From the NCBI RefSeq assembly GCF_024198255.1, contig NZ_JAJVKW010000019.1, positions 62,001 through 126,000 on the forward strand: a DNA stretch of 64,000 nt. Reading direction: 5' to 3'. Each line of letters begins with the position of its first letter. Position 1 is the stretch's first letter. This document shows, in pieces, positions 1 through 64,000 of the stretch. The DNA comes from Myxococcus guangdongensis. GTDB taxonomy: Bacteria; Myxococcota; Myxococcia; Myxococcales; Myxococcaceae. Under the pieces are notes generated by a model. It did no database searches, was not told the DNA's origin, and saw only the letters and a list, made by a program, of their open reading frames with translations. The translations under genes were made by a program, and so were the position numbers.

Positions 1-2993
1 TGCGCATCAGCTGGAAGCGACAAGAATTGCATGACACCATTTCCATCCAGCTGAGGCGGACCCTTGCCACCCCGGTTCGACACCGGCGTTTTCATCTCTG
101 GACCCTGACTCCCAGGCAGTCGCTCCGCTTCGGCAGCGACCCAAACGCCTTCCTCCGCATTTCCCATGGATTCTCGACCAGCAACCGGGATGGCTCCCAT
201 GGATTGGTCATGCTTCAACCGAAGGGATTCGATGAGCGTGACTCTCGGGTCCCCATCCTGGCTCGCATGGATTCTCGGTATTTCGACGCCCCGGGGCAGC
301 GGCCCCAAGAGAGGGGTGCCCGTTGCGGCGTTCCAGAAGCGCGCCCTGCCATCCTCGCCGACGGTGGTCACGTATCGCCCATCCTGACTGAAGAGGGCCA
401 TTCGCCCAGGCGAGCCATGGGGGAGGTGGATGAGCGGAGCGCTTGGAGCAAGGCTCCAGAGCAGCGCGCGCCGTCCTTCGGTCGCGGTGGCCATCGTCTT
501 CCCATCAGAACTCAAGGCCACGGAGTTGACCCGATACAGATGAGGCATCAGCATCAATTGCTGTCCGGTAACGACGTCCCACAATCGCGCGGTCTTGTCC
601 TCGCTCGCGGTCGCCACACGCCCCCCATCTCGGCTGAAGGTCACCGACGTCACGGCTTTGTCATGGCGAAATGACATCAACTCCCGCCTCGTGACGACTT
701 CCACGAGCCTGGCAATCTTGTCCTCACTGGCGATGGCCAGGACGTTGCCATCCGGACTGAATGCCACGGAGGTGATGCGCGCCTTCTGCAGGAGGCCCTT
801 GAGTACGCGTTTCCCAGTTCCCACATCCCAGAAGAGCACCGTCTTGTTCGTGCTGCCCGTAGCCAGCGTCGTTCCATCCGGGCTGAAAGCGAGCGTCGTG
901 ATTCGACTCCGATGTTGCAGCGGTTCTCCGAGGGGTTTGCCATTGACCGTGCTCCACATGCGCACGGTCAGGTCCTCACCCGCGGTGGCAACGCGGGTTC
1001 CGTCCGGACTGAAGGCCAGCGCGTTGATTCCGCCATCGTGGGCCAACAACTCCCCGACCGACTTCCAGGTCTTCGTGTTCCACAGGCGCAGGGCGCCACC
1101 GTCACTGGAAGTCGCCGCCAACCTGCCATCACGGCTGATGGCCACCGCGGTGACGGCGTCTTCATGGAGGAGCACTTCTCGCGGCCTCTTGTCGGCCATC
1201 CCCCAGACGCGAGCCGTCATGTCCTCCCCCGCGGTCAGCAGGAAGCTCCCATCCGGACTGAAAGCCACGCTCAGGACGTTTCCCGCGTGCTCCAGGGAGG
1301 CAGTATCGGGACGACGAAGCTGGAGGACCGAGCGGATGAGCAGGTCCATGGCGGCCGAGGATTCATGGCGTCTCACGGCCTCCACGGCAAGGGCGGCACT
1401 CATCGCCAAGGCAGAGGATGTTTCTCGCAGCGTCGCATCCGCCTTGTTCAGGAAGACGTAGGAGAAGGCTTCGCGCAGCTTCGATGCGGCCTCGGCCTTC
1501 GCCGCGGCAATCTCTCGCTCTGCCTGTTCCTTCTTCGCCTCCGCATCCCACGCTTCGCGCTGTAATCGCGCCACCTCCAGGTGGCTTCGTGCCACCTCCG
1601 CCCTGGCGATACGTTGCTCGTCCTGCGCCGCCTGTTTGATTTGTTCGGCTTCCTCCCTGGCTCGCTGACGATCCCTGTTGGCCTCTGTCCGCGTCAAATT
1701 CGCGTCGGCCTCCGCTTCTTGACGCGCCTGAACAGACACCCGGCTATTGTGCTCCGCGGTGGCGCGCGCCTTCTCTGCATCCCCGAGCTGACCATTCAAG
1801 AGCACTGCCGCCGGCAGCAGCACGATGAAGCCCGTCACCACCAACCCGAGAATGGCATACCGCACGATCCGCCAGTCCACGGGGAGCATGCTCCCCGCCC
1901 ACGACACGGTGAAGACCCGCTCGTAGATGGCATTGCGGACCCGAAGCATCCCCTTCGCCTGGCAGACCACGCCCGACAGCTTGAGGTGCGCCTTGATCAA
2001 CGAGCGGTCCTCGTCGCGCACCCGCCATCCCCGTCGGACATCCTGATACGTCCGAAGCACCCGCTCCGGGTCCGGCGCCCGGCGCGTCAGCATGTCCCGG
2101 ACGAACACCAGGTTGTTGTCCTGGAAGCTCCGCTCCGAGAAGAACGTCCGCTCCACCACCCGGTCTACATCCAGGCGGGACCAGTTCCCCATGCCCTGCT
2201 CATGGTGGTCGACCAACGCCTGACACAGCCGCTGCGTGAGGTACGGATGTCCCCCCGTCCACGCCATGGCCCATTCGAGGACCCGGCGTCCCTCCTCGAG
2301 CGTGCTGCCCAACCCCACCGCCAGCGGCGCGGCCTCCTCGAGCGTGAAGTCCGTCAACTCCACGCGCTGCCCCAGGTTGAACGGGGTGCGCCTCTCGTCC
2401 TGGATGAGGTCTCCCGGCGACGCCACCCCCACGAGCACGAACGACAGTCGCACCAGCTCCGCGTTGCGCGCCCGCGCGTTGTACAGGTAGCGGATGGCCG
2501 CGTAGAAGTCGTCGGTGAAGCCCATGCCGAGCGTGGTGTCGATTTCATCGACGAACACCGTCACCCGCTCCTTCACCTCCGTGAGCACCACCTCCTCCAG
2601 GAACCGCGTCAGTCGCTGCACCGGCCCCTGATCCCCATACTGCCCCCACCACTCGGCCGCGTCGGTGCTCAACCCGAGCTGCTCCTGGATGACCACCAGC
2701 AGCCCCACGTACCACTGGTCCGACGTCACCTGCTTCCCGATGCGCGTCAGGTCGATGATGACCGAGCGAATCCCCTCATCGAAGAGCGCCTCCGCCGTGC
2801 GCACCATCAAGCTCGACTTGCCCATCTGCCGGGCCGTCAGCACGAACGCGAAGGTCCCCGCCCGGCACAACGCCAGCATCTCCGGGTCCGCTCGCCGCTC
2901 CAGGTAGACGCCGCCACCGGCCTGCACCGTCCCGCCCACCGTGTACAGGCTGGTGTCCATCAGCCCGCTCGCGTCGTTGAACAGGGTTCGCAT
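1..2993 (-). CDS. AAA-like ATPase with transmembrane, coiled-coil and WD40 repeats (3' end outside window)
   Basis: Partial: 997 codons are visible and the frame is still open at base 1. The N-terminus is an AAA-like NTPase of the PF14516 kind, with a P-loop variant ARQMGKSS (residues 54-61) and a Walker B VFVDE ending at Glu150. A hydrophobic segment lies at about 378-398, followed by an Ala/Glu/Arg-rich coiled coil to about 530. From about residue 565 there are eight WD40 units, seen as recurring AFSPDG and T(A/V)R(L/M)W cores. The ATG at 2993 is preceded by GGTGG. The design suggests a membrane-anchored signalling NTPase with a cytoplasmic beta-propeller as scaffold; the ligand is unknown. 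It resembles the kinase-nSTAND protein at 10735-13566 in having NTPase, one membrane helix and coiled coil, but has no kinase domain. Confidence 0.85.
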   Translation of the reverse strand, partial: MRTLFNDASGLMDTSLYTVGGTVQAGGGVYLERRADPEMLALCRAGTFAFVLTARQMGKSSLMVRTAEALFDEGIRSVIIDLTRIGKQVTSDQWYVGLLVVIQEQLGLSTDAAEWWGQYGDQGPVQRLTRFLEEVVLTEVKERVTVFVDEIDTTLGMGFTDDFYAAIRYLYNARARNAELVRLSFVLVGVASPGDLIQDERRTPFNLGQRVELTDFTLEEAAPLAVGLGSTLEEGRRVLEWAMAWTGGHPYLTQRLCQALVDHHEQGMGNWSRLDVDRVVERTFFSERSFQDNNLVFVRDMLTRRAPDPERVLRTYQDVRRGWRVRDEDRSLIKAHLKLSGVVCQAKGMLRVRNAIYERVFTVSWAGSMLPVDWRIVRYAILGLVVTGFIVLLPAAVLLNGQLGDAEKARATAEHNSRVSVQARQEAEADANLTRTEANRDRQRAREEAEQIKQAAQDEQRIARAEVARSHLEVARLQREAWDAEAKKEQAEREIAAAKAEAASKLREAFSYVFLNKADATLRETSSALAMSAALAVEAVRRHESSAAMDLLIRSVLQLRRPDTASLEHAGNVLSVAFSPDGSFLLTAGEDMTARVWGMADKRPREVLLHEDAVTAVAISRDGRLAATSSDGGALRLWNTKTWKSVGELLAHDGGINALAFSPDGTRVATAGEDLTVRMWSTVNGKPLGEPLQHRSRITTLAFSPDGTTLATGSTNKTVLFWDVGTGKRVLKGLLQKARITSVAFSPDGNVLAIASEDKIARLVEVVTRRELMSFRHDKAVTSVTFSRDGGRVATASEDKTARLWDVVTGQQLMLMPHLYRVNSVALSSDGKTMATATEGRRALLWSLAPSAPLIHLPHGSPGRMALFSQDGRYVTTVGEDGRARFWNAATGTPLLGPLPRGVEIPRIHASQDGDPRVTLIESLRLKHDQSMGAIPVAGRESMGNAEEGVWVAAEAERLPGSQGPEMKTPVSNRGGKGPPQLDGNGVMQFLSLPADA

Positions 2994-3560
2994 GCTCAAA
3001 CCACCCCGGTGAACGCTCGCGACGAGCACCCCGATTCAAACCGCGTCGCGCGGCGAGCGCGCCGTGGACTTCGCTCCCGGGTGATTGCGAACCTCCCCCT
3101 CGAAAGCCCCGCTCGAGCCGGTTCGGAAGAGACTCCGCGAGACAGCAGGGCAGCAGCACAGGAGAGGACTCGCACGGGCGCTCCGGGGGTTGGCTTCAAC
3201 GCCCGCACAAAGCAAGTGCCAGACCACCTCGGGTCCCGATGAAAACAGGGATTGCGCGCTGGCGCCCCCTGGCTTCGCGAGCGCCGACTGACGCGTCACT
3301 TGCGCGTCAATGCCATGCCAATGACACCCGATTCGCCTGCAACCCGACAGGGCGCCTCCCATCTCAGCCGAGGCGCGCCTACATCTAGCGCTCCGTCCCC
3401 CTGAGTCAGGGCTGCCTTCATCCCCCGCCGAGCACCTCTCATCGACTCGACAAATGCGAGACGAGCCCGCCTTGCAGTCCGGATGCCTGCCCCACGGCCA
3501 GGAGCCCCACCGCGCCAGCATGCGCGGCCAGGGCCCCCGGCCCGGCGTCACGGCATCAAC
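2994..3560. other. 567-bp gap without a convincing gene
   Basis: Lies between two minus-strand genes. A 171-codon open frame on the minus strand (3036-3551) has low-complexity composition rich in Arg, Gly, Ser and Cys, no recognisable domain and no convincing ribosome site, so I do not call it. The segment presumably holds the promoter of the AAA-WD40 gene and the 3' end of the upstream transcript. I see no clear hairpin terminator. Confidence 0.5.
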
Positions 3561-3810
3561 TCACGAGTCGTAACCCGTGTACCCACGCAGCACGACGACC
3601 TTGCGGCTGGCCGGGTAGTACAGCACCGCGAACTGGTTGAACTCGTGGCAGTTGTGGCAGGACACCTCCTGCGTTCCCAGCCACGCCTGCACCTCACCGC
3701 CGCCGGTGAACGCATCGATGGCGGCCAGGAGCGCCGCGCCGTCACCGTAGTAGTTCGAGCTCAGCAGGATGCTGTTCGCCAGGCCCGCGCGGTTCGTCAC
3801 CGTGCCCTCC
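3561..3810 (-). repeat. Diverged direct repeat, copy 1
   Basis: Colinear at nucleotide level with 5115-5364 (constant offset of 1554 bp, no gaps seen over the best part). It encodes the shared C-terminal CxxCH domain. The segment around 3591-3656 is nearly identical in the two copies, which indicates a recent or gene-converted duplication. Confidence 0.8.
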
Positions 3811-4943
3811 TCGAACGTCGGGATGTCCCGGTACCCCGGCCACTGCAGCGCGTCGAACGCGGTGCGCAGGCTGGCGGCCGGCTGCGAGCAGCGGGGCGTG
3901 GTGTACGCGGAGATGGAGTTCAGCCCGTGCCACGCGCCGTTGTTCGAGCCGTCGTTCCACGCATCCCGCGCCGCCTCCAGCGCCGAGGCGTCGATCTCCG
4001 TCAGCGCGAACGGCGTGCTCGGCGTCTCGTTGCAGATGTTCGTCACGTACTGGCACCGCGACACCTGGCGGTACGTGCCACACAGCCCGAAGTCCAGCGT
4101 CCCCGCCGGCTGCGAGTGGATGCAGTCGTACACGGACAGCTCGCACGCGGGCGTCGGCCAGACCTCGTACGCGTCTCCCGTCGTCAGGGCCAGGCTCGTC
4201 ACCCTCGGCACCAGCCGCGCCGTCTTCTGCGACACCGCCTGCCCCCCCTGAATGACGTTGAAGGCGAGCGGAATCGTCGTCGGGTCCATCGCCTGCTCCA
4301 CCGCGGCGTAGGACCAGTCCAGCTTGAAGCTGTCCGCGTCCACGCGCGACACCTGCGGAATCCCATCCGGCCCCGTCACGAGCAGCCCGTCCGCCAGCAC
4401 GTCCGCGCGGCCCCGGTACACCAGGCTGCTGATGGGGTCCTTCACGTAGACGGGGTCCACCTTCTCGTCGATCCACACCGGCGACGTGCCCCGGAAGTCG
4501 AAGAAGCGCGGGTACACCTCGATGCGCGCCGTGTACTGCGTGGGCGTGCCCGTGAAGGTGTTCACCGTGATGAACAAGGGCAGCCCGGAGAGGATGGAGT
4601 TCAGCTCGTGCCCCACCGGCAACACCACCTCGAAGCGGCGCTCGCTGATGATGTTCGCCGTGCCGAACGCGTCATCCGGCACGAAGCTGAACACGTACTG
4701 CAGATACCGGTTCGCCGTCGCCTTCAGCACCAGCGAGCGCACCCCGTTGCGCGTCTCGAACGTGCCCATCGTCTCGAAGCTCAGCTCCAAGGACGCCTCG
4801 GACGCGGAGATGCGCGTCGCCGTCGCCTCCGCCTCGGAGACCGCCAGCTCCTGCTCGAGCGCCGGCTGCCCATCCGAATCCATACAGCCCGTCGTTCCAG
4901 ACAACGCCAGACATGCCATCAAGACATTGCGAAGACGCATCAT
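3561..4943 (-). CDS. Secreted protein with C-terminal CxxCH domain (long paralogue)
   Basis: 460 residues. The N-terminus has a short hydrophobic stretch ending in SGTTGC, a weak lipobox, so it is probably a lipoprotein or secreted protein. The first 300 residues match nothing I recognise and look beta-rich. The last 150 residues are shared with the gene at 5115-5672: a SNNGAWH motif, a TNRAGL..SILL..NYYG segment, and CHNCHEFNQFAVLYYPASRK near the C-terminus. CHNCH fits the CxxCH c-type haem signature, but only one copy is present and no axial Met is obvious. Start ATG 4943 is chosen because CTGGAGC precedes it; the paralogue has the same CTCACCTGGAGC leader. Probably one of a duplicated pair transcribed separately. 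Confidence 0.75.
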   Translation of the reverse strand: MMRLRNVLMACLALSGTTGCMDSDGQPALEQELAVSEAEATATRISASEASLELSFETMGTFETRNGVRSLVLKATANRYLQYVFSFVPDDAFGTANIISERRFEVVLPVGHELNSILSGLPLFITVNTFTGTPTQYTARIEVYPRFFDFRGTSPVWIDEKVDPVYVKDPISSLVYRGRADVLADGLLVTGPDGIPQVSRVDADSFKLDWSYAAVEQAMDPTTIPLAFNVIQGGQAVSQKTARLVPRVTSLALTTGDAYEVWPTPACELSVYDCIHSQPAGTLDFGLCGTYRQVSRCQYVTNICNETPSTPFALTEIDASALEAARDAWNDGSNNGAWHGLNSISAYTTPRCSQPAASLRTAFDALQWPGYRDIPTFEEGTVTNRAGLANSILLSSNYYGDGAALLAAIDAFTGGGEVQAWLGTQEVSCHNCHEFNQFAVLYYPASRKVVVLRGYTGYDS

Positions 4944-5056
4944 TCCGCTCCAGGTGAGTTACTCGGGGAAAATCACAATAACGTGAGCACCCGGCCGCAT
5001 GACGTGTCAATCCCGTCACAGCGGTGCGGGCCCCGAACAGACCTGGGCTGATACAT

Positions 5057-5098
5057 GAAATGAAGAAGGCGCCGACCCCAGGACAAGGGACCGGCGCC
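5057..5098 (-). terminator. Intrinsic terminator of the short CxxCH gene
   Basis: On the minus strand, GGCGCCGGTCCC and GGGGTCGGCGCC form an imperfect GC-rich stem (5068-5098), followed by the T-rich stretch TTCTTCATTTC. It starts 16 bp past the stop codon of the gene at 5115-5672. Confidence 0.65.
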
Positions 5099-5114
5099 CG
5101 GGGACGACGAGACG

Positions 5115-5364
5115 TCAGGAGTCGTAGCCGGTGTAGCCCTGCAGCACGACGACCTTGCGGCTGGCCGGGTAGTACAGCACCGCGAACTGGTTGAACTCAT
5201 GGCAGTTGTGGCACGGCACCTCCTGCGTCGACAGCCACGCCTGCACGTCACCGCCACCCGCGAACGAGTCGATGGCCGCCAGCAGCGCCAGCCCGTTGCC
5301 GTAGTAGTTCGACGTCAGCAGGATGCTCTGCGACAGACCGGCCCGGTTGGTGAACGTCCCGTCC
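5115..5364 (-). repeat. Diverged direct repeat, copy 2
   Basis: Second copy of the duplicated CxxCH-domain coding sequence; colinear with 3561-3810. Differences are mainly synonymous or conservative near the CHNCHEF core. Confidence 0.8.
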
Positions 5365-5672
5365 TCGGCGGAGGGGAAGCCCTGGTTCTCCCACGCCAGC
5401 TCCTGCATCACCGCCTGGATGGTGGTGGGCGTGGTGGGACACTGGGGCGCGATGTACGCCGTCACCGGATGCAGGTAGTGCCACGCACCATTGTTGGAAC
5501 CCAGGTTCCACGTCGCGCGGGCCGGCTCCAGTGATGAGGCATTGATGGACGTCAGCGAGAACGGCACCGGCGTACAGGCCTTGGCCGACGTCGCGACTTC
5601 CCGCCCCCCCTCCGCGAAGGCAGCGAAAGAAAACACAGCGACCACCGCAACCATCAGACGACGGAAGTTCAT
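5115..5672 (-). CDS. Secreted protein with CxxCH domain (short paralogue)
   Basis: 185 residues. A clear Sec signal peptide (MNFRRL, hydrophobic core, likely cleavage after AFA at about residue 20) is followed almost directly by the domain shared with the C-terminal part of the gene at 3561-4943: SNNGAWH, TNRAGLSQSILL, NYYG, CHNCHEF and the C-terminal GYTGYDS. This copy therefore defines the minimal domain as about 150 residues. An upstream in-frame start at 5708 exists, but ATG 5672 has GGAG at the right spacing and gives the signal peptide. CHNCH matches the haem-attachment signature; covalent haem is inference only. An intrinsic terminator follows, so the two paralogues are probably separate transcripts. 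Confidence 0.8.
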   Translation of the reverse strand: MNFRRLMVAVVAVFSFAAFAEGGREVATSAKACTPVPFSLTSINASSLEPARATWNLGSNNGAWHYLHPVTAYIAPQCPTTPTTIQAVMQELAWENQGFPSAEDGTFTNRAGLSQSILLTSNYYGNGLALLAAIDSFAGGGDVQAWLSTQEVPCHNCHEFNQFAVLYYPASRKVVVLQGYTGYDS

Positions 5673-5771
5673 CAGTGTGCTCCAGGTGAGGAAGGCGCGG
5701 ATTAGCACACCAGATTGAGAAACCAGCTAACAAAGGTGTCACTTCCACCCCTCGGGGCCGGGGCCGTTTTG

Positions 5772-5800
5772 TTGACGAGTCCCCGGACCACCCTCCTAAT
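5772..5800 (+). promoter_or_regulatory. Candidate housekeeping promoter for the RHH gene
   Basis: TTGACG (5772-5777), 17-bp spacer, CCTAAT (5795-5800). It lies 50 bp before the start of the ribbon-helix-helix gene in the divergent gap. Match is by consensus only. Confidence 0.4.
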
Positions 5801-5850
5801 GCCGGACACGTCAGTAGCGGCCTGTAGCAGTCCCCCCGGGAGGAACCCCC

Positions 5851-6108
5851 ATGCAGGATGGAAGCGCCAGCCCCCTGAGCCCCGAGCTTGCCCCGTCACC
5901 GGGCGCCACGGAGACGCCCGTCGACGCGCGGGGCCCCGAGGCCGACATCGTCTCCACCCACGTCCTGGTGCCCGAGGAGCAGGTCCAGAAGCTGCGCGAG
6001 CTGGCGCGGCGGACCCGTATCCACCAGAGCGAGTACCTGCGCGAGGCGGTGGAGGACCTGCTCGGCAAGTACGGCCGTGGCGCCGCCAAGCCCGAGGGCC
6101 AGTCGTGA
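5851..6108 (+). CDS. Ribbon-helix-helix (CopG/MetJ/Arc-type) DNA-binding protein
   Basis: 85 residues. After a disordered N-terminus of about 30 residues comes a typical RHH domain: a beta-strand IVSTHVLVP, then helix EEQVQKLRELARRT, turn, and helix IHQSEYLREAVEDLLGKYG. Such dimers bind DNA with the strand, and many are autorepressors or antitoxins. The ATG at 5851 follows GGGAGGAACCCCC, a good ribosome site. Its stop overlaps a GTG start of a 41-codon frame (GTGA), so the two may be coupled. No toxin family is recognisable next door, so a stand-alone regulator is the cautious reading. Confidence 0.8.
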   Translation: MQDGSASPLSPELAPSPGATETPVDARGPEADIVSTHVLVPEEQVQKLRELARRTRIHQSEYLREAVEDLLGKYGRGAAKPEGQS

Positions 6109-6230
6109 GCCTGCTCGCCCCGACAGGCGCCTCCCCGCGCCTGGGCGAGCTCTGGCTCCCGCGGCGACGCCGCGAGCGCCCCTCCTCCATCCGCGACGCC
6201 ATCATCCGCTGGCTGGACCAGGCGCTGTAG
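6105..6230 (+). CDS. Possible 41-residue protein coupled to the RHH gene
   Basis: GTG start overlaps the RHH stop by 4 nt (GTGA at 6105-6108), a classic coupling arrangement. The product is basic in the middle (RRRRER) and ends in a short amphipathic helix (RDAIIRWLDQAL). No family recognised. In favour are the overlap and a sensible composition; against are the small size and the high chance of random open frames at this GC. Confidence 0.35.
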   Translation: MSLLAPTGASPRLGELWLPRRRRERPSSIRDAIIRWLDQAL

Positions 6231-6288
6231 GCGCTCCTCCCACGCGGCACCTGGAGGTGACAGACACGCGCGGGCTAGGCTTTCCGGC

Positions 6289-6750
6289 ATGCGCACCGTC
6301 CTGCTCGTCGCCGCCCTCGCCGCCTCCGGCTGTGCCGGCCCCGGCGGCTTCCAGAAGCTCTACCCCGGCATGACGTCCCGGGAAGTCGTCGAGGCCATGG
6401 GCCAGGGCCCCACCCGCGCCCACGAGTTCCCCGACAGGTCCTCCGCCTGGTACTACGGCGAGGACCAGTGTGTGTTGATGCGCGAGGACAAGCTCGTCGC
6501 CAAGTCGACCACGCGCGAGCGCACCGCCGTCGACACGCCCATCGTCTCCATCCGCGACACCGCGAAGGCCGTGTGCGCCCCGGAGGGCTACGCCACGGAG
6601 ACGCGCGGCGAGCAGCGCATCGACACGCCCTTCGGCACCTTCAAGGGCTCTCTCGGCACGACGAAGGCGCCCAGGAAGACGACGCCTCCGGCGGAGAGTG
6701 GCGACACCGCGCCGAGCGCCGACGCGAAGCCCGAAGACCACCCCTACTGA
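6289..6750 (+). CDS. Small lipoprotein, BamE/SmpA-like
   Basis: 153 residues. The signal sequence ends in a lipobox (LAASGC), predicting lipidation at Cys15. Directly after it comes FQKLYPGMTSREVVEAMGQGP, close to the SmpA/OmlA fold motif (y.GMs..eV...lG.P) found in BamE and related envelope lipoproteins. The rest contains one short beta-rich domain and a Thr/Pro/Ala-rich tail. True BamE is usually alongside recN or fur, which are not here, so this is more likely a lineage-specific paralogue than the barrel-assembly subunit. Confidence 0.7.
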   Translation: MRTVLLVAALAASGCAGPGGFQKLYPGMTSREVVEAMGQGPTRAHEFPDRSSAWYYGEDQCVLMREDKLVAKSTTRERTAVDTPIVSIRDTAKAVCAPEGYATETRGEQRIDTPFGTFKGSLGTTKAPRKTTPPAESGDTAPSADAKPEDHPY

Positions 6751-6757
6751 GCGGGCG

Positions 6758-7822
6758 TCACGCGGTGGGGGCCGCCGCCTCGCCTTCCTTCTCCAGCTTG
6801 CCCGCGATGTCCTTGAAGGACATGTGGCCCAGCGACATGAGGAGGAGGCCCAGGCCCACCGTCTGCGCCGTCTGCGCCATCCACAGCACGTTGGCGTACG
6901 CCAGCCCACCGGCGTTCACCACGGTGGCGGGCAGGAAGAGGCTCAGGCCCACCTTGCACGCCGCCTGGAAGGTGCCGACCATGCCCGGCGCCGCCGGAAT
7001 CATCACGCCCACGACCAGCACGCACAGCACCACGTACGCCTGGAAGAGCGACAGCTCCATCGGCTGACACACGGTGCCCGCCGCCACGCCCGAACAGTCG
7101 AAGGCGTTGGCGAGCAGCATCATCCCGAAGCCGTTGAGGCCCCAGTAGCCCACGGTGAAGAGGAAGAAGAGCGCCACCTGCTTGGCGTCCGGCAGCTGCC
7201 GCATGGCGCCCACGAAGGTGTCGACGATGTCCGCCACCTTGTCGGAGAGCGCCGGCGCGAAGCGGCCCACCGTCGCGCGCACCAGGCGCACGGTGCGCTC
7301 CTGCTGCCACAGGCCGAACAGCAGGAAGAGCAGCCCGCCGCCGAACACCGCGAACATCAGCCACGAGCCCAGCTTGACGTAGCGCACCTCGGGCGTCTCG
7401 GTGGGCACGAAGAAGAGCAGCACCCGCATGGACGCGGCGACGAAGAGGCCGTCGACGATGCGCTCGAGCACCACGGACGTCATGGCCGCGCTGCGGCGGA
7501 TGGAGCTGCGCTGGGCGATGAGGAAGGGCCGGGCGAACTCGCCCAGGCGGAAGGGCAGCACCAGCAGCATCATGAAGCCGATGGCGGAGGCCTCGTTGAG
7601 CTTGCGGAAGGGCACCCGCTCCAGGCCCGACAAGAGGCTGCCCCAGCGCAGCGTGCGGAAGACGTGGATGCCCAGCAGGCAACCGAAGTACGGCAGCAAC
7701 CAGATGTAGTTGGCCGACTTGAGGCTGGTGAGCTGCGTCCCCCAGTCCGTGTCCCGGAAGGCCCACCAGAGGAAGACGAGGGTGACGAGCAGGCTGGCTG
7801 CGAGCTTGACGGCGCGTTTCAC
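6758..7822 (-). CDS. Flippase-like / lysylphosphatidylglycerol synthase TM-domain family protein (YbhN type)
   Basis: 354 residues with about eight hydrophobic segments. The conserved blocks LRWGSLL, LPFRLGEFARPFLI and VVLERIVDGLF are typical of the LPG_synthase_TM family (UPF0104/TIGR00374), integral inner-membrane proteins thought to move lipid-linked substrates. There is no C-terminal aminoacyl-transferase domain, so it is not an MprF-type synthase. It starts with GTG at 7822, 17 bp after the stop of the PHP phosphatase gene, and is the last gene of a yacG-php-flippase operon. The substrate cannot be inferred. Confidence 0.85.
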   Translation of the reverse strand: MKRAVKLAASLLVTLVFLWWAFRDTDWGTQLTSLKSANYIWLLPYFGCLLGIHVFRTLRWGSLLSGLERVPFRKLNEASAIGFMMLLVLPFRLGEFARPFLIAQRSSIRRSAAMTSVVLERIVDGLFVAASMRVLLFFVPTETPEVRYVKLGSWLMFAVFGGGLLFLLFGLWQQERTVRLVRATVGRFAPALSDKVADIVDTFVGAMRQLPDAKQVALFFLFTVGYWGLNGFGMMLLANAFDCSGVAAGTVCQPMELSLFQAYVVLCVLVVGVMIPAAPGMVGTFQAACKVGLSLFLPATVVNAGGLAYANVLWMAQTAQTVGLGLLLMSLGHMSFKDIAGKLEKEGEAAAPTA

Positions 7823-7839
7823 GGCGGCCGGGTATACCG

Positions 7840-8571
7840 TCAGTCCTGGTCGGACTCCAGCGACTCTCCGGCCAGCAGGCGGAATGGGTGGTCCCGCAGG
7901 AGCTGGCTGGCCGTCTGTTCCCCCACCCGGCTGACGAGCTCCGCCAGCGAGCGCCCCACCCAGTCCCGGGCCCCCACCGGCCCGTGGAGGTCCGTGGCGG
8001 CGACGGCGTAGAGCCCCTCGTCCAGGAAGGCGCGGGCCAGCTTCTTCGCGGTGGGGCCATAGCGGCCGATGAGCGCCCCCACGTCGAGCTGGAGCCGGGC
8101 GCCGGTGCGGACGGCCTCGGCGGCGCGCCCCTTGCGCTCGAACTCCACGCAGCGCTCCGGATGGGCGATGAGCGGCACCACGCCCTTGGTGCGGATGCGG
8201 AACAGGATGTCCGGCAGCGCGGGCACGGGCGCGGTGTAGGGCAGCTCCACCAGCGTCACCTTCCCTGCGCCCAGCATGCGCGCAGTGGGCGTTCCCAGGG
8301 CGCGCAGGAAGGCGTCGTCCAGCACGTTCTCCGCGTTGCGGCCGAGCGTCAGGGGGATGCGCTCGCGCTCCAGGGCGGCCTTCAGCTCGGCGAGGCGGGC
8401 CTCCACCACGTCCACGGGCGCATACTCGGGCCGGGCGTGGGGGCTGGGCGCGACGGTGGAGAAGCCCAGGTCGACCAGCGCCCTCGCCATCTCCAGCGCG
8501 TCCTCCAGCGTGCGCGCGCCGTCATCCACGCCGGGCAGCAGGTGGCAGTGCAGGTCGACGTAGCCCTTCAC
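7840..8571 (-). CDS. PHP-family tyrosine-protein phosphatase / phosphoesterase (CpsB/YwqE-like)
   Basis: 243 residues. The N-terminus carries the PHP metal-binding motif DLHCHLLPGVDDGA (residues 6-19), followed by SPHARPEY, LIAHPERC and ATDLHGP motifs expected for the polymerase/histidinol-phosphatase fold. Length and the DLHCH...PGVDDG signature match the CpsB/CapC/YwqE manganese-dependent tyrosine phosphatases that act on BY-kinases in capsule export. GTG 8571 is chosen because it overlaps the yacG stop (GTGA) and begins just before the first strand; the longer open frame upstream has no family match. No capsule or BY-kinase gene is nearby, so its partner must be elsewhere. Confidence 0.8.
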   Translation of the reverse strand: MKGYVDLHCHLLPGVDDGARTLEDALEMARALVDLGFSTVAPSPHARPEYAPVDVVEARLAELKAALERERIPLTLGRNAENVLDDAFLRALGTPTARMLGAGKVTLVELPYTAPVPALPDILFRIRTKGVVPLIAHPERCVEFERKGRAAEAVRTGARLQLDVGALIGRYGPTAKKLARAFLDEGLYAVAATDLHGPVGARDWVGRSLAELVSRVGEQTASQLLRDHPFRLLAGESLESDQD

Positions 8572-8777
8572 GCATCCTCGCGCTGGCGGTCGGGATGGCT
8601 TCCGGGCGGCAGCTCGTCCTCCGTCTCCTCGGACGGGCGGTCGGGCATGCGGTACTCCTCCCCCAGCCACTTGCCCAGGTCCACCGCGCGGCAGCGGCGC
8701 GTGCAGAACGGGAACGAGGTGTTCTCAGGGCGGGGGGGAACGGGCTTCTTGCAGATGGGACAGGAGAGGGTGCTCAT
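8568..8777 (-). CDS. yacG: DNA gyrase inhibitor YacG (zinc-binding)
   Basis: 69 residues. Four Cys ligands at 6, 9, 25 and 29 (CPIC and CTRRC) and the following block RAVDLGKWLGEEYRMP match YacG, a small zinc protein that binds GyrB and inhibits gyrase in E. coli. The C-terminal tail is acidic and polar. It is the first gene of a probable three-gene operon and overlaps the next start by 4 nt. Confidence 0.9.
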   Translation of the reverse strand: MSTLSCPICKKPVPPRPENTSFPFCTRRCRAVDLGKWLGEEYRMPDRPSEETEDELPPGSHPDRQREDA

Positions 8778-8859
8778 GAGGGACCTGTCTTCTTAGATAA
8801 GCCTTGACGCTCTCGTGGGCCAGGACGTTTCGTGCCCGCCCGCCCGGAGGAGGCTCGCC

Positions 8860-9849
8860 ATGAAGGTCATCCGCATCACCACGCCCGGAGGCCCCGAGGT
8901 CCTCGCCGAGGAGGAGCGCCCCGAGCCCGTGCCCGGCCCCGGCGAGCTTCGCGTGCGCGTGCGCGCCACGGCCCTCAATCGCGCGGACCTGCTCCAGATT
9001 CGCGGGCTCTACCCCGCCCCGCCGGACGTGGCGCCGGACGTCCCAGGCCTCGAGTACGCGGGCGAGGTGGAAGCGGTGGGCCCGCGCACGCGCCGCTTCA
9101 AGGTGGGTGACCGGGTGATGGGGCTGGTGGGCGGCGGCGCGTGGTCGGACCTGCTCCTCACCCACGAGCGCGAGGCCCTGCCGATGCCGGAGGGCATGGA
9201 CTTCACGGACGCCGCGGCGCTGCCGGAGGCGTACCTCACCGCGTACGACGCGCTGGTGCTCCAGGGAGGACTGAGGCCGGGCGAGACGGTGCTGGTGCAC
9301 GCGGTGGCCAGCGGCGTGGGCTCGGCGGCGGCGCTCTTGTGTCAGGCCACCGGCGCGCGCGTGGTGGGCACCGGGCGCAACGCGGCGAAGCTGTCCCGCG
9401 CCTCCGAGTGGGGCGTGAAGCACACGCTCGTGTGCGAGTCCTCGCCGCCGCGCTTCGCGGACGAGGTCCGCGCGCTCACGCAGGGCCGCGGCGCGGACCT
9501 GTGTCTGGATCTGGTGGGCGGGGACTACGTGCCCGAGTCCATGCAGGCCCTGGCGACCAAGGGCCGGATGCTGCTCGTGGGGCTGGTGGCGGGCGCGAGC
9601 GCGGAGGTCAACCTGGGCCTGTGGCTCACCCGGCGCTTGAGCATCACCGGCACCGTGCTGCGCAGCCGGCCACTCGAGGAGAAGATGGCCCTGGTCCAGA
9701 GCGCGGAGCGGCACCTGCTGCCGCTGTTCCGCTCGGGCGCGCTGCGCGCCGTGGTGGACGCGGTGCTGCCCCGGGCCGAGCTCGCCCAGGGCCTGGAGCG
9801 CATGGCGCGCAACGACTCGGTGGGCAAGCTGGTGGTGCGCTGGGGTTAA
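8860..9849 (+). CDS. NAD(P)H:quinone oxidoreductase, zinc-independent MDR family
   Basis: 329 residues, usual length. GroES-like N-domain with ALNRADLLQIRGLYP, the glycine-rich cofactor site VASGVGSAAALLCQATGARV (variant of AxxGGVG), and a C-terminal segment ending GKLVVRWG. This is the QOR/PIG3-type subfamily, which reduces quinones with NADPH and lacks catalytic zinc ligands. ATG 8860 has CGGAGGAGG upstream. The gene converges on the membrane protein at 9846-10370, the two stop codons overlapping by 4 bp. Confidence 0.88.
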   Translation: MKVIRITTPGGPEVLAEEERPEPVPGPGELRVRVRATALNRADLLQIRGLYPAPPDVAPDVPGLEYAGEVEAVGPRTRRFKVGDRVMGLVGGGAWSDLLLTHEREALPMPEGMDFTDAAALPEAYLTAYDALVLQGGLRPGETVLVHAVASGVGSAAALLCQATGARVVGTGRNAAKLSRASEWGVKHTLVCESSPPRFADEVRALTQGRGADLCLDLVGGDYVPESMQALATKGRMLLVGLVAGASAEVNLGLWLTRRLSITGTVLRSRPLEEKMALVQSAERHLLPLFRSGALRAVVDAVLPRAELAQGLERMARNDSVGKLVVRWG

Positions 9850-10370
9850 TCCCAGCCATACCAATGCTGCTTGCGTGAGTCGTACGTGTATTTCCAGAAG
9901 ACGATGGTGTAGCAGGTGATGCCAAACGAGCCGTCCTCGCGACGGTGGTAGGCGGTGTCCGCGGCGACGGAGCCCACGGGCTCGGGCCCCTCGCACGTGG
10001 GCACCTGGGCAATCCACTCGGGCACCAGCTCCTTGACGGACTCGGGATAGGCCCCCTTGCTGGAGTGATAGGACTCCAGCGCGGTGATGAGCGGGGCGAA
10101 CCGGGCCTCCATCTGGTCGAAGCGCCAGGAGGTGCCGCGCGTCAGCCCCACGTAGGACAGCGCGAGGCCCGCGAGCATCCAGGCCAGGGACAGGAAGTTC
10201 ACCTTCCTGCGCACCGGGAGCACCGCCAGCACCAGCGTGAGGCCCAGCAGCACGGCCCCCGCCAGCATCACGAACGGCACCGCCAACGCCGCCGTGAACG
10301 ACAGATAGCCCGACATCGTCATGAACGCCGCCCCGAGGAGCGCCAGCAGGGGCACCAGCCATTTCGCCAT
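9846..10370 (-). CDS. Membrane protein with pseudopilin-like C-terminal domain
   Basis: 174 residues. Three or four hydrophobic segments fill the first 95 residues. The soluble remainder contains ALESYHSSKGAYPESVKELVPEWI, a pattern seen in type II secretion pseudopilin C-domains and in small periplasmic proteins of this lineage, but there is no prepilin cleavage motif. ATG 10370 is used; the upstream extension is unlikely. Function unknown. Confidence 0.7.
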   Translation of the reverse strand: MAKWLVPLLALLGAAFMTMSGYLSFTAALAVPFVMLAGAVLLGLTLVLAVLPVRRKVNFLSLAWMLAGLALSYVGLTRGTSWRFDQMEARFAPLITALESYHSSKGAYPESVKELVPEWIAQVPTCEGPEPVGSVAADTAYHRREDGSFGITCYTIVFWKYTYDSRKQHWYGWD

Positions 10371-10734
10371 GCCGTGACGATAGCAGGCGGATGGACCCCG
10401 AGCGTCCGCGAACCGACAGCGCCCTTGGACCCCTGGCGCGGCCCACCGCCCATCAAACGACACACCCCTGCCCTCGCGTTCACATAGGCAAGCAGACGGG
10501 TCTGCTCAAGATTGGGAACGAGAGTTTTCTCCGGAAAGTCCGACTCCCGAGTCCCCCCACGCTCTCGCCCAGGCTGGCGTCAGTCACCCCCGCGAACAGG
10601 GGCGGTCGCAGCGGCCGCACCCCTTTGCGCCAGTCCTCATGTCCGCTTCCCGATGAACGGCCCGCACCCTTTCGCGGTGGCGCGGGCCGCCCGTGCTTCC
10701 CAGAGGTGCCCCCTCGCCTCGTCGAGTGCAGACC
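10371..10734. other. 364-bp divergent intergenic region
   Basis: Separates the small membrane protein (minus) from the kinase-nSTAND operon (plus). It contains the 16-bp palindrome at 10491-10506. No gene was recognised inside it. Confidence 0.6.
10491..10506. promoter_or_regulatory. Perfect inverted repeat, possible operator
   Basis: AGCAGAC-GG-GTCTGCT: 7-bp arms with a 2-bp centre, in the divergent region upstream of the kinase-nSTAND operon. The size suits a dimeric regulator. No cognate factor is apparent. Confidence 0.35.
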
Positions 10735-13566
<2,832 letters not shown>

Positions 13567-13580
13567 AGTGAGGCACGCCC

Positions 13581-14600
13581 ATGTCGGTGATTCGAAGCGG
13601 GGGCCCGCGTGGACGCGGGCTGGCCGTGGTGGTGGTGGTGCTGTGGGGGATGTTGGCGCAGGCGCAGCGGCTGGAGGCGCCGCTGGAGGTCGGCGGGAAT
13701 CGCCCCTGGGCGCAGGGGGTGCCTCGGGACGAGCAGCAGGCGGCGCAGGCGCTCTTCCTGGAGGGGAACGAGCGGCTGCGGGAGTCGGTCTTCGTCGAGG
13801 CCAGCCGGAGCTATCGGCGGGCGTTGCGACACTGGAACCATCCGGCGATTCATTACAACCTGGCGCTGGCGTTGATGAACCTGGACCAGCCCATCGAGGT
13901 GCACAAGCACCTGGAGTCGGCGCTGAGCCATGGGGCGGACCCGCTCGATTCGAGCCGGTATGAGCATGCGCGCTCGTACAAGGTGCTGCTCGAGAAGCAG
14001 CTGGCCTGGGTGGACGTGCGGTGTGACGAGCGGGGGGCCCTCGTCACGTTGAATGGCCAGCCGCTGTTCACGGGGCCTGGGAGGTATCAGGGACTCATCC
14101 GGCCCGGGATGCACAGCGTGATTGCCTTCAAGGACGGGTATCTGCCGACGGAGAAGCGCCAGGCCCTGATGCCCGGGGAGCGGACGAAGCTCGAGCTGGA
14201 TTTGTATACGGAGGATGAGGTCATCCGGTACCGGCGCCGGTGGTCCGCGTGGGTGCCGTGGACCGTGCTCGGCGCGGGATTGGTGGCGGCGGGCGGGGGT
14301 GGGTGGATGCACTGGAAGGCGAATGATTCCTTCGGGAAGTTCGATGCGGAAGTCCCCCCAGAAGGAGGCCGTCTCTCGGGACGACTCGGCTCACTGCACC
14401 GCCAGGGAACATGGCTCCGAACGGGCTCGATTGGAGCCTACTCGCTGGGAGGCGCCGCGACGGTGACGGGGGCGGTCCTGCTCTATCTCAATCGGCAACG
14501 TGCATACCGACTCAATCCCGCGGAGATGGGGCCGTCCATCGTCATCGCGCCTGCATTTGGCACGGATTCGCAGAGCATCATCGGCACCGTCCAGTTCTAA
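13581..14600 (+). CDS. TPR/PEGA-domain membrane protein
   Basis: 339 residues. An N-terminal signal anchor (hydrophobic run VVVVVLWGML) is followed by TPR-like helices (EASRSYRRALRHWNHPAIHYNLALALM) and a PEGA-like beta segment (ALVTLNGQPLFTGPGRY..LIRPGMHSVIAFKDGY). Two further hydrophobic segments lie near residues 225-240 and 285-305. PEGA proteins in myxobacteria usually sit in the envelope and are often paired with kinases. It is the middle gene of the kinase-nSTAND operon, so it is a candidate partner or substrate of the kinase. Confidence 0.8.
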   Translation: MSVIRSGGPRGRGLAVVVVVLWGMLAQAQRLEAPLEVGGNRPWAQGVPRDEQQAAQALFLEGNERLRESVFVEASRSYRRALRHWNHPAIHYNLALALMNLDQPIEVHKHLESALSHGADPLDSSRYEHARSYKVLLEKQLAWVDVRCDERGALVTLNGQPLFTGPGRYQGLIRPGMHSVIAFKDGYLPTEKRQALMPGERTKLELDLYTEDEVIRYRRRWSAWVPWTVLGAGLVAAGGGGWMHWKANDSFGKFDAEVPPEGGRLSGRLGSLHRQGTWLRTGSIGAYSLGGAATVTGAVLLYLNRQRAYRLNPAEMGPSIVIAPAFGTDSQSIIGTVQF

Positions 14601-14611
14601 GGAGCTCGCTC

Positions 14612-16477
14612 ATGCACGCCATTCGGCTCAAGCCCTATTCCAATGTCATTCTCAGCCTGTTCCTTGCTTCCATGGGGATGGCCTGCATTGGCGCGGAGAG
14701 CACGACCTGCGACCACGGGCTCATCTGCCCAGCCGACCGGAAGTGCTCACTCCGAGGTGACGCCTGCATCCTCCGGACCTGCGGCAACGGAATCAATGAT
14801 GCCCCAGAGGAATGCGACGACGGGAACGACGTCAATGGGGACGGGTGCAAGAGCGACTGCACGAAAGAGCTTTGCGGCGACCGCGTCACCCAATACGGCC
14901 TCGGCGAGAAATGTGACGATGGGAACACACAGTCCGGGGACGGATGCAGCGCGGACTGCAAGTCCGACGAGACGTGTGGAAACGGCATCGTCGATACCCC
15001 CAAGGAAGCATGTGATGACGGGAACCGAATCAGCGGGGATGGCTGCAGGGCGGACTGTTCAGCGGAGTTTTGTGGAGACGGCATCACCCAGACGCCCCTT
15101 GGGGAGAAATGCGACGATGGCAATACGCTATCCGGGGACGGCTGCAGCGCGACCTGCAAGTCCGATGAGACATGCGGGAACGGCATCGTTGACCCCACCG
15201 AGGTCTGCGACGACGGGAATACGGTGGGGGGCGACGGCTGCAGTGAAAACTGCCTCTCTCGCGAGAAGTGTGGTGATGGCGTCGTGAACCCGGAGCAGGG
15301 AGAGGTCTGCGACGACCACAACCGGACGGGAGGCGATGGGTGTAGCGCGGACTGTCGCTCGACTGAGCGTTGTGGCAACCACATCATCGACATGGACCTG
15401 GGTGAAGTGTGCGACGACGGCAATGTCATGAGTCGCGACGGCTGCAGTGCGAACTGCACCTCCACCGAGAGCTGCGGCAACAGCCTCCTCGACACCGAGG
15501 TCGGTGAGGTCTGCGACGATGGAAACGTCGTCGACGGAGATGGCTGCAGTTCCGACTGCCGCTCAGGGGAGTTCTGTGGAGATGGTGTCGTCAACAAGGC
15601 CCTGGGTGAGGTTTGTGACGACGGCAACAACCAAGATGGCGATGGTTGCAGCAGGGACTGCTCTTCCACGGAGAGCTGTGGCAACAACATCATCGACCAA
15701 ACCATCGGCGAGGTCTGCGACGACGGCAACAATCGGGATGGGGACTCATGCAGCGCGAACTGTCGCTCCACGGAGATGTGTGGGAATGGCATCCGGGACC
15801 TCGCCGAGCAATGCGACGATGGCAATCCCTCCAACACGGACGGGTGCCTCTCCAACTGCATCATTGCGCGATGTGGCGACGGCTACGTCAATACGGCCAC
15901 CCCCCCACTCGAAGCCTGCGACGACGGGAACGCGGACACCTGTGGCACTTGCAACAGCTCGTGCACGAAGGAGCAGCCTCCTACCTTCGCCAAGGGAGTC
16001 ATCGCAGCGGGGGGCAAGGTGATTGACGGAGAAGTCATCGCCCTGACCGACGGGCGTGTGCTTCACTTCTTCGAGTTTGATACGGCCAACGACGATGTGT
16101 CTGCGTCGCACATCCGTGTGAATGTCGCTGGCAACGCCGACAAGCCACAGGAGATCGCGAGCATCCTCCTGACTTCCATCCAGTCCATGATCTCCGCGAG
16201 CGAGCCTGCACGCCTCCACCTCGCAGTGAAACATGTGCCGGAGACCAGCATCCTGGAGCTCACGGCCCAGAACGAAGGGAGCGCTGGCAACCAGCCCATT
16301 CTTTCATCGGTCAAGCACGCGGACTTCAAGGTCAGCGCCCTGAGGGGCGGCGTCGCATTCGACTGCCCTGTGGGCATGGGGTGCACCAAAGATGAGGACT
16401 GCCTCTCTGGAAACACCACACACAAGTGCTTGAAGGGCGACGACGAGCTCGTCGGGCAGTGTGGCCGACCTCCCTGA
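14612..16477 (+). CDS. Cys-rich surface lipoprotein with 12 DUF4215-type repeats
   Basis: 621 residues. The signal sequence ends LASMGMAC, a weak lipobox. Residues about 50-460 hold twelve tandem Cys-rich units with the pattern CG(N/D)G...GE.CDDGN...GDGCS.DC, the DUF4215/Myxococcus Cys-rich repeat, each with about four Cys that probably form disulphides; the Asp/Asn-rich CDDGN loops may bind calcium. The C-terminal 150 residues differ: a beta-rich segment with no match, then a small Cys cluster (GCTKDEDCLSG). The AAGGAG site precedes ATG 14612. Codon use and GC look a little lower than in the flanking genes. Last gene of the kinase-nSTAND operon; likely exported and surface-exposed. Confidence 0.85.
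   Translation: MHAIRLKPYSNVILSLFLASMGMACIGAESTTCDHGLICPADRKCSLRGDACILRTCGNGINDAPEECDDGNDVNGDGCKSDCTKELCGDRVTQYGLGEKCDDGNTQSGDGCSADCKSDETCGNGIVDTPKEACDDGNRISGDGCRADCSAEFCGDGITQTPLGEKCDDGNTLSGDGCSATCKSDETCGNGIVDPTEVCDDGNTVGGDGCSENCLSREKCGDGVVNPEQGEVCDDHNRTGGDGCSADCRSTERCGNHIIDMDLGEVCDDGNVMSRDGCSANCTSTESCGNSLLDTEVGEVCDDGNVVDGDGCSSDCRSGEFCGDGVVNKALGEVCDDGNNQDGDGCSRDCSSTESCGNNIIDQTIGEVCDDGNNRDGDSCSANCRSTEMCGNGIRDLAEQCDDGNPSNTDGCLSNCIIARCGDGYVNTATPPLEACDDGNADTCGTCNSSCTKEQPPTFAKGVIAAGGKVIDGEVIALTDGRVLHFFEFDTANDDVSASHIRVNVAGNADKPQEIASILLTSIQSMISASEPARLHLAVKHVPETSILELTAQNEGSAGNQPILSSVKHADFKVSALRGGVAFDCPVGMGCTKDEDCLSGNTTHKCLKGDDELVGQCGRPP
14765..15980 (+). repeat. Twelve tandem coding repeats of about 100 bp
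   Basis: Each unit encodes 30-35 residues built on CGNGIVD / GEVCDDGN / DGDGCSADC. Units alternate between CGNG and CGDG types in the first half, which suggests earlier two-unit duplications. The last two units (from about 15775) are the most diverged. Confidence 0.85.
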
Positions 16478-16529
16478 GGTCCATAACGGACAGTTGCACC
16501 CCGTCCCGGGGTCCGTATCCTCCGCCGCC

Positions 16530-17567
16530 ATGGCCACCCACTTCGACCCCAGCGCAGCGGCGCAGCCGGGCTCCGGCGTCTTCGGACTCCCCCACTCTCC
16601 CGACGAGGCGCACGTCGTCCTCATCCCCGTGCCCTTCGAGGCCACCACCAGCTACGGCGGCGGCACCTCCGAGGGCCCCGCCGCCGTCCTCGACGCCAGC
16701 CGCCAGGTGGACCTGTTCGACGTGGAGACGGGCCGCCCCTACGAGCGCGGCATCGCCATGCTCCCCGAGTCCCAGGAGCTGCGCGACTGGAACACCCAAG
16801 CCAAGGAGCGCGCCCAGGTCGTCATCGAGGCCGGCGGCATCCACTCCGGTGAAGCCGAGCTCCTCGCCGCCGCCAAGGACGTCAACGCCCTCTGCGACCA
16901 GATGAACGAACTGGTCTATCGCACCACCAAGCACTGGCTCGACCAGGGCAAGCGCGTGGCCGCCGTCGGCGGAGACCACTCCATCTCCTTCGGCATCATC
17001 CGCGCCCACGCCGAGAAGTACCCCGGCCTCGGCGTGCTCCACCTGGACGCCCACGCCGACCTGCGCGTCGCGTACGAGGGCTTCACCTGGTCCCACGCCT
17101 CCATCATGTACAACGTCGCCGAGCGCATCCCCGGCGTGAAGACGCTCGTCCAGGTCGGCCTGCGCGACATGAGCCAGGAGGAGCACCGCTACATCGAGGA
17201 CTCCAACGGCCGCGTCCACGGCTTCTTCGACGCCGCCCTCCAGAACAAGCGCTTCGACGGCGTGCCCTGGAACCGCCAGGTCGATGAGATGGTCGCCCTG
17301 CTCCCCCAGCAGGTCTACCTGTCCTTCGACATCGACGGCCTGGACCCCGTCCTGTGCCCCCACACCGGCACCCCCGTCCCCGGCGGCCTGTCCTTCCCCG
17401 AGGCCGTGGCCCTCATCTCCGGCGTCGTCCGCTCCGGACGCACCATCGTCGGCTTCGACCTGACCGAAGTGGCCCCCGACCCCGAGGGCAGCGAGTGGGA
17501 CGGCAACGTCGGCGCCCGCCTGCTCTACAAGATGATTGGCTGGATGCTGAAGTCCCAGAAGGCCTGA
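16530..17567 (+). CDS. speB: Agmatinase / arginase-family ureohydrolase
   Basis: 345 residues, close to family length. Binuclear-manganese ligand motifs are all present: GGDHS, DAHADLR, and SFDIDGLDP, followed by GG.SF.EA and the C-terminal VGFDLTEVAP. The family hydrolyses agmatine to putrescine and urea (or other guanidino compounds). The protein is nearer agmatinase than arginase by the SFDIDGLDP / PHTGTPVPGGL block, but substrate is not certain. ATG 16530 is chosen as the start of family similarity; no strong ribosome site is seen. Stands alone, 52 bp after the Cys-rich gene. Confidence 0.85.
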   Translation: MATHFDPSAAAQPGSGVFGLPHSPDEAHVVLIPVPFEATTSYGGGTSEGPAAVLDASRQVDLFDVETGRPYERGIAMLPESQELRDWNTQAKERAQVVIEAGGIHSGEAELLAAAKDVNALCDQMNELVYRTTKHWLDQGKRVAAVGGDHSISFGIIRAHAEKYPGLGVLHLDAHADLRVAYEGFTWSHASIMYNVAERIPGVKTLVQVGLRDMSQEEHRYIEDSNGRVHGFFDAALQNKRFDGVPWNRQVDEMVALLPQQVYLSFDIDGLDPVLCPHTGTPVPGGLSFPEAVALISGVVRSGRTIVGFDLTEVAPDPEGSEWDGNVGARLLYKMIGWMLKSQKA

Positions 17568-17570
17568 GCC

Positions 17571-18197
17571 TCAGCTCACCCCGCCCTTCGGCAATCGCAC
17601 GCCGAAGGGCACGCCTCGCACCACCGAGGACTCCACGCCCGGCGCGGCCCCCTGATGGCGCGACAGCTCCGTCGCCACCGAGGCCATCGACTCGAGCTGC
17701 GCGTGCAACACCTCCAGCGCCGCCGCGTCCACCGACGCCCCCGCCTCCAGCCGCCGCAACTGCCGCCGCGCCTCGTCCAGCGGCCCCTGCAGCGCCCGGG
17801 CCGCCCACGCCCCCAGCGGCAGACCCACGCTCACCGGCGGCCCCTTCGGCGCGTCCACCAGCGACTTGTGGATGAGCGCCTCGAAGTCGGTGATTTCGAA
17901 CGGCTTGTGCAGGAACGCGTCCGCCTCCGGCGCGCCCTGCGGCAGCACCGCGCTCAGCAGGATGACGGGCACGCCGTGCAGGTCCGGGTCGCGCTTGAGC
18001 CGGCGGCAGAGCTCCACCCCGCTCAGGCGCGGCATCATGTGGTCCGTCACCACCAGATGTGGGCGGCGCGTCCGGGCCAGGGCCAGGGCCTCCTCGCCAT
18101 CGCGGGCCTTCACCACATCGTGACCCAGGTCCTCGACCACCTGACTGAGGACCTCCAGCACCGCGGGCTCATCATCCGCGACCAGGACCAGACTCAT
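17571..18197 (-). CDS. Single-domain response regulator with helical C-terminal extension
   Basis: 208 residues. An intact receiver (VADDEP, phosphoacceptor in VVTDHMMP, FLHKPFE) occupies residues 1-122. The C-terminal 85 residues are predicted helical (EARRQLRRLEAG...LHAQLESMASVATELSRH) with no DNA-binding or output domain that I recognise. It converges on the agmatinase gene with a 3-bp gap. The cognate kinase is not adjacent. Confidence 0.85.
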   Translation of the reverse strand: MSLVLVADDEPAVLEVLSQVVEDLGHDVVKARDGEEALALARTRRPHLVVTDHMMPRLSGVELCRRLKRDPDLHGVPVILLSAVLPQGAPEADAFLHKPFEITDFEALIHKSLVDAPKGPPVSVGLPLGAWAARALQGPLDEARRQLRRLEAGASVDAAALEVLHAQLESMASVATELSRHQGAAPGVESSVVRGVPFGVRLPKGGVS

Positions 18198-18441
18198 GCT
18201 TCGGCTCCTCCGCACCAGCGTGGCCCCCAAGCCACACCGCCAGGACTTCGGCCTGCCCCTTGGATGAAGCGAGAATCCTCGGGGAACGGCCACCTCCCGG
18301 AGATGCAATCGTTCACGGACGTGCGGAGTGGTTTATGAAAGGCGACGCACCGCCTCCAGCGATTCGTGGGAATGACGCCGGCTTCCCGACAGTCCACCTG
18401 TCCTTCGCCGGACAATCCGCTGGAGGCCCACGGAGGGTGAC

Positions 18442-19794
18442 ATGAAGGGTGGAGTCATGAGGTGGGCAACCGTGCTGGTGGCGCTGCTCGCCACGGGGAG
18501 CGCGAGCGCGGACCTGGCCCGGCGGCGCGACGCCGTGGTGGAGGTCGTCCAGAAGGTCTCGCCGGCCGTCGTCTACATCGGCACCGAGCAGGAGGTGGAG
18601 GCGCGCTTCCGTCGCCGCTCCCCGCTGGAGGAGTTCTTCGGCGGCTTCGGGGGTGAGCGCGGCGAGCGCGGGCGGCAGAAGATTCAAGGCCTGGGCAGCG
18701 GCGTCATCATCGACCCGACGGGCATCATCGTCACCAACGACCACGTCATCCGCGGCGCGTCCACCATCCACGTGGTGCTCGCGGATGGGCGCTCGCTCGA
18801 CGCGGAGGTCATCGGCAGCGACGCCGGCAATGATTTGGCCGTGCTGAAGGTGACGACGAAGGAGGCGCTGCCCATCGCGAAGCTGGGCATCAGCTCCGAC
18901 CTGATGATTGGCGAGACGGTGGTCGCCATCGGCAGCCCGTTCGGCCTGAGCAAGACGGTGACGGCGGGCGTGGTGTCCGCCACGGGCCGCACCTTCCGCG
19001 CGGACAACCGCGTGTACAACGACTTCGTCCAGACGGACGCGGCCATCAACCCCGGCAACTCGGGCGGACCGCTGCTCAACGTGGACGGCGAAATCATCGG
19101 CATCAACACCGCCATCTTCGGCGGCGGAGCGCAGGGCATCGGCTTCGCCATCCCCGCCGACAAGGTCCGCCGCATCGTCGACGAGCTCACCCGCTTCGGG
19201 AAGCTGCGCCCGGCGTGGGTGGGGATGGATGCCGTGGACCTGACGCCGCGCGCGGCCCGGCAGCTCGGCTGGGACCGCTCCTACGGCGCGCTGGTGACGG
19301 CCGTGGAGGACGGCAGCCCCGCGGCCCAGGCCGGCGTGCGGCGCGGTGACATCGTCGCGGAGCTGGGCGGCTCGCGCATCCAGGACGCCGAGGACTTCGA
19401 CACCCGCGTGCGCGGCTACCCCGCCCGCTCCGCCTTCGCGCTCGTCCTCTTCCGTGAAGGCGCCTCGCGCACCGTCCAGCTCACCCCCTCCGAGTTCCCC
19501 GCGCGCATGGTGGAGGCGCTCGCCTGGGACAGACTGGGACTCCGGGTGAAGGAGAACCGGGGGGTGCTGTCGCTGGCGGGCGTGAGGGGCGGCTCGGTGG
19601 CCGCGGAGGTGGGGCTGGAGCCCGGGGACATCATCCTCCGGGTGAACAACCAGCCGGTGACGACGGCGGACGCCTTCAAGGAGTCCCTGCTCACGGCGCG
19701 TCGGGGACGTAGCGTGCTGTTGCTCGTGAGACGGGGCCGTTACGGCTATCACATCACCCTGCCCTTCGAGCAGGACACGGGGCAGAGCCTGTAG
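18442..19794 (+). CDS. Periplasmic serine protease, HtrA/DegP family
   Basis: 450 residues. Signal peptide (MRWATVLVALLATGSASA), trypsin-like domain with triad His101 (TNDHVI), Asp131 (GNDLAV) and Ser207 (GNSGGP), then two PDZ domains (about 260-340 and 360-445). The order and size match DegP/DegQ, periplasmic protein quality control. ATG 18442 follows GGAGGGTGAC. The pseudokinase-PEGA gene starts 78 bp downstream on the same strand, so cotranscription is possible. Confidence 0.92.
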   Translation: MKGGVMRWATVLVALLATGSASADLARRRDAVVEVVQKVSPAVVYIGTEQEVEARFRRRSPLEEFFGGFGGERGERGRQKIQGLGSGVIIDPTGIIVTNDHVIRGASTIHVVLADGRSLDAEVIGSDAGNDLAVLKVTTKEALPIAKLGISSDLMIGETVVAIGSPFGLSKTVTAGVVSATGRTFRADNRVYNDFVQTDAAINPGNSGGPLLNVDGEIIGINTAIFGGGAQGIGFAIPADKVRRIVDELTRFGKLRPAWVGMDAVDLTPRAARQLGWDRSYGALVTAVEDGSPAAQAGVRRGDIVAELGGSRIQDAEDFDTRVRGYPARSAFALVLFREGASRTVQLTPSEFPARMVEALAWDRLGLRVKENRGVLSLAGVRGGSVAAEVGLEPGDIILRVNNQPVTTADAFKESLLTARRGRSVLLLVRRGRYGYHITLPFEQDTGQSL

Positions 19795-19872
19795 GGCTGC
19801 CCTCCTGCCGAGCGTGGGTTCGGGTTCCTCGGATTTCGAAGGGCGCGCATCTCGCACTAGCATGCGTGCCCC

Positions 19873-21960
19873 ATGAGCACCGTGCGCTACCTGTCCCTTG
19901 GACCCTTGCTCGCCGGGGCGGGCTCCCGAGCCTTCCTGGGGCTCGCCCTGGAAGATGGACTGCCTCCCCGCCCCGTCGTCCTCATCTGGGCGCCACAGGA
20001 GGTGGTCCAGAGCCCCGAGCTGACGGCGAAGCTGACGCGTGAGACGAGCCGCGCGCTCGTCTTCGAACACCCGAACATCCTCCGCGTCCACAGCCTCGCG
20101 GCCCAGGACGGGGGACTGGCCCGCGTCACCGAGTTCGCCGACGGCGAGCCCCTGCGCCGCGTGTTGGAGGCGAGCCCGCGGCTGCCTCCGCCCCTGGCCG
20201 CGCTGGTGGCGGCGGACGCGGCCACCGGCCTGCACTACGCGCACATGGCCGGCAACGACGACGGCACGCCGCTGGTGCACGGCGACGTGCGGCCCGAGAC
20301 GCTGATGGTCTCGTTCAGCGGCCTGACCAAGGTGACGGGCTACGGCGCGCTGAGCGTGGCCCCGCGCGAGCGCGACGGCAAGCGCGTGAAGAACCGCCGT
20401 GCGTACAGCGCGCCCGAGCAGCTGCTGGGTGGACGCGAGGCGGTGAACGTCCAGTCGGACGTGTTCCTGTTGGGGCTCGTGCTGCACGAGTGCCTCTCCG
20501 GGAAGATGCCCTTCAAGGACAACGCGGACCCGGACAAGGCGACGCTCACGCGCACGCTGCCGACGATGTCGCAGGACGTGCCGCTGAAGCTGGACGCGGT
20601 GGTGCGCAAGGCGACGGCGAAGCGCGCGTATGACCGGTATGCCTCCGCGCACGCGTTCCGCGAGGCCATCGTCGAGGCCGTGGGCACGCTGCCCGCGCAC
20701 ACGCTGCTCGCGGACTACCTGGCCAAGCTCTTCCCGCCGGAGAACGAGGCCCGCGCGGCGAGGCGTCGTGTCATCGACGCGGGCATCGCGGACGTGCTCC
20801 AGAAGACGGGCGTCCCGCCCCCGGCCGTGGCCGAGTTCCTCGCCACCGGCGCCCTGCCCGCCTCCATCATCCCGAAGGTCTGGCCGGCGATGCAGGGGCA
20901 GCTGTCCATCCTCGCCGCCGTGTCGGGGGGAACCAGCGAGGTGCAGATCGCCGAGTCCTCCTCCGCGCCTGTGGTGACGGAGCCCGCCGCCGCTTCGACG
21001 AGCGCGTCCCAGGTCACGAGCATGACGCCAGCTCCGGCGAGCAGCGCTTCACCGGCCGCCCCCGAAGCCACGGCAAGCGCGCCCACGGGCAGCACGGCCT
21101 CCGACGCGACGACCGAGACGACGGGCAGCACGGCGGTGGCCGCGAAGACCTCCGAGCCCACGGGCAGCACGGCCGCGGCGACGAAGACCTCCGAGAGCAC
21201 GGGTAGCGCTCCCGTCGTCGGAGCGACTCCGCACCAGCCGGCGGGGACCGCCGTCACGACGGGTCCGCAGGTCTCGGCGCCCCAGCCCGTGGCCGCCACG
21301 CCGGCGGGCCCCGTGCCGCCTCCGAGCCCAGCCGCGCCGAAGAAGTCTTCACGCGGCTGGCTCGCCATCGTGGGTGTTGGCTCCGCGCTGGCGCTCGCGG
21401 GCGCGGCGGTCATCGTCCAGCGGCTGCCCACGCAAGTGGAGGCCTCGCTGGAGGACGCCGGCCCCGCCACGGTGGCGCAGGCGGGCGTGGACGGCGACGC
21501 GGGGACGGATGCGGGAGCGGATGCAGGGGCCCAGGTCATCGCCATGGGCTATCTGGACCTCACCGTCGACCCGCGCGTGGACGTGTCCTATCCGGGCGGC
21601 TTCCTCGGCCGCACACCGCTGAGCGTGTCGCTGCCGGCGGGCAAGCACGTGTTCACGCTCACCAACGCGGTGCTCGGCATCCAGCTGTCGCGCACGTTCA
21701 CCATCCCCGCCAATGGGCGCAACGCGCAGCAGCTCTACCTGAACAAGGCCTTCCTCAACGTGCGCGCGCCGAAGGACGCCATCGTCACCCTCGATGGACG
21801 GCTCATCGGCGCCGCGCCCGTCGAGGAGCAGGACGTCTACGAGGGCACGCACCAGCTCCTCGTCATCGCGAACGGCGCGCGCTGGCAGAAGACCTTCAAG
21901 GTCGAGCCCGGCCAGCGCATCTCGTTCGACGTCGACTTCGAGGCGCCGCCCGAGGAGTGA
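19873..21960 (+). CDS. Pseudokinase with Thr/Ser-rich linker, TM helix and PEGA domains
   Basis: 695 residues. The first 280 follow the Ser/Thr kinase fold, but catalytic residues are lost: no Lys in the VVLIWAP strand, HGD instead of HRD (136-138), and TGYG (155-158) in place of DFG. The PE of the APE-like motif (SAPEQLL) survives. About 360-490 is a low-complexity Ala/Ser/Thr/Pro linker with repeated TGSTA units, then one TM helix (GWLAIVGVGSALALAGAAVIV) and two PEGA-like beta segments at the C-terminus. Topology predicts a cytoplasmic pseudokinase and periplasmic PEGA part. A scaffold or allosteric sensor role is inference. Next to the HtrA protease. Confidence 0.8.
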   Translation: MSTVRYLSLGPLLAGAGSRAFLGLALEDGLPPRPVVLIWAPQEVVQSPELTAKLTRETSRALVFEHPNILRVHSLAAQDGGLARVTEFADGEPLRRVLEASPRLPPPLAALVAADAATGLHYAHMAGNDDGTPLVHGDVRPETLMVSFSGLTKVTGYGALSVAPRERDGKRVKNRRAYSAPEQLLGGREAVNVQSDVFLLGLVLHECLSGKMPFKDNADPDKATLTRTLPTMSQDVPLKLDAVVRKATAKRAYDRYASAHAFREAIVEAVGTLPAHTLLADYLAKLFPPENEARAARRRVIDAGIADVLQKTGVPPPAVAEFLATGALPASIIPKVWPAMQGQLSILAAVSGGTSEVQIAESSSAPVVTEPAAASTSASQVTSMTPAPASSASPAAPEATASAPTGSTASDATTETTGSTAVAAKTSEPTGSTAAATKTSESTGSAPVVGATPHQPAGTAVTTGPQVSAPQPVAATPAGPVPPPSPAAPKKSSRGWLAIVGVGSALALAGAAVIVQRLPTQVEASLEDAGPATVAQAGVDGDAGTDAGADAGAQVIAMGYLDLTVDPRVDVSYPGGFLGRTPLSVSLPAGKHVFTLTNAVLGIQLSRTFTIPANGRNAQQLYLNKAFLNVRAPKDAIVTLDGRLIGAAPVEEQDVYEGTHQLLVIANGARWQKTFKVEPGQRISFDVDFEAPPEE

Positions 21961-22065
21961 TTCACCCGAGGTCCCCACCGAAGCCGAGCGCCGACAGCGC
22001 AGGCGAACGGTGAATCGGTGGGGGCATCGCGACGCGGGCGCGTCCCCGGCGGCGAACCACGCCGC

Positions 22066-24021
22066 TCACCACCGGCCGATGCGTGGCTCCAGCCTCAGCA
22101 ACTCCATGATGCGATGGGTATCCACGGGGCGGGCCACGCAGTCGCTCGCGCCGGCGGCGAGGCACCGTCCCCGCTCCTCGTCGGTCAGCTGCGACGTGAC
22201 GACGACGATGGGCAGCGCTCCGAAGCGCGCGTCCTTCCGCAGCGTCCTCAGGACGTCGTATCCCTCGTCCGTCATGGGCACCAGCAGCAGCACCCCATCC
22301 ACCTCGGGCGAGTCCCACAGGACGCGCAGGGCCTCTCCCATGCTCTCCGCGTGGAAGCTCTCCAGGCCTCGCGACTCGAGGACGCTGATGAGTGAGAACA
22401 CCTCGCGGATGTTGTCGTCCACCACGAGCACCCGGTGGCGCGTGGGCCGCTCCAACAAGGCCTCCTGACGCACCAGCGCCTCACGCGCGGAGAACACGAC
22501 ATCCCGCGGGTCCACGGGCTCCCTCCCAGCCACCGCCACCAGCGACTCCGCCTCCACCCGCACGTACGCGGGGATGTCCGCCGCCGACAACTCCATCGCA
22601 TCCAGCTGCAGCGGCGAGCCGCCACCCGCCGCGACCACCGCGTCCCGCCCTCCGACCTCCGCGCCCACGTAGACGTCCGGCAGGTAGAGCGTGAACGTGC
22701 TGCCGCGCCCCAACTCACTGGCGACCTGCAGCTCTCCGCCCAGCAGGCGCGCCAGCTCTCGGCTGATGGACAGGCCCAGCCCCGTGCCGCCGTACTTGCG
22801 GCTCGTTCCCGCCTCCGCCTGCTGGAAGGCCTCGAAGATGCGCTGCAGCTTGTCCTGCGGGACGCCGATGCCGGTGTCCACCACGCTGAACGCCAGCACC
22901 TCCTCGGCGCGATTGAGCACGTCGCTCTCGAAGTGGAACATGCCCTTCGCCACCGGCGCGACGCGCAGCTCCACCCGCCCCAGGTCGGTGAACTTGAACG
23001 CGTTCGACAGCAGGTTTCGCAGCACCTGCCGCAACCGCATCGAGTCGGTCCGCAGGGAGCGCGGCAACCCTCCCGACAACACCACCCCGAAGCCCAACCG
23101 CTTCTGGTCCGCGACATGCTCGAAGTCGCGCTCGATGAGCGACTTCACCTCCGCCAGCGGGACCTCCTCCGCGACGACCTCCAGCTTCCCCGCCTCCACC
23201 TTCGACAAGTCCAGCAGGTCGTTGATGAGGTCCAGCAGGTCCACGCCCGAGGCGTGGATGGTCCGGGCGTACTCCGCCTCGCGGGGCCCCAGCCGATGGT
23301 CCGAGTCCTCCGAGAGCATCTTCGCCAGGATGAGCAGGCTGTTGAGCGGCGTGCGCAGCTCGTGGCTGATGTTCGCCAGGAACTCACTCTTGTGGCGCGA
23401 CGCCACCGCGAGCTTCTCCGTGAAGCTCATGTTGTCCGTCAGGTCCTTCCACACACCCGAGGACCCGCCCCCTGCCTCCCCGCTCACGCCCTCCACGCCC
23501 ACCTGCCGGGCCACCCGGTTCACCTCGCGCGCGAAGTCCGTGAGCCGCTCCACCATCGTGTTGACGATGGTCTTCAGCTCCAACGACTCGCCCCGGACAT
23601 CCGCCTCCAGCGTCTGCGTCAGGTCTCCCCGCGCCACGGCGCCGCTGACGCGGATGAGGTCGCGCACCTGCACGGTGAAGCTGCTGGCGAGCACATTCAC
23701 GCCGTCCACCAACTGCCGCCACGCACCCGAGGCATCCGGCACGTCGACCAGGCTCCCCAGCCGCCCCTCCACGCCGACCTCGCGGGAGACGCGAGTGACC
23801 TCGCGCGTGAGCAGGACGAAGCGCTCGGCCCCGGCGTTGAACGTCCGCGCGATGCGGTCCAACAACGGATGCGTCCCCGACACGGGCACGCGTCGCGAGA
23901 AGTCACCCTGATGGGCGGCCTCCATCGCGGCCAGGAGCGCGCGCAGCTGCGCCTCGTCGCTCCCCGTCTTGTGGTTGCCGTCGTCTTCCAAGCCTTGCTC
24001 CTGGCAGGCCGCACCCGTCAT
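22066..24021 (-). CDS. Hybrid histidine kinase with HAMP-like repeats and degenerate receiver
   Basis: 651 residues, no signal peptide or TM segment, so cytoplasmic. Residues about 30-200 contain tandem HAMP-like units (RDLIRVSGAVARGDLTQTL; VNTMVERLTDFAREVNRVARQVG). HisKA with His220 (SHELRTPLN) and HATPase_c with DTGIGVP and GGTGLGLSIS follow. The C-terminal receiver has the acidic DDN but Leu in place of the phosphoacceptor Asp (VDGVLLLVPM) and Arg in place of the conserved Lys (VARPVD), so it cannot be phosphorylated in the usual way. Multiple HAMP arrays of this kind occur in group III fungal and myxobacterial kinases. Confidence 0.87.
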   Translation of the reverse strand: MTGAACQEQGLEDDGNHKTGSDEAQLRALLAAMEAAHQGDFSRRVPVSGTHPLLDRIARTFNAGAERFVLLTREVTRVSREVGVEGRLGSLVDVPDASGAWRQLVDGVNVLASSFTVQVRDLIRVSGAVARGDLTQTLEADVRGESLELKTIVNTMVERLTDFAREVNRVARQVGVEGVSGEAGGGSSGVWKDLTDNMSFTEKLAVASRHKSEFLANISHELRTPLNSLLILAKMLSEDSDHRLGPREAEYARTIHASGVDLLDLINDLLDLSKVEAGKLEVVAEEVPLAEVKSLIERDFEHVADQKRLGFGVVLSGGLPRSLRTDSMRLRQVLRNLLSNAFKFTDLGRVELRVAPVAKGMFHFESDVLNRAEEVLAFSVVDTGIGVPQDKLQRIFEAFQQAEAGTSRKYGGTGLGLSISRELARLLGGELQVASELGRGSTFTLYLPDVYVGAEVGGRDAVVAAGGGSPLQLDAMELSAADIPAYVRVEAESLVAVAGREPVDPRDVVFSAREALVRQEALLERPTRHRVLVVDDNIREVFSLISVLESRGLESFHAESMGEALRVLWDSPEVDGVLLLVPMTDEGYDVLRTLRKDARFGALPIVVVTSQLTDEERGRCLAAGASDCVARPVDTHRIMELLRLEPRIGRW

Positions 24022-24104
24022 GACGACGCGGCGCGCGCCCTCTCACGACGCCATCTCGCGGCGACCCCGAACACCGGTCGCGGTCTCGCTCATCCCGAAC
24101 GACG

Positions 24105-25490
24105 CTACGCGCTCTTGCGACGGCGCATCATCGCCTCGTACGAGCGGCCCACGCTCTGCGAGAGGATCATCAACTCCCCCACGTCCGGCGGCGTGAGCTG
24201 GTCCGGCCCGTTGTCCACGTAGAGCAGGTGCACGACCTTGCCTCGCACCAGCAGCGGGAGGATGACCGCCGTCGTCGGGAAGCCGCCGCCCAGCAGCTTG
24301 TAGAACACGGCCATCGCCGCGTCCCTGCGCACCGGGCCCACGTAGTGCGAGCGCGTGTCGCGCACCAATCGGAACGTGCTCTGCTCCCGCAGCGCCACGC
24401 CGATGCGCCGCACCGCCGACTCGCGCACGCCGGAGCCCATCCCGTGCCAGCCCGTCACCAGGCTGCCCTGCACCGACAGCAGCAGGTTGCGCCGCCACTT
24501 GCCCATCGCGAAGCGCAGCACCGTGCGCGCCACGTCCTCGCGGTCCAGGCTGCGCGACAGCTCCGCCTGCGCCTCCGCGAAGGACAGCGGCGTCGGAGGA
24601 GGCTCGGGAGGAGGCGGCGTCGGCGGCGCCACGGCCACGGGCGGCTGCGCCACCGGCGGCCTGGGAGGCTGCTGCGCCATCGGCACGCCCACCTGCACCG
24701 GCGGCTGCGCGACGGGCGGCGGCACCTGCACCGGCGGCTGCGCGACGGGCGGCGGCACCTGCACCGGCGGCTGCGCGAGCGGACGTGGAGCCTGCGCGAC
24801 GGGAGGTTGCGCCACGGGGCGCTGAGGCTGCGCGACGGGCATCGGCGGCGCGTCGAGCACCTCGACGCCGGTGATGACCTCCTCTTCACCGACCTCGACG
24901 TCGACGTCGCCGTCCGCGCCACCGCGCAGGGCCTGGGCGTAGAGGGACTGGAACTCCTCCTCGCTCATCAGGTCGGGCGGCTTCTCCCGCGACTTCGCGA
25001 GCTCGACCTCTTCCCGCGAGCCGGGCTTCGGGCGCGGCCGCACCGCGTTCATGTCGATGGCCCGCAGGGGCCGGAACGCCTTGCTGTAGCGGCGCAGCAG
25101 CTGGTTCATCCGGAACTCGGGGATGACCACCGGCACCACGCGCTTGCCCGTCTTGAACGCAATCGCGTCCAGCGTCGTGAAGTCGTGCGGATTGACCACC
25201 GCGACGCTCAACCGCGTCGCGTCCACCCGCATGGGCAGCAGCTCCTTGTCGTCCGCCTGGTTGGGCGGCACCAGCTCCAGCGCCTTCGGGTCCGGCACCA
25301 TCTCGCCGGAGGCGAACGCGGCGTTGTGCAGCGCGCCCAGCGTCTTCGCCAGGTCCTGCTCGGACAGCAGGCCCAGCTCCACCAGGTTCGTCCCGAGCCG
25401 GCCGCCCTGAACCACCTGGGCCTCGAGCGCCTCCTCGAGTCCCTCGGCGGTGACGAGGCCATCCTTCAGGAGCTGTTCACCCAGGCGCAT
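24105..25490 (-). CDS. MshEN (GspE N-terminal) domain protein with Pro-rich linker
   Basis: 461 residues. The N-terminus is the MshEN domain (RLGEQLLKDGLVT...LEEAL..Q...GGRLGTNLVELGLLSEQDLAKTL), which binds cyclic di-GMP in type IV pilus and type II secretion ATPases, but the ATPase domain is missing. A Pro/Gln/Val-rich linker (about 230-320) with PPVAQPPVQV repeats leads to a C-terminal domain of about 150 residues resembling a GAF-type module (LLLSVQGSLVTGWHGMG, VHLLYVDNGP). ATG 25490 coincides with the domain start. Proteins of this design are common in myxobacteria and may read c-di-GMP; the output is unknown. Ends 83 bp before the hybrid kinase on the same strand. Confidence 0.8.
   Translation of the reverse strand: MRLGEQLLKDGLVTAEGLEEALEAQVVQGGRLGTNLVELGLLSEQDLAKTLGALHNAAFASGEMVPDPKALELVPPNQADDKELLPMRVDATRLSVAVVNPHDFTTLDAIAFKTGKRVVPVVIPEFRMNQLLRRYSKAFRPLRAIDMNAVRPRPKPGSREEVELAKSREKPPDLMSEEEFQSLYAQALRGGADGDVDVEVGEEEVITGVEVLDAPPMPVAQPQRPVAQPPVAQAPRPLAQPPVQVPPPVAQPPVQVPPPVAQPPVQVGVPMAQQPPRPPVAQPPVAVAPPTPPPPEPPPTPLSFAEAQAELSRSLDREDVARTVLRFAMGKWRRNLLLSVQGSLVTGWHGMGSGVRESAVRRIGVALREQSTFRLVRDTRSHYVGPVRRDAAMAVFYKLLGGGFPTTAVILPLLVRGKVVHLLYVDNGPDQLTPPDVGELMILSQSVGRSYEAMMRRRKSA
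24610..24840 (-). repeat. Pro-rich coding repeat in the MshEN protein
   Basis: Tandem units of about 36 bp encoding variants of PPVAQPPVQV; three copies around 24690-24780 are almost identical at DNA level. Prone to length change. Confidence 0.75.
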
Positions 25491-25544
25491 GTCGGGCTTG
25501 TAGCCGCGCCCCAACCCCCTCCGCAAGCACGCCGCCGCCCTCGC

Positions 25545-25931
25545 CTAGTCCTCTGGATGATGACTGAGCGCGACGCGATTGCCCTCCGGGTCCCGCACGT
25601 ACACCGTCCACTTCGTCTGGTGCTCCAGCGTCACGCCCGCCTGAGTAAGCTCCGACACCACACGCTCCCGCTCCGCCCGGGCGATGCGGAACGCCAGCAG
25701 CAGCAGGCCCGGGTGCTCATGGCGGAACGGGCGCCCCTCGGGCTCGCCGCTCGACGCCTCGATGGCCAGGAAGCCGCCCCCGGGCACGCCTACCCAGATG
25801 CTCCTCAAGGTGCCGTCCGGCCTCGGATGCCGGGTGAGCTCGGGAAAGCCCAGCAAGTCCCTGTAGAACGCCGTCACCCGCTCGACGTCCCTCGCCTGGA
25901 TTGCCACGTGGTGGAAGCCCTGAACGTTCAT
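25545..25931 (-). CDS. VOC / glyoxalase-superfamily protein
   Basis: 128 residues, the normal single-module size. FHHVAIQARDVERVTAFYRDLLGF at the start and YVRDPEGNRVALSH at the end are the two halves of the VOC metal-binding fold; likely ligands are the His in HHV and the acidic residues in FLAIE and later strands. The reaction cannot be deduced. Divergent from the REC-DUF4388 gene with 28 bp between start codons. Confidence 0.85.
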   Translation of the reverse strand: MNVQGFHHVAIQARDVERVTAFYRDLLGFPELTRHPRPDGTLRSIWVGVPGGGFLAIEASSGEPEGRPFRHEHPGLLLLAFRIARAERERVVSELTQAGVTLEHQTKWTVYVRDPEGNRVALSHHPED

Positions 25932-25959
25932 GGGGGCGGATGGTATGGTCCGCCCGCCC

Positions 25960-27348
25960 ATGGCGCGACTGCTCATCGTCGAGGACAACCACGAGCTGGC
26001 CTCCCTCATCGTCTCCACGGCCCAGAGCCGGGGCCATGACGCGCGCGCCGTGCACACCGGCGAGGCCGCCCTGGAGGCGCTCAGCCCGGGCTCCCGCTGG
26101 GACGCGGCGCTGGTGGACCTGCTGCTGCCCGACATCCGGGGCAGCGAGGTGCTCGGCGCCCTGCGCGCCCACGGCATCCCCGCCATCGCGGTGAGCGGCG
26201 TCTACAAGGGAGATCGGTTCGCGCAGGAGGCCGTGCAGATTCACGGCGCCCGGGGCTTCTTCGAGAAGCCCTTCGAGCTCATCCAGGTCCTGGAGGCGCT
26301 CGAGAAGGCCGGCGGCTTCGAGCCCGTGCCGCGCGCCCCGCCCCCGGTGGATGAAGGCGCCGCGCAGGAGGTGCTGCTCGACGACGCGGACCTCATCGTG
26401 CTGGAGGAGCTGATGCCCACCCCGGAGGATGCGGGGGAAGCAAGCTCTCCCATGCAGGCCATCCCCGACTCCGCGCCGCTGCCCGGACTGGAGAGCGAGG
26501 AGCCCGCGCTCCCCCTGCCCTTCGCCCACCGGGGCAAGGTGTGGTCCGGCGAGGAGGCGTCGCCCACGCCCGCCCCCGCGAAGACGCGGCGCGCCCTGCC
26601 CGAGTGGTCGCTCGCGGGGGACCTGAAGGACACGTCCGTCGCGCGGCTGCTCAACGCCTATTACGAGTCACGCCACCACGGCGAGCTGAAGCTGCGCCAG
26701 GGCTCCGTGCTCAAGGTCGTCTACTTCGAGTCCGGACGCATCGTGTACGCCGCCTCCAACCTGGCCCATGAGCGCTTCGGCCGCTTCTGCGTGCGCCGGG
26801 GTGTGCTCGACGAGGCGAAGCTCGCGGAGGTCGCCGCCGTCGCGAAGGAGCAGGGGCTGCGCACCGGCGAGGCGATGATTCGCCTGGGCCTGTTGGATGC
26901 GGGCCGACGCAAGCAGCTGCTCGAGGACCAGGTGCGCGAGCTGCTCTGGTCCACCTTCCCGTGGACGGAGGGCGCGTACGGGTTCAGCGCGATGCGCCCC
27001 CAGCGCGCCGACCTGGTGAAGCTGTCCGTCTTCCCGGGCGACTTGATTCTGGAGGGCGTGGAGAAGACGGAGACGCTGGTGGCGCTGCGCCAGCGCATGT
27101 CCGCCGGACGTCGCCTCTTCCCCACCGCCGACCCGCCCTACGGTTTGCACGAGCTGAAGCTGCAGGGTCCGCAGGCCCTGCTGCTCGCGTACGCCGACGG
27201 CAGCAAGACGGTGGAGGACCTGCTCGCGCTGGTGGACGTGTCGGAGCGACAGGCCCTCGCCACGCTGCGGGGCCTGGAGCTGCTCGGCGTGCTGGAGGAG
27301 CGGCCGGAGACGCCCAGCCGCCGTCACCGCATCTCCTTCGGTCTCTGA
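25960..27348 (+). CDS. Response regulator with DUF4388 (PATAN) domain
   Basis: 462 residues. Intact receiver (LLIVEDN, phosphoacceptor in ALVDLLLPD, FFEKPFE) at 1-125, an acidic/Pro linker, and a DUF4388/PATAN domain from about 220 (LAGDLKDTSVARLLNAYYESRHHGELKL...VYFESGRIVYA) followed by winged-helix-like repeats (LGLLD..RRKQLLEDQVRELLWSTF) to the end. PATAN proteins occur in myxobacterial and cyanobacterial signalling. ATG 25960 is preferred to the in-frame start 30 bp upstream as it begins the first REC strand. Converges on the MYXO-CTERM gene with a 9-bp gap. Confidence 0.85.
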   Translation: MARLLIVEDNHELASLIVSTAQSRGHDARAVHTGEAALEALSPGSRWDAALVDLLLPDIRGSEVLGALRAHGIPAIAVSGVYKGDRFAQEAVQIHGARGFFEKPFELIQVLEALEKAGGFEPVPRAPPPVDEGAAQEVLLDDADLIVLEELMPTPEDAGEASSPMQAIPDSAPLPGLESEEPALPLPFAHRGKVWSGEEASPTPAPAKTRRALPEWSLAGDLKDTSVARLLNAYYESRHHGELKLRQGSVLKVVYFESGRIVYAASNLAHERFGRFCVRRGVLDEAKLAEVAAVAKEQGLRTGEAMIRLGLLDAGRRKQLLEDQVRELLWSTFPWTEGAYGFSAMRPQRADLVKLSVFPGDLILEGVEKTETLVALRQRMSAGRRLFPTADPPYGLHELKLQGPQALLLAYADGSKTVEDLLALVDVSERQALATLRGLELLGVLEERPETPSRRHRISFGL

Positions 27349-27357
27349 AACGAGCCG

Positions 27358-30300
27358 TCAGCCCTCGCGGCGACGGCGCAGCAGCCGCGCCACCGCGAGC
27401 AGGCCGAACAACGCCGCGCCCGAGCCACCCTGCGAGCAACCACAGGACGACGGCGGCTCACGGTCCAGGGTCCCCGACACGGGCACGCCCTTGAGGAACA
27501 CCTCACCGCTGAAGCGGGACGAGCTCAACAGCCGGGGCCGGGCCACGTACGTCAGCGTGCTCTCCGTGTGGGCCGGGAGCGACACGCCCTCCACCGCGAA
27601 GCCGCCCTCCGTCGACTGCGCCGCGAGCAACTGTCCCGCCACGCGCACGCTGCCAGGCACCACGTCCATGCCCTCGACGTGCTCCACGTAGCGCAGGCCC
27701 GTCACGTCACACGCGGTGGTGTTGCGCAGCGCCACCACCACGCCCACCAGGCCCGTCTCCTGCCCCGCGGAGGCCTCCGTCTCGTGGCGCACGTCGACGA
27801 AGGGGGCCACGACAATCGGCACCGAGTGCACCCGGTCCGCCTGGCCTCCGCCGCTCGCACTCGCGCTCGCGGTGACGCGCAAGGTGACGGACTCGCCCAC
27901 CAGCTCCTGCAGCCCCGTCTCCCGCGTGCTCAGCGTGACGCTCGGGCCCGACAGTGAATCCTCCGTGAGGGCCGGGCCGGACTCGCGCGACCACGACAGG
28001 CTGACCTCGCCGCAGGCGTCCGCGGGAATCTCCTGGGTGAGCCGCGCCGTCGCGCCCTGACCACACCGGGCCACCAACGCCTCTCCCTCCAGCTCACCCA
28101 GCGCGACCGGACGCGCCTGCGCGGTGAACGTCTCGCGCGCGCGGCCCGCCTCGACCGGCGTGGGCCCCTCCGAGAACAGCTCGCCGCGCACGGTGAAGGG
28201 CGTCTGCGAGCAGACCGCCGGGAGCGTGAAGCGCCACGCGCCGGGCACGGGGACGATGTCCGAGGCGATGGGTGCTCCGGACGCGGACTCCAGGAACATG
28301 CGCGCCTTGAGCGCATAGGCCCCCGGGCAGCGCAGCGACGTGCCCAGACGAGCCTCCGCATCCTGTCCGCCCGACAGCTGCATCGACAGGTCCAGGCTCG
28401 CGGAGGAGACGTCCTCGGGCTCTGGCGCCGCCTCCACCTTCACCAGGGACTCCGGACCCTCCAACACCGTCCCGTCCTGCAGCGACATGCGGTTGCGCAC
28501 CGAGAACGTCAGCGAGGCGCTCACGCAGCCTTCGGCCGACACCTGGAGCGCGCGCGCCGTCACGGGCGCGGCCAGGTCGACGGCGACGCCCGCGTCATCG
28601 CGCACCGACAGCCCCGGGGGCACGGAGGTGCTCCCGTCCGCCAGTCGCCACACCGTCTGCACCCCGGGCAGCGCCTGCGTCCCGGCGCACGGATGCAGGA
28701 AGTCCGGACGCACCTCCACGCTCTCGCCCGAGGTGAACCGGCGGACCGCGTCGGGCGCGAAGGGCGCCGAGGGGCGTCCCCAGGGCTGCACGTCCACGCT
28801 GAACGTCGTGGGTGACGAAGGCGTCTGGCCCCGGTCTCTCGCGCGGACCTCGTACGTGTAGCGCGCGCCGGTGGCCGAGCACAGGAACTCGGGCGGCACG
28901 AAGGTGGCGCGGCCACCGTTGCCCTCGGGCACCAGGACGGGCTGTCCCGGAGGCGAGCTCCACACGTAGTCCACCGACTCGCACAGGCCCGCGCCGGGGG
29001 ACGCGGTGAAGACGCGCGAGGGGCCTCCCGCGGTCGTCGAGGCCTGGGCGGGCTGCACGCGCGGCGTGGCGGGCCCCAGCGTGTTCTCGACGCGCACGTT
29101 CACCGTGGTCTGCCGGTCATGCGTGCCCAGGCCGTCGGCCGCGAAGACGGTGAGCTGCGTGGTGGTCGGCTCGCAGACCTCGGGCGCGGTGAGCGTCAGC
29201 GTCACCGCGTCCGGCCGGGGCGTGGCGCTGACATTCAACGTCGACTGCGCCGCGTCCACGGAGACCCGCACCGCGTCACCGTCGGGGTCCGTCGCGGTGA
29301 CATCCAGCGTCCGCGTGGTGCCCTCCGCGATGAGGACCGGGTCCGGGATGGCGCCGAACACGGGCGCCGAGGCGTTGGAGTAGTAGATGACGTTCGGCTC
29401 GATGTTGCTCAGCGTGAGCACGCAGAAGGTGGGGTCCACGCAGGACACCTGATTGAACGGGGCCGATACGGGCAGCGACGCGCCCGCGAAGGCGGGATGG
29501 ATGCGCCACGTCGTGCCCGAGTCCGCCGCGCTCGCGGTGGGCACCGCGCCCAGGACCACGGGCTCTCCATTGCCGTCGATGCCCACCGCCAGACCGAAGC
29601 CCGTCCCCCGGGCGCTGCCCTGCTCGGTGGTGACATCCACGGACGTGATGCGCACCGGCCCCGATTCATACAGGGTGACGCGCTGGAACGTGTCGTTGGG
29701 TGGAACGCCCGCCGACAGCTGCCCCCGGAAGAGCCCGTCCTCGTTGCCCAGCAGCGCGACGGGGTGGGGGCCGCTCGTGGCGAAGAGGTCCACCGTCAGG
29801 AACGGGAGCGCCGTCAGCGAGGTGGGCACGCTGAACTCCGCCAGGCGCTGGTCGCCACGCACGTAGATGAGGTTGGGCGGCCCGACGACCTGGATGAGCG
29901 CGTGCGGCACCGCGCCCGCCGTGTCCGTCACCCCCATCACCGAGGTCGCCTTGAACTGGCTCGTCTGCAGGATGCGCGTGTTCCACGGGAGCACACCGGT
30001 GCCGGACGGCGTCGCGCTCAGCACGAGAATCTCGTTCGTGTCCACGGTGATGGCCGCGTAGCTGCTCCCCGACTGCGTCTGCATCACCCGGCGCACCTCG
30101 AACACGGTGGAGGTGGGAATCTCGGGGATGAACTTCGAGTCGGGGATGCAGTTGTCGTACCCGTAGAGGGTTCCATTCGCATGCACGCCGGCGAAGCAGC
30201 CCCCGGTGGTCAGCAACGTGCCCACCGCGGGAGACAGGAGGCGGAAGGCCACCTGCTCCTCGTTCTCGAAGAGGTCGGCGCCCGTGGAGTGCGCGAGGGC

Positions 30301-30426
30301 CACATGCTCATAACCCCAGGCCCGTACGTCCCGGGGCTCGCCGGCCACGCCGGGGCCCACCTTCCATTCCGCGGAGGCGACCGCGGACACTCCCACGCAG
30401 AGACAGATGAGGATGCCGGCGCGCAC
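27358..30426 (-). CDS. Secreted MYXO-CTERM protein with cadherin/Ig-like and DUF11-like domains
   Basis: 1022 residues. Signal peptide (cleavage after AVASA). The first 350 residues resemble a beta-propeller-like or lectin-like module. Residues about 360-450 have PDPVLIAEGTTRTLDVTATDPDGDAVRVSVD, a cadherin/PKD-type Ig fold, followed by several more beta-sandwich units and a DUF11-like segment (VVVALRNTTACDVTGLRYVEHVEGMDVVPGSV). The C-terminus is a MYXO-CTERM sorting signal: SSCGCSQGGSGA, TM helix, Arg cluster. Such proteins are exported to the surface and processed by myxosortase. Start GTG 30426 has TAGGAG. Last gene of the four-gene secreted operon, 9 bp after the barrel gene. Confidence 0.85.
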   Translation of the reverse strand: MRAGILICLCVGVSAVASAEWKVGPGVAGEPRDVRAWGYEHVALAHSTGADLFENEEQVAFRLLSPAVGTLLTTGGCFAGVHANGTLYGYDNCIPDSKFIPEIPTSTVFEVRRVMQTQSGSSYAAITVDTNEILVLSATPSGTGVLPWNTRILQTSQFKATSVMGVTDTAGAVPHALIQVVGPPNLIYVRGDQRLAEFSVPTSLTALPFLTVDLFATSGPHPVALLGNEDGLFRGQLSAGVPPNDTFQRVTLYESGPVRITSVDVTTEQGSARGTGFGLAVGIDGNGEPVVLGAVPTASAADSGTTWRIHPAFAGASLPVSAPFNQVSCVDPTFCVLTLSNIEPNVIYYSNASAPVFGAIPDPVLIAEGTTRTLDVTATDPDGDAVRVSVDAAQSTLNVSATPRPDAVTLTLTAPEVCEPTTTQLTVFAADGLGTHDRQTTVNVRVENTLGPATPRVQPAQASTTAGGPSRVFTASPGAGLCESVDYVWSSPPGQPVLVPEGNGGRATFVPPEFLCSATGARYTYEVRARDRGQTPSSPTTFSVDVQPWGRPSAPFAPDAVRRFTSGESVEVRPDFLHPCAGTQALPGVQTVWRLADGSTSVPPGLSVRDDAGVAVDLAAPVTARALQVSAEGCVSASLTFSVRNRMSLQDGTVLEGPESLVKVEAAPEPEDVSSASLDLSMQLSGGQDAEARLGTSLRCPGAYALKARMFLESASGAPIASDIVPVPGAWRFTLPAVCSQTPFTVRGELFSEGPTPVEAGRARETFTAQARPVALGELEGEALVARCGQGATARLTQEIPADACGEVSLSWSRESGPALTEDSLSGPSVTLSTRETGLQELVGESVTLRVTASASASGGGQADRVHSVPIVVAPFVDVRHETEASAGQETGLVGVVVALRNTTACDVTGLRYVEHVEGMDVVPGSVRVAGQLLAAQSTEGGFAVEGVSLPAHTESTLTYVARPRLLSSSRFSGEVFLKGVPVSGTLDREPPSSCGCSQGGSGAALFGLLAVARLLRRRREG

Positions 30427-30435
30427 GCGTGACTC

Positions 30436-33400
30436 CTAGTAGGCGAGCTCCGCCCGCAGGTAGAGCCGGTCCTGATTCTCCGACGACTCGGTGGCCAGAC
30501 CCAAGCCGCTGAAGCCCAGCAGTGTGTACCCCACGGCCATCCGGAGTCGCTCATCCATCCGATAGGCCACTTCCGCCCGCACCGCCGTCAGCCGCTCCCC
30601 ATCCAAAGAAGCCGTCCTGCGTGCCGCTTCCGCCGCCACCTCCACGGCGCCCACCACGCGGACGGCCGGACGCACCGTGCCGGTCCACACCCACCGCGAC
30701 GATCCCCGCAACTCACTGCGTCCCGCATGCAGCCCGGCCGCCACGGAGAACCTGTCCCCCAGCCGCACCGCCGGCATCAGCGAGAGGATCTGCAGCGCCC
30801 TGTCTCCGAACGCCGAGCGCGTCCCCGGCAGCAGCTCGCGGGTGACGCCGTAGCGCGCCACCACCAGCCACGGACCGGGCCTCCAGGCCAGCGCCGCGTA
30901 GCCCTCCAGCAGCCGGGCCTCCAGCGCGTCGTCGTTGACGGTGCGCGCGAAGTCCACGCGGCCCGACGCCGTCACGTCGCGCAGCAGCTCGGCCTCCGCC
31001 GCCAGGGCCACCACCGTCTGCAGCCGGTCCACGGCCTCGGCCGCGCCTCGCTCCGGAGTGCCCTTCTCGCGCCGCAGCTCGAAGCGGCCCTCCAGTCGCA
31101 GCCGGCTCAGGAGCAGCTGGCCGAAGACGCCTCCCGCGTCGCGACGCAGCGGCGGGTCCACGTCCAGCAGGCTGCGCACGCCGCGCTCGTAGCGCGCGCC
31201 CACGCTCAAGCCGTCGAGCACCGTCTTCTGGAAGCCCACCGCGCGAGACATGCGCAGGGTGGAGGCGTCATGCAGGCCCACCTCCTCGACGAAGAGCGCG
31301 GTGCCGCTGTCGGGCAGCTCCGTGCGCGCGCCCGTGAGCGTCCGACCCGCGCCGAAGTCCGGCCCGTCGACGTCCACCGAGTAACCGCCGTAGTACACGT
31401 CCGAGCCACGACGCGACTCCACGTTCGCCCAGGCCCGAGGCCCCAGGTCCGGCCCCCACCCGCCGCGCACGTCCACGCGCGTGTCGCGGCCCAGCGCCAC
31501 GTCCACGCCCGCCGCGCTGAACGTGTCATCCACCCGCCCGGGCCCCGCGCCATGCAGCGCCAGCTTCTGCCGGTGGGACGCCTGGAGCCAGAGTCCCTCG
31601 AGCAGACGGTAGCGCCCCGCGACGCCCACGGAGGTCCGGCCGCCCGTCAGCGCCTCGCCCTGCCCGACGACTTCGGCCGCCTTCAATCGGGCGTCGCGGG
31701 CCTCCACGCTCACGCCCCAGTTCGACTCCTCCCAACCCACGCTCGCGCCGACGGTGCTCGCGGAGAAGGGATGGTCGACGAAGGGCTCACGTGGATCCGC
31801 CGACTGACGTCCATCCGCGAGCAGCGACAGACGCAGTCGACCCAGGGGCTGACGCACCCGCAGCGCCAGTTGCTGGAAGCGCGCCGCGTCCAGGTGCGCG
31901 CCGTCCGAGAAGCCCCGCGCGCGCCAGCGATAGGACGCGTCCACGGTGCCGTCACCGGAGAACCCCGGACCGCGCAGCCGCAGGCCCAGCGCCTCGCCGC
32001 CCGTCGCGATGGCGCCCGTCGGGCGCAGGTAGCTCAACCCTCCATCATCCGAGACCCCGAAGAGCCCCGCGCTGACCGCGGAGCCGCGACTGGAAGCACC
32101 CTCCGCCTCCAGCGAGTAGCCACCGACACGCGCCGAGGCCCGGCCGGAGTAGAGCGTGTAGGGACGCCCCTCGCCGCGCCCCTCCCGCACCGCGGCGAGC
32201 CCCACGCGGGCGCCCTTCCACTCGGCCCACAGCTCGCCACCGCCGGAGTCCTCGGTGTCCATGGAGCGCAGCGCCGCGTAGTCCGCGACGAGCACCGGCT
32301 CCGGCGCCTGCGTCACCATGTCCGTTCGGAAGAAGGTGTCGCTCGCGAGGAACGACAGCGGCCGGGCCAACAGGATGCGGCCCGCGAAGTAGTCGATGTC
32401 GTAGTCGCGACCTCGCACCAGGTGCCGCTCCGCCAGCGGCAGGCCCGTGACGCCGTCGCGCACCTCCACGCGCAAGAGCTCCGAGCCCTCCGCCACCGAC
32501 ACCGCGCCCAGGTAGTAGAGGCTGCCGCCCGTGGCGCGAAGCTCCTCGTGCGCGGGCACCGCGGCGAGCCCTCGCGTCGGGTCCGTGAGGCTCCCGCCGA
32601 ACGCGTCCACGCCGGCGCGGAACGCCCCATCGCGCGAGTCCGCGGACGTCGCCAGCTCCGCGTACGGGCCGAAGAGCGGCCGGTGGTAGCGGCCCACCTC
32701 GCGGTCCTGCACCAGCGCGCGATAGGTGCCCAGACCCGCGCGGCCATGCTCCGCGTGCCGGGCCTCGACGCGCAGACGCGCCTCGGTGGCGTTCGGCGTC
32801 ACCGACACCGAATCATCGCCCCACTCCGCCGGCGAGAAGTCCGGGTCCGCCACGCGGTCGAAGCGCTCGGGCACCCGGGGACGCAGCCAGTCCGGGAGCT
32901 CCGCGCCGCGCAGCGTGCGTGCATCCGTGTCGCGCAGGTCCACCTCGCCCACCACGTCCACGGGCCCCAGGCGCAGCTCGGCGTGCGCGGAGCCGCGCCC
33001 TCGCAGCTGCCAGTCGCTGTTCCCCGGCGCGAAGGACACCTCGACATCGAGCAGGGCCACCGCGAAGGGCCGCGCCTCCGCCTGGATGTCCAGCACCAGC
33101 TCGCGCTCGCTCGCGCCCGGAGGGGCCAGGACCAACGGCACGGAGTTGAGGCCCGGCGACAGCGTCACGGGGAGCTCCACCCAACCCTCGGGCCCCACGA
33201 ACAGGGGCTCGCTCCCGGCGCCGCGCACCAGCGTCCCCTCGCGGGCCTCGACCTTCATGCGCGAGACGCCGGTGGCCGCGCGCTCCTCACGCGCCGCGGG
33301 CAGCCGCACCGAGCCCAGCAGCTCCAGGGCCCTGGGCACCACCAACCAGCCCTCGGAGCGCTGCACGACATCGATGCGCTGGCGATACAGGCGCACCGAG

Positions 33401-34047
33401 CCGTCCGGCGCCGCCGCGGTGATGGTCAGCTCGTTGTCGCCCGCGATGAGTGGAACCCGCGCGCTCCAACCACCCCGCTCATCCACCTGCGCATCCGTGG
33501 AGCCCACGCGCACGCGGTCCCCCACCGACGCCTGCCCCGCCACCCGGAACAGCACCGCGCCCTCGCCGGACGCGACGCTCGCCACGGGCGGCGCTCGCTC
33601 GAAGGACAGCCCCAACGCCGACGCCGACGAGGGCCGCGTGCGCACCGCGAAGTCCTGGAGGACGACGGCGCCCCACGGCACCTCCACCGTGGCGGCCTCC
33701 GGCGTCACCTGGCTCGTCGCCGGCAACGAGCGGGCATCCACCTTGAGCCGATGACGCCCCGGCCGCAGGTGCAGCCCCCGCGTGACATCCGGCACGCGAG
33801 CATCCACGCCGGTGATGTGGAAGCGCCCTTTCGAATCGGTGAGCACCTCACGCCCCGTCGTCAGCACCAGCCGCACCTGCGCGAGGCCGGGCTCATCCGC
33901 GCCGCAGCGCCCGTCCCCATCCGTGTCCTGGCACACGCGCCCGGCGATGGTCGACGCGAGCGACGGCACGTCCATCGGCGTGCCCTGCGCTCGGGCAAGG
34001 CCCGCCCAGAACAACACCAGCAGGAGGCCCAGGCCCGAGCGTCTCAC
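30436..34047 (-). CDS. Large outer-membrane beta-barrel protein with N-terminal SdrD/Ig-like domains
   Basis: 1203 residues. Signal peptide (cleavage after GLARA). The N-terminus has an SdrD/B-like unit (AGRVCQDTDGDGRCGADEPGLAQVRLVL with DSKGRFHITGV), then several Ig-like sandwiches to about 480. From about 500 onward the sequence is long amphipathic strands rich in Gly, Tyr and Arg with turns, ending in LYLRAELAY, a C-terminal aromatic barrel signal. I infer a barrel of 20 or more strands. Start GTG 34047 overlaps the upstream stop (GTGA). Conserved neighbours suggest it is the membrane core of the operon; transport or surface display is inference. Confidence 0.8.
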   Translation of the reverse strand: MRRSGLGLLLVLFWAGLARAQGTPMDVPSLASTIAGRVCQDTDGDGRCGADEPGLAQVRLVLTTGREVLTDSKGRFHITGVDARVPDVTRGLHLRPGRHRLKVDARSLPATSQVTPEAATVEVPWGAVVLQDFAVRTRPSSASALGLSFERAPPVASVASGEGAVLFRVAGQASVGDRVRVGSTDAQVDERGGWSARVPLIAGDNELTITAAAPDGSVRLYRQRIDVVQRSEGWLVVPRALELLGSVRLPAAREERAATGVSRMKVEAREGTLVRGAGSEPLFVGPEGWVELPVTLSPGLNSVPLVLAPPGASERELVLDIQAEARPFAVALLDVEVSFAPGNSDWQLRGRGSAHAELRLGPVDVVGEVDLRDTDARTLRGAELPDWLRPRVPERFDRVADPDFSPAEWGDDSVSVTPNATEARLRVEARHAEHGRAGLGTYRALVQDREVGRYHRPLFGPYAELATSADSRDGAFRAGVDAFGGSLTDPTRGLAAVPAHEELRATGGSLYYLGAVSVAEGSELLRVEVRDGVTGLPLAERHLVRGRDYDIDYFAGRILLARPLSFLASDTFFRTDMVTQAPEPVLVADYAALRSMDTEDSGGGELWAEWKGARVGLAAVREGRGEGRPYTLYSGRASARVGGYSLEAEGASSRGSAVSAGLFGVSDDGGLSYLRPTGAIATGGEALGLRLRGPGFSGDGTVDASYRWRARGFSDGAHLDAARFQQLALRVRQPLGRLRLSLLADGRQSADPREPFVDHPFSASTVGASVGWEESNWGVSVEARDARLKAAEVVGQGEALTGGRTSVGVAGRYRLLEGLWLQASHRQKLALHGAGPGRVDDTFSAAGVDVALGRDTRVDVRGGWGPDLGPRAWANVESRRGSDVYYGGYSVDVDGPDFGAGRTLTGARTELPDSGTALFVEEVGLHDASTLRMSRAVGFQKTVLDGLSVGARYERGVRSLLDVDPPLRRDAGGVFGQLLLSRLRLEGRFELRREKGTPERGAAEAVDRLQTVVALAAEAELLRDVTASGRVDFARTVNDDALEARLLEGYAALAWRPGPWLVVARYGVTRELLPGTRSAFGDRALQILSLMPAVRLGDRFSVAAGLHAGRSELRGSSRWVWTGTVRPAVRVVGAVEVAAEAARRTASLDGERLTAVRAEVAYRMDERLRMAVGYTLLGFSGLGLATESSENQDRLYLRAELAY

Positions 34048-36050
34048 GGTCGTACCTCGGCCAGCGCCGTGACGCCGGTCTCCACATCCGCCACGGAGAC
34101 ACTCACGGGAGCCGCCGCGCGCACCGTGAACGACGTGCGGCCCTCGCGGACCTGCTCCGCTTCACGCGCGCCATCCGACAGCGAGACATGCACCCGCCGC
34201 CCCTCGAGCGTCTGTCCCTTCGCGTCCTCCAGCCAGTACGTCACGCGCGCGCCATCCACGAGGAGCCGCACGTTGACGGGCACCTCGGGCGCCACGCGCA
34301 CCGTCTGCGTCAGCGGCTCGGGCACCAGGGGCGAATCCAACGGATACGCCTGTCCGTCCTTCGTGAGGACATGGAGCGTGCGCACCAGCCCCGTCCACAC
34401 GCCGTGCGCCACCACGTGCGCGCCCGGCGCCAACACGCCCAGGGACACGGTGCCATCCGGCCCCGTCGTCAGCGGATGTCCATCCACGCGCAGCGGCTGC
34501 GAGGGCACCGGCTGGTCCGCGAGGTCGGACACGCCCGCGAACAGCTTTCCGCCGCGAGACCACACCGCGATGCGCGCGGGCTCGCTGCCCAACGGCCCCC
34601 AGGCCCGCGCACGCAGCGTCACCGACTCCTCCCCACCCGAAGCTGGCGGAGACCACGCGCCCACGAAGTGCCCCGGCGAGGTCTCCTGCGCCACGGAGAA
34701 CTCACCCTCGGGCGCGTCCAGCGCCAGCATCACGCCGGGACGCGGCCGGCCGAGCGCGTCCCGCACCCCCACCGTCACGTCCACGCGCGAGCCTCGGTGT
34801 ACGAGCGAGTCGGCCACGGACATCGTCAACTCCGACGCGGGCCCCTGCGCGAGCTGGAGCGCCAGACTCTCCTTGGAGCCCGCGCCACGCTGAGGCCACG
34901 CCGCCTCGATGCGCTCGTCATCCGCCAGCGTCTGGGGCGCGGTGTAGAGCCACTCCAGCATGCCGCCCGCCGCGCGGGTGCCACCCGACAGGGTTCCCCG
35001 CCGGGCCTGCGCCGTGACCTTCGCGTCCTCCACCGGCTTGCCCAAGGGGTCACTCGTCGCGCACACCAACCGCGCTCGCGACACCCCATCCGCTGGCAGG
35101 CGCTGCGGCTGGAGCACACACGCCAGTCCATCCGTGGGAGGCAGGTTCAGGTCGATGCTCTCCCGACGCACGTTGCCCGCCCGGTCCACCACGCTCCCCT
35201 TGCCGAAGCGATGTCCCGGCGGCACGACGATGGGCAACCGGAAGCGCCCATCCGGCCCCGCCGTCACCGGACCGAAACTCTCACCGGCGATTTCGATGGA
35301 GATGCGCGCGTCCTTCTCCGTCGTGCCCGGCAGGTTCACCGACGCGGCCAGCGGCACCAGCACACGGCCATAGGCGCCATGCACGGACTGCGGACTGGGC
35401 CACGCGGAGAACGCGACGAGGATGGCCACCTCCGGATAGCGCGTGTCCGGCAGGATGTATCGCGCGCGATACATGCCGGGCTCCACCCGCTCCAGGTCCG
35501 CCACCCGCCCCGTGCTCACGCGCACCACGGGCGGCGCGCCGCTGTCATCGGCCGTGCCGTCCGGCCGCAGCAGCTTCACCGTGAGCCGAGCCTCCTTGTC
35601 GCGCCCCTTCACCGGCGCGGCGGGCTCCAGCGCCAGTTGCACCTCGGTGGCCGGCGGCCCCAACACGAAGCGCGCCTGCGTCTCCAGTCCATCCACCTTC
35701 GCGCGCACCACCACGTCGCGAGCCCCCGGACGCGGCACCACGACATAGGTGCCCAGCGGCGGCTGCGCGACACCAGGACGAAGCTCAGCGCTCTCGGCTG
35801 TCACCACCGGCTTGCCCACCCACGGCACGGGCGTACCCGAGGCGTCCCTGCGCACCAGCGCCAAGGGGAAACCATCGGGCGTCACCGCCGAAGACGGTCC
35901 AAGCAGCTCGAGCGTGTCGGCCCAGGCCGAGGAAGCGCACACGCATAGCAGCAGGAGAACTGGGGGATGAAAACGGTTCAGGACGCACGGAAGTCTACAG
36001 GCTGCTTCCCCTTCGCCGAAGTTCCTTCCGCGAAACCAACACCGGCTCAC
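34044..36050 (-). CDS. Secreted multi-Ig-like protein
   Basis: 668 residues from GTG 36050. A hydrophobic signal (LLLLCVCASSAWA) begins about 30 residues in, so translation may start later; in-frame CTG 35981 would give a tidier signal peptide but is a rare start. The mature protein is a chain of beta-sandwich units with big_1/invasin-like motifs (PADGVSRARLVCATSDPLGKPV; SVADSLVHRGSRVDVTVGVRDALGRP). No catalytic motif. The 5' end overlaps the upstream gene by 56 bp if GTG is used, and the 3' end overlaps the barrel gene by 4 bp, so translation is coupled through the operon. Confidence 0.75.
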   Translation of the reverse strand: MSRCWFRGRNFGEGEAACRLPCVLNRFHPPVLLLLCVCASSAWADTLELLGPSSAVTPDGFPLALVRRDASGTPVPWVGKPVVTAESAELRPGVAQPPLGTYVVVPRPGARDVVVRAKVDGLETQARFVLGPPATEVQLALEPAAPVKGRDKEARLTVKLLRPDGTADDSGAPPVVRVSTGRVADLERVEPGMYRARYILPDTRYPEVAILVAFSAWPSPQSVHGAYGRVLVPLAASVNLPGTTEKDARISIEIAGESFGPVTAGPDGRFRLPIVVPPGHRFGKGSVVDRAGNVRRESIDLNLPPTDGLACVLQPQRLPADGVSRARLVCATSDPLGKPVEDAKVTAQARRGTLSGGTRAAGGMLEWLYTAPQTLADDERIEAAWPQRGAGSKESLALQLAQGPASELTMSVADSLVHRGSRVDVTVGVRDALGRPRPGVMLALDAPEGEFSVAQETSPGHFVGAWSPPASGGEESVTLRARAWGPLGSEPARIAVWSRGGKLFAGVSDLADQPVPSQPLRVDGHPLTTGPDGTVSLGVLAPGAHVVAHGVWTGLVRTLHVLTKDGQAYPLDSPLVPEPLTQTVRVAPEVPVNVRLLVDGARVTYWLEDAKGQTLEGRRVHVSLSDGAREAEQVREGRTSFTVRAAAPVSVSVADVETGVTALAEVRP

Positions 36051-37668
36051 GCCGAGGACGCGCCAGCCACCACGCCAACAGCATCAGCCCCACCGCCCCC
36101 GACGTGGTTCCGCTCGTACTGCACCCGAAGCCCCGCGCGTCGTCGTCCGACTCGAAGGTCAGGGATGACACCCCACTCACCTCGAGGGAAATCGGTGTGA
36201 TGGCCTGCCCGGGGACCTGCTGCGAGCCCGCCGGCGACACCGTCGCGCCACACTCCGACGCGGTGCCGTACACACGGATGCGGAATGAGCTTCCTGGATT
36301 TCCGGAGATCAGCGCGGCGAGCCAGGTATTACCGCCGAGCGTGACGTCACGCGCCACGAGCGCCACGGTGGGCTTGAAACGGGACGGGTCGACAATCTCG
36401 CGTCCATCCAACCACACCCAACCGGACGTGGCGCGCTCGCCGCTGTAACCATTGTCGACACACATCACCCCGGCGCCCTTGCCGTGGAAGCCCAGCGAGA
36501 CGGCGTTGGGTTGTCCCGTGGTGCGCGCCACCTCCAGCGCGGCCAGCAGCGGCGTCTTGCCGGGCTGCTTGCACACCTCCTCGGCGGTCCGCGACGGCGT
36601 GGGCGAAGCCGTCGGCGCGACGTCGCACGGGCCATCGCGTGGGAGCTGGAAGGTGAAGCTGTGCACGTTGAAGTCACCGTTCTTCGACACCGTCCACACC
36701 ACGCGCACGGTGCCGTCGTCGGACACGCTCAAGTCGTTGAGGTTCTCGTTGTCCGGTGAGTTGGTGAGTTGGTACAGCGTCTGCGTGTCGATGTCGTACA
36801 GCGCGATGTCGAAGTCGCCCTTGGCCGGATCCCTCCGCTCGAAGGCGATCAACGAGCCGCTGATGCTGGGGTTCGCATCCAGGCCCGGGAGCGCGAGCCG
36901 CTGCTCGGTGCCACCGTTCACCGGCTTCCAGTAGATGTCCCGGTCCGACACACCGTCGACGGTGCGCGTGCTCGCGTAGACGACGAGATCCCCGTTGGTG
37001 TCCGGCTGGGACTCCTCACCCTCGCTGCCGGTGAGCGCCTGCGAGTAGAAGGCGTCGCCCTCCCGCCGCGCGCGCCAGATGTCGCACTGCAGCCCCTCCG
37101 CGTTGCACTTGGCCCAGACCACCGTCTTGCCATCCGGCGCCACCGCGGGCGTGCGGTCCAGCATCCGGTCATCGGTGAGCCGGGTGAGCGTGCCCTGGTC
37201 CAGATCGTAGAGCGCGATTTCAGGCTCGAGCGTGCTGCCGGTGAAGCCGAAGTCCTGCCACGCCACCGTGCGTCCGCCGATCACCGCCGCCCTGCGGCTG
37301 CTGCCCGGCTGGGGCGCCAGCTCCTTCGCCGGCAGCCCCGCGCCCACCTGGTACGTGTAGATGGCGCTGGAGGTGCTGACGCGGGTGAAGACCACCGTGT
37401 CCCCGCTGATGTCCGACACGAAGTCGAACGCGCCGTCGTTGGGGATGGCCGCGTCCTCGCCGGTCACCAGGTCGTGGTAGCGGATCTCGCTGCGGCCGCC
37501 GGACTCGTTCGTGTAGGCGACCAGCGCGCCGCTCACGTGCGGGTCCGTCTGGTCTCCGGGGCTGTCGTTCACCACCTTGGCGAACCCGGACAGCGTTCCG
37601 ACTTCAGGGGTGGCGGCAGGGGCTAAGGCAGGGAGCAGGCACGTCACGAGGGACAGAGCGCGCAGCAT
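35995..37668 (-). CDS. TolB-like/PD40 beta-propeller protein with MYXO-CTERM-like end
   Basis: 557 residues. ATG 37668 with AAGGTGG upstream starts a signal peptide (cleavage after PALAPAA). Residues about 20-350 hold PD40/WD40-like propeller blades (SGALVAYTNESGGRSEIRYHDL; VAPDGKTVVWAKCN; SGSLIAFERRDPAKGDFDIALYDID). The next 170 residues form a Cys-containing beta domain. The end, GFGCSTSGTTSGAVGL plus hydrophobic helix plus ARPRR, fits the MYXO-CTERM pattern, though 15 further residues follow the Arg cluster. First gene of the secreted operon that runs to 27358. Confidence 0.8.
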   Translation of the reverse strand: MLRALSLVTCLLPALAPAATPEVGTLSGFAKVVNDSPGDQTDPHVSGALVAYTNESGGRSEIRYHDLVTGEDAAIPNDGAFDFVSDISGDTVVFTRVSTSSAIYTYQVGAGLPAKELAPQPGSSRRAAVIGGRTVAWQDFGFTGSTLEPEIALYDLDQGTLTRLTDDRMLDRTPAVAPDGKTVVWAKCNAEGLQCDIWRARREGDAFYSQALTGSEGEESQPDTNGDLVVYASTRTVDGVSDRDIYWKPVNGGTEQRLALPGLDANPSISGSLIAFERRDPAKGDFDIALYDIDTQTLYQLTNSPDNENLNDLSVSDDGTVRVVWTVSKNGDFNVHSFTFQLPRDGPCDVAPTASPTPSRTAEEVCKQPGKTPLLAALEVARTTGQPNAVSLGFHGKGAGVMCVDNGYSGERATSGWVWLDGREIVDPSRFKPTVALVARDVTLGGNTWLAALISGNPGSSFRIRVYGTASECGATVSPAGSQQVPGQAITPISLEVSGVSSLTFESDDDARGFGCSTSGTTSGAVGLMLLAWWLARPRREPVLVSRKELRRRGSSL

Positions 37669-37845
37669 CGGAAACCACCTTCCCGGAAGGACGCTGGAAC
37701 GACAGACCCATGCCCGCACAAGGCAGCAGTGGGCCCGGAGTCCTCCCCGGAGCTGGTTCCCCACGGCAACCACGGCCGGCCTTGCTTCGGGCCCCGCGGC
37801 TTTGCGCACCAAGGCTTTCGCCCAGGATTGCCCTTGAACAGGAAT

Positions 37846-37862
37846 GACTTCGCGGCGAAGTC
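37846..37862. promoter_or_regulatory. Perfect 8+1+8 inverted repeat
   Basis: GACTTCGC-G-GCGAAGTC in the 249-bp gap between the FecR-like gene and the start of the secreted operon. It could be a terminator for the FecR gene (56 bp past its stop, no long T-run) or an operator for the operon. Confidence 0.35.
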
Positions 37863-37917
37863 TAGGGAGACCCCCTGCCAGGGGTCAAGCCGACCGCCCG
37901 CCAGGACGCTCGGGGTT

Positions 37918-38883
37918 TCAGGGGCTTGAATCGTTCGCCTGATTCCAGATGTCCGAGTCCGTCTTCAACGGTGGCGGGCGCGTGTCGACGATGACCTCGG
38001 CCTTCTCGCGTTGCTCGACACGTCCGACGCCCACCGCCCGCACGTCCACGGTGTTGGCGCCCTCGCGCAGCTTCACCTTGCGCTCGAAGCGTCCCTCCGC
38101 GTCGGCGAGCACGCGCACGTCGTTCACCTGCACGCGGCTGCCCGGCGTCGTCTGTCCCCGCACGAGCAGCTCCTTCTCGCGGCGCGTGCGCTCGGAGGGC
38201 CAGTCCACCTTGAGCAACAGGCTGGTGGGGATGGCCGCGGGCTCGGACGGCGCCTGTCCGGGACGCACCACGGACTGCTGGCCCGCACGGACGATGACGA
38301 CCTTGCCCTGCCCCAGCAGCGTGACCTCACCCTCGCGCGTGCCCACGGCCACGGTGCCCTGGCCGTTGTTGCTCATCGTGAAGGCACCGGACTCGTGCAG
38401 CGTGGCCACCGCGTCGCTCTGCGCGGCCTTCACCTCGAAGGTGTGACGCTTGCCAGGGCGCACCACCGCGGTCGCCATACCGGTGGCGAGCAACAGGCGG
38501 GAGGCGGACTTGGTCAGGTCCTCCACGGACACCTCGGTGCCCGGCTCCATGCGGAACTCCACCGCCTCGCCGCCGATGAGCACGGCGTAGGAGCCGTCCT
38601 CCGTGCGCACCTTGTCGTGACGCCGCAGCGCCATGCCCACGGACGCCTTGCGCCACGCGCCGCTGCCCTCCTTCACCTCCACCGTGCCGGTGACTTCGGT
38701 GAGCTCCAGCTCCATCGCCTTCTCCACCACGGGCGCCGCCACGGGGATGACGGGCGGCGGCGGAGGCGGCGGCGCGGGGGGCTGGCGCAGGAAGAGGAAC
38801 CAGCCCAGCGGCAGGGCCGCGAGAATCAGCACGAGGCCGACGTAGAAGGGCGTCTGGCGCCGATGGGAGCGGGGCTCGGCCAT
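37918..38883 (-). CDS. FecR-domain membrane protein
   Basis: 321 residues. One N-terminal TM helix (FYVGLVLILAALPLGWFLFL), a run of Pro, then a FecR domain (VTGTVEVKEGSGAWRKASVGMALRRHDKVRTEDGSYAVL...EFRMEPGTEVSV) and a second beta sandwich near the C-terminus (LLVRGQTTPGSRVQVNDVRV..AEGRFERKVKLREGANTVDVRA), as in Glucodextranase_B-like modules. The ATG has a perfect AGGAGG. In other bacteria FecR proteins relay signals to ECF sigma factors, but no sigma gene is nearby; here it follows two sensor kinase genes by 36 bp and probably belongs to their operon. Confidence 0.8.
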   Translation of the reverse strand: MAEPRSHRRQTPFYVGLVLILAALPLGWFLFLRQPPAPPPPPPPVIPVAAPVVEKAMELELTEVTGTVEVKEGSGAWRKASVGMALRRHDKVRTEDGSYAVLIGGEAVEFRMEPGTEVSVEDLTKSASRLLLATGMATAVVRPGKRHTFEVKAAQSDAVATLHESGAFTMSNNGQGTVAVGTREGEVTLLGQGKVVIVRAGQQSVVRPGQAPSEPAAIPTSLLLKVDWPSERTRREKELLVRGQTTPGSRVQVNDVRVLADAEGRFERKVKLREGANTVDVRAVGVGRVEQREKAEVIVDTRPPPLKTDSDIWNQANDSSP

Positions 38884-38919
38884 GGAGTCCTCCTAGCTAT
38901 CACAGCCGGCGTGGGATGC

Positions 38920-40767
38920 TCAGGCCCTCGGCAGCTCCACGGTGAAGCAGGCTCCCTGCCCCACTTCCGAGCGGACGCTGAGCGTGCCTCCCGCCTCCGT
39001 CACGACTCGCCACGACACGCTCAGCCCCAACCCCACGTTGGACCACACGTCCTTCGTGGTGAAGAAGGGCTCGAAGATGCGCGGGCGGATGTCCGCGGAG
39101 ATGCCCCGCCCCGTGTCCTCCACCTCCAGGACGATGCGCCCGTCGCGCTCCAGGGTCCGCATCGTGAGCCTGCGCGTGGGTGACTTCATCATCGCGGTGC
39201 GCGCGTTGGACAACAGGGCCAGCACCACCTGCGACAGGTGGCCGGGGTCCGCGCGCACGCGGCCCAGCCCGGGCGCGAGCTTCGTCTCGAGCGTCACGCC
39301 GTCGCTGAGGATCTGGTGCTCGGTGAGGCTGAGCGCGTCGCGCACCACCGCGTTGAGGTCCACGGGGCGCATGTCCGGACGCTCGCGCTGCTGGGAGAAG
39401 CGCAGCAGGTTCTGGGTGATCTCCTTGCAGCGCTTGGCGCTCTGCTCGATTTTGCGCAGCGTGTCCAGGTCCGGGTCCGCGGAGCCCCGATCCAACATGA
39501 GCAGCTGCACGTTGCCGAGGATGCCGGCCAGCGGGTTGTTGATTTCGTGCGCCACGCCCGCGCCCAGCTGCCCCACCGCCGCCAGCTTCTGCGCCTCGAG
39601 CAATTGGGCCTGCGCGCTCTTGAGGTCGCTCGTGGCCTCATCCACGCGCAAGCGCAGCTCGTCGTTCCATTGCAGCATCCGCGCGCGGGCCGCCTCCAGC
39701 TCCGCGCCCATGCGGTTGAAGGTGGTGGCCAGCTCGCTCAGCTCGTCCTGCCCCTCCACCTTCACGCGCTTGTCCAGCTCACCCCGGCCGAAGGCCTCCG
39801 CGCCCTGGACCACGTCCTCGAGCCGCCGGTTGAGCCGCCGCGTGAAGAGCGCGCCCACGCCCAACAGGACGAAGAGCGCGCCGCCGATGGAGAACAGCAC
39901 CGTGCGCCGCATGGCCCGCACGGGCGCGAGCGCCGCGGCCTCGTCCACCTCCACCACCACGTCGAAGCGCAGGCCTCGCGACACGCGGGCCACGCTCACC
40001 CGGCGCGGCGGGCCCTCCAACCGGAAGCTGCGCACCACGTCCGGCTCCGGCGCGGTGGGCGCGAGCAGGTGCGCGGCGACCTCCGGCGCGAGCGTCATCA
40101 TCCGCCGCTCGGGCTCGGAGCTGGCGAGCACCCGGCGCTCCTCGTCCACCAGGTCCACCCGTCCCAGCGCGCCCGGAGGACGGCGGCGCAGCGCGGCCTC
40201 CAGCGGACCGAAGACGACCTCCGCCAGCGCGAACGGCGCGTCCTCACCCTCGGCCAGCTTCACGGCGACGGCCACCGCCGCGCGCCCGCTCTCCGCGTGC
40301 ACGTACGCGCCGCCGAGCGCCGCCTGTCCCTTGCCACCGCCCCGCAGCTGCTGCACCGGCACCGAGCCCACCATCCGCTCGAGCGCTGTCTCCCGGAAGC
40401 CGGGGTGACCTTCCGTGTCGCGAGGTCGGAACACGGGCGCGCCCACGGGCTGGCCTCGCGCGTCCAGCTTGAGCACCGCGCTCACGGCCTGGGACTGACC
40501 GTAGAGCAGCCGCAGGCCGCCCACCGTCTCCGCCTCCGTGGCGGCCTGCCAGTCGATGAGCTCCGCGGAGCGCGCCAGCGCGTCCACCACCTCCATGAGG
40601 GTGGAGCCCACGGCGTCCGCCGCCGCGGCGGCCTGCGTGCGCTGCTCGGCGTCGATGCGGGCGACGAGCTCCGCCTCCGCGCGCGACAGCAACAGGAAGC
40701 CGACGGCGGCGAGCGGCAACACCGTCGCCGCGAGCATGAACAGGACCAGCTGCTGGTAGAGCCTCAC
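38920..40767 (-). CDS. Membrane sensor histidine kinase (Cache-like, HAMP, HisKA, HATPase)
   Basis: 615 residues. Two TM segments (about 8-28 and 290-312) bracket a periplasmic Cache-like sensor region. HAMP follows (RRLNRRLEDVVQGAEAFGRGELDKRV), then a coiled coil, HisKA with His407 (VGQLGAGVAHEINNPLAG, the NtrB-like type), and HATPase_c with DTGRGIS and VGLGLSVS. All catalytic motifs are present. GTG 40767 overlaps the stop of the large hybrid kinase (GTGA), so the two are translated together. A likely target is one of the receivers of the upstream protein. Confidence 0.88.
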   Translation of the reverse strand: MRLYQQLVLFMLAATVLPLAAVGFLLLSRAEAELVARIDAEQRTQAAAAADAVGSTLMEVVDALARSAELIDWQAATEAETVGGLRLLYGQSQAVSAVLKLDARGQPVGAPVFRPRDTEGHPGFRETALERMVGSVPVQQLRGGGKGQAALGGAYVHAESGRAAVAVAVKLAEGEDAPFALAEVVFGPLEAALRRRPPGALGRVDLVDEERRVLASSEPERRMMTLAPEVAAHLLAPTAPEPDVVRSFRLEGPPRRVSVARVSRGLRFDVVVEVDEAAALAPVRAMRRTVLFSIGGALFVLLGVGALFTRRLNRRLEDVVQGAEAFGRGELDKRVKVEGQDELSELATTFNRMGAELEAARARMLQWNDELRLRVDEATSDLKSAQAQLLEAQKLAAVGQLGAGVAHEINNPLAGILGNVQLLMLDRGSADPDLDTLRKIEQSAKRCKEITQNLLRFSQQRERPDMRPVDLNAVVRDALSLTEHQILSDGVTLETKLAPGLGRVRADPGHLSQVVLALLSNARTAMMKSPTRRLTMRTLERDGRIVLEVEDTGRGISADIRPRIFEPFFTTKDVWSNVGLGLSVSWRVVTEAGGTLSVRSEVGQGACFTVELPRA

Positions 40768-43700
40768 CCGGCGACGGAGCGTACCACCTGCTCGCGATCA
40801 CTGCGCAGGTAGACGGAGCCCAGGATGGCCTTGGCGCGCTTCTTCATGTCGGCCGCCCGCCGGGCCAGCTCCGCGTGGTCCTGGGTGCCGTCCGTCATCA
40901 CCGCGACGATGGACACGCTCATGATGGGGAAGCGCCGGCGCTCCCCGAAGCGGTCCTCCGCCTCGATGTGCCCCCGCTCCCGGTCCTGCCTGTCGTAGTA
41001 GAGCGGGATGATGCGGTCGAAGGTCTCGATGGCCGTCTGGCACACCCGGTCCACCGACTCCGGCGACGCGATGAAGACGAAGTCGTCTCCGGCCACGTGT
41101 CCCAGGAAGTCCCCGGCCACGCCCTCCTGCGCGAAGATTTCACGCATCAGGTCACCCGTCTGACGCACGACGCCGTCCGCCTTCGCGAAGCCGTAGTAGT
41201 CGTTGTAGGCCTTGAGGTTGTCCAGGTCCAGGTAGCAGAAGGCGAAGGGGCGACGGGCGATGAGCCGCCGCTGCACCTCGCGCTCAATCGCGGTGGAGCC
41301 CGGCAGCTGCGTCGTCGGGGAGGCCGACAGCTCCTGCTCCTTGCGGCGCAGCACGCTCTCCACCCGCGCCCCCAGCTCCAGCGCGTCGAAGGGCTTGGTG
41401 AGGTAGTCGTCGCCACCCAGCTTCAACGCGCGCACCTTCGAGGACGTCTCCGCGCGCGCGGAGATGAAGATGACGGAGATGTGTCCGCTGGCCCGCTCGG
41501 CCTTGATCTCCTCGAGGAACAGGAAGCCGTCGCCGTCCGGCAGCGTGACGTCCAGCAGGATGACGTCCGGCCTGCGCTCGCGCAGGGAGCGGCGGCCCTC
41601 GTCCAGCGAGCCCGCCACCATCACGTCGAAGCCGATGTTCTCCAGCACCTCGCGGCAGATGGCGGCAATCTTCGTGTCGTCGTCCACCACCAGCACGCGC
41701 CCGTGCGCCGGGCCCGCGCGGCCGCGCACCAGCGAGTCCACCGTGGCCAGCAGCTTGTCCGGCGTCAGCGGGCGCACCAGGAACGCATCCGCGCCGGCGC
41801 GGAAGGCGCGCTGACGCTCATCGAACGCGGAGGTGAGCAGCAAGGGCGCGCGCCGCGTCTCCGGGTCGTGCCGGAGAATCTCGGCCAGCCGCAGGCCGTC
41901 CACGTCCGGCAGGCGCACGGACACCAGCACCATGTCCGGGTGGTGCTTGCGCGCGCAGGACAGGCCCTCCTCGGCGTTGAACGCGAGCCGCACCTCGTAG
42001 CCGCGCGCGGACATCAGCGCCTTGGCGATGTAGCCCACCTCGTGCTCGCCCTCGATGACCAGCACCCGCCCCCGGCTCTCGCGCCGCTTGGGGGACTGGG
42101 CGTCGACCGCGTCGTCCGACTGCCGCAGCTCCGCGGGCGGCTCGGTGGGCAGCACCGCCATGAACCGCACGCCGTCCACGCACGGCTCGCACCAGATGCG
42201 CCCGCCGTGGGCCTCCACGATGTTGCGGCAGATGGCCAGCCCCAGGCCCGTGCCGCGCACGGTGCGGTTGGCCTTGGTGCGCGCCTGCTCGAAGCGGTCG
42301 AAGATGCGCTCCAGGCTGTCCTCGGCGATGGGGTCTCCGCTGTTCCAGCAGGAGAGCACCACGTAGCCGGGCAGGCTGGACGTGGCGTGCAGCTCCACGC
42401 GCACCTCGCCGCCCTCGGGCGTGAACTTCACCGCGTTGTTGAGCAGGTTGTTGAGGACCTGGTTGAGCCGGTTCGGGTCCGCGATGACGCGCAGCGGGTG
42501 GCGCGGCAGCCCCGGCGTCACCTTCACGCGCTTCTCGTCGAAGGCCGGGCCGTACTTCTCCACCACGCGCTGGACCAGCTCGTCCAGGTAGGCGACCTCG
42601 AAGTTCATCCGCAGCCGGCCCTTGGCGAACTTCGACAGGTCCAGCAGGTCGTCGACGATGGTGTTGAGCTTCTCGGTGGAGTCCCGCGCCAGCGACAGGT
42701 AGCGGCGCTGCCGCTCGTTGATGTCGCCGGCCATGAAGTTGAGCACCAGGTCCAGCGCGCCGGAGATGGACGTGAGCGGCGTGCGCAGCTCGTGGCTCAC
42801 CATGGAGACGAACTCGTCCTTGCGCTCCTCCAGGCGCTTCTGGTCGGTGATGTCGCGCAGCACCACGCACACCCCGCGCAGCGTGCCGCGCGCGTCGCCC
42901 ACCGGCGTGGTGGTGGTCTGCACGTGCCGGTCGAAGAGCTTCACCTCCTCGCGCAGCACCTGCGTGCCGCTGTACTCCCAGCCGCGCACCAGGTGGAACG
43001 GCTGGAAGCCCAGGCGCTCCTCCATCATCCGGCTGGTGTGCTCGGTGGGGTCATCCCCCACGTGCAAGAGCGTGCGCGCCGCCGGGTTCATCACCACGAT
43101 GTCGTTCTTCTCGTCGGTGAGCACCACGCCGTCGGCCATGGACTCCACCATCCGCTCCATGCGGTGGCGGGCCTCCTCCTCGGCCGAGCGCAACGACTGG
43201 ATGGCGTCCGCCGTCTGGTTGGCGAGCACGTCCAACAGCACGCCGTCGTCCTCGGTGAACGCGTCCGAGCGCTGGCTGAACAGCGACAGCATGCCCACCG
43301 GGCGCCCACCGGCCACCAGGTTCACCGTGAGCTGGCTGGGGTAGACGGCCGGCGCCGCCGCGTCCTGCGTCGTCGTGCCCGCCACGCGGGTGATGACCCG
43401 GTCCTCCGGCAACAACAGGCCGGAGCTCTTGCGGTACGCGCCGAGCATCGACTCCTTCACGCCGAGCAGCGCCTGCTCCCCCACCGTGCCGTGACAGCGC
43501 AGCCGCAGCGTCGCGCTGCGCGACTCGTCCGGAGCGATGAGCGCCGCGCCGCAGTCGTACGGCAGCACCCGCGCCACGGCGATGAGCACGCGGTCGATGA
43601 TGTTGTCGTAGCTGGCCGGGTCATTCGCGCTCGCGCGGCTGACCTCGTAGAGGACGAACAGCGCCTCCACGCGCTGGTGGAGCTGGCGGATGAGCCGCTC

Positions 43701-44159
43701 CTTGTCGCGCCGCAGCTGCGTGTACTCCACCGCGTTCTTCACGGTGATGAGCAGGTCGTTCACGTCCCAGGGCTTGGTGATGTAGCGATACACCTGCCCC
43801 TGGTTGATGGCCGCGATGAGGTCATCGGGGTCCGTGAAGCCCGTGAGCAGCAGCGTGGTGACGTCGAAGCCCTCGGCGCGTGCGGTCGCCGCCAGCTCGA
43901 TGCCCGTCATCTCCGGCATCCGTTGGTCCGTGACGAGCACGTCCACCGTCTCCCGGCGAAGCACTTCCAGCGCGGCGTGCCCGCTCAGGGCCGTGAGCAC
44001 GCGATATCGCCGCTGGAACATCCGGGTGAGGATGTCCAGGACGTCGGCCTCATCGTCGACGAAGAGCAGCGTGTGGCGGAGTTCGGACAAAGCGGGCGGA
44101 ATTGTACGTCGAGTTCGTCCACTCCCCTCAAGAACTGAGAATGCCGAAAAGAGGGGCAC
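40764..44159 (-). CDS. Giant hybrid sensor: REC-GAF-PAS-HisKA-HATPase-REC-REC-GGDEF-like
   Basis: 1131 residues, no TM. First REC 31-150 is intact (FVDDEAD, Asp78, YITKPWD) and is followed directly by a helical linker, GAF (about 170-320) and PAS (about 330-440). HisKA has His456 ([10 protein letters not shown]) and HATPase has GTGLGLAIC. The second REC (about 690-800) has Ser in place of the phosphoacceptor (MVLVSVRLP) and Arg for Lys (LVRPLTPD). The third REC is intact ([21 protein letters not shown]). The C-terminal domain follows the GGDEF fold ([17 protein letters not shown] at about 1022-1026) but lacks the canonical GGDEF. GTG 44159 has GGAG 6 nt upstream. Divergent from lexA. Confidence 0.88.
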
Positions 44160-44192
44160 GCACTCCAGGTGCGCGGTGGGACACTGAACGAA

Positions 44193-44221
44193 TTGACTCT
44201 ACACGTCTGTTCAGGGAGAGT
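44193..44221 (+). promoter_or_regulatory. Candidate lexA promoter
   Basis: TTGACT (44193-44198), 17-bp spacer, GAGAGT (44216-44221, weak). The LexA box fills the spacer exactly, which would give direct repression. Confidence 0.4.
44199..44215 (+). promoter_or_regulatory. LexA (SOS) box upstream of lexA
   Basis: CTACACGTCTGTTCAGG matches the reported Myxococcus xanthus LexA consensus CTRHAMRYBYGTTCAGS at all 17 positions. It lies 73 bp before the lexA ATG, predicting autorepression. A reverse-oriented CTGAAC is found 18 bp before the GTTCAG half. Confidence 0.87.
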
Positions 44222-44288
44222 GGACACTGAAAGCCTGTTGCCTGGGCAACCGCCCTGTAGCAATCAGGCCCGCCGAGCGAGGGAGCGC

Positions 44289-44954
44289 ATGGAAGAGCTG
44301 ACGGACCGCCAGCGCGAGATTCTCAGCTTCATCGTGAAGGAGACGGAGACTCGCGGATTCCCGCCCACCATCCGGGAGATTGGCGAGCACATGGACATCC
44401 GCTCCACCAACGGGGTGAACGATCACCTCAAGGCCCTGGAGCGCAAGGGCTACCTGAACCGGGGCGAGCAGCAGAGCCGCTCGCTGGTGCCCACCAAGCG
44501 GGCCCGGCTGCTTTTGGGCCTGGGCGCCAAGCGCGACGCGGGCATGGTGGAGGTCCCCCTGCTGGGAAAGGTGGCCGCCGGCGCGCCGCTGCTCGCGCAG
44601 GAGCACATGGAGGACTCGGTCAAGATCGACAGCTTCCTGTTGGGAGGCGTCAACGGCCGGGAGGTCTTCGCCCTGAGGGTGAAGGGCCAGTCGATGATCG
44701 ACGACGGCATCCACGACGGCGACTACCTCTTCGTGAAGAAGACGCCGGCCGCCCAGCCGGGCGACATCGTGGTGGCGCTCATCGAGGACGAGGCCACGGT
44801 GAAGCGCTACTACCCGGAGGGCGATCGCATCCGCTTCCAGCCGGCGAACGCGACCATGCAGCCCATCTACGTGAGCCGCACGGAGTTCCGGTCGACGATG
44901 ATTCTGGGGCTCGTGGTGGGCGTGTACCGGAAGATGCAGGGCGGGCGCGCGTAA
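44289..44954 (+). CDS. lexA: SOS repressor LexA
   Basis: 221 residues. Winged helix-turn-helix at 1-70 ([45 protein letters not shown]). The self-cleavage bond is Ala97-Gly98 (VAAGAPL), with catalytic Ser135 (GQSMIDDGI) and Lys172 (ATVKRYY). RecA-stimulated cleavage after DNA damage inactivates it. ATG 44289 is the family start, although an in-frame start lies 120 bp upstream. Preceded by a perfect LexA box. Converges on the TPR lipoprotein gene, with a shared hairpin between. Confidence 0.96.
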
Positions 44955-44970
44955 CGCGTCCCCTCGTGCT

Positions 44971-44995
44971 CCTGGGCTCCCGCGGGGAGCTCAGG
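44971..44995. terminator. Candidate bidirectional terminator between lexA and the TPR gene
   Basis: CCTGGGCTCC-CGCG-GGGAGCTCAGG: inverted repeat with one mismatched pair, overlapping the stop codon of the TPR lipoprotein gene. No long T-run on either side. Confidence 0.45.
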
Positions 44996-46130
44996 GGCAC
45001 TTCTTCACGGCGGGGTCCGCGGCCAGCGCGCGGGCACACGCGGTCTGCTGGAGCGCGACGTCCTTCAGGTCTCGCGCCAGGCGCGCCGTGGTGAGGTGCA
45101 GGTCCGCGTCCTTCGCCATGTCCTTCTCGGCGCTGAGGTTGCCGAGGATGCGCAGCGCATCCGACTTGCGCTCCATGGTGACGAGCAGGTCCGCCAGCTC
45201 GCGCAGCTCCCGCACGTCGTTGCCCTGCACCGACTCGAGCGCGGCGGCCAGCTCCTCCTCCGCGCCCAGCTTGCTCTTGAGTCCCAGCTGGATGCGCGCC
45301 AGCGCCACGTGGACGATGGCGCGGTCCTTCACGCGCAGGGATTCCTTGTACGCGGCGATGGCGTCGCCCGGCTTGTCCAGCTGCGTGTGGATGGCGCCAA
45401 CCAGCTCCCACAGCGTCGGGTCCCTCGGGGACTTGCCCGCGGCCTCCTGGTAGGCGGCGGCGGCCTCGGGCAGCTTCTTGACGCGCACGAGTGAGTCCCC
45501 CAGCGAGGTGAGCACGCCCGGGGTGCGCACGCCCTCGTTGACGGACTTCTGCACCAGCGCGAGGACCTCCGGCTCGCGACCCTGCTTCGTCAGCACGTCG
45601 ACGGCGCGCAGGATGAGCTCGGACTTCGCCTCCAGGTGGGAGGCGACGCTGGCGGCGAGGATGAAGTGGCGAACGGCCTCCTCGTGCTCGCCCTTCTTGA
45701 AGTGGATTTCGCCCAGCTGCTCCAGGGCGTTGGCGTCATTGGGGTACAGGCCGATGGCCTTGCGCAACGAGCTCATCGCCTCTTCGGTGCGGCCCAGCTG
45801 GGCCTGGACGAAGCCCAGGCGGCTCCAGTTGGTGGAGCGCTTGGGCTCCAGCTTGAGGGCGGCCTCGAACTCGGTGGCCGCCTCGGGGATCTTCCCCATG
45901 GAGAGGTAGACCTCACCGCGGGCGGCGGGCAGCCGGGGGTCATTGGGGGCCAGCTTCTGCATCTCGTCGTAGGACGCGAGCGCGGCGGTGAACTGGCCCT
46001 GGAGGTACTCGGCGGTGCCCTTGATGTAGAGGCCCTCCGCGTGGTCCTTGGGCGTCACCGTGGGGCGCTCGTCGCACGCGGCGGAGGCGAGCAGGGCAAT
46101 CAGCGGGAGGGCACGCAGGGGCTGGAACAT
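44991..46130 (-). CDS. TPR lipoprotein
   Basis: 379 residues. Signal peptide with lipobox LASAAC (lipidated Cys19). About nine TPR units from residue 35 (GTAEYLQGQFTAALASYDEMQKLAPND; RLGFVQAQLGRTEEAMSSLRKAIGLYPND; and others) cover nearly the whole protein. An envelope scaffold for protein-protein contacts; partner unknown. It follows the TolB/CsgG-like barrel gene by 15 bp and is probably cotranscribed with it. Confidence 0.85.
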   Translation of the reverse strand: MFQPLRALPLIALLASAACDERPTVTPKDHAEGLYIKGTAEYLQGQFTAALASYDEMQKLAPNDPRLPAARGEVYLSMGKIPEAATEFEAALKLEPKRSTNWSRLGFVQAQLGRTEEAMSSLRKAIGLYPNDANALEQLGEIHFKKGEHEEAVRHFILAASVASHLEAKSELILRAVDVLTKQGREPEVLALVQKSVNEGVRTPGVLTSLGDSLVRVKKLPEAAAAYQEAAGKSPRDPTLWELVGAIHTQLDKPGDAIAAYKESLRVKDRAIVHVALARIQLGLKSKLGAEEELAAALESVQGNDVRELRELADLLVTMERKSDALRILGNLSAEKDMAKDADLHLTTARLARDLKDVALQQTACARALAADPAVKKCP

Positions 46131-46145
46131 GAGGGGCTCCGAATC

Positions 46146-47279
46146 CTAGAAGTGGTACGCGATGCCCAGGTTGAGGTCCAGATTGAGGCCATCGCCGAGC
46201 TGGGATTCCGCCAGGCCGAGCACCGCCTGGGCGACGTTGGTGCCCGCCTCCAACTGGACGCCGACGTGGCCGGCGATGAGGTACTCCAGGCCGATGAAGC
46301 CCACGACGGTGGGCAGGGGGCCGGTGGACTGGAAGATGCCGAAGTCGCCGAAGGACAGCTGCACGCCCAGGCCGAAGCCCCAGTACGGGCGCAGGGACTG
46401 CTCCACGTTGTGGTAGTGGCGCGCGCCCACCACGCTGGGCAGGACGTTGAGGCCGCCCCGGGCGCCCTCGGCGGTGGATTGCACGTAGGAGAAGCCCACC
46501 TGGATGAAGCCGAGCCACTCGGGGTGGAACCAGTAGCCCACCTCCACGTCGGCGCCCGGGTTGAGGGTGGACAGCTTGTCGACGAAGTTGTTGTTGATGC
46601 GCAGGCCCAGGGACAGGCCGCCGCCGCCGGTGCGGGGCGCGCCGCCAATCAGCGGGCGGGCGCCGTGGTTCTCCCCCGGGTTGACGAGCTCGGCGACCAG
46701 CGCGTCGGCGATGGCGTAGACGGTGGGGAACAGCGTGTCCGCCTCCGGGGACTCGGCGCGCGGCTTCGCCAGCGTCAGCCCCGCCTCGGTGTCCACCAGC
46801 CGGGCGGTGAGCAGGTACGAGTCGCCGAAGCGGTCCACGCGGCCGGACACGACGAAGCGCGCGCCCGTGAGGGTGGCGAGCTCCTGGAGACACGGCCCGA
46901 CGTCACACGTCTCGAGCTCGGCGAGCTGCTTGCGGCGCTCGGGGTCGAGGGCCGCCTCGAGGTCTCGCTGGGAGATGACCCAGAGGCGGGGGGACTCGGC
47001 GAGCCGCGCGGTGATGAGCGAGGTGACGCCCGTCACCGAGTCACGCGCGGACGGATTGGCGTCGAACGCGAGCACCGCGACGCTCATCGGCGCTTCGTCT
47101 GGAGCGGGAGCCCCCGGAGCGGACGGTGCGGTGACGACGGGAGCTTCGGAAGCCGGAGGCGCTTCAGCCGAGACCACCCGCGAAGCCTCGGGAGGAGACA
47201 CCGGCTCCACGGTGGACTGCGCCCAGGCGGAGGGAGCGAGGACGAGGAGAACCACGAACGGGGCGAAGACGCGCGACAC
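46146..47279 (-). CDS. Outer-membrane protein with TolB/CsgG-like N-domain and beta-barrel
   Basis: 377 residues from GTG 47279, chosen because it gives a clean signal peptide (VFAPFVVLLVLAPSAWA). After a Pro/Ala linker comes a CsgG/TolB N-terminal-like alpha/beta domain (MSVAVLAFDANPSARDSVTGVTSLITARLAESPRLWVISQRDLEAAL). From about 205 the sequence is amphipathic strands (GLSLGLRINNNFV; WGFGLGVQLSFGDFG) ending in IAYHF, the C-terminal aromatic of a small outer-membrane barrel, perhaps 8-10 strands. Function unknown. Confidence 0.78.
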   Translation of the reverse strand: MSRVFAPFVVLLVLAPSAWAQSTVEPVSPPEASRVVSAEAPPASEAPVVTAPSAPGAPAPDEAPMSVAVLAFDANPSARDSVTGVTSLITARLAESPRLWVISQRDLEAALDPERRKQLAELETCDVGPCLQELATLTGARFVVSGRVDRFGDSYLLTARLVDTEAGLTLAKPRAESPEADTLFPTVYAIADALVAELVNPGENHGARPLIGGAPRTGGGGLSLGLRINNNFVDKLSTLNPGADVEVGYWFHPEWLGFIQVGFSYVQSTAEGARGGLNVLPSVVGARHYHNVEQSLRPYWGFGLGVQLSFGDFGIFQSTGPLPTVVGFIGLEYLIAGHVGVQLEAGTNVAQAVLGLAESQLGDGLNLDLNLGIAYHF

Positions 47280-47404
47280 GGCGCGGGACTCTACCCTTCC
47301 CCGGCCCCCGCCCGGAGGGCCTGCCCGGTCTGGCTGAAACATTCTCGCGGGAATCAGCCCCCAGCAGGCGACGAGGCGAGCCCCGCCCTCCCCGGCCAGG
47401 TACT

Positions 47405-48361
47405 TCACAGGCTGGGCATCGGCCCCAGGTAGTCGAGCGGGTCCACCGGCTTGCCATCCAGGCGCAGCTCGAAGTGCAGGTGCGGACCGGACGTCTTGCC
47501 GGACTCACCCACCGTCGCGATGACCTGCGAGCGGCGGACCTTCTGGCCCGTGCGCACGCGCAAGTCGCGGTTGTGCGCGTACAGCGTGATGAGCCGGTTC
47601 TCGTGCTCGACGATGACGATGTTGCCGTAGCCGCGCTGCTCGCCGGCGTAGAGCACCGTGCCCTCCTGCGCCGTCTTCACCGGCGTCCCCGAGGGCGCCG
47701 CCAGGTCGATGCCGTCGTGCGGCTCGCGGCCCTTCTTCCCGAAGCGTCCGTACAGGACACCCTTGAGGGGCCAGTCGATCATCCCCTGCGTGGCCAGTCG
47801 GGGACGTGCGCCCGGACGCGACACCGGCCGACGAGGAGGCTCCTCGCGCCGCGCCACCACGGGCCCTCCGCGCCGGGGCGGGGTCTCCACCGAGGTGCGC
47901 ACCGGCTCCGGGTCCGCCTCCGCGGCCAGCGCCTCCGGCGCCTCCACCTGCACGCGCCGCTCCACGCCAGGAATCGTCAGCTCCTGCCCGACGGCCAGCG
48001 AGCGCACGTCCTTGATGCCGTTGGCGGACGTGAGCTCGTCCACCGTGAGCCCGTACGTCTTGGCGATGCGGTACACCGTCTCGCCCGCGGCCACGCGGTG
48101 CCGCACGGCCACCAGCTCCGGCTCGTCGTGCGTGGACCGCAGCGCGAACGGGAACGTGCCGGCCTTCGGCGGGGGCGCTTCACCCGACGCAGCCGAGGCA
48201 CCGGACCTGTCACCCGAGACGGCCTGAGAGCGGGTCTCCTGCACCAGCGAGAGCTCCGCTCCGGAGGACGACGCCCGGGTGCCCACGCAGCCCACCGTGA
48301 TGACGCACGAGAGGAGAAACAGGAGCGCCCTGGCCGCTCGGATGGAGATGCCGGGCCTCAA
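47405..48361 (-). CDS. nlpD: LysM-M23 lipoprotein, NlpD/EnvC-like
   Basis: 318 residues from TTG 48361. Signal region with lipobox ITVGC. LysM at about 95-145 (RHRVAAGETVYRIAKTYGLTVDELTSANGI) binds peptidoglycan. A basic Pro/Arg linker is followed by the M23 (LytM) domain with GRFG..GREPHDGIDLAAPSGTPV and SGPHLHFELR. The zinc ligands His and Asp (PHDGIDL) and the HLH motif are present, so unlike E. coli NlpD it may be catalytically active. TTG start sits 2 bp after the surE stop. The surE-nlpD order recalls the E. coli surE-pcm-nlpD-rpoS locus, but neither pcm nor rpoS is here. Confidence 0.83.
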   Translation of the reverse strand: MRPGISIRAARALLFLLSCVITVGCVGTRASSSGAELSLVQETRSQAVSGDRSGASAASGEAPPPKAGTFPFALRSTHDEPELVAVRHRVAAGETVYRIAKTYGLTVDELTSANGIKDVRSLAVGQELTIPGVERRVQVEAPEALAAEADPEPVRTSVETPPRRGGPVVARREEPPRRPVSRPGARPRLATQGMIDWPLKGVLYGRFGKKGREPHDGIDLAAPSGTPVKTAQEGTVLYAGEQRGYGNIVIVEHENRLITLYAHNRDLRVRTGQKVRRSQVIATVGESGKTSGPHLHFELRLDGKPVDPLDYLGPMPSL

Positions 48362-48363
48362 CG

Positions 48364-49146
48364 CTAGGCACCATCCAGCTCGTGTCGAGCGAAGCCCTGG
48401 AGGCTCCACCCTCCCAGGTCCTCGAGGCGACCATGGTCCGTCAGGTCCAGGTGCAGCGGCGTCACCGACACCCGCTTCGCCAGGTGCACGGCGTTGCAGT
48501 CGCTGCCCGGGATGTCCTCGTGCTGATACTCGCTGCCGCCAATCCAGTAGTACTTCCGGCCGCGAGGGTCTTCCTTCTCCACCACGCCGTAGCCGTACGA
48601 GTGGCGCCCCAGCCGCGTGACGCTGTAGCCCTCCGGCTCCACGCCGCCGGGGATGTTCACGTTGAGCAACATCCGGTTGGGCAACGGACGCGACAGGGCC
48701 TCCGTCACCAGCGCGCGGGCGAACCGGGCCGCGGGCGCGAAGTCGAACGTGCCCCGCGCCACGAGGCTGAAGGCGATGGCGGGCACCCCCAGCAGGGCCC
48801 CTTCCATCGCCGCCGCGACCGTCCCCGAGTAGGTGACGTCTTCGGCCAGATTCGAACCGTGGTTGATGCCGGACACCATGAGCGTGGGGCGAGCATCCTT
48901 CAGGAGATGGACGATGGCCAGATAAGCGCAGTCGGTCGGCGTCCCGTCGATGGCGAACCACCGCTCGCGGACCTCCTTGATGCGCAGGGGCCGGTGCAGG
49001 GAGATGGCGTGGGACGCGGCGCTCTGCTCACGGTCCGGCGCCACCACCCAGACCTCTCCCAGCGGACTCACCGCCTCCACCAGCGCCTGGAGTCCCTCGG
49101 AGAAATAGCCGTCGTCGTTGGATACGAGAATCCGCGGTTTCCGCAT
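48364..49146 (-). CDS. surE: 5'/3'-nucleotidase SurE
   Basis: 260 residues, usual length. RILVSNDDGYFSEGL (metal-binding DD), PDREQSAASHAIS, DGTPTDCA and VSGINHGSNLAEDVTYSGTVAAAMEG are the conserved SurE blocks. A metal-dependent nucleoside monophosphate phosphatase involved in stationary-phase survival. ATG 49146 begins the first strand. Cotranscribed with the LysM-M23 gene; divergent from the ADP-ribosylglycohydrolase gene. Confidence 0.95.
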   Translation of the reverse strand: MRKPRILVSNDDGYFSEGLQALVEAVSPLGEVWVVAPDREQSAASHAISLHRPLRIKEVRERWFAIDGTPTDCAYLAIVHLLKDARPTLMVSGINHGSNLAEDVTYSGTVAAAMEGALLGVPAIAFSLVARGTFDFAPAARFARALVTEALSRPLPNRMLLNVNIPGGVEPEGYSVTRLGRHSYGYGVVEKEDPRGRKYYWIGGSEYQHEDIPGSDCNAVHLAKRVSVTPLHLDLTDHGRLEDLGGWSLQGFARHELDGA

Positions 49147-49225
49147 GGCCGCGCGGTTGTAGAGGAGCCCCCGGGAGTGGGCAAGCACACTCGGGGACCG
49201 CGCTGCTACAGTGTCCACCCGCCGA

Positions 49226-50293
49226 ATGCCGCCGCCCCGTCGCCGCAATGCCCCTCAGGGGCCTGACCCGCTCCTCGCCCAGCGACGCAGGGGCGCCCTC
49301 CTGGGGCTCGCCGTGGGCAACGCCCTCGCGGTCCCCACCGCGCACCGCCCCCTGCACGCGCCCGCCTTCCCCGCCCTGGCGGACGGCATCTACACCGCCA
49401 TGTCCGGTGGAGGACCCCAGCAGCTGCGCAAGGGCCAGGTGACGGAGGAGGTCCACCTGGCCTGCGCCCTGGGCCACAGCCTGCGGGACTTCAAGCGCTA
49501 CGACGCGGCCGACGCCCTGCGCCGCTACCGCGCCTGGCAGCCCCACGCCTTCGACGTCAGCGAGGCCCTCAAGGAAGTGTTCGAGGAGTGCCAGTCCGGC
49601 CTGCCACCGCTCGGCGCGGGCCGCCGCGTGTGGCTCCGAAGCCACCGCAAGGCCGTGGGCGCCGGCAGCCTCGCGCGCGTCGCCCCCCTGGGCGTCTACC
49701 TGGCGAGCGACCCGAAGGCGCGCACCCAGGCCTCGCTCGAGGACTCCGCCCTCACCCACTACGACCCGCGCTGCCAGCTCGCCTGCGCGGGCCTCACCGC
49801 CGCCATCGCCAAGGCCGTCACCAGCGGCGCGGAGCTCAAGCTCGAGGACGTGCTCACCGCCGCGGAGTCCGGCCTGCTCCTCGCGGGCGCGGCGCTCGGC
49901 CGCTCCGCGCCCGACTACGTCCAGGAGGTCGCCTTCGCCCAGCAGCTGCTGCGCGAGGACCTGGCGCGCGCCCGTGACGACGACCCGCGCCTGTATGGCC
50001 CGGAGCTGCACGTGCACCGCTCACAGCACGCCATCCACGTCGCCTTCCGGCTGGCCTTCTGGGAGCTGCTGCACGCGCCCACCGCCCAGGCCGCCCTCAT
50101 CGACGTCATCCACCGGGGCGGCGACACGGAGGTCCACGGCGCCGTCACCGGCGCGCTGGTGGGCGCCTTCCACGGCGAGGAGGCCCTGCCCGCGGAGTGG
50201 AAGAAGCACGTGCTGGAGGTCCTCTCCACCCAGAAGGGCCCCCTGTGGGACGTCTACCATCCCCGCCACCTGCTGGGGCTCGTGGCCACCTGA
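49226..50293 (+). CDS. ADP-ribosylglycohydrolase-family protein with altered metal site
   Basis: 355 residues. The overall pattern follows DraG/ARH: GALLGLAVG..A near the N-terminus, an all-helical body, and GGDTEVHGAVTGALVGAFHG near the C-terminus. Residues that bind the two Mg ions in active enzymes differ: GDA is GNA, TDDT is TEEV, and DTDT is DTEV. The acidic character is partly retained, so it may bind different ions or be inactive. ATG 49226 chosen over GTG 49211. Whether it removes ADP-ribose cannot be told from sequence. Confidence 0.75.
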   Translation: MPPPRRRNAPQGPDPLLAQRRRGALLGLAVGNALAVPTAHRPLHAPAFPALADGIYTAMSGGGPQQLRKGQVTEEVHLACALGHSLRDFKRYDAADALRRYRAWQPHAFDVSEALKEVFEECQSGLPPLGAGRRVWLRSHRKAVGAGSLARVAPLGVYLASDPKARTQASLEDSALTHYDPRCQLACAGLTAAIAKAVTSGAELKLEDVLTAAESGLLLAGAALGRSAPDYVQEVAFAQQLLREDLARARDDDPRLYGPELHVHRSQHAIHVAFRLAFWELLHAPTAQAALIDVIHRGGDTEVHGAVTGALVGAFHGEEALPAEWKKHVLEVLSTQKGPLWDVYHPRHLLGLVAT

Positions 50294-50325
50294 GGGCCGT
50301 CCCAGCCCGGGCCCAGGATGCACGA

Positions 50326-50369
50326 AGCCCGCGGTGGACCGTCCTCATCGGGGACGTCCGCCGCGGGCT
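50326..50369. terminator. Strong hairpin between convergent genes
   Basis: AGCCCGCGGTGGACCGTCC pairs with GGACGTCCGCCGCGGGCT around a 7-nt loop, with one bulge and one wobble pair. It lies between the ADP-ribosylglycohydrolase-like gene and the 58-residue gene. It probably stops transcription from both sides, although T-runs are absent. Confidence 0.5.
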
Positions 50370-50413
50370 GGGTGCCACACGACGCGGCCGTGGGGCCGCG
50401 CAAGGTTGTCTCG

Positions 50414-50590
50414 TCACGAAAGCATGTCGATGACCACCACGCCCCGCTGGGGCTTCTCTTCCTCGGTCTCCGTCCGCCGCCGAGGGCGGTCGTCCGGCAT
50501 GGGCAGGGGCAGCTCCACCACGGGCCTGTCGTGGTCCTCGCGGCGGCGCTCCCGGCGCTTGATTTCCTCGATGATGAAGGCGTCGAGCAT
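50414..50590 (-). CDS. 58-residue charged small protein
   Basis: Starts MLDAFIIEEIKRRERRRED and ends RGVVVIDMLS. The first 20 residues form a charged amphipathic helix; the middle has PVVELPLPMP and an Arg/Glu-rich patch; the end is a short strand. A good ribosome site (GAGGGGAGACGG) precedes ATG 50590. No family recognised. It is called on start context, balanced composition, and a distinct hydrophobic/charged/hydrophobic layout that is unlike shadow frames in this window. Confidence 0.65.
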   Translation of the reverse strand: MLDAFIIEEIKRRERRREDHDRPVVELPLPMPDDRPRRRTETEEEKPQRGVVVIDMLS

Positions 50591-50982
50591 GGGTCTTCCG
50601 TCTCCCCTCAGCCTACGTACCCCGATGTACGCCCGCCGTCCCGCCCGAAAAGCACTTCGACTTCCACGACACTCAGATGCAAATTAAGAACCCCGGTTCC
50701 GCACTGGGTACGCTGCCGCCATCTCGCCCGGTTGCTCGTTCGCCATCCGACATCCGGGCCAGGGGAACCGTGGCATAGATGTCATGGACATCCGAAACTT
50801 CCGGTCGGGATGGTGTTGATTCTAATGCCCTCACGACGGCCCGCAAGCAGACCCTTCGCGGACACACGTCGCCCTTCAGGGAGGTCAGCCTCCCTGCTGG
50901 AAGGGCTCGCCCGCCTGCCTGCCGCGTGACAGGCGGGGTCAACCTGGCGCGAGAGGTCCGTGCGGACCCCGGACACCCCGAC
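50591..50982. other. 392-bp gap without a convincing gene
   Basis: Contains a locally AT-richer stretch around 50680 and two inverted repeats downstream of the SRPBCC gene: 50910-50937 (CCCGCCTG...CAGGCGGG) and 50955-50968 (GGTCCG-TG-CGGACC). An 89-codon minus-strand frame at 50673-50942 has no domain or ribosome site and is not called. Confidence 0.5.
50910..50968 (-). terminator. Two hairpins past the SRPBCC gene
   Basis: Inverted repeats GGTCCG-TG-CGGACC (50955-50968) and CCCGCCTG-12-CAGGCGGG (50910-50937), starting 15 bp after the SRPBCC stop. No T-run, so termination is only a suggestion. Confidence 0.3.
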
Positions 50983-51408
50983 TCAGGGTGATTCCGCCCG
51001 CTTCTTGAAGGCGTCCAGCATCTTGGGGAGCGAGGTGTCCACCAGCGCGTTGACGACGGCCTTGGGCACCAGCAGGCCCAGGGCCATCTCCACGTTGTAG
51101 GTCGCGCGCGTCTTGCCCTCGCCCTCGGCCTCCAGGAGCCAGCTGCCCTTGTTGTCCTTCATGACCTCGCCTTCGATGAAGGTCCAGGCCATGCGGCGCG
51201 GGCGCTCCTCCACCACGCGGATGGAGTAGCGGACCGTCTTCATGACGTCGACCTTGTAGTGGACGTCGACGGTGTCGCCCTTCCGGTTGGCGGTGCGGAT
51301 CTCCTTCACCTCCGGGAGGAACTCCGGGTAGCGCTCGTACTGCGTGATGACGTCGAACACCTTCTCGATGGGGGCGTTGATGACGATGGTCCGCGTGGCG
51401 CCAGGCAT
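50983..51408 (-). CDS. SRPBCC (START/cyclase-dehydrase, COQ10-like) protein
   Basis: 141 residues. ATRTIVINAPIEKVFDVITQYERYPEFLPEVKEI is the typical Polyketide_cyc/COQ10 N-terminus, forming a hydrophobic cavity under a long C-terminal helix (PKAVVNALVDTSLPKMLDAFKKRA). Family members bind lipophilic ligands such as ubiquinone. No catalytic residues can be assigned. Third gene of a ybgC-glpX-SRPBCC operon, 33 bp after glpX. Confidence 0.85.
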   Translation of the reverse strand: MPGATRTIVINAPIEKVFDVITQYERYPEFLPEVKEIRTANRKGDTVDVHYKVDVMKTVRYSIRVVEERPRRMAWTFIEGEVMKDNKGSWLLEAEGEGKTRATYNVEMALGLLVPKAVVNALVDTSLPKMLDAFKKRAESP

Positions 51409-51441
51409 GGTGTCGGTCTCCGAAAGCGTCGAGGGGACGGC

Positions 51442-52410
51442 CTAGATGGAAGCGTATCCCGGCTTCTTGTCGAACTTGTGCAGGGACTGGATGAAGCGCA
51501 CGGTGCTCGTCTTGCTGCGCATCACCACCGAGTGCGTCTCGCAGCCGCCGCCGAAGAAGCGCACGCCCTTGAGGAAGTCGCCGCTGGTGACGCCCGTGGC
51601 CGCGAACATCACCTCGCCCCGGGCCAGCTCCTCCGCCGCGTAGATCTTGGACATGTCGGTGATGCCCATCTTCTTCGCGCGCTCGATCTCGCCCGGGTTG
51701 CGGGGCACCAGCCGGCCCTGCATGTCGCCGCCGGTGGCGCGGATGGCCGCCGCGGCGATGACGCCCTCGGGGGCGCCGCCGGTGCCCATCAGCACGTCCA
51801 CGCCCGTGCCCTCGAAACAGGTGGCGATGGCGCCCGCCACGTCACCGTCCTCGATGAGCCGGATGCGCGCGCCCGCGGCGCGAATCTCCTTGATGAGGTC
51901 CTGGTGCCGCTCGCGATCCAACACCACCACGGTGAGGTCCGACACGTAGACCTTCATCGTCTCCGCGATGGTGCGCAGGTTCTCCGTGGCGCTCTTGCGC
52001 AGGTCGATGGCGCCCCGGGCCCTGGGGCCCACGGCCAGCTTCTCCATGTACGTGTCCGGCGCGTTGAGCAGTCCGCCCTTGCTGGCCATGGCCACCACGG
52101 TGATGGAGCCCGGACGGCCGTAGGCGCACAGGTTGGTACCCTCGAGCGGGTCCAAAGCGATGTCCACCGCGGGGTCTCCGTCCGCGCGGCGGCCCACCTT
52201 CTCGCCGATGTAGAGCATGGGCGCCTCGTCGCGCTCGCCCTCGCCGATGACGATGGTGCCGTCGATGTGCAGCGCGTCGAAGGCGCGGCGCATCGCGTCC
52301 ACGGCGGCCTGGTCCGACTCGTTCTTGTCCCCACGGCCCATCAGGCGGGCGGAGGCGATGGCCGCCATCTCGGTGACGCGCACCACCTCCATTGCCAGGT
52401 TGCGATCCAT
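51442..52410 (-). CDS. glpX: Class II fructose-1,6-bisphosphatase
   Basis: 322 residues, family length. Conserved blocks: GRGDKNESDQAAVDAMR, GTIVIGEGERDEAPMLYIGE, VDIALDPLEGTN (metal/phosphate site), GTGGAPEGVIAAAAIR and GDMQGRL. Hydrolyses fructose-1,6-bisphosphate to fructose-6-phosphate in gluconeogenesis, a needed step for a bacterium living on amino acids and lipids. ATG 52410 has GGAG at slightly long spacing. It lies 13 bp after the thioesterase gene. Confidence 0.95.
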   Translation of the reverse strand: MDRNLAMEVVRVTEMAAIASARLMGRGDKNESDQAAVDAMRRAFDALHIDGTIVIGEGERDEAPMLYIGEKVGRRADGDPAVDIALDPLEGTNLCAYGRPGSITVVAMASKGGLLNAPDTYMEKLAVGPRARGAIDLRKSATENLRTIAETMKVYVSDLTVVVLDRERHQDLIKEIRAAGARIRLIEDGDVAGAIATCFEGTGVDVLMGTGGAPEGVIAAAAIRATGGDMQGRLVPRNPGEIERAKKMGITDMSKIYAAEELARGEVMFAATGVTSGDFLKGVRFFGGGCETHSVVMRSKTSTVRFIQSLHKFDKKPGYASI

Positions 52411-52423
52411 CTTCTGTGCTCCT

Positions 52424-52834
52424 TCAAGGTCCTGCGTTCGGATTTTCCAGCAGCCGGGCCACGGACTCCGGCAACCGCGTGGGCTTGCCGTCGCGCCCCA
52501 CGCACGCGTGGAGGGTACGACCGGTGCACAGCAACGTGCGCGGCTCGCCCTCGCGAAAAAGCTCGTAGGTGAACACGACCGAGGCCCGCCGCAACTCGCT
52601 CACGCTCGCGCGGATGACGAGCATGTCGTCGTAGCGCGCGGGCGCCTTGTACGCGCAGCTCGCCTCCGCCACGGGCAGCATCCACCCGGAGCCCTCCAGC
52701 TCCCGGTAGCTGCCACCGCGGGCGCGGAAGAACTCGCTCCGGGCGAACTCGAAGTAGCGGAAGTAGTTCGCGTAGTAGACGACACCCATCTGATCCGTGT
52801 CGCCGTAGATGACGCGAAGTCGGGCCTCGACCAT
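52424..52834 (-). CDS. YbgC/FadM-type acyl-CoA thioesterase (hot-dog fold)
   Basis: 136 residues. RVIYGDTDQMGVVYYANYFRYFEFARSEFFR is the 4-hydroxybenzoyl-CoA thioesterase signature, with catalytic Asp in DTDQMG. Family enzymes hydrolyse short- or long-chain acyl-CoA; YbgC is linked to the Tol-Pal system in E. coli, but no tol genes are adjacent. First gene of the operon with glpX and SRPBCC. ATG 52834 begins the family similarity. Divergent from the alkaline-phosphatase-superfamily gene, 100 bp apart. Confidence 0.88.
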   Translation of the reverse strand: MVEARLRVIYGDTDQMGVVYYANYFRYFEFARSEFFRARGGSYRELEGSGWMLPVAEASCAYKAPARYDDMLVIRASVSELRRASVVFTYELFREGEPRTLLCTGRTLHACVGRDGKPTRLPESVARLLENPNAGP

Positions 52835-52934
52835 GAGGGCGCGGACCGTAGCAGGGGCTGGCCGCCTGCGTCCAAGCCGCGGAGAACCTTCTGGATTGCA
52901 TCCACGCGGCCGGGCAGTGCAGCTTCTCGGACGT

Positions 52935-54551
52935 ATGATTCGCGCCCTCGTCCTGACCGCGGTGCTGGCGTCGCTCCCCGCCGCCGCGCGTCCTCCCCGA
53001 CTCACCCTGCTCATCACCGTGGACGCGCTCGGCAGCGACGTCCTCTTGCGCAACCGGCCCCGGCTCCAGGGCGGCTTGGGTCAACTGCTCGACAGTGGCG
53101 CCTACTTCCCGTACGCGCGCTATGGCTACGCGAAGTGCCGCACGGCGCCGGGCCACACCACGCTCGCCACCGGCGCCAACCCGTGGCGTCACGGCATCGT
53201 CGACAACCGCTGGTGGGACCGGGCCTCGGGCAAGCTCGTCTATTCGTTCGTGGACCCGGCGCACCCGGTGCTGGAGGCCGCGTCCAAGCCGGGCCAGGAC
53301 GCGAGCCCCGTCAACATCATGGCGGAGACGCTGGCGGACCGGCTGCGCATGGCCACGCAGCAGCGCGGCAAGGCGGTGTCGGTGTCGCTCAAGTCGCGCG
53401 CGGCCATCGCCATGGCGGGCCGGCTGGGCCAGGCGTGGTGGTTCGACGAGGGCAGCGGCAGGTTCGTCACCGGCACCTGGTACGCGAAGGAGTTCCCCCA
53501 GTGGGTCCAGCAGCTCAACGCACGCAAGCTCCCGGACCGGTCCTTCGGCAAGGCGTGGGAGCTGTCGCGTCCGCGCGCCGAGTACGTGGGCGAGGATGAT
53601 CTGCCCCACGAGGCGGACTCGTATGGCCTGGGCCGCGTGTTCCCCCACCCGCTCACCGGCGGACTGAAGGAGCCGGGGACGGAGTTCTACAAGGCGTTCG
53701 GCGTGTCGCCGGACTCGCACGACATCCTCGTGGAGGCGGCGAAGGCGGCCATCACCGGCGAGGGCCTGGGCAAGGACGCGGTGCCGGACCTGCTCGCGGT
53801 GAGCTTCAGCGGCACGGACAACGTGTTCCATGAGTACGGCCCGTACTCGTGGGAGATGCAGGACACGGTGTTGCGGTTGGACAAGGCGCTCGGGGAGCTC
53901 ATCTCCGCGGCCGAGCGCGCCGCCGGCGGTCGCGCCAACCTGAGCATCGCGCTGGTGGCGGACCACGGTGGAGCGACGGCGCCCGAGCAGTGGGCCACAG
54001 CGGGCCTGCCCGCGCAGCGGATGCCCCCGAAGGCCATCAGCGAGGCCATCGCGGCGATGGTGAAGGAGCGCTTCGGTCCGGACGTCACCGTGGCGATGGA
54101 GGAGCTGGACGTGTACCTGGGAGGCCCCGCGCTGACGTCGGGCAAGGTGGATGGCGCCCAGGTGCGCCGCGCGGTGGTGGACTGGCTGATGAAGCAGCCC
54201 ACCGTGGTGGCGGCGGTGACGCGCGAGGAGCTGTTCTCCGCTCCGGACCCGGCGGGCTACCTGGCCACGCTGCGCAAGGGCTACTACCCGGAGCGCAGCG
54301 GCGACGTGCTCTACCTGCTGCGCCCCTTCCAGGTCGTCTACTACGACGCGCAGGGCAGCACGCACGGCTCGCCGTATTCGTACGACTCGCAGGTGCCGGT
54401 GGTGTTCGCGGGCAAGGGCGTCAAACCGGGCACGTACATGACGGAGATGGACCCGGTGGACGTGGCGCCCACGCTCGCGGCGTTGCTGGAGATGGGCATG
54501 CCCGCGTCGACGGAGGGCAAGCCCCGGGCGGAGGTTCTCACCGGCAAGTGA
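52935..54551 (+). CDS. Secreted alkaline phosphatase superfamily enzyme (PafA/NPP-like)
   Basis: 538 residues. Signal peptide (cleavage after PAAA). ITVDALGSD provides the first metal ligands; RTAPGHTTLATG contains the likely nucleophile Thr70; further ligands lie in FSGTDNVFHEYGP, VADHGG and HGSPYSYD. The Thr nucleophile, with length and motif spacing, places it with the PafA-type phosphate-irrepressible alkaline phosphatases. A periplasmic or secreted phosphomonoesterase is expected. No Pho-box was sought. Converges on the coiled-coil gene. Confidence 0.88.
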   Translation: MIRALVLTAVLASLPAAARPPRLTLLITVDALGSDVLLRNRPRLQGGLGQLLDSGAYFPYARYGYAKCRTAPGHTTLATGANPWRHGIVDNRWWDRASGKLVYSFVDPAHPVLEAASKPGQDASPVNIMAETLADRLRMATQQRGKAVSVSLKSRAAIAMAGRLGQAWWFDEGSGRFVTGTWYAKEFPQWVQQLNARKLPDRSFGKAWELSRPRAEYVGEDDLPHEADSYGLGRVFPHPLTGGLKEPGTEFYKAFGVSPDSHDILVEAAKAAITGEGLGKDAVPDLLAVSFSGTDNVFHEYGPYSWEMQDTVLRLDKALGELISAAERAAGGRANLSIALVADHGGATAPEQWATAGLPAQRMPPKAISEAIAAMVKERFGPDVTVAMEELDVYLGGPALTSGKVDGAQVRRAVVDWLMKQPTVVAAVTREELFSAPDPAGYLATLRKGYYPERSGDVLYLLRPFQVVYYDAQGSTHGSPYSYDSQVPVVFAGKGVKPGTYMTEMDPVDVAPTLAALLEMGMPASTEGKPRAEVLTGK

Positions 54552-54579
54552 CACGGCCTCCCCGGGCCCGTGAGCGGGC

Positions 54580-55050
54580 CTAGGGGGTCTTCGCGATGAG
54601 CTTCTGGACCGCGTCGAGCTCCGCGTCCACCGACTGCCGCTGGGTGGAGAGCTGCTGGAGTTGGAGCTCGAACGCCTTGTCGACCTGCTGGATGTTCGCG
54701 ATGCGCGACTCCAGCGTCCGTCCCTCGCGCGAGCCGGGAGGATGCTTCGCCGCCAGATTGGACAGGACGCCAATCAGGTGGGTGAGCTGGTGGCGCGACT
54801 GGAGGATGTGCTGGGACTGGAGCTCCAGCTCGGACTTCTTCGTGGTCAGCACCGCCAGTCGCGCCTGTGAGGCCGCGAAGCCGGTGCGGGGTGGAGCCCC
54901 CGAGGGCTGGAACCCGTCCTTCGATGACGCGTTGACCCGCGCCGGTATCGGCGTGAGGGGCTTCGTGTCAGGCGGACGTGCGGGGACGGACGCCTTCGGC
55001 GGAATGTCCGGGAGCCCTCGGGCCCCGGGCTTCTTGGGAAACTTGATCAT
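54580..55050 (-). CDS. Pro-rich and coiled-coil protein of unknown function
   Basis: 156 residues. The first 65 are disordered and rich in Pro, Lys and Ala; the rest is one long coiled coil (SQARLAVLTTKKSELELQSQHILQSRHQLTHLI...QLQQLSTQRQSVDAELDAVQKLI). No signal peptide, TM helix or enzyme motif, so presumably cytoplasmic. ATG 55050. No family recognised. Confidence 0.7.
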   Translation of the reverse strand: MIKFPKKPGARGLPDIPPKASVPARPPDTKPLTPIPARVNASSKDGFQPSGAPPRTGFAASQARLAVLTTKKSELELQSQHILQSRHQLTHLIGVLSNLAAKHPPGSREGRTLESRIANIQQVDKAFELQLQQLSTQRQSVDAELDAVQKLIAKTP

Positions 55051-55201
55051 GGTCGGCTGGGGGATGACGGCGCGACGCTGGCCCTACGATCCGAATCTTC
55101 ACATCACGACATTTCCCGGCAACGCCCGCACACCACGAATGCCCACCACGCGACACCCACGCCGCCCTTCGGAACGAGGATGAGGCCGGCGCGGCCGTGG
55201 A

Positions 55202-55963
55202 TCAACTTGTGGTCACGAGGAACCGGTCCAGGACGCCATTCACCCACACAGGCGCATCCAGTTGGAGCCAGTGTCCGGTGACGGGCTCCACCTTCAGGAA
55301 CGGCAACCCGGACACCACGTGCTGGTACGCGTCGGGGCCCTGGTTGTACGCCGTCACCACCGACAGCTTGGGCCCGGGGTAGGCCCGCAGCGCCGTCACC
55401 GGGTCGAACGTCAACAGCGCGCCGAGTCCTGAGCGCACCGCGCCCTGCGGGGTGGAGCGCAGACCTCCAAGCACCTGCGCCCGGACCTCTTCGCTCGACG
55501 GCGCGAGCATCGGCGCCCAGTACTCCTCCACCACGGACAGCCACGCGTCCGAGGCCAGCACCGCCATCAACCCCTGGGCCTGCTCGGCGGGAATCTGGCG
55601 ACCGTCGGAGGCCGGGTCCAACAGCAGGAGCCCCGCCACGCGCGTGGGGTGCGCCGCCGCGTAGGCCGCGCACACCGCGCCGCCCAGGCTGTGTCCGACG
55701 AGCACGAACCGCTCCAGCTTCAACCCATCCACCACGGCGGCCACATCCGAGGCGAAGTCCTCGACGGTGGCGTCCGTGGCCTGCGGGAGCTCGGACTGAC
55801 CGTGGCCGCGCAGGTCCAACGCGAGCGCGCGACGCGACGTGCGCAGGTGCTCGAGCTGCGCGCGCCAGTGCTTCGTGCTCCCAGCGCTCGAGTGGACGAA
55901 CACCACCGGAAGCCCCCCTGCTCCACCGTCATCCACGTACAGCGCACCCGCCGGGCCCTTCAT
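55202..55963 (-). CDS. Alpha/beta hydrolase
   Basis: 253 residues. VVFVHSSAGSTKHW forms the oxyanion loop, nucleophile elbow GHSLGG gives Ser92, LLDPASDG probably holds the acid region, and VTGHWLQLDAP has the catalytic His. An esterase, lactonase or dehalogenase-like role is possible, but the substrate is unknown. No signal peptide. Divergent from the broken WYL regulator, which may once have controlled it. Confidence 0.85.
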   Translation of the reverse strand: MKGPAGALYVDDGGAGGLPVVFVHSSAGSTKHWRAQLEHLRTSRRALALDLRGHGQSELPQATDATVEDFASDVAAVVDGLKLERFVLVGHSLGGAVCAAYAAAHPTRVAGLLLLDPASDGRQIPAEQAQGLMAVLASDAWLSVVEEYWAPMLAPSSEEVRAQVLGGLRSTPQGAVRSGLGALLTFDPVTALRAYPGPKLSVVTAYNQGPDAYQHVVSGLPFLKVEPVTGHWLQLDAPVWVNGVLDRFLVTTS

Positions 55964-56028
55964 GACGACCTCCAGGAATCAAAAAGCGCGTCCAGCCGCG
56001 CCATGAATCCTCGAGTACGCCCCATCCC

Positions 56029-56044
56029 TGTCAGAATCTGTCAG
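56029..56044. promoter_or_regulatory. TGTCAG direct repeat in the divergent region
   Basis: TGTCAG-AATC-TGTCAG, period 10 bp (one helical turn), immediately upstream of the regulator start at 56048 and facing the hydrolase gene. The layout suits an operator for the adjacent YafY-type regulator. Confidence 0.35.
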
Positions 56045-56047
56045 CAA

Positions 56048-56774
56048 ATGACGCGAGTCAGCCGAGTGATGCGACTGGTGGACTTCTTGCGCGGACGCGA
56101 GGCCACCACCGTGGGGGAGATTGCCGAGGAGTTGGCGGTGAGCGAGCGCACCGTCCATCGAGACCTCGCCACGCTGCGCGAGCAGGGCCTGCCCATCGCC
56201 AGCGACACGGGCCCGGGAGGCGGCGTGCGCCTGGAGCGGGACCGGGGCGTCACCGCCGTCCACCTGTCGGTGGAGGAGGTCGTCTCCCTGTGGCTGATGG
56301 CGAGCCTGTCCTCCACGGGGAGCGCGCTGCCGTGGGGGGACGCGGCGCGCTCGGGGCTCGACAAGCTGTTCGCCAGCGTGCCGAAGGAGCGCTCACGCAG
56401 CATGCGCGAGCTCTGCCGGGGCGTGGTTGGTGGGCAAGCCCGCGACAGAGCGGGTGCTCGCGGAGCTGGGGGCTCCGCCGCGGGAGCTGCTCGCCGTGTT
56501 CGAGCAGGCCTTCCGTGAGCAGGTGTGCCTGTCGTTCGACTAAGTGGACCGGCACGGGAAGAAGAGCCGCCGGTGCGTGGAGCCGCACGGCCTGCTGGTG
56601 GAGGCGCCCGTCTGGTACGTGCTCGCGCGCGACGTGGAGAAGTCCGCGGCGCGGATGTTCCGGATGGACCGCATCCAGCGGCCCCGGCGCGTGCCGGGGC
56701 GCCACTTCACGCCCGACATGGAGGGGTTGAAGGCCCAGGCCCTCGCCCAGAGAGGCAAGGGCCCGGAGCAGTGA
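56048..56774 (+). pseudogene. Broken HTH/WYL (YafY-type) transcriptional regulator
   Basis: The reading frame from ATG 56048 has an HTH_11 domain (RVMRLVDFLRGREATTVGEIAEELAVSERTVHRDLATLREQ) and the start of a WYL-type linker, but shifts near 56427 and ends at 56518. Removing one T from the TT at 56427-56428 restores the expected RGVVVGKPATERVLAELG and the downstream WYL frame. That frame then meets TAA at 56541, where a Tyr codon is expected between FD and VDRHGKK; it continues open to 56774 with EPHGLLVEAPVWYVLARD, the WYL core. Two independent lesions point to a true pseudogene rather than a sequencing error. In-frame ATG 56003 is an alternative start. Confidence 0.85.
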
Positions 56775-56777
56775 CGC

Positions 56778-57659
56778 TCAGCCCTGCGTGGGCGTCGCGC
56801 GCGGACGACGCGGCTTCTTGGTGCTGGTGATTTCGAGCGACAGGTCCATGGCCCGCGCCGAGTGCGTCAGCGCGCCCATGGAGACGAAGTCCACGCCCAT
56901 CTTCGCCAACCGGGGCAGCCGGTCCAGCGTGACGCCACCGGAGACCTCGAGCGGGACGCGGCCCCCCGCGAGCTTCACGGCCTCGCGAATCTGCGCGTCG
57001 TCCATGTTGTCGAGCATCACCACGTCCGCCCCACCCTCCAGGGCCTCCGCGAGCTGCTTGAGGTTGGTGACCTCGATTTCAATCTTGCACAGGCGCGGGC
57101 CGTTCGCCTTGGCGCGCTTGAGCGCCTCGGAGATGGAGCCGCCCACCGCCGCGATGTGGTTGTCCTTGATGAGGACGCCATCGAAGAGGCCGAAGCGGTG
57201 GTTGGTGGCGCCGCCCATGCGGACGGCGTCCTTGGCCAGCACGCGCATGCCCGGAGGCGTCTTGCGCGTGTCCAGCACCTGCATCTTCGAGCCACGCACC
57301 GACGTCATCGCCTGTTGAGCCAGGGTGGCGATGCCGGCGGCGCGCTGCACGAGGTTGAGCGCGGTGCGCTCGGCGGCGAGCAGGGAGCGCAGCCGCCCGT
57401 GACACCGGGCGGCCACGACCTTGGGTTTGATCTCCTGACCGTCCTGGCGGACCAGCTCCACCTCGACGTCCGGGTCGACCTTGTGGAAGACGCGCGTGAA
57501 GGCCTCCAGCCCCGCGAGGACCAACTGCTCCTTGGCGACCAGCTCAGCGCTTCCCTCCGCGTCGGGAGGGATGAGCGCTTGCGAGGTGACGTCTCCCGCC
57601 GCCCCCAGGTCTTCGTCGAGGGCGAGGTCGATGAGCCGATCCAGGTAATCCTGCTGCAC
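56778..57659 (-). CDS. nadC: Nicotinate-nucleotide pyrophosphorylase (carboxylating)
   Basis: 293 residues, family length. DEDLGAAGDVTSQALIP, RTALNLVQRAAGIAT, DTRKTPPGMR (substrate binding), GGATNHRFGLFDGVLIKDNHI, IEIEV and EVSGGV are all present. The enzyme converts quinolinate and PRPP to nicotinate mononucleotide in de novo NAD synthesis. nadA and nadB are not nearby. GTG 57659 with AGGAGGAG. It begins 11 bp after the valS stop, so the two are probably cotranscribed. Confidence 0.95.
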   Translation of the reverse strand: MQQDYLDRLIDLALDEDLGAAGDVTSQALIPPDAEGSAELVAKEQLVLAGLEAFTRVFHKVDPDVEVELVRQDGQEIKPKVVAARCHGRLRSLLAAERTALNLVQRAAGIATLAQQAMTSVRGSKMQVLDTRKTPPGMRVLAKDAVRMGGATNHRFGLFDGVLIKDNHIAAVGGSISEALKRAKANGPRLCKIEIEVTNLKQLAEALEGGADVVMLDNMDDAQIREAVKLAGGRVPLEVSGGVTLDRLPRLAKMGVDFVSMGALTHSARAMDLSLEITSTKKPRRPRATPTQG

Positions 57660-57670
57660 GTCTCCTCCTG

Positions 57671-60600
57671 CTACCGCCGGGCCTTCGCCCGTGTCGAGGG
57701 CTTCGCCCGGGTGACCTTCTTGGCCGCCGCCTTCCGGGCGGAAGCCTTCTTCGCGGTGGCCTTGCCACCCGTCTTCTTGCCCGCCGACTTCGCAGGGGCC
57801 TTCTTCGCGGCCTTGCCCACGGCCTTCTTCGCCGCGGCCTTGCCCGCGGCCTTCTTCGCCGCGGCCTTGCCCGCGGCCTTCTTCGCCGGGGCGCCCTTCT
57901 TCGCGGCGGCCTTGCCCGTCGCCTTCTTGGCGGCCTTGCCCGTGGCCTTCACGCCAGTCTTCTTCGCGGCGGCCTTGCCCGTGGCCTTCGCGCCAGCCTT
58001 CTTCGCGGCGGCCTTGCCCGCGGCCTTCTTCGCCGGAGCCTTGTCCGCGGGCTTCGCGGGAGCCTTCTTCGCCGGGGCCTTCACCACGAACTCCGCGCCA
58101 GGAGGCGCCACGTCCGCGTCGGCCTTCTTCGCGGAAACCCCACCCGGAGGCGTGGGCTTGGGCGCGGAGGGCTTCTTCGCCGGAGCCTTCTTGGCGACAG
58201 GGGCCGAAGCCTCCGTCGTCGTGGGCAGGAACGTGGTCGCGCTGGGCGCCTCCTCGTCGGCCTCCGTCACAGGCGCGGCGGCCTGGGCCTTGGCCTTCTT
58301 GGGCTTCTTCTCGGCCTTGGGAGCATCGGCGGGAGCCTCGCGGCCATCGCCGCCCTCCTTCGCCTTGCCGAACTCGCGCATCGCGTCGTCCACGAGCCCC
58401 ATGCTCATGTACGCCACGCCCAGGTCGTGGTGGTCGGAGGGAGACAGCCCCTCCTTCGTCCCCTCGCGCAGCTTCGCGAGCGCGTCCTGGACCTGGGGGT
58501 CCGTCTGGGGCACCTGGCCCTCGTCTGCGCCCAACTCACCCTTCAGTTCCTGGCCCAGGTCGACGCCGCCCGTCTCCTCCTTCGACGGGGCGACCTTCAC
58601 CTGGGCCGGCTCGGAGGGGGAGGCACTCTCCTCGGGATTCGTGGTGCTCTCGGACGGCAGGTTCTCGGGCATGGAGGGCTCCGGGGCAATCCGCTGCAGG
58701 TGATCTTCGAGCTTGGCCTTGCGCTCCTTCAACTCCTCCACGCGGGCGCGATCTTTCTCCACCACGTCCGGAGGCGCCTTGGCCACGAAGTTGGGGTTGT
58801 CGAGCTTGCGAAGGACGCTGGCCGCTTCCTGCTCGGCGCGGGCAATCTCCTTGCGCAGCCGCTCCCGCTCCGCGTCCAGGTCGATGAGCCCGGCCAACGG
58901 AACGTAGATCTCCAGGTTCGTCGCCACGAAGGCCGCCGCCTGGGGAGGCTTGGGGCCCGGCGGGCCCACCTGGACGTCGGACAGGCCGGCCAGGGGCAGC
59001 AGGTAGCCCCGCCACCGCTCGAGCAGCTCGCGCGTGCGCGCATCCGGGCTCTGCACCACGGCCTTCACCTTGGTGGCCGGCGGCAGGTTGCTCTCACCCC
59101 GGATGGTCCGCAGCCCCTCGATGGCCGCGATGACCGGCGCCATCTCCGACTCGGCCGCCTCGTCCACCAGCGCCGTGTCCGGCTCCGGGTAGGAGGCAAT
59201 CATGATGCTCTCCGTCGGCCGGGACATCGGCAGCTTCTGCCAGATCTCCTCGGTGATGAAGGGCATGAACGGGTGCATCAGCCGCAGCACGCGGTCCAGC
59301 GCGTACACCAGCACCGCGCGCGTGGTGTCCTTCGCCGTCGCGTCGTCGCCGTACAGCGAGGGCTTCGACAGCTCGATGTACCAGTCACACAGCTCCGCCC
59401 AGAGGAACTGGTACAGCGTGGAGGCGGCCTCCGCGAAGCCGTAGACCTCCAGCGACGCGCTGGCCTCCTTCGTCGCGCGCTGCAGGCGCGAGAGGATCCA
59501 CCGGTCCGCCAGCGTCAGCGGCAGCTCCTTCGGCGAGCGGCCGTCGTACTGGTACCCGCCGCCCATGTTCATCAGGGCGAAGCGGCTGGCGTTCCACAGC
59601 TTGTTGCAGAACGCCTTGTAGCCAGCGAGCCGGTCCATCGACAGCTTGATGTCGCGGCCCTGCTGCGTGAGCGACGCGAGCGTGAAGCGCAGCGCGTCCG
59701 CGCCGAAGGCGGGCATGCCCTGCGGGAACTTGTTCTTCAGCGTCGCGTTGAGCTGCTCGGGCTTGGCGCCGAGGATGACGTCCAGGGGATCGATGACGTT
59801 CCCCTTCGTCTTGGACATCTTCTCGCCCTTCTCGTCGCGCACCATCGCGTGCAGGTACACGGTGCGGAAGGGCACATCGCCCATGAAGTGCAGGCCCATC
59901 ATCATCATCCGGGCGACCCAGAAGAAGATGATGTCGTGGCCCGTCTCCATGACGGACGTCGGATAGAAGGTCTTCAGCTCCGCCGTGTCGCGCGGCCAGC
60001 CCAGCGTGGAGAAGGGCCAGAGCGCGGACGAGAACCACGTGTCCAGCACGTCCGGGTCCTGGATGAAGCTCTTGCCGCCACACTTGGGGCACGCCTCGGG
60101 CGCGGTGCGAGAGACGATGGGCTCCGCGCGAGCGAAGTCCACGCCGCCCACCTTCACCGTCGGCGCATCCAGCGGGAGGTCGGTGTCGTCACCCTGACGG
60201 GGGCTGCAGGAGGTGCAGTAGTACGCGGGAATCTGGTGGCCCCACCACAGCTGGCGGCTGACGCACCAGTCGTGGATGTTGCGCATCCAGTGGAAGTACG
60301 TGTTCGTCCACGACTCGGGGACGAACTTGGTGCGGCCCTGCTCCACCGCCTCGATGGCCGGACGCGCCAGGGGTTCGATCTTGATGAACCACTGCGGCGA
60401 CAGGCGCGGCTCCACCACGGTGGCACAGCGCTGACAGGTGCCCACGTTGAGCTTGTGCGGCTCCTCCTTCTCCAGGAGCCCCTGCTCCTGCAGGTCCGCG
60501 AGCACCGCCTTGCGCGCCTCGAAGCGGTCCAGGCCGGCGTACTTGCCGGTGTCCTTCGTCATCCGCGCCGACTCGTCCAGGATGGACAGCATCGGCAGCT

Positions 60601-61483
60601 TGTGCCGCAGGCCCGTCTGGTAGTCGTTGAAGTCGTGCGCGGGCGTGACCTTCACCACGCCGGTGCCGAACTTCGGGTCCACCAGCTCCGCGTCCGCGAT
60701 GATGGGAATCTCGCGGCCCGTCAGCGGCAGCACCACGAACTGGCCGGCGAGGCCCAGGTAGCGCTCGTCCTCGGGGTGGATGGCGACGGCGGTGTCACCC
60801 AGCATCGTCTCCGGGCGCGTCGTCGCCACGGTGAGCGTGCGCTCGCTGTCCTTGATGGGATAGCGGATGTGCCAGATGGAGCCGTTCTTCTCCTCGTGCT
60901 CGACCTCCAGGTCGCTGAGCGCCGTGCGGCACGAGGGGCACCAGTTGATGAGCTTCTGGGCCCGGTACATCAGGCCCTCTTCGTACAGCCGGACGAAGAC
61001 CTCGCGCACCGCGGCCGACGACTGGTCGTCCATGGTGAAGCGCTCGCGGCTCCAGTCCAGCGACGCCCCCAGGTAGCGGTGCTGCTCGCCGATGCGGGCG
61101 CCGTACTTGCCCTTCCACGTCCAGACGCGCTCGAGGAACTTCTCGCGGCCGAGGTCGTGGCGGCTCTTGCCCTCGGTCTTCTTGAGCTCCTTCTCCACCA
61201 CCATCTGCGTGGCGATGCCGGCGTGGTCCGTGCCCGGCAGCCAGAGCGCGTTGAAGCCGCTCATCCGCTTCCAGCGCGTGAGGATGTCCTGGATGGTCGC
61301 GGTGAGCGCGTGGCCGATGTGCAGGCTGCCCGTGACGTTGGGCGGCGGCAGGACGATGGAGAAGGCGGGCTTGTCGGAGGTCGCCGCGGCGCGGAAGTAA
61401 TCTCGCTCGAGCCAGAGGGCATAGAGGCGAGCCTCGACCTCGGAGGGCTCGTAGGCCTTGGACAGTTCGGTCGTGTCGGTCAT
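57671..61483 (-). CDS. valS: Valyl-tRNA synthetase with histone-H1-like C-terminal extension
   Basis: 1270 residues against a usual 880-950. Residues 1-932 are a complete class I ValRS: HIGH at 55-58, editing domain, KMSKT at 555-559, anticodon domain and the C-terminal coiled-coil arm ([18 protein letters not shown]). An added 338 residues follow: an acidic/Pro/Ser linker, a TPR-like segment ([26 protein letters not shown], about 1015-1040), a second linker, then a 136-residue Lys/Ala-rich tail (1135-1270) of [10 protein letters not shown]-type repeats like histone H1 or bacterial Hc1. The frame is open throughout, with no stop or shift. Charged tRNA-Val production is certain; the tail's role (nucleic-acid or polyanion binding) is inference. 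ATG 61483 is the family start. Confidence 0.92.
57674..58081 (-). repeat. Lys/Ala-rich coding repeat in valS
   Basis: Encodes the H1-like tail. Short units such as AAGKAAAKK recur with near-identical DNA (on the plus strand, GCCTTCTTCGCCGCGGCCTT-type blocks), so length variation between strains is likely. Confidence 0.85.
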
Positions 61484-61546
61484 TGAAGACGGCCAGTCCC
61501 CCTGAGGGGGACCGGCAAAGGTCAAGGGGTTACGGCGCGAAGCGCC

Positions 61547-62830
61547 TCAGTGCTGGGTCTCTCGGTCCTTGATGAGCCGCTCGAGCTCCTCACGGATGAT
61601 GGTCTCCGCCAGCTGCGGTACGACCTCCCAGGCAATCTTCTCGATGACCTCGCGCGACGCCTTGGACAGCGCCTCGCGAAGCAGGGCCTCGCCCCCATCC
61701 GACGACGTGGGACGCGCCGTGGCGGCCGGACGGGCCACCGGAGCGGGCGCCGTCGGCGGGCCACCGATGTCGAGGGAGATCTCCTCCGCGCCGCTGGTGT
61801 CGGGCAGCGAGTCCTCGATGCTGATGGCCGGCTGAGCGGCCACCGGCGCCGCCGGAGCCCCCAGGCCGAACGGATCCCGGTTGCGAGCCGCCGGCTGCGT
61901 CACCCCGCCACCGGCGATGGGAGGCAGCGGCGTGGCCCCCGGCGGACGGGGCACCCCACCCGGCATGCCCGGCCCGGGCGCACCCGGACGCCCGGCCATG
62001 CCCGGAGCCCCAGGCCCCGGAGGCATCCCCGGACGCGGCGGCATGCCCGGCGCGGGAGCCCCCGGCGGAGGCGGTACACCCGGACGACCCACGGCGCCCG
62101 GCGGCATGCCCGGCCCCGGAGGACGCGGAGCACCAGGGCCCGGCGGCATCCCAGGGCCCGGAGGACGCGCCATGCCAGGACCCGGCGGCATGCCCGGACC
62201 CGGCGGACGCGGGGCGCCAGGGCCCGGCGGCATCCCAGGGCCCGGAGGACGCGCCATGCCCGGCGGCATCCCAGGGCCCGGAGGACGCGGAGCACCAGGG
62301 CCCGGCGGCATCCCAGGGCCCGGAGGACGCGCACCCGGCGCCGGCGGCACGCCCGGACGGGCGGCCATGGGGGGCGCGGCGGCGGGGGCCGGCTGCGGCG
62401 CGACGGGCGCGGCGGAGGGACGAATCACCTGCGTGGCGATGGAGGCCGGCAGGGTGTTGGACTTCTGGCCGACCAGCGCCTTCACCTTGTCGAGCAGCAC
62501 CTGGCTCTCGAACGGCTTGGTGATGTGGTCGTCGGCGCGGGCCGCGCGGGCGCGGTTCTCGTCGAACGCCTCGAAGGTGCCCGCCAGCAGCATCACCGGG
62601 ATGCCCTGGGTGGCCGGGTCGTTCTTCAGCGCCTCGCAGACCTCGTAGCCGCTCTTGCCCGGCATCATCACGTCGGCCAGGACGACGTCCGGGCGCAGCT
62701 CCCGGCTGCGCGAGATGGCGTCCAGCCCGTTGTCGACCGCGGTCACCTGAAAGTCCTCGGTCGCGAAGATCATGCCGATCACCTTGCGGATGGTGAGCGA
62801 GTCATCGGCGACCAGCAGATTCTTGGGCAT
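61547..62830 (-). CDS. romR: Motility polarity response regulator, RomR-like
   Basis: 427 residues. Receiver at 1-118 with VADDS, Asp53 (VVLADVMMP) and HITKPFE. A 250-residue Pro/Gly/Met-rich linker (PPGPGMPPGPGAPRPPG repeats) follows, then a short acidic section and a C-terminal helix rich in Glu (EKIAWEVVPQLAETIIREELERLIKDRE). RomR of Myxococcus xanthus has the same order (REC with phospho-site Asp53, Pro-rich linker, Glu-rich tail) and about the same length. RomR localises to cell poles and sets MglA/MglB polarity for gliding and type IV pili. Identity is by architecture and recall, not alignment. ATG 62830 chosen over the in-frame start 84 bp upstream. Confidence 0.8.
   Translation of the reverse strand: MPKNLLVADDSLTIRKVIGMIFATEDFQVTAVDNGLDAISRSRELRPDVVLADVMMPGKSGYEVCEALKNDPATQGIPVMLLAGTFEAFDENRARAARADDHITKPFESQVLLDKVKALVGQKSNTLPASIATQVIRPSAAPVAPQPAPAAAPPMAARPGVPPAPGARPPGPGMPPGPGAPRPPGPGMPPGMARPPGPGMPPGPGAPRPPGPGMPPGPGMARPPGPGMPPGPGAPRPPGPGMPPGAVGRPGVPPPPGAPAPGMPPRPGMPPGPGAPGMAGRPGAPGPGMPGGVPRPPGATPLPPIAGGGVTQPAARNRDPFGLGAPAAPVAAQPAISIEDSLPDTSGAEEISLDIGGPPTAPAPVARPAATARPTSSDGGEALLREALSKASREVIEKIAWEVVPQLAETIIREELERLIKDRETQH
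62088..62344 (-). repeat. Pro/Gly/Met-rich coding repeat in romR
   Basis: Tandem blocks encoding RPPGPGMPPGPGAPRPPGPGM with near-identical DNA (plus strand CAGGGCCCGGCGGCATCCCA recurs). Recombination here could change linker length. Confidence 0.8.
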
Positions 62831-62947
62831 CGGTATCGGGCCTCGGGGGCGTCGGACCCCCTGAATTCGTTGAAGAATCCGGCCGTGAAAACCTGCTTCA
62901 CGGCACGGTATCAAGCCTGGCAGCTTACGGTTCGCGCTCCGGGACGA

Positions 62948-63763
62948 TCAAGAAAACATGCGCTGCAGGTCGAGGAACAGCACCGGCTCCGCCAACCCGG
63001 GCACCCGGAAGGTCCCCGCCGTCTCGTCCGGCTCGAAGCGCTGCAGCACTCCGAGCACCCGCGTGGCCGTCAGCCCCACGTGACGACCCGCCAGCTCCGC
63101 CAGGAGGAAGAACGGCTCCGGCGCGGGGGGCGTCCCGAGCAATGCCGGAACCGAACAGATGGGCCACAGGACCTGAGCATGCGGGAAGATACCGGCGACC
63201 GGCCCGCTCTGCACGGGCAGGACGCTGAATGCTTCACCCCGGGCCACCACCTGGGACACGAAGGCCAGGGGCACGCCGAACAGCCGCCCCTGTGACTCGA
63301 AGACCAGCGCCCGCTCGGGCACGGACTCGGCCCAGTGCACGGGGCGCGGGGGAGCAGGCGTCGAGCGCGGGCCCACCCGGTGCGGCAGCGCCTCCGCGAT
63401 GAGTTCCAGATACAGCCGGTCCTTGTGCAGCACCGCCCCCCGGCTCAACGGCGCCAGCGAGTCCGCCAACCCCGGCGGCAACAGGAAGAACGGCGCGCGC
63501 GCCACGTCCGCCACCTCCACCACGGAGCGCACTCGCACCGCGAGCGTGGGGCTCACATCCAACACCACCACCATGCCCGCGTCTGGCTCCGGCGCGCCGC
63601 CGAGCAGCGCCGCCAGGTCCTTCACTTCGAGCACGCCTCGCAGGTTGCTGCCATTGCCACCGGGCATCGCCACTTCCATGACGGATGTGGCTTCCACGGC
63701 ATAGCGGGTCTCCCCGGCTTCGACGAGCAAGCAGAGACGGCGACCGCTTTCGAAGGGCGACAC
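62948..63763 (-). CDS. Tandem CheW-like domain protein
   Basis: 271 residues. Two CheW-like modules: residues 1-125 (LCLLVEAGETRYAVEATSVMEV...LRGVLEVKDLAALLG) and about 150-271 (RALVFESQGRLFGVPLAFVSQVV...GLTATRVLGVLQRFEP...LFLDLQRMF). CheW folds couple receptors to CheA-type kinases. No other che gene is visible, but it lies between romR and a receiver gene, so a link to motility signalling is possible. GTG 63763. Confidence 0.72.
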   Translation of the reverse strand: MSPFESGRRLCLLVEAGETRYAVEATSVMEVAMPGGNGSNLRGVLEVKDLAALLGGAPEPDAGMVVVLDVSPTLAVRVRSVVEVADVARAPFFLLPPGLADSLAPLSRGAVLHKDRLYLELIAEALPHRVGPRSTPAPPRPVHWAESVPERALVFESQGRLFGVPLAFVSQVVARGEAFSVLPVQSGPVAGIFPHAQVLWPICSVPALLGTPPAPEPFFLLAELAGRHVGLTATRVLGVLQRFEPDETAGTFRVPGLAEPVLFLDLQRMFS

Positions 63764-63804
63764 GGGGCGCGACCCTAGCAGCGTTCCATGGGGGGTGCTA
63801 AGCC

Positions 63805-64000
63805 ATGCGGGAGATGGCGCGCATTCTCCTCGTCGACGACGAAAAGATCGCCCGCACCCTCTACGGCGACTACCTCACGGCCGTGGGCCACACCGTCACG
63901 GCGGTGGCCACGTTCCTGGAGGCCCGACAGGCGCTCGCCGCGGACCGGTTCGACGCGGTGGTGACGGACCTCATCCTCCCCGGTGGCGACGGCATGGAGG
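63805..64000 (+). CDS. Response regulator receiver protein (5' end only)
   Basis: 65 codons visible. RILLVDDEKIARTLYGDYLTAVGHTV and VVTDLILPGGDGME show a canonical receiver with both acidic residues and the phosphoacceptor Asp; the conserved Lys lies beyond the window. Start at ATG 63805 or in-frame ATG 63814. Output domain unknown. Divergent from the CheW-like gene, 41 bp apart. Confidence 0.8.
   Translation, partial: MREMARILLVDDEKIARTLYGDYLTAVGHTVTAVATFLEARQALAADRFDAVVTDLILPGGDGME

Follow-up and report, generated by a model that had tools for sequence, protein, structure and literature searches.

Two adjacent genes of Myxococcus guangdongensis encode exported proteins that end in the same domain, and this domain carries the string CHNCH. 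A CxxCH string is easily mistaken for a haem site, and the question raised by this locus is whether the two proteins are cytochromes or, if they are not, what the shared domain may do. We analysed the pair within its stretch of 64,000 nucleotides (the window) together with the homologues of both proteins, and the comparison of homologues removes the haem site. On balance, we consider it probable, although by no means assured, that the long protein is a lipid-anchored, disulfide-locked surface protein with a binding domain at its tip, and that the short protein is a later, unanchored duplicate of this domain, neither of them being a cytochrome.

The domain of about 150 residues that had been proposed to be common to the two proteins is real. 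The two copies are 65% identical over 152 residues (E 4e-65), which is not a chance similarity. Residues 304-460 of the long protein match nearly the whole mature short protein, with 102 of the 153 aligned residues identical, and SNNGAWH, NYYG and CHNCHEFNQFAVLYY are found in both proteins. The short protein (185 aa) is the minimal version expected by the sequence-only reading, namely a signal peptide followed by the domain. The same reading had described both proteins as secreted, and this holds for the short protein, whereas the long protein (460 aa) looks lipid-anchored rather than freely secreted. Judged by eye, both proteins start with a signal sequence, and the long form carries a lipobox cysteine behind it. 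The lipobox of the window protein, SGTTGC, is weak, while LAAC, GATAC and similar lipoboxes are seen by eye in most of the long relatives (five rows gave no match and four a wrong stretch). From these sequence features, the long protein is likely to be a lipoprotein. The features of both genes are listed in Table 1.

Table 1. Features of the two genes, by position in the window
Feature	Position	Strand	Basis
Long gene, likely lipoprotein: signal, two Ig-like domains, cysteine-rich linker and C-terminal alpha/beta CxNC domain	3561..4943	-	
Lipoprotein-like signal of long protein, ending at Cys20 (SGTTGC)	4884..4943	-	Sequence, by eye; clearer lipoboxes in most relatives
First predicted Ig-like beta-sandwich of long protein	4470..4814	-	AF2 strand pattern; weak Ig-type matches, Z up to 6.0; boundary by eye
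Second predicted Ig-like beta-sandwich of long protein	4182..4457	-	AF2 strands and weak Ig-type matches; boundary by eye
Linker of long protein with four constant cysteines (residues 267, 274, 288, 297)	4053..4145	-	Invariant columns in 19-row alignment
CxNC domain of long protein, residues 304-460 (cysteines 304, 352, 429, 432)	3564..4034	-	Alignments
CHNCH of long protein	3645..3659	-	Sequence
Short gene, secreted protein: signal peptide and CxNC domain	5115..5672	-	Sequence, comparison with long protein, tree
Signal peptide of short protein, probably cut after AFA	5613..5672	-	Sequence, by eye
CxNC domain of short protein, residues 33-185 (cysteines 33, 78, 154, 157)	5118..5576	-	Alignments and AF2 model
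CHNCH of short protein	5199..5213	-	Sequence
Terminator-like stem directly after short gene, 13 pairs (10 G-C)	5067..5099	-	Stem scan: 2 sites in region against 1.2 by chance in shuffles

Both genes are under purifying selection, indicating that both are real genes: dN/dS was 0.19, 0.22 and 0.13 in three comparisons of the short gene and 0.26, 0.42 and 0.40 in three comparisons of the long gene, two of these six comparisons involving other genomes only. The CACCTGGAGC box upstream of the start is identical in the two genes. Considering the terminator-like stem that follows it, the short gene may be its own transcription unit.

The AF2 model of the domain (23 sequences; mean pLDDT 90, pTM 0.85) shows helices and sheet in an alpha/beta arrangement, and CxNC lies in the last sheet, where strand 123-131 turns into strand 136-147. 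The closest solved fold is that of Maf1, which accounts for four entries (5u50, 5u4z, 3nr5 and 6tut) with Z values of 9.8, 9.2, 9.1 and 8.3, and the next fold follows at Z 5.6. In the best Maf1 match, 130 residues of the predicted model are aligned at an rmsd of 3.8, and the identity to Maf1 is 8-12%. Since models lacking a true match typically reach Z 7 to 8 with this tool, we regard the likeness as suggestive. On the one hand, the fold of the model relates the domain to Maf1, the best Foldseek E-value of the domain against the PDB being 6.8e-3 (1.7e-2 for the long protein). On the other hand, the sequence identity is low, the domain does not match the Maf1 family in Pfam, and Maf1 is a eukaryotic, intracellular repressor of RNA polymerase III. 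Accordingly, a common function is not expected, and the match tells nothing about the function of the domain. The best match in a viral structure library was an unnamed protein (E 9.6e-4, TM 0.38). In the AF2 model of the long protein (pLDDT 87, pTM 0.70), beta strands are grouped in two stretches ahead of the linker. The matches listed here are antibody and other Ig folds with Z no higher than 6.0, in many cases at an rmsd near 15. In view of such weak matches, we limit the claim for these two stretches to "Ig-like".

The expectation of a new, uncharacterised family was borne out, as Pfam, NCBIfam and PHROGs gave no meaningful match. Pfam returned no family at E up to 10, NCBIfam only unrelated matches (E 0.14 and 0.22), PHROGs and the defence library PADLOC nothing at E up to 1, and sequence searches of the PDB nothing below E 0.26. 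In a literature search by topic, no paper on this domain was recognised from its title or the opening of its abstract. The family is nearly confined to Myxococcaceae and is unnamed in the libraries searched. When the short protein was used as a query, 42 of the 96 genomes of the same taxonomic family, belonging to 6 of 26 genera, gave matches (E up to 0.001), a count that includes genomes with fragments only. For a profile and a tree we used 46 distinct complete domains from the first 52 loci, which were chosen by similarity over the whole domain and not by the motif. This profile matched 45 genomes in the order (145 searched, E up to 0.01) and again 45 in the phylum (195 searched, E up to 0.05), all within the same family, both counts being inflated by short fragments and a few weak matches. 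Among the weak matches, G084:C74 is an unrelated protein, as read from its sequence, and G043:C3, G057:C97 and G079:C9 belong to the distant type described below. A contig scan by two conserved peptide patterns gave 19 loci (8 Myxococcus, 5 Corallococcus, 2 Pyxidicoccus, and one each of Hyalangium, Citreicoccus, Minicystis rosea and a record titled Comamonas), and no relatives were found in viral contigs (by two peptide patterns), plasmids or phages.

Minicystis rosea belongs to another myxobacterial order. Its member (L065, CP016211.1) is full-length with a domain 54% identical, which may reflect a transfer, while the record titled Comamonas sp. KCTC 72670 (L068) holds a myxobacterial member and seems to be misnamed.

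In the tree of the 46 domains, the short form has a single origin (support 84/89) and is nested inside the long forms. Broken or truncated copies occur in several genomes (L045, L104-L107, L054:4477-5166), which fits a dispensable accessory gene with birth-and-death turnover. The myxobacterial lineage is rich in private lipoproteins. The family is worth naming, although it is otherwise most likely an ordinary group of uncharacterised surface lipoproteins.

The profile search also reached more distant proteins, at E 8.4e-7 (G079:C9) and weaker. With one of them, L100, as a query, a second large group was found in 50 of the 96 genomes, a few of the weakest matches being the CxNC domain itself, and the profile of this L100 type matched 51 of the 195 genomes of the phylum. 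The CxNC and L100-type profiles were related by hhalign with a probability of 93.5 over 133 columns. Like the long proteins, the L100-type proteins of Myxococcaceae (L100, L110, L128, L131, L134, L142 and relatives) have lipoprotein-like starts, as judged by eye, and the same C-terminal domain. They differ from the long proteins in their stalk, which where present is mostly PPC-like, below the Pfam cut-off, and in having no CxNC: the site reads, for example, PDYC, PDAC, APGA or GPNG, with one or no cysteine. Up to six L100-type matches occur in one genome. The cysteines of this domain come in pairs, with two early and two late cysteines in 8 of 39 rows, the early two only in 19, none in 12 and never an odd number; one of the 40 rows (L145) was dropped as a doubtful match, and many of the rows are close kin, so these counts are not independent events. 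The late pair consists of the hairpin tip and the last residue. As the last strand is predicted to run back towards the hairpin tip, the late pair could close a disulfide.

In the CxNC group itself the cysteines are constant. Collected by the motif, 52 rows included two incomplete ones, and each of the other 50 has all four domain cysteines. These comprise 41 long proteins with four linker and four domain cysteines, and nine short proteins that have the domain four only, besides cysteines in or before the signal peptide. A query with the stalk found 69 places in 56 of the 96 genomes. Of these we inspected 18, picked because the frame was short or the match distant; at least four further places also have a short frame. 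In 12 of the 18, the protein ends two residues past the fourth cysteine of the linker. One other locus is degenerate, and the remaining five continue into a cysteine-free region of similar length. Since stalks occur without the domain and short forms consist of the domain only, the four linker cysteines and the four domain cysteines behave as two separate units, and the domain occurs on different stalks or alone. In the twelve stalk-only proteins (L148-L155, L157, L163-L165), the domain boundary behind the linker is unusually sharp. Homology of the five cysteine-free regions (L158-L162) to the CxNC domain was expected, but hhalign did not support it (probability 2.5 against the CxNC profile and 11.9 against the L100-type profile), and these regions were not used as proof.

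Considering that relatives lack parts of CHNCH, the domain cysteines are probably structural, forming disulfides. Taken by their pattern, the four constant domain cysteines of the CxNC subfamily would fit two disulfides or a Cys4 site equally well, and an alternative, in line with the metal-binding family that the sequence-only reading had named as an option, is that they hold zinc or copper, with CxNC forming a turn like that of a zinc knuckle in a beta hairpin. Zinc knuckles sit in beta-hairpin turns, the model would place CxNC at just such a turn, and the other two domain cysteines accompany CxNC in all 50 complete proteins. However, the cysteines of exported proteins are as a rule oxidised, those of the distant group stand at other positions and always in pairs, and the linker holds four more constant cysteines, as is typical of disulfides. 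Accordingly, we consider a metal site unlikely.

In the disulfide reading that we prefer, the long protein would be an outer-membrane lipoprotein oriented outwards, in which a Maf1-like alpha/beta tip follows the four-cysteine linker and a stalk made up of the two Ig-like domains, the whole being held by a lipid anchor. The four constant domain cysteines, including those of CxNC, would form structural disulfides and thereby lock the domain once it is outside the cell. The short protein would be a later duplicate of the tip domain, of single origin, which has its own signal peptide and is exported without an anchor, and may represent a diffusible version of the same binder. We infer that the tip domain would bind a partner, such as a surface ligand, a matrix polymer or another protein, rather than bind haem or act in catalysis. 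Binding is the most likely role in view of the stalk architecture, the lineage restriction and the lack of a shared catalytic signature. A counterpoint is that the histidine behind CxNC is kept in 43 of the 46 domains and in three further complete ones, which structural disulfides alone do not explain. In a wider and more doubtful form of the preferred reading, this extracellular bacterial Maf1-like fold would serve one predatory family as the tip piece in a modular repertoire for surface recognition, mounted on varied stalks (two Ig-like, PPC-like) or occurring alone, with the disulfides of each subfamily, or a Cys4 centre at CxNC, tuning the binding face. If such a recognition module exists, it would offer a new handle on the display of surface proteins by social predators.

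The gene neighbourhood was searched for a partner of the pair. To the left lies an AAA_35-WD40 protein (3-3035, minus strand), which is cut by the left end of the window. To the right lie a ribbon-helix-helix protein, an LPG_synthase_TM protein, a CpsB/CapC-like protein, a zinc-type dehydrogenase and a protein-kinase domain fused to an nSTAND1 NTPase (10657-13563, plus strand). Of the 16 further 20-kb loci that were compared, five have the same right-hand neighbours as the window pair, indicating local synteny, and no specific partner gene recurs: beyond synteny, only kinase-domain and AAA_35-WD40 genes match. The AAA_35-WD40 gene matches one of the 16 loci (36%), and the kinase gene matches nine, of which five are syntenic (77-96%) and four are at 30-32%. 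In Pfam, three of these kinase-gene proteins have in common the protein-kinase domain only, the parts behind it being different (nSTAND1, TPR, WD40). Kinase genes are numerous in myxobacteria, and the kinase gene was therefore not counted as a partner; as a candidate it was rejected because its similarity is that of the kinase domain only. Neighbours are also shared locally among some of the other loci (e.g., L170, L176, L177).

With a conserved N-terminal part and a separable C-terminal domain on a myxobacterial lipoprotein, the long protein resembles the SitA toxins, and it could be a SitA-like toxin, or the neutraliser of one, that is passed between kin by outer-membrane exchange. According to PMC8546572, the C-terminal nucleases of SitA toxins are polymorphic, and the toxins share an operon with sitI. 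In contrast, the C-terminal domain here is conserved across species and forms one continuous family, in which the 46 rows are 34-96% identical to the short form of the window, and no immunity partner was seen to recur in the 16 loci, although immunity genes vary in sequence and a variable one could be missed. Inhibitor or neutraliser folds do appear among the VIA-align matches (NuiA, Z 5.3; Tsi3, Z 4.3), together with SciW and DcrB, but Z 4-5 is background by the tool's own note and these matches were not used. Accordingly, we consider a role in such toxin exchange highly unlikely. About as unlikely is an exported enzyme with the CxNC pair as an active site for thiol-disulfide exchange, as the CxxC is constant in the subfamily but absent in homologues and lies at a hairpin turn, unlike the CxxC of thioredoxin.

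The least probable alternative, and to us a very improbable one, is that most members carry covalently bound haem at CHNCH and a few have lost it. The motif reads CHNCH in 34 of the 46 domains, CQNCH in four, CPNCH in three, CHNCT in three and CNNCH in two. Accordingly, CxNC is present in all 46, and the position of the haem ligand is His in 43 and Thr in 3. The set of 46 leaves out fragments of broken copies, three complete but slightly shorter domains removed by a length filter (L039 with CNNCH, L041 and L043 with CHNCH) and four copies of the long form that are truncated by the edge of their locus (all CHNCH); with these seven copies added, His is found in 50 of 53 and Thr in 3 of 53. In favour of haem are this frequent CxxCH and the export of the domain, as in substrates of the Ccm system. 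However, the sequence-only reading, which had proposed a mono-haem domain, had itself named homologues without the conserved CxxCH residues as evidence against it, and such homologues exist, both the three CHNCT domains and the distant ones, in which the site holds a single cysteine or none. The CHNCT copies lie in frames without stops, and the Thr pair L036/L038 is constrained (dN/dS 0.40). In the tree, CHNCT occupies two separate places, as two sister sequences within a CHNCH clade and as a third sequence on a long separate branch. In the CcsBA and CcmF/H mechanisms as described in PMC10663686, haem is ligated by the CXXCH histidine, rare CXXCK exceptions using dedicated synthases, and PMC4158909 reports for mitochondrial HCCS that haem is not attached without this histidine.

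A second ligand is not conserved either. In the 46 rows, no Met is conserved above 60%, and His above 60% is found outside the ligand position (93%) only at the x of CxNC (80%) and in column 39 (61%), although a five-coordinate haem needs no distal ligand. No cytochrome family was matched in Pfam or NCBIfam, and a profile search of the PDB gave one cytochrome c3 at E 3.5 over 20 residues. Among the fold matches listed for the domain model there is no cytochrome c fold, which does not speak either way. The domain is like c-type cytochromes in being exported and in carrying CxxCH in most members, but differs from them in a ligand His that is not fully conserved, in having no family match and in the loss of CxxC among wider homologues. 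Based on this conservation, we rejected the haem site at CHNCH. Had it been true, it would have meant an unknown cytochrome fold, and the evidence speaks against it.

A further observation concerns the similarity of the two window genes around the motif. The identity of the paralogues peaks at the C-terminal end, where the CHNCH block agrees in 19 of 20 residues and in 18 of 20 third positions; in the least similar block, 4 of 20 residues agree. The DNA around CHNCH (3564-3700 and 5118-5255) is near-identical, unlike the rest of the domain, which suggests either strong constraint or a recent gene-conversion tract.
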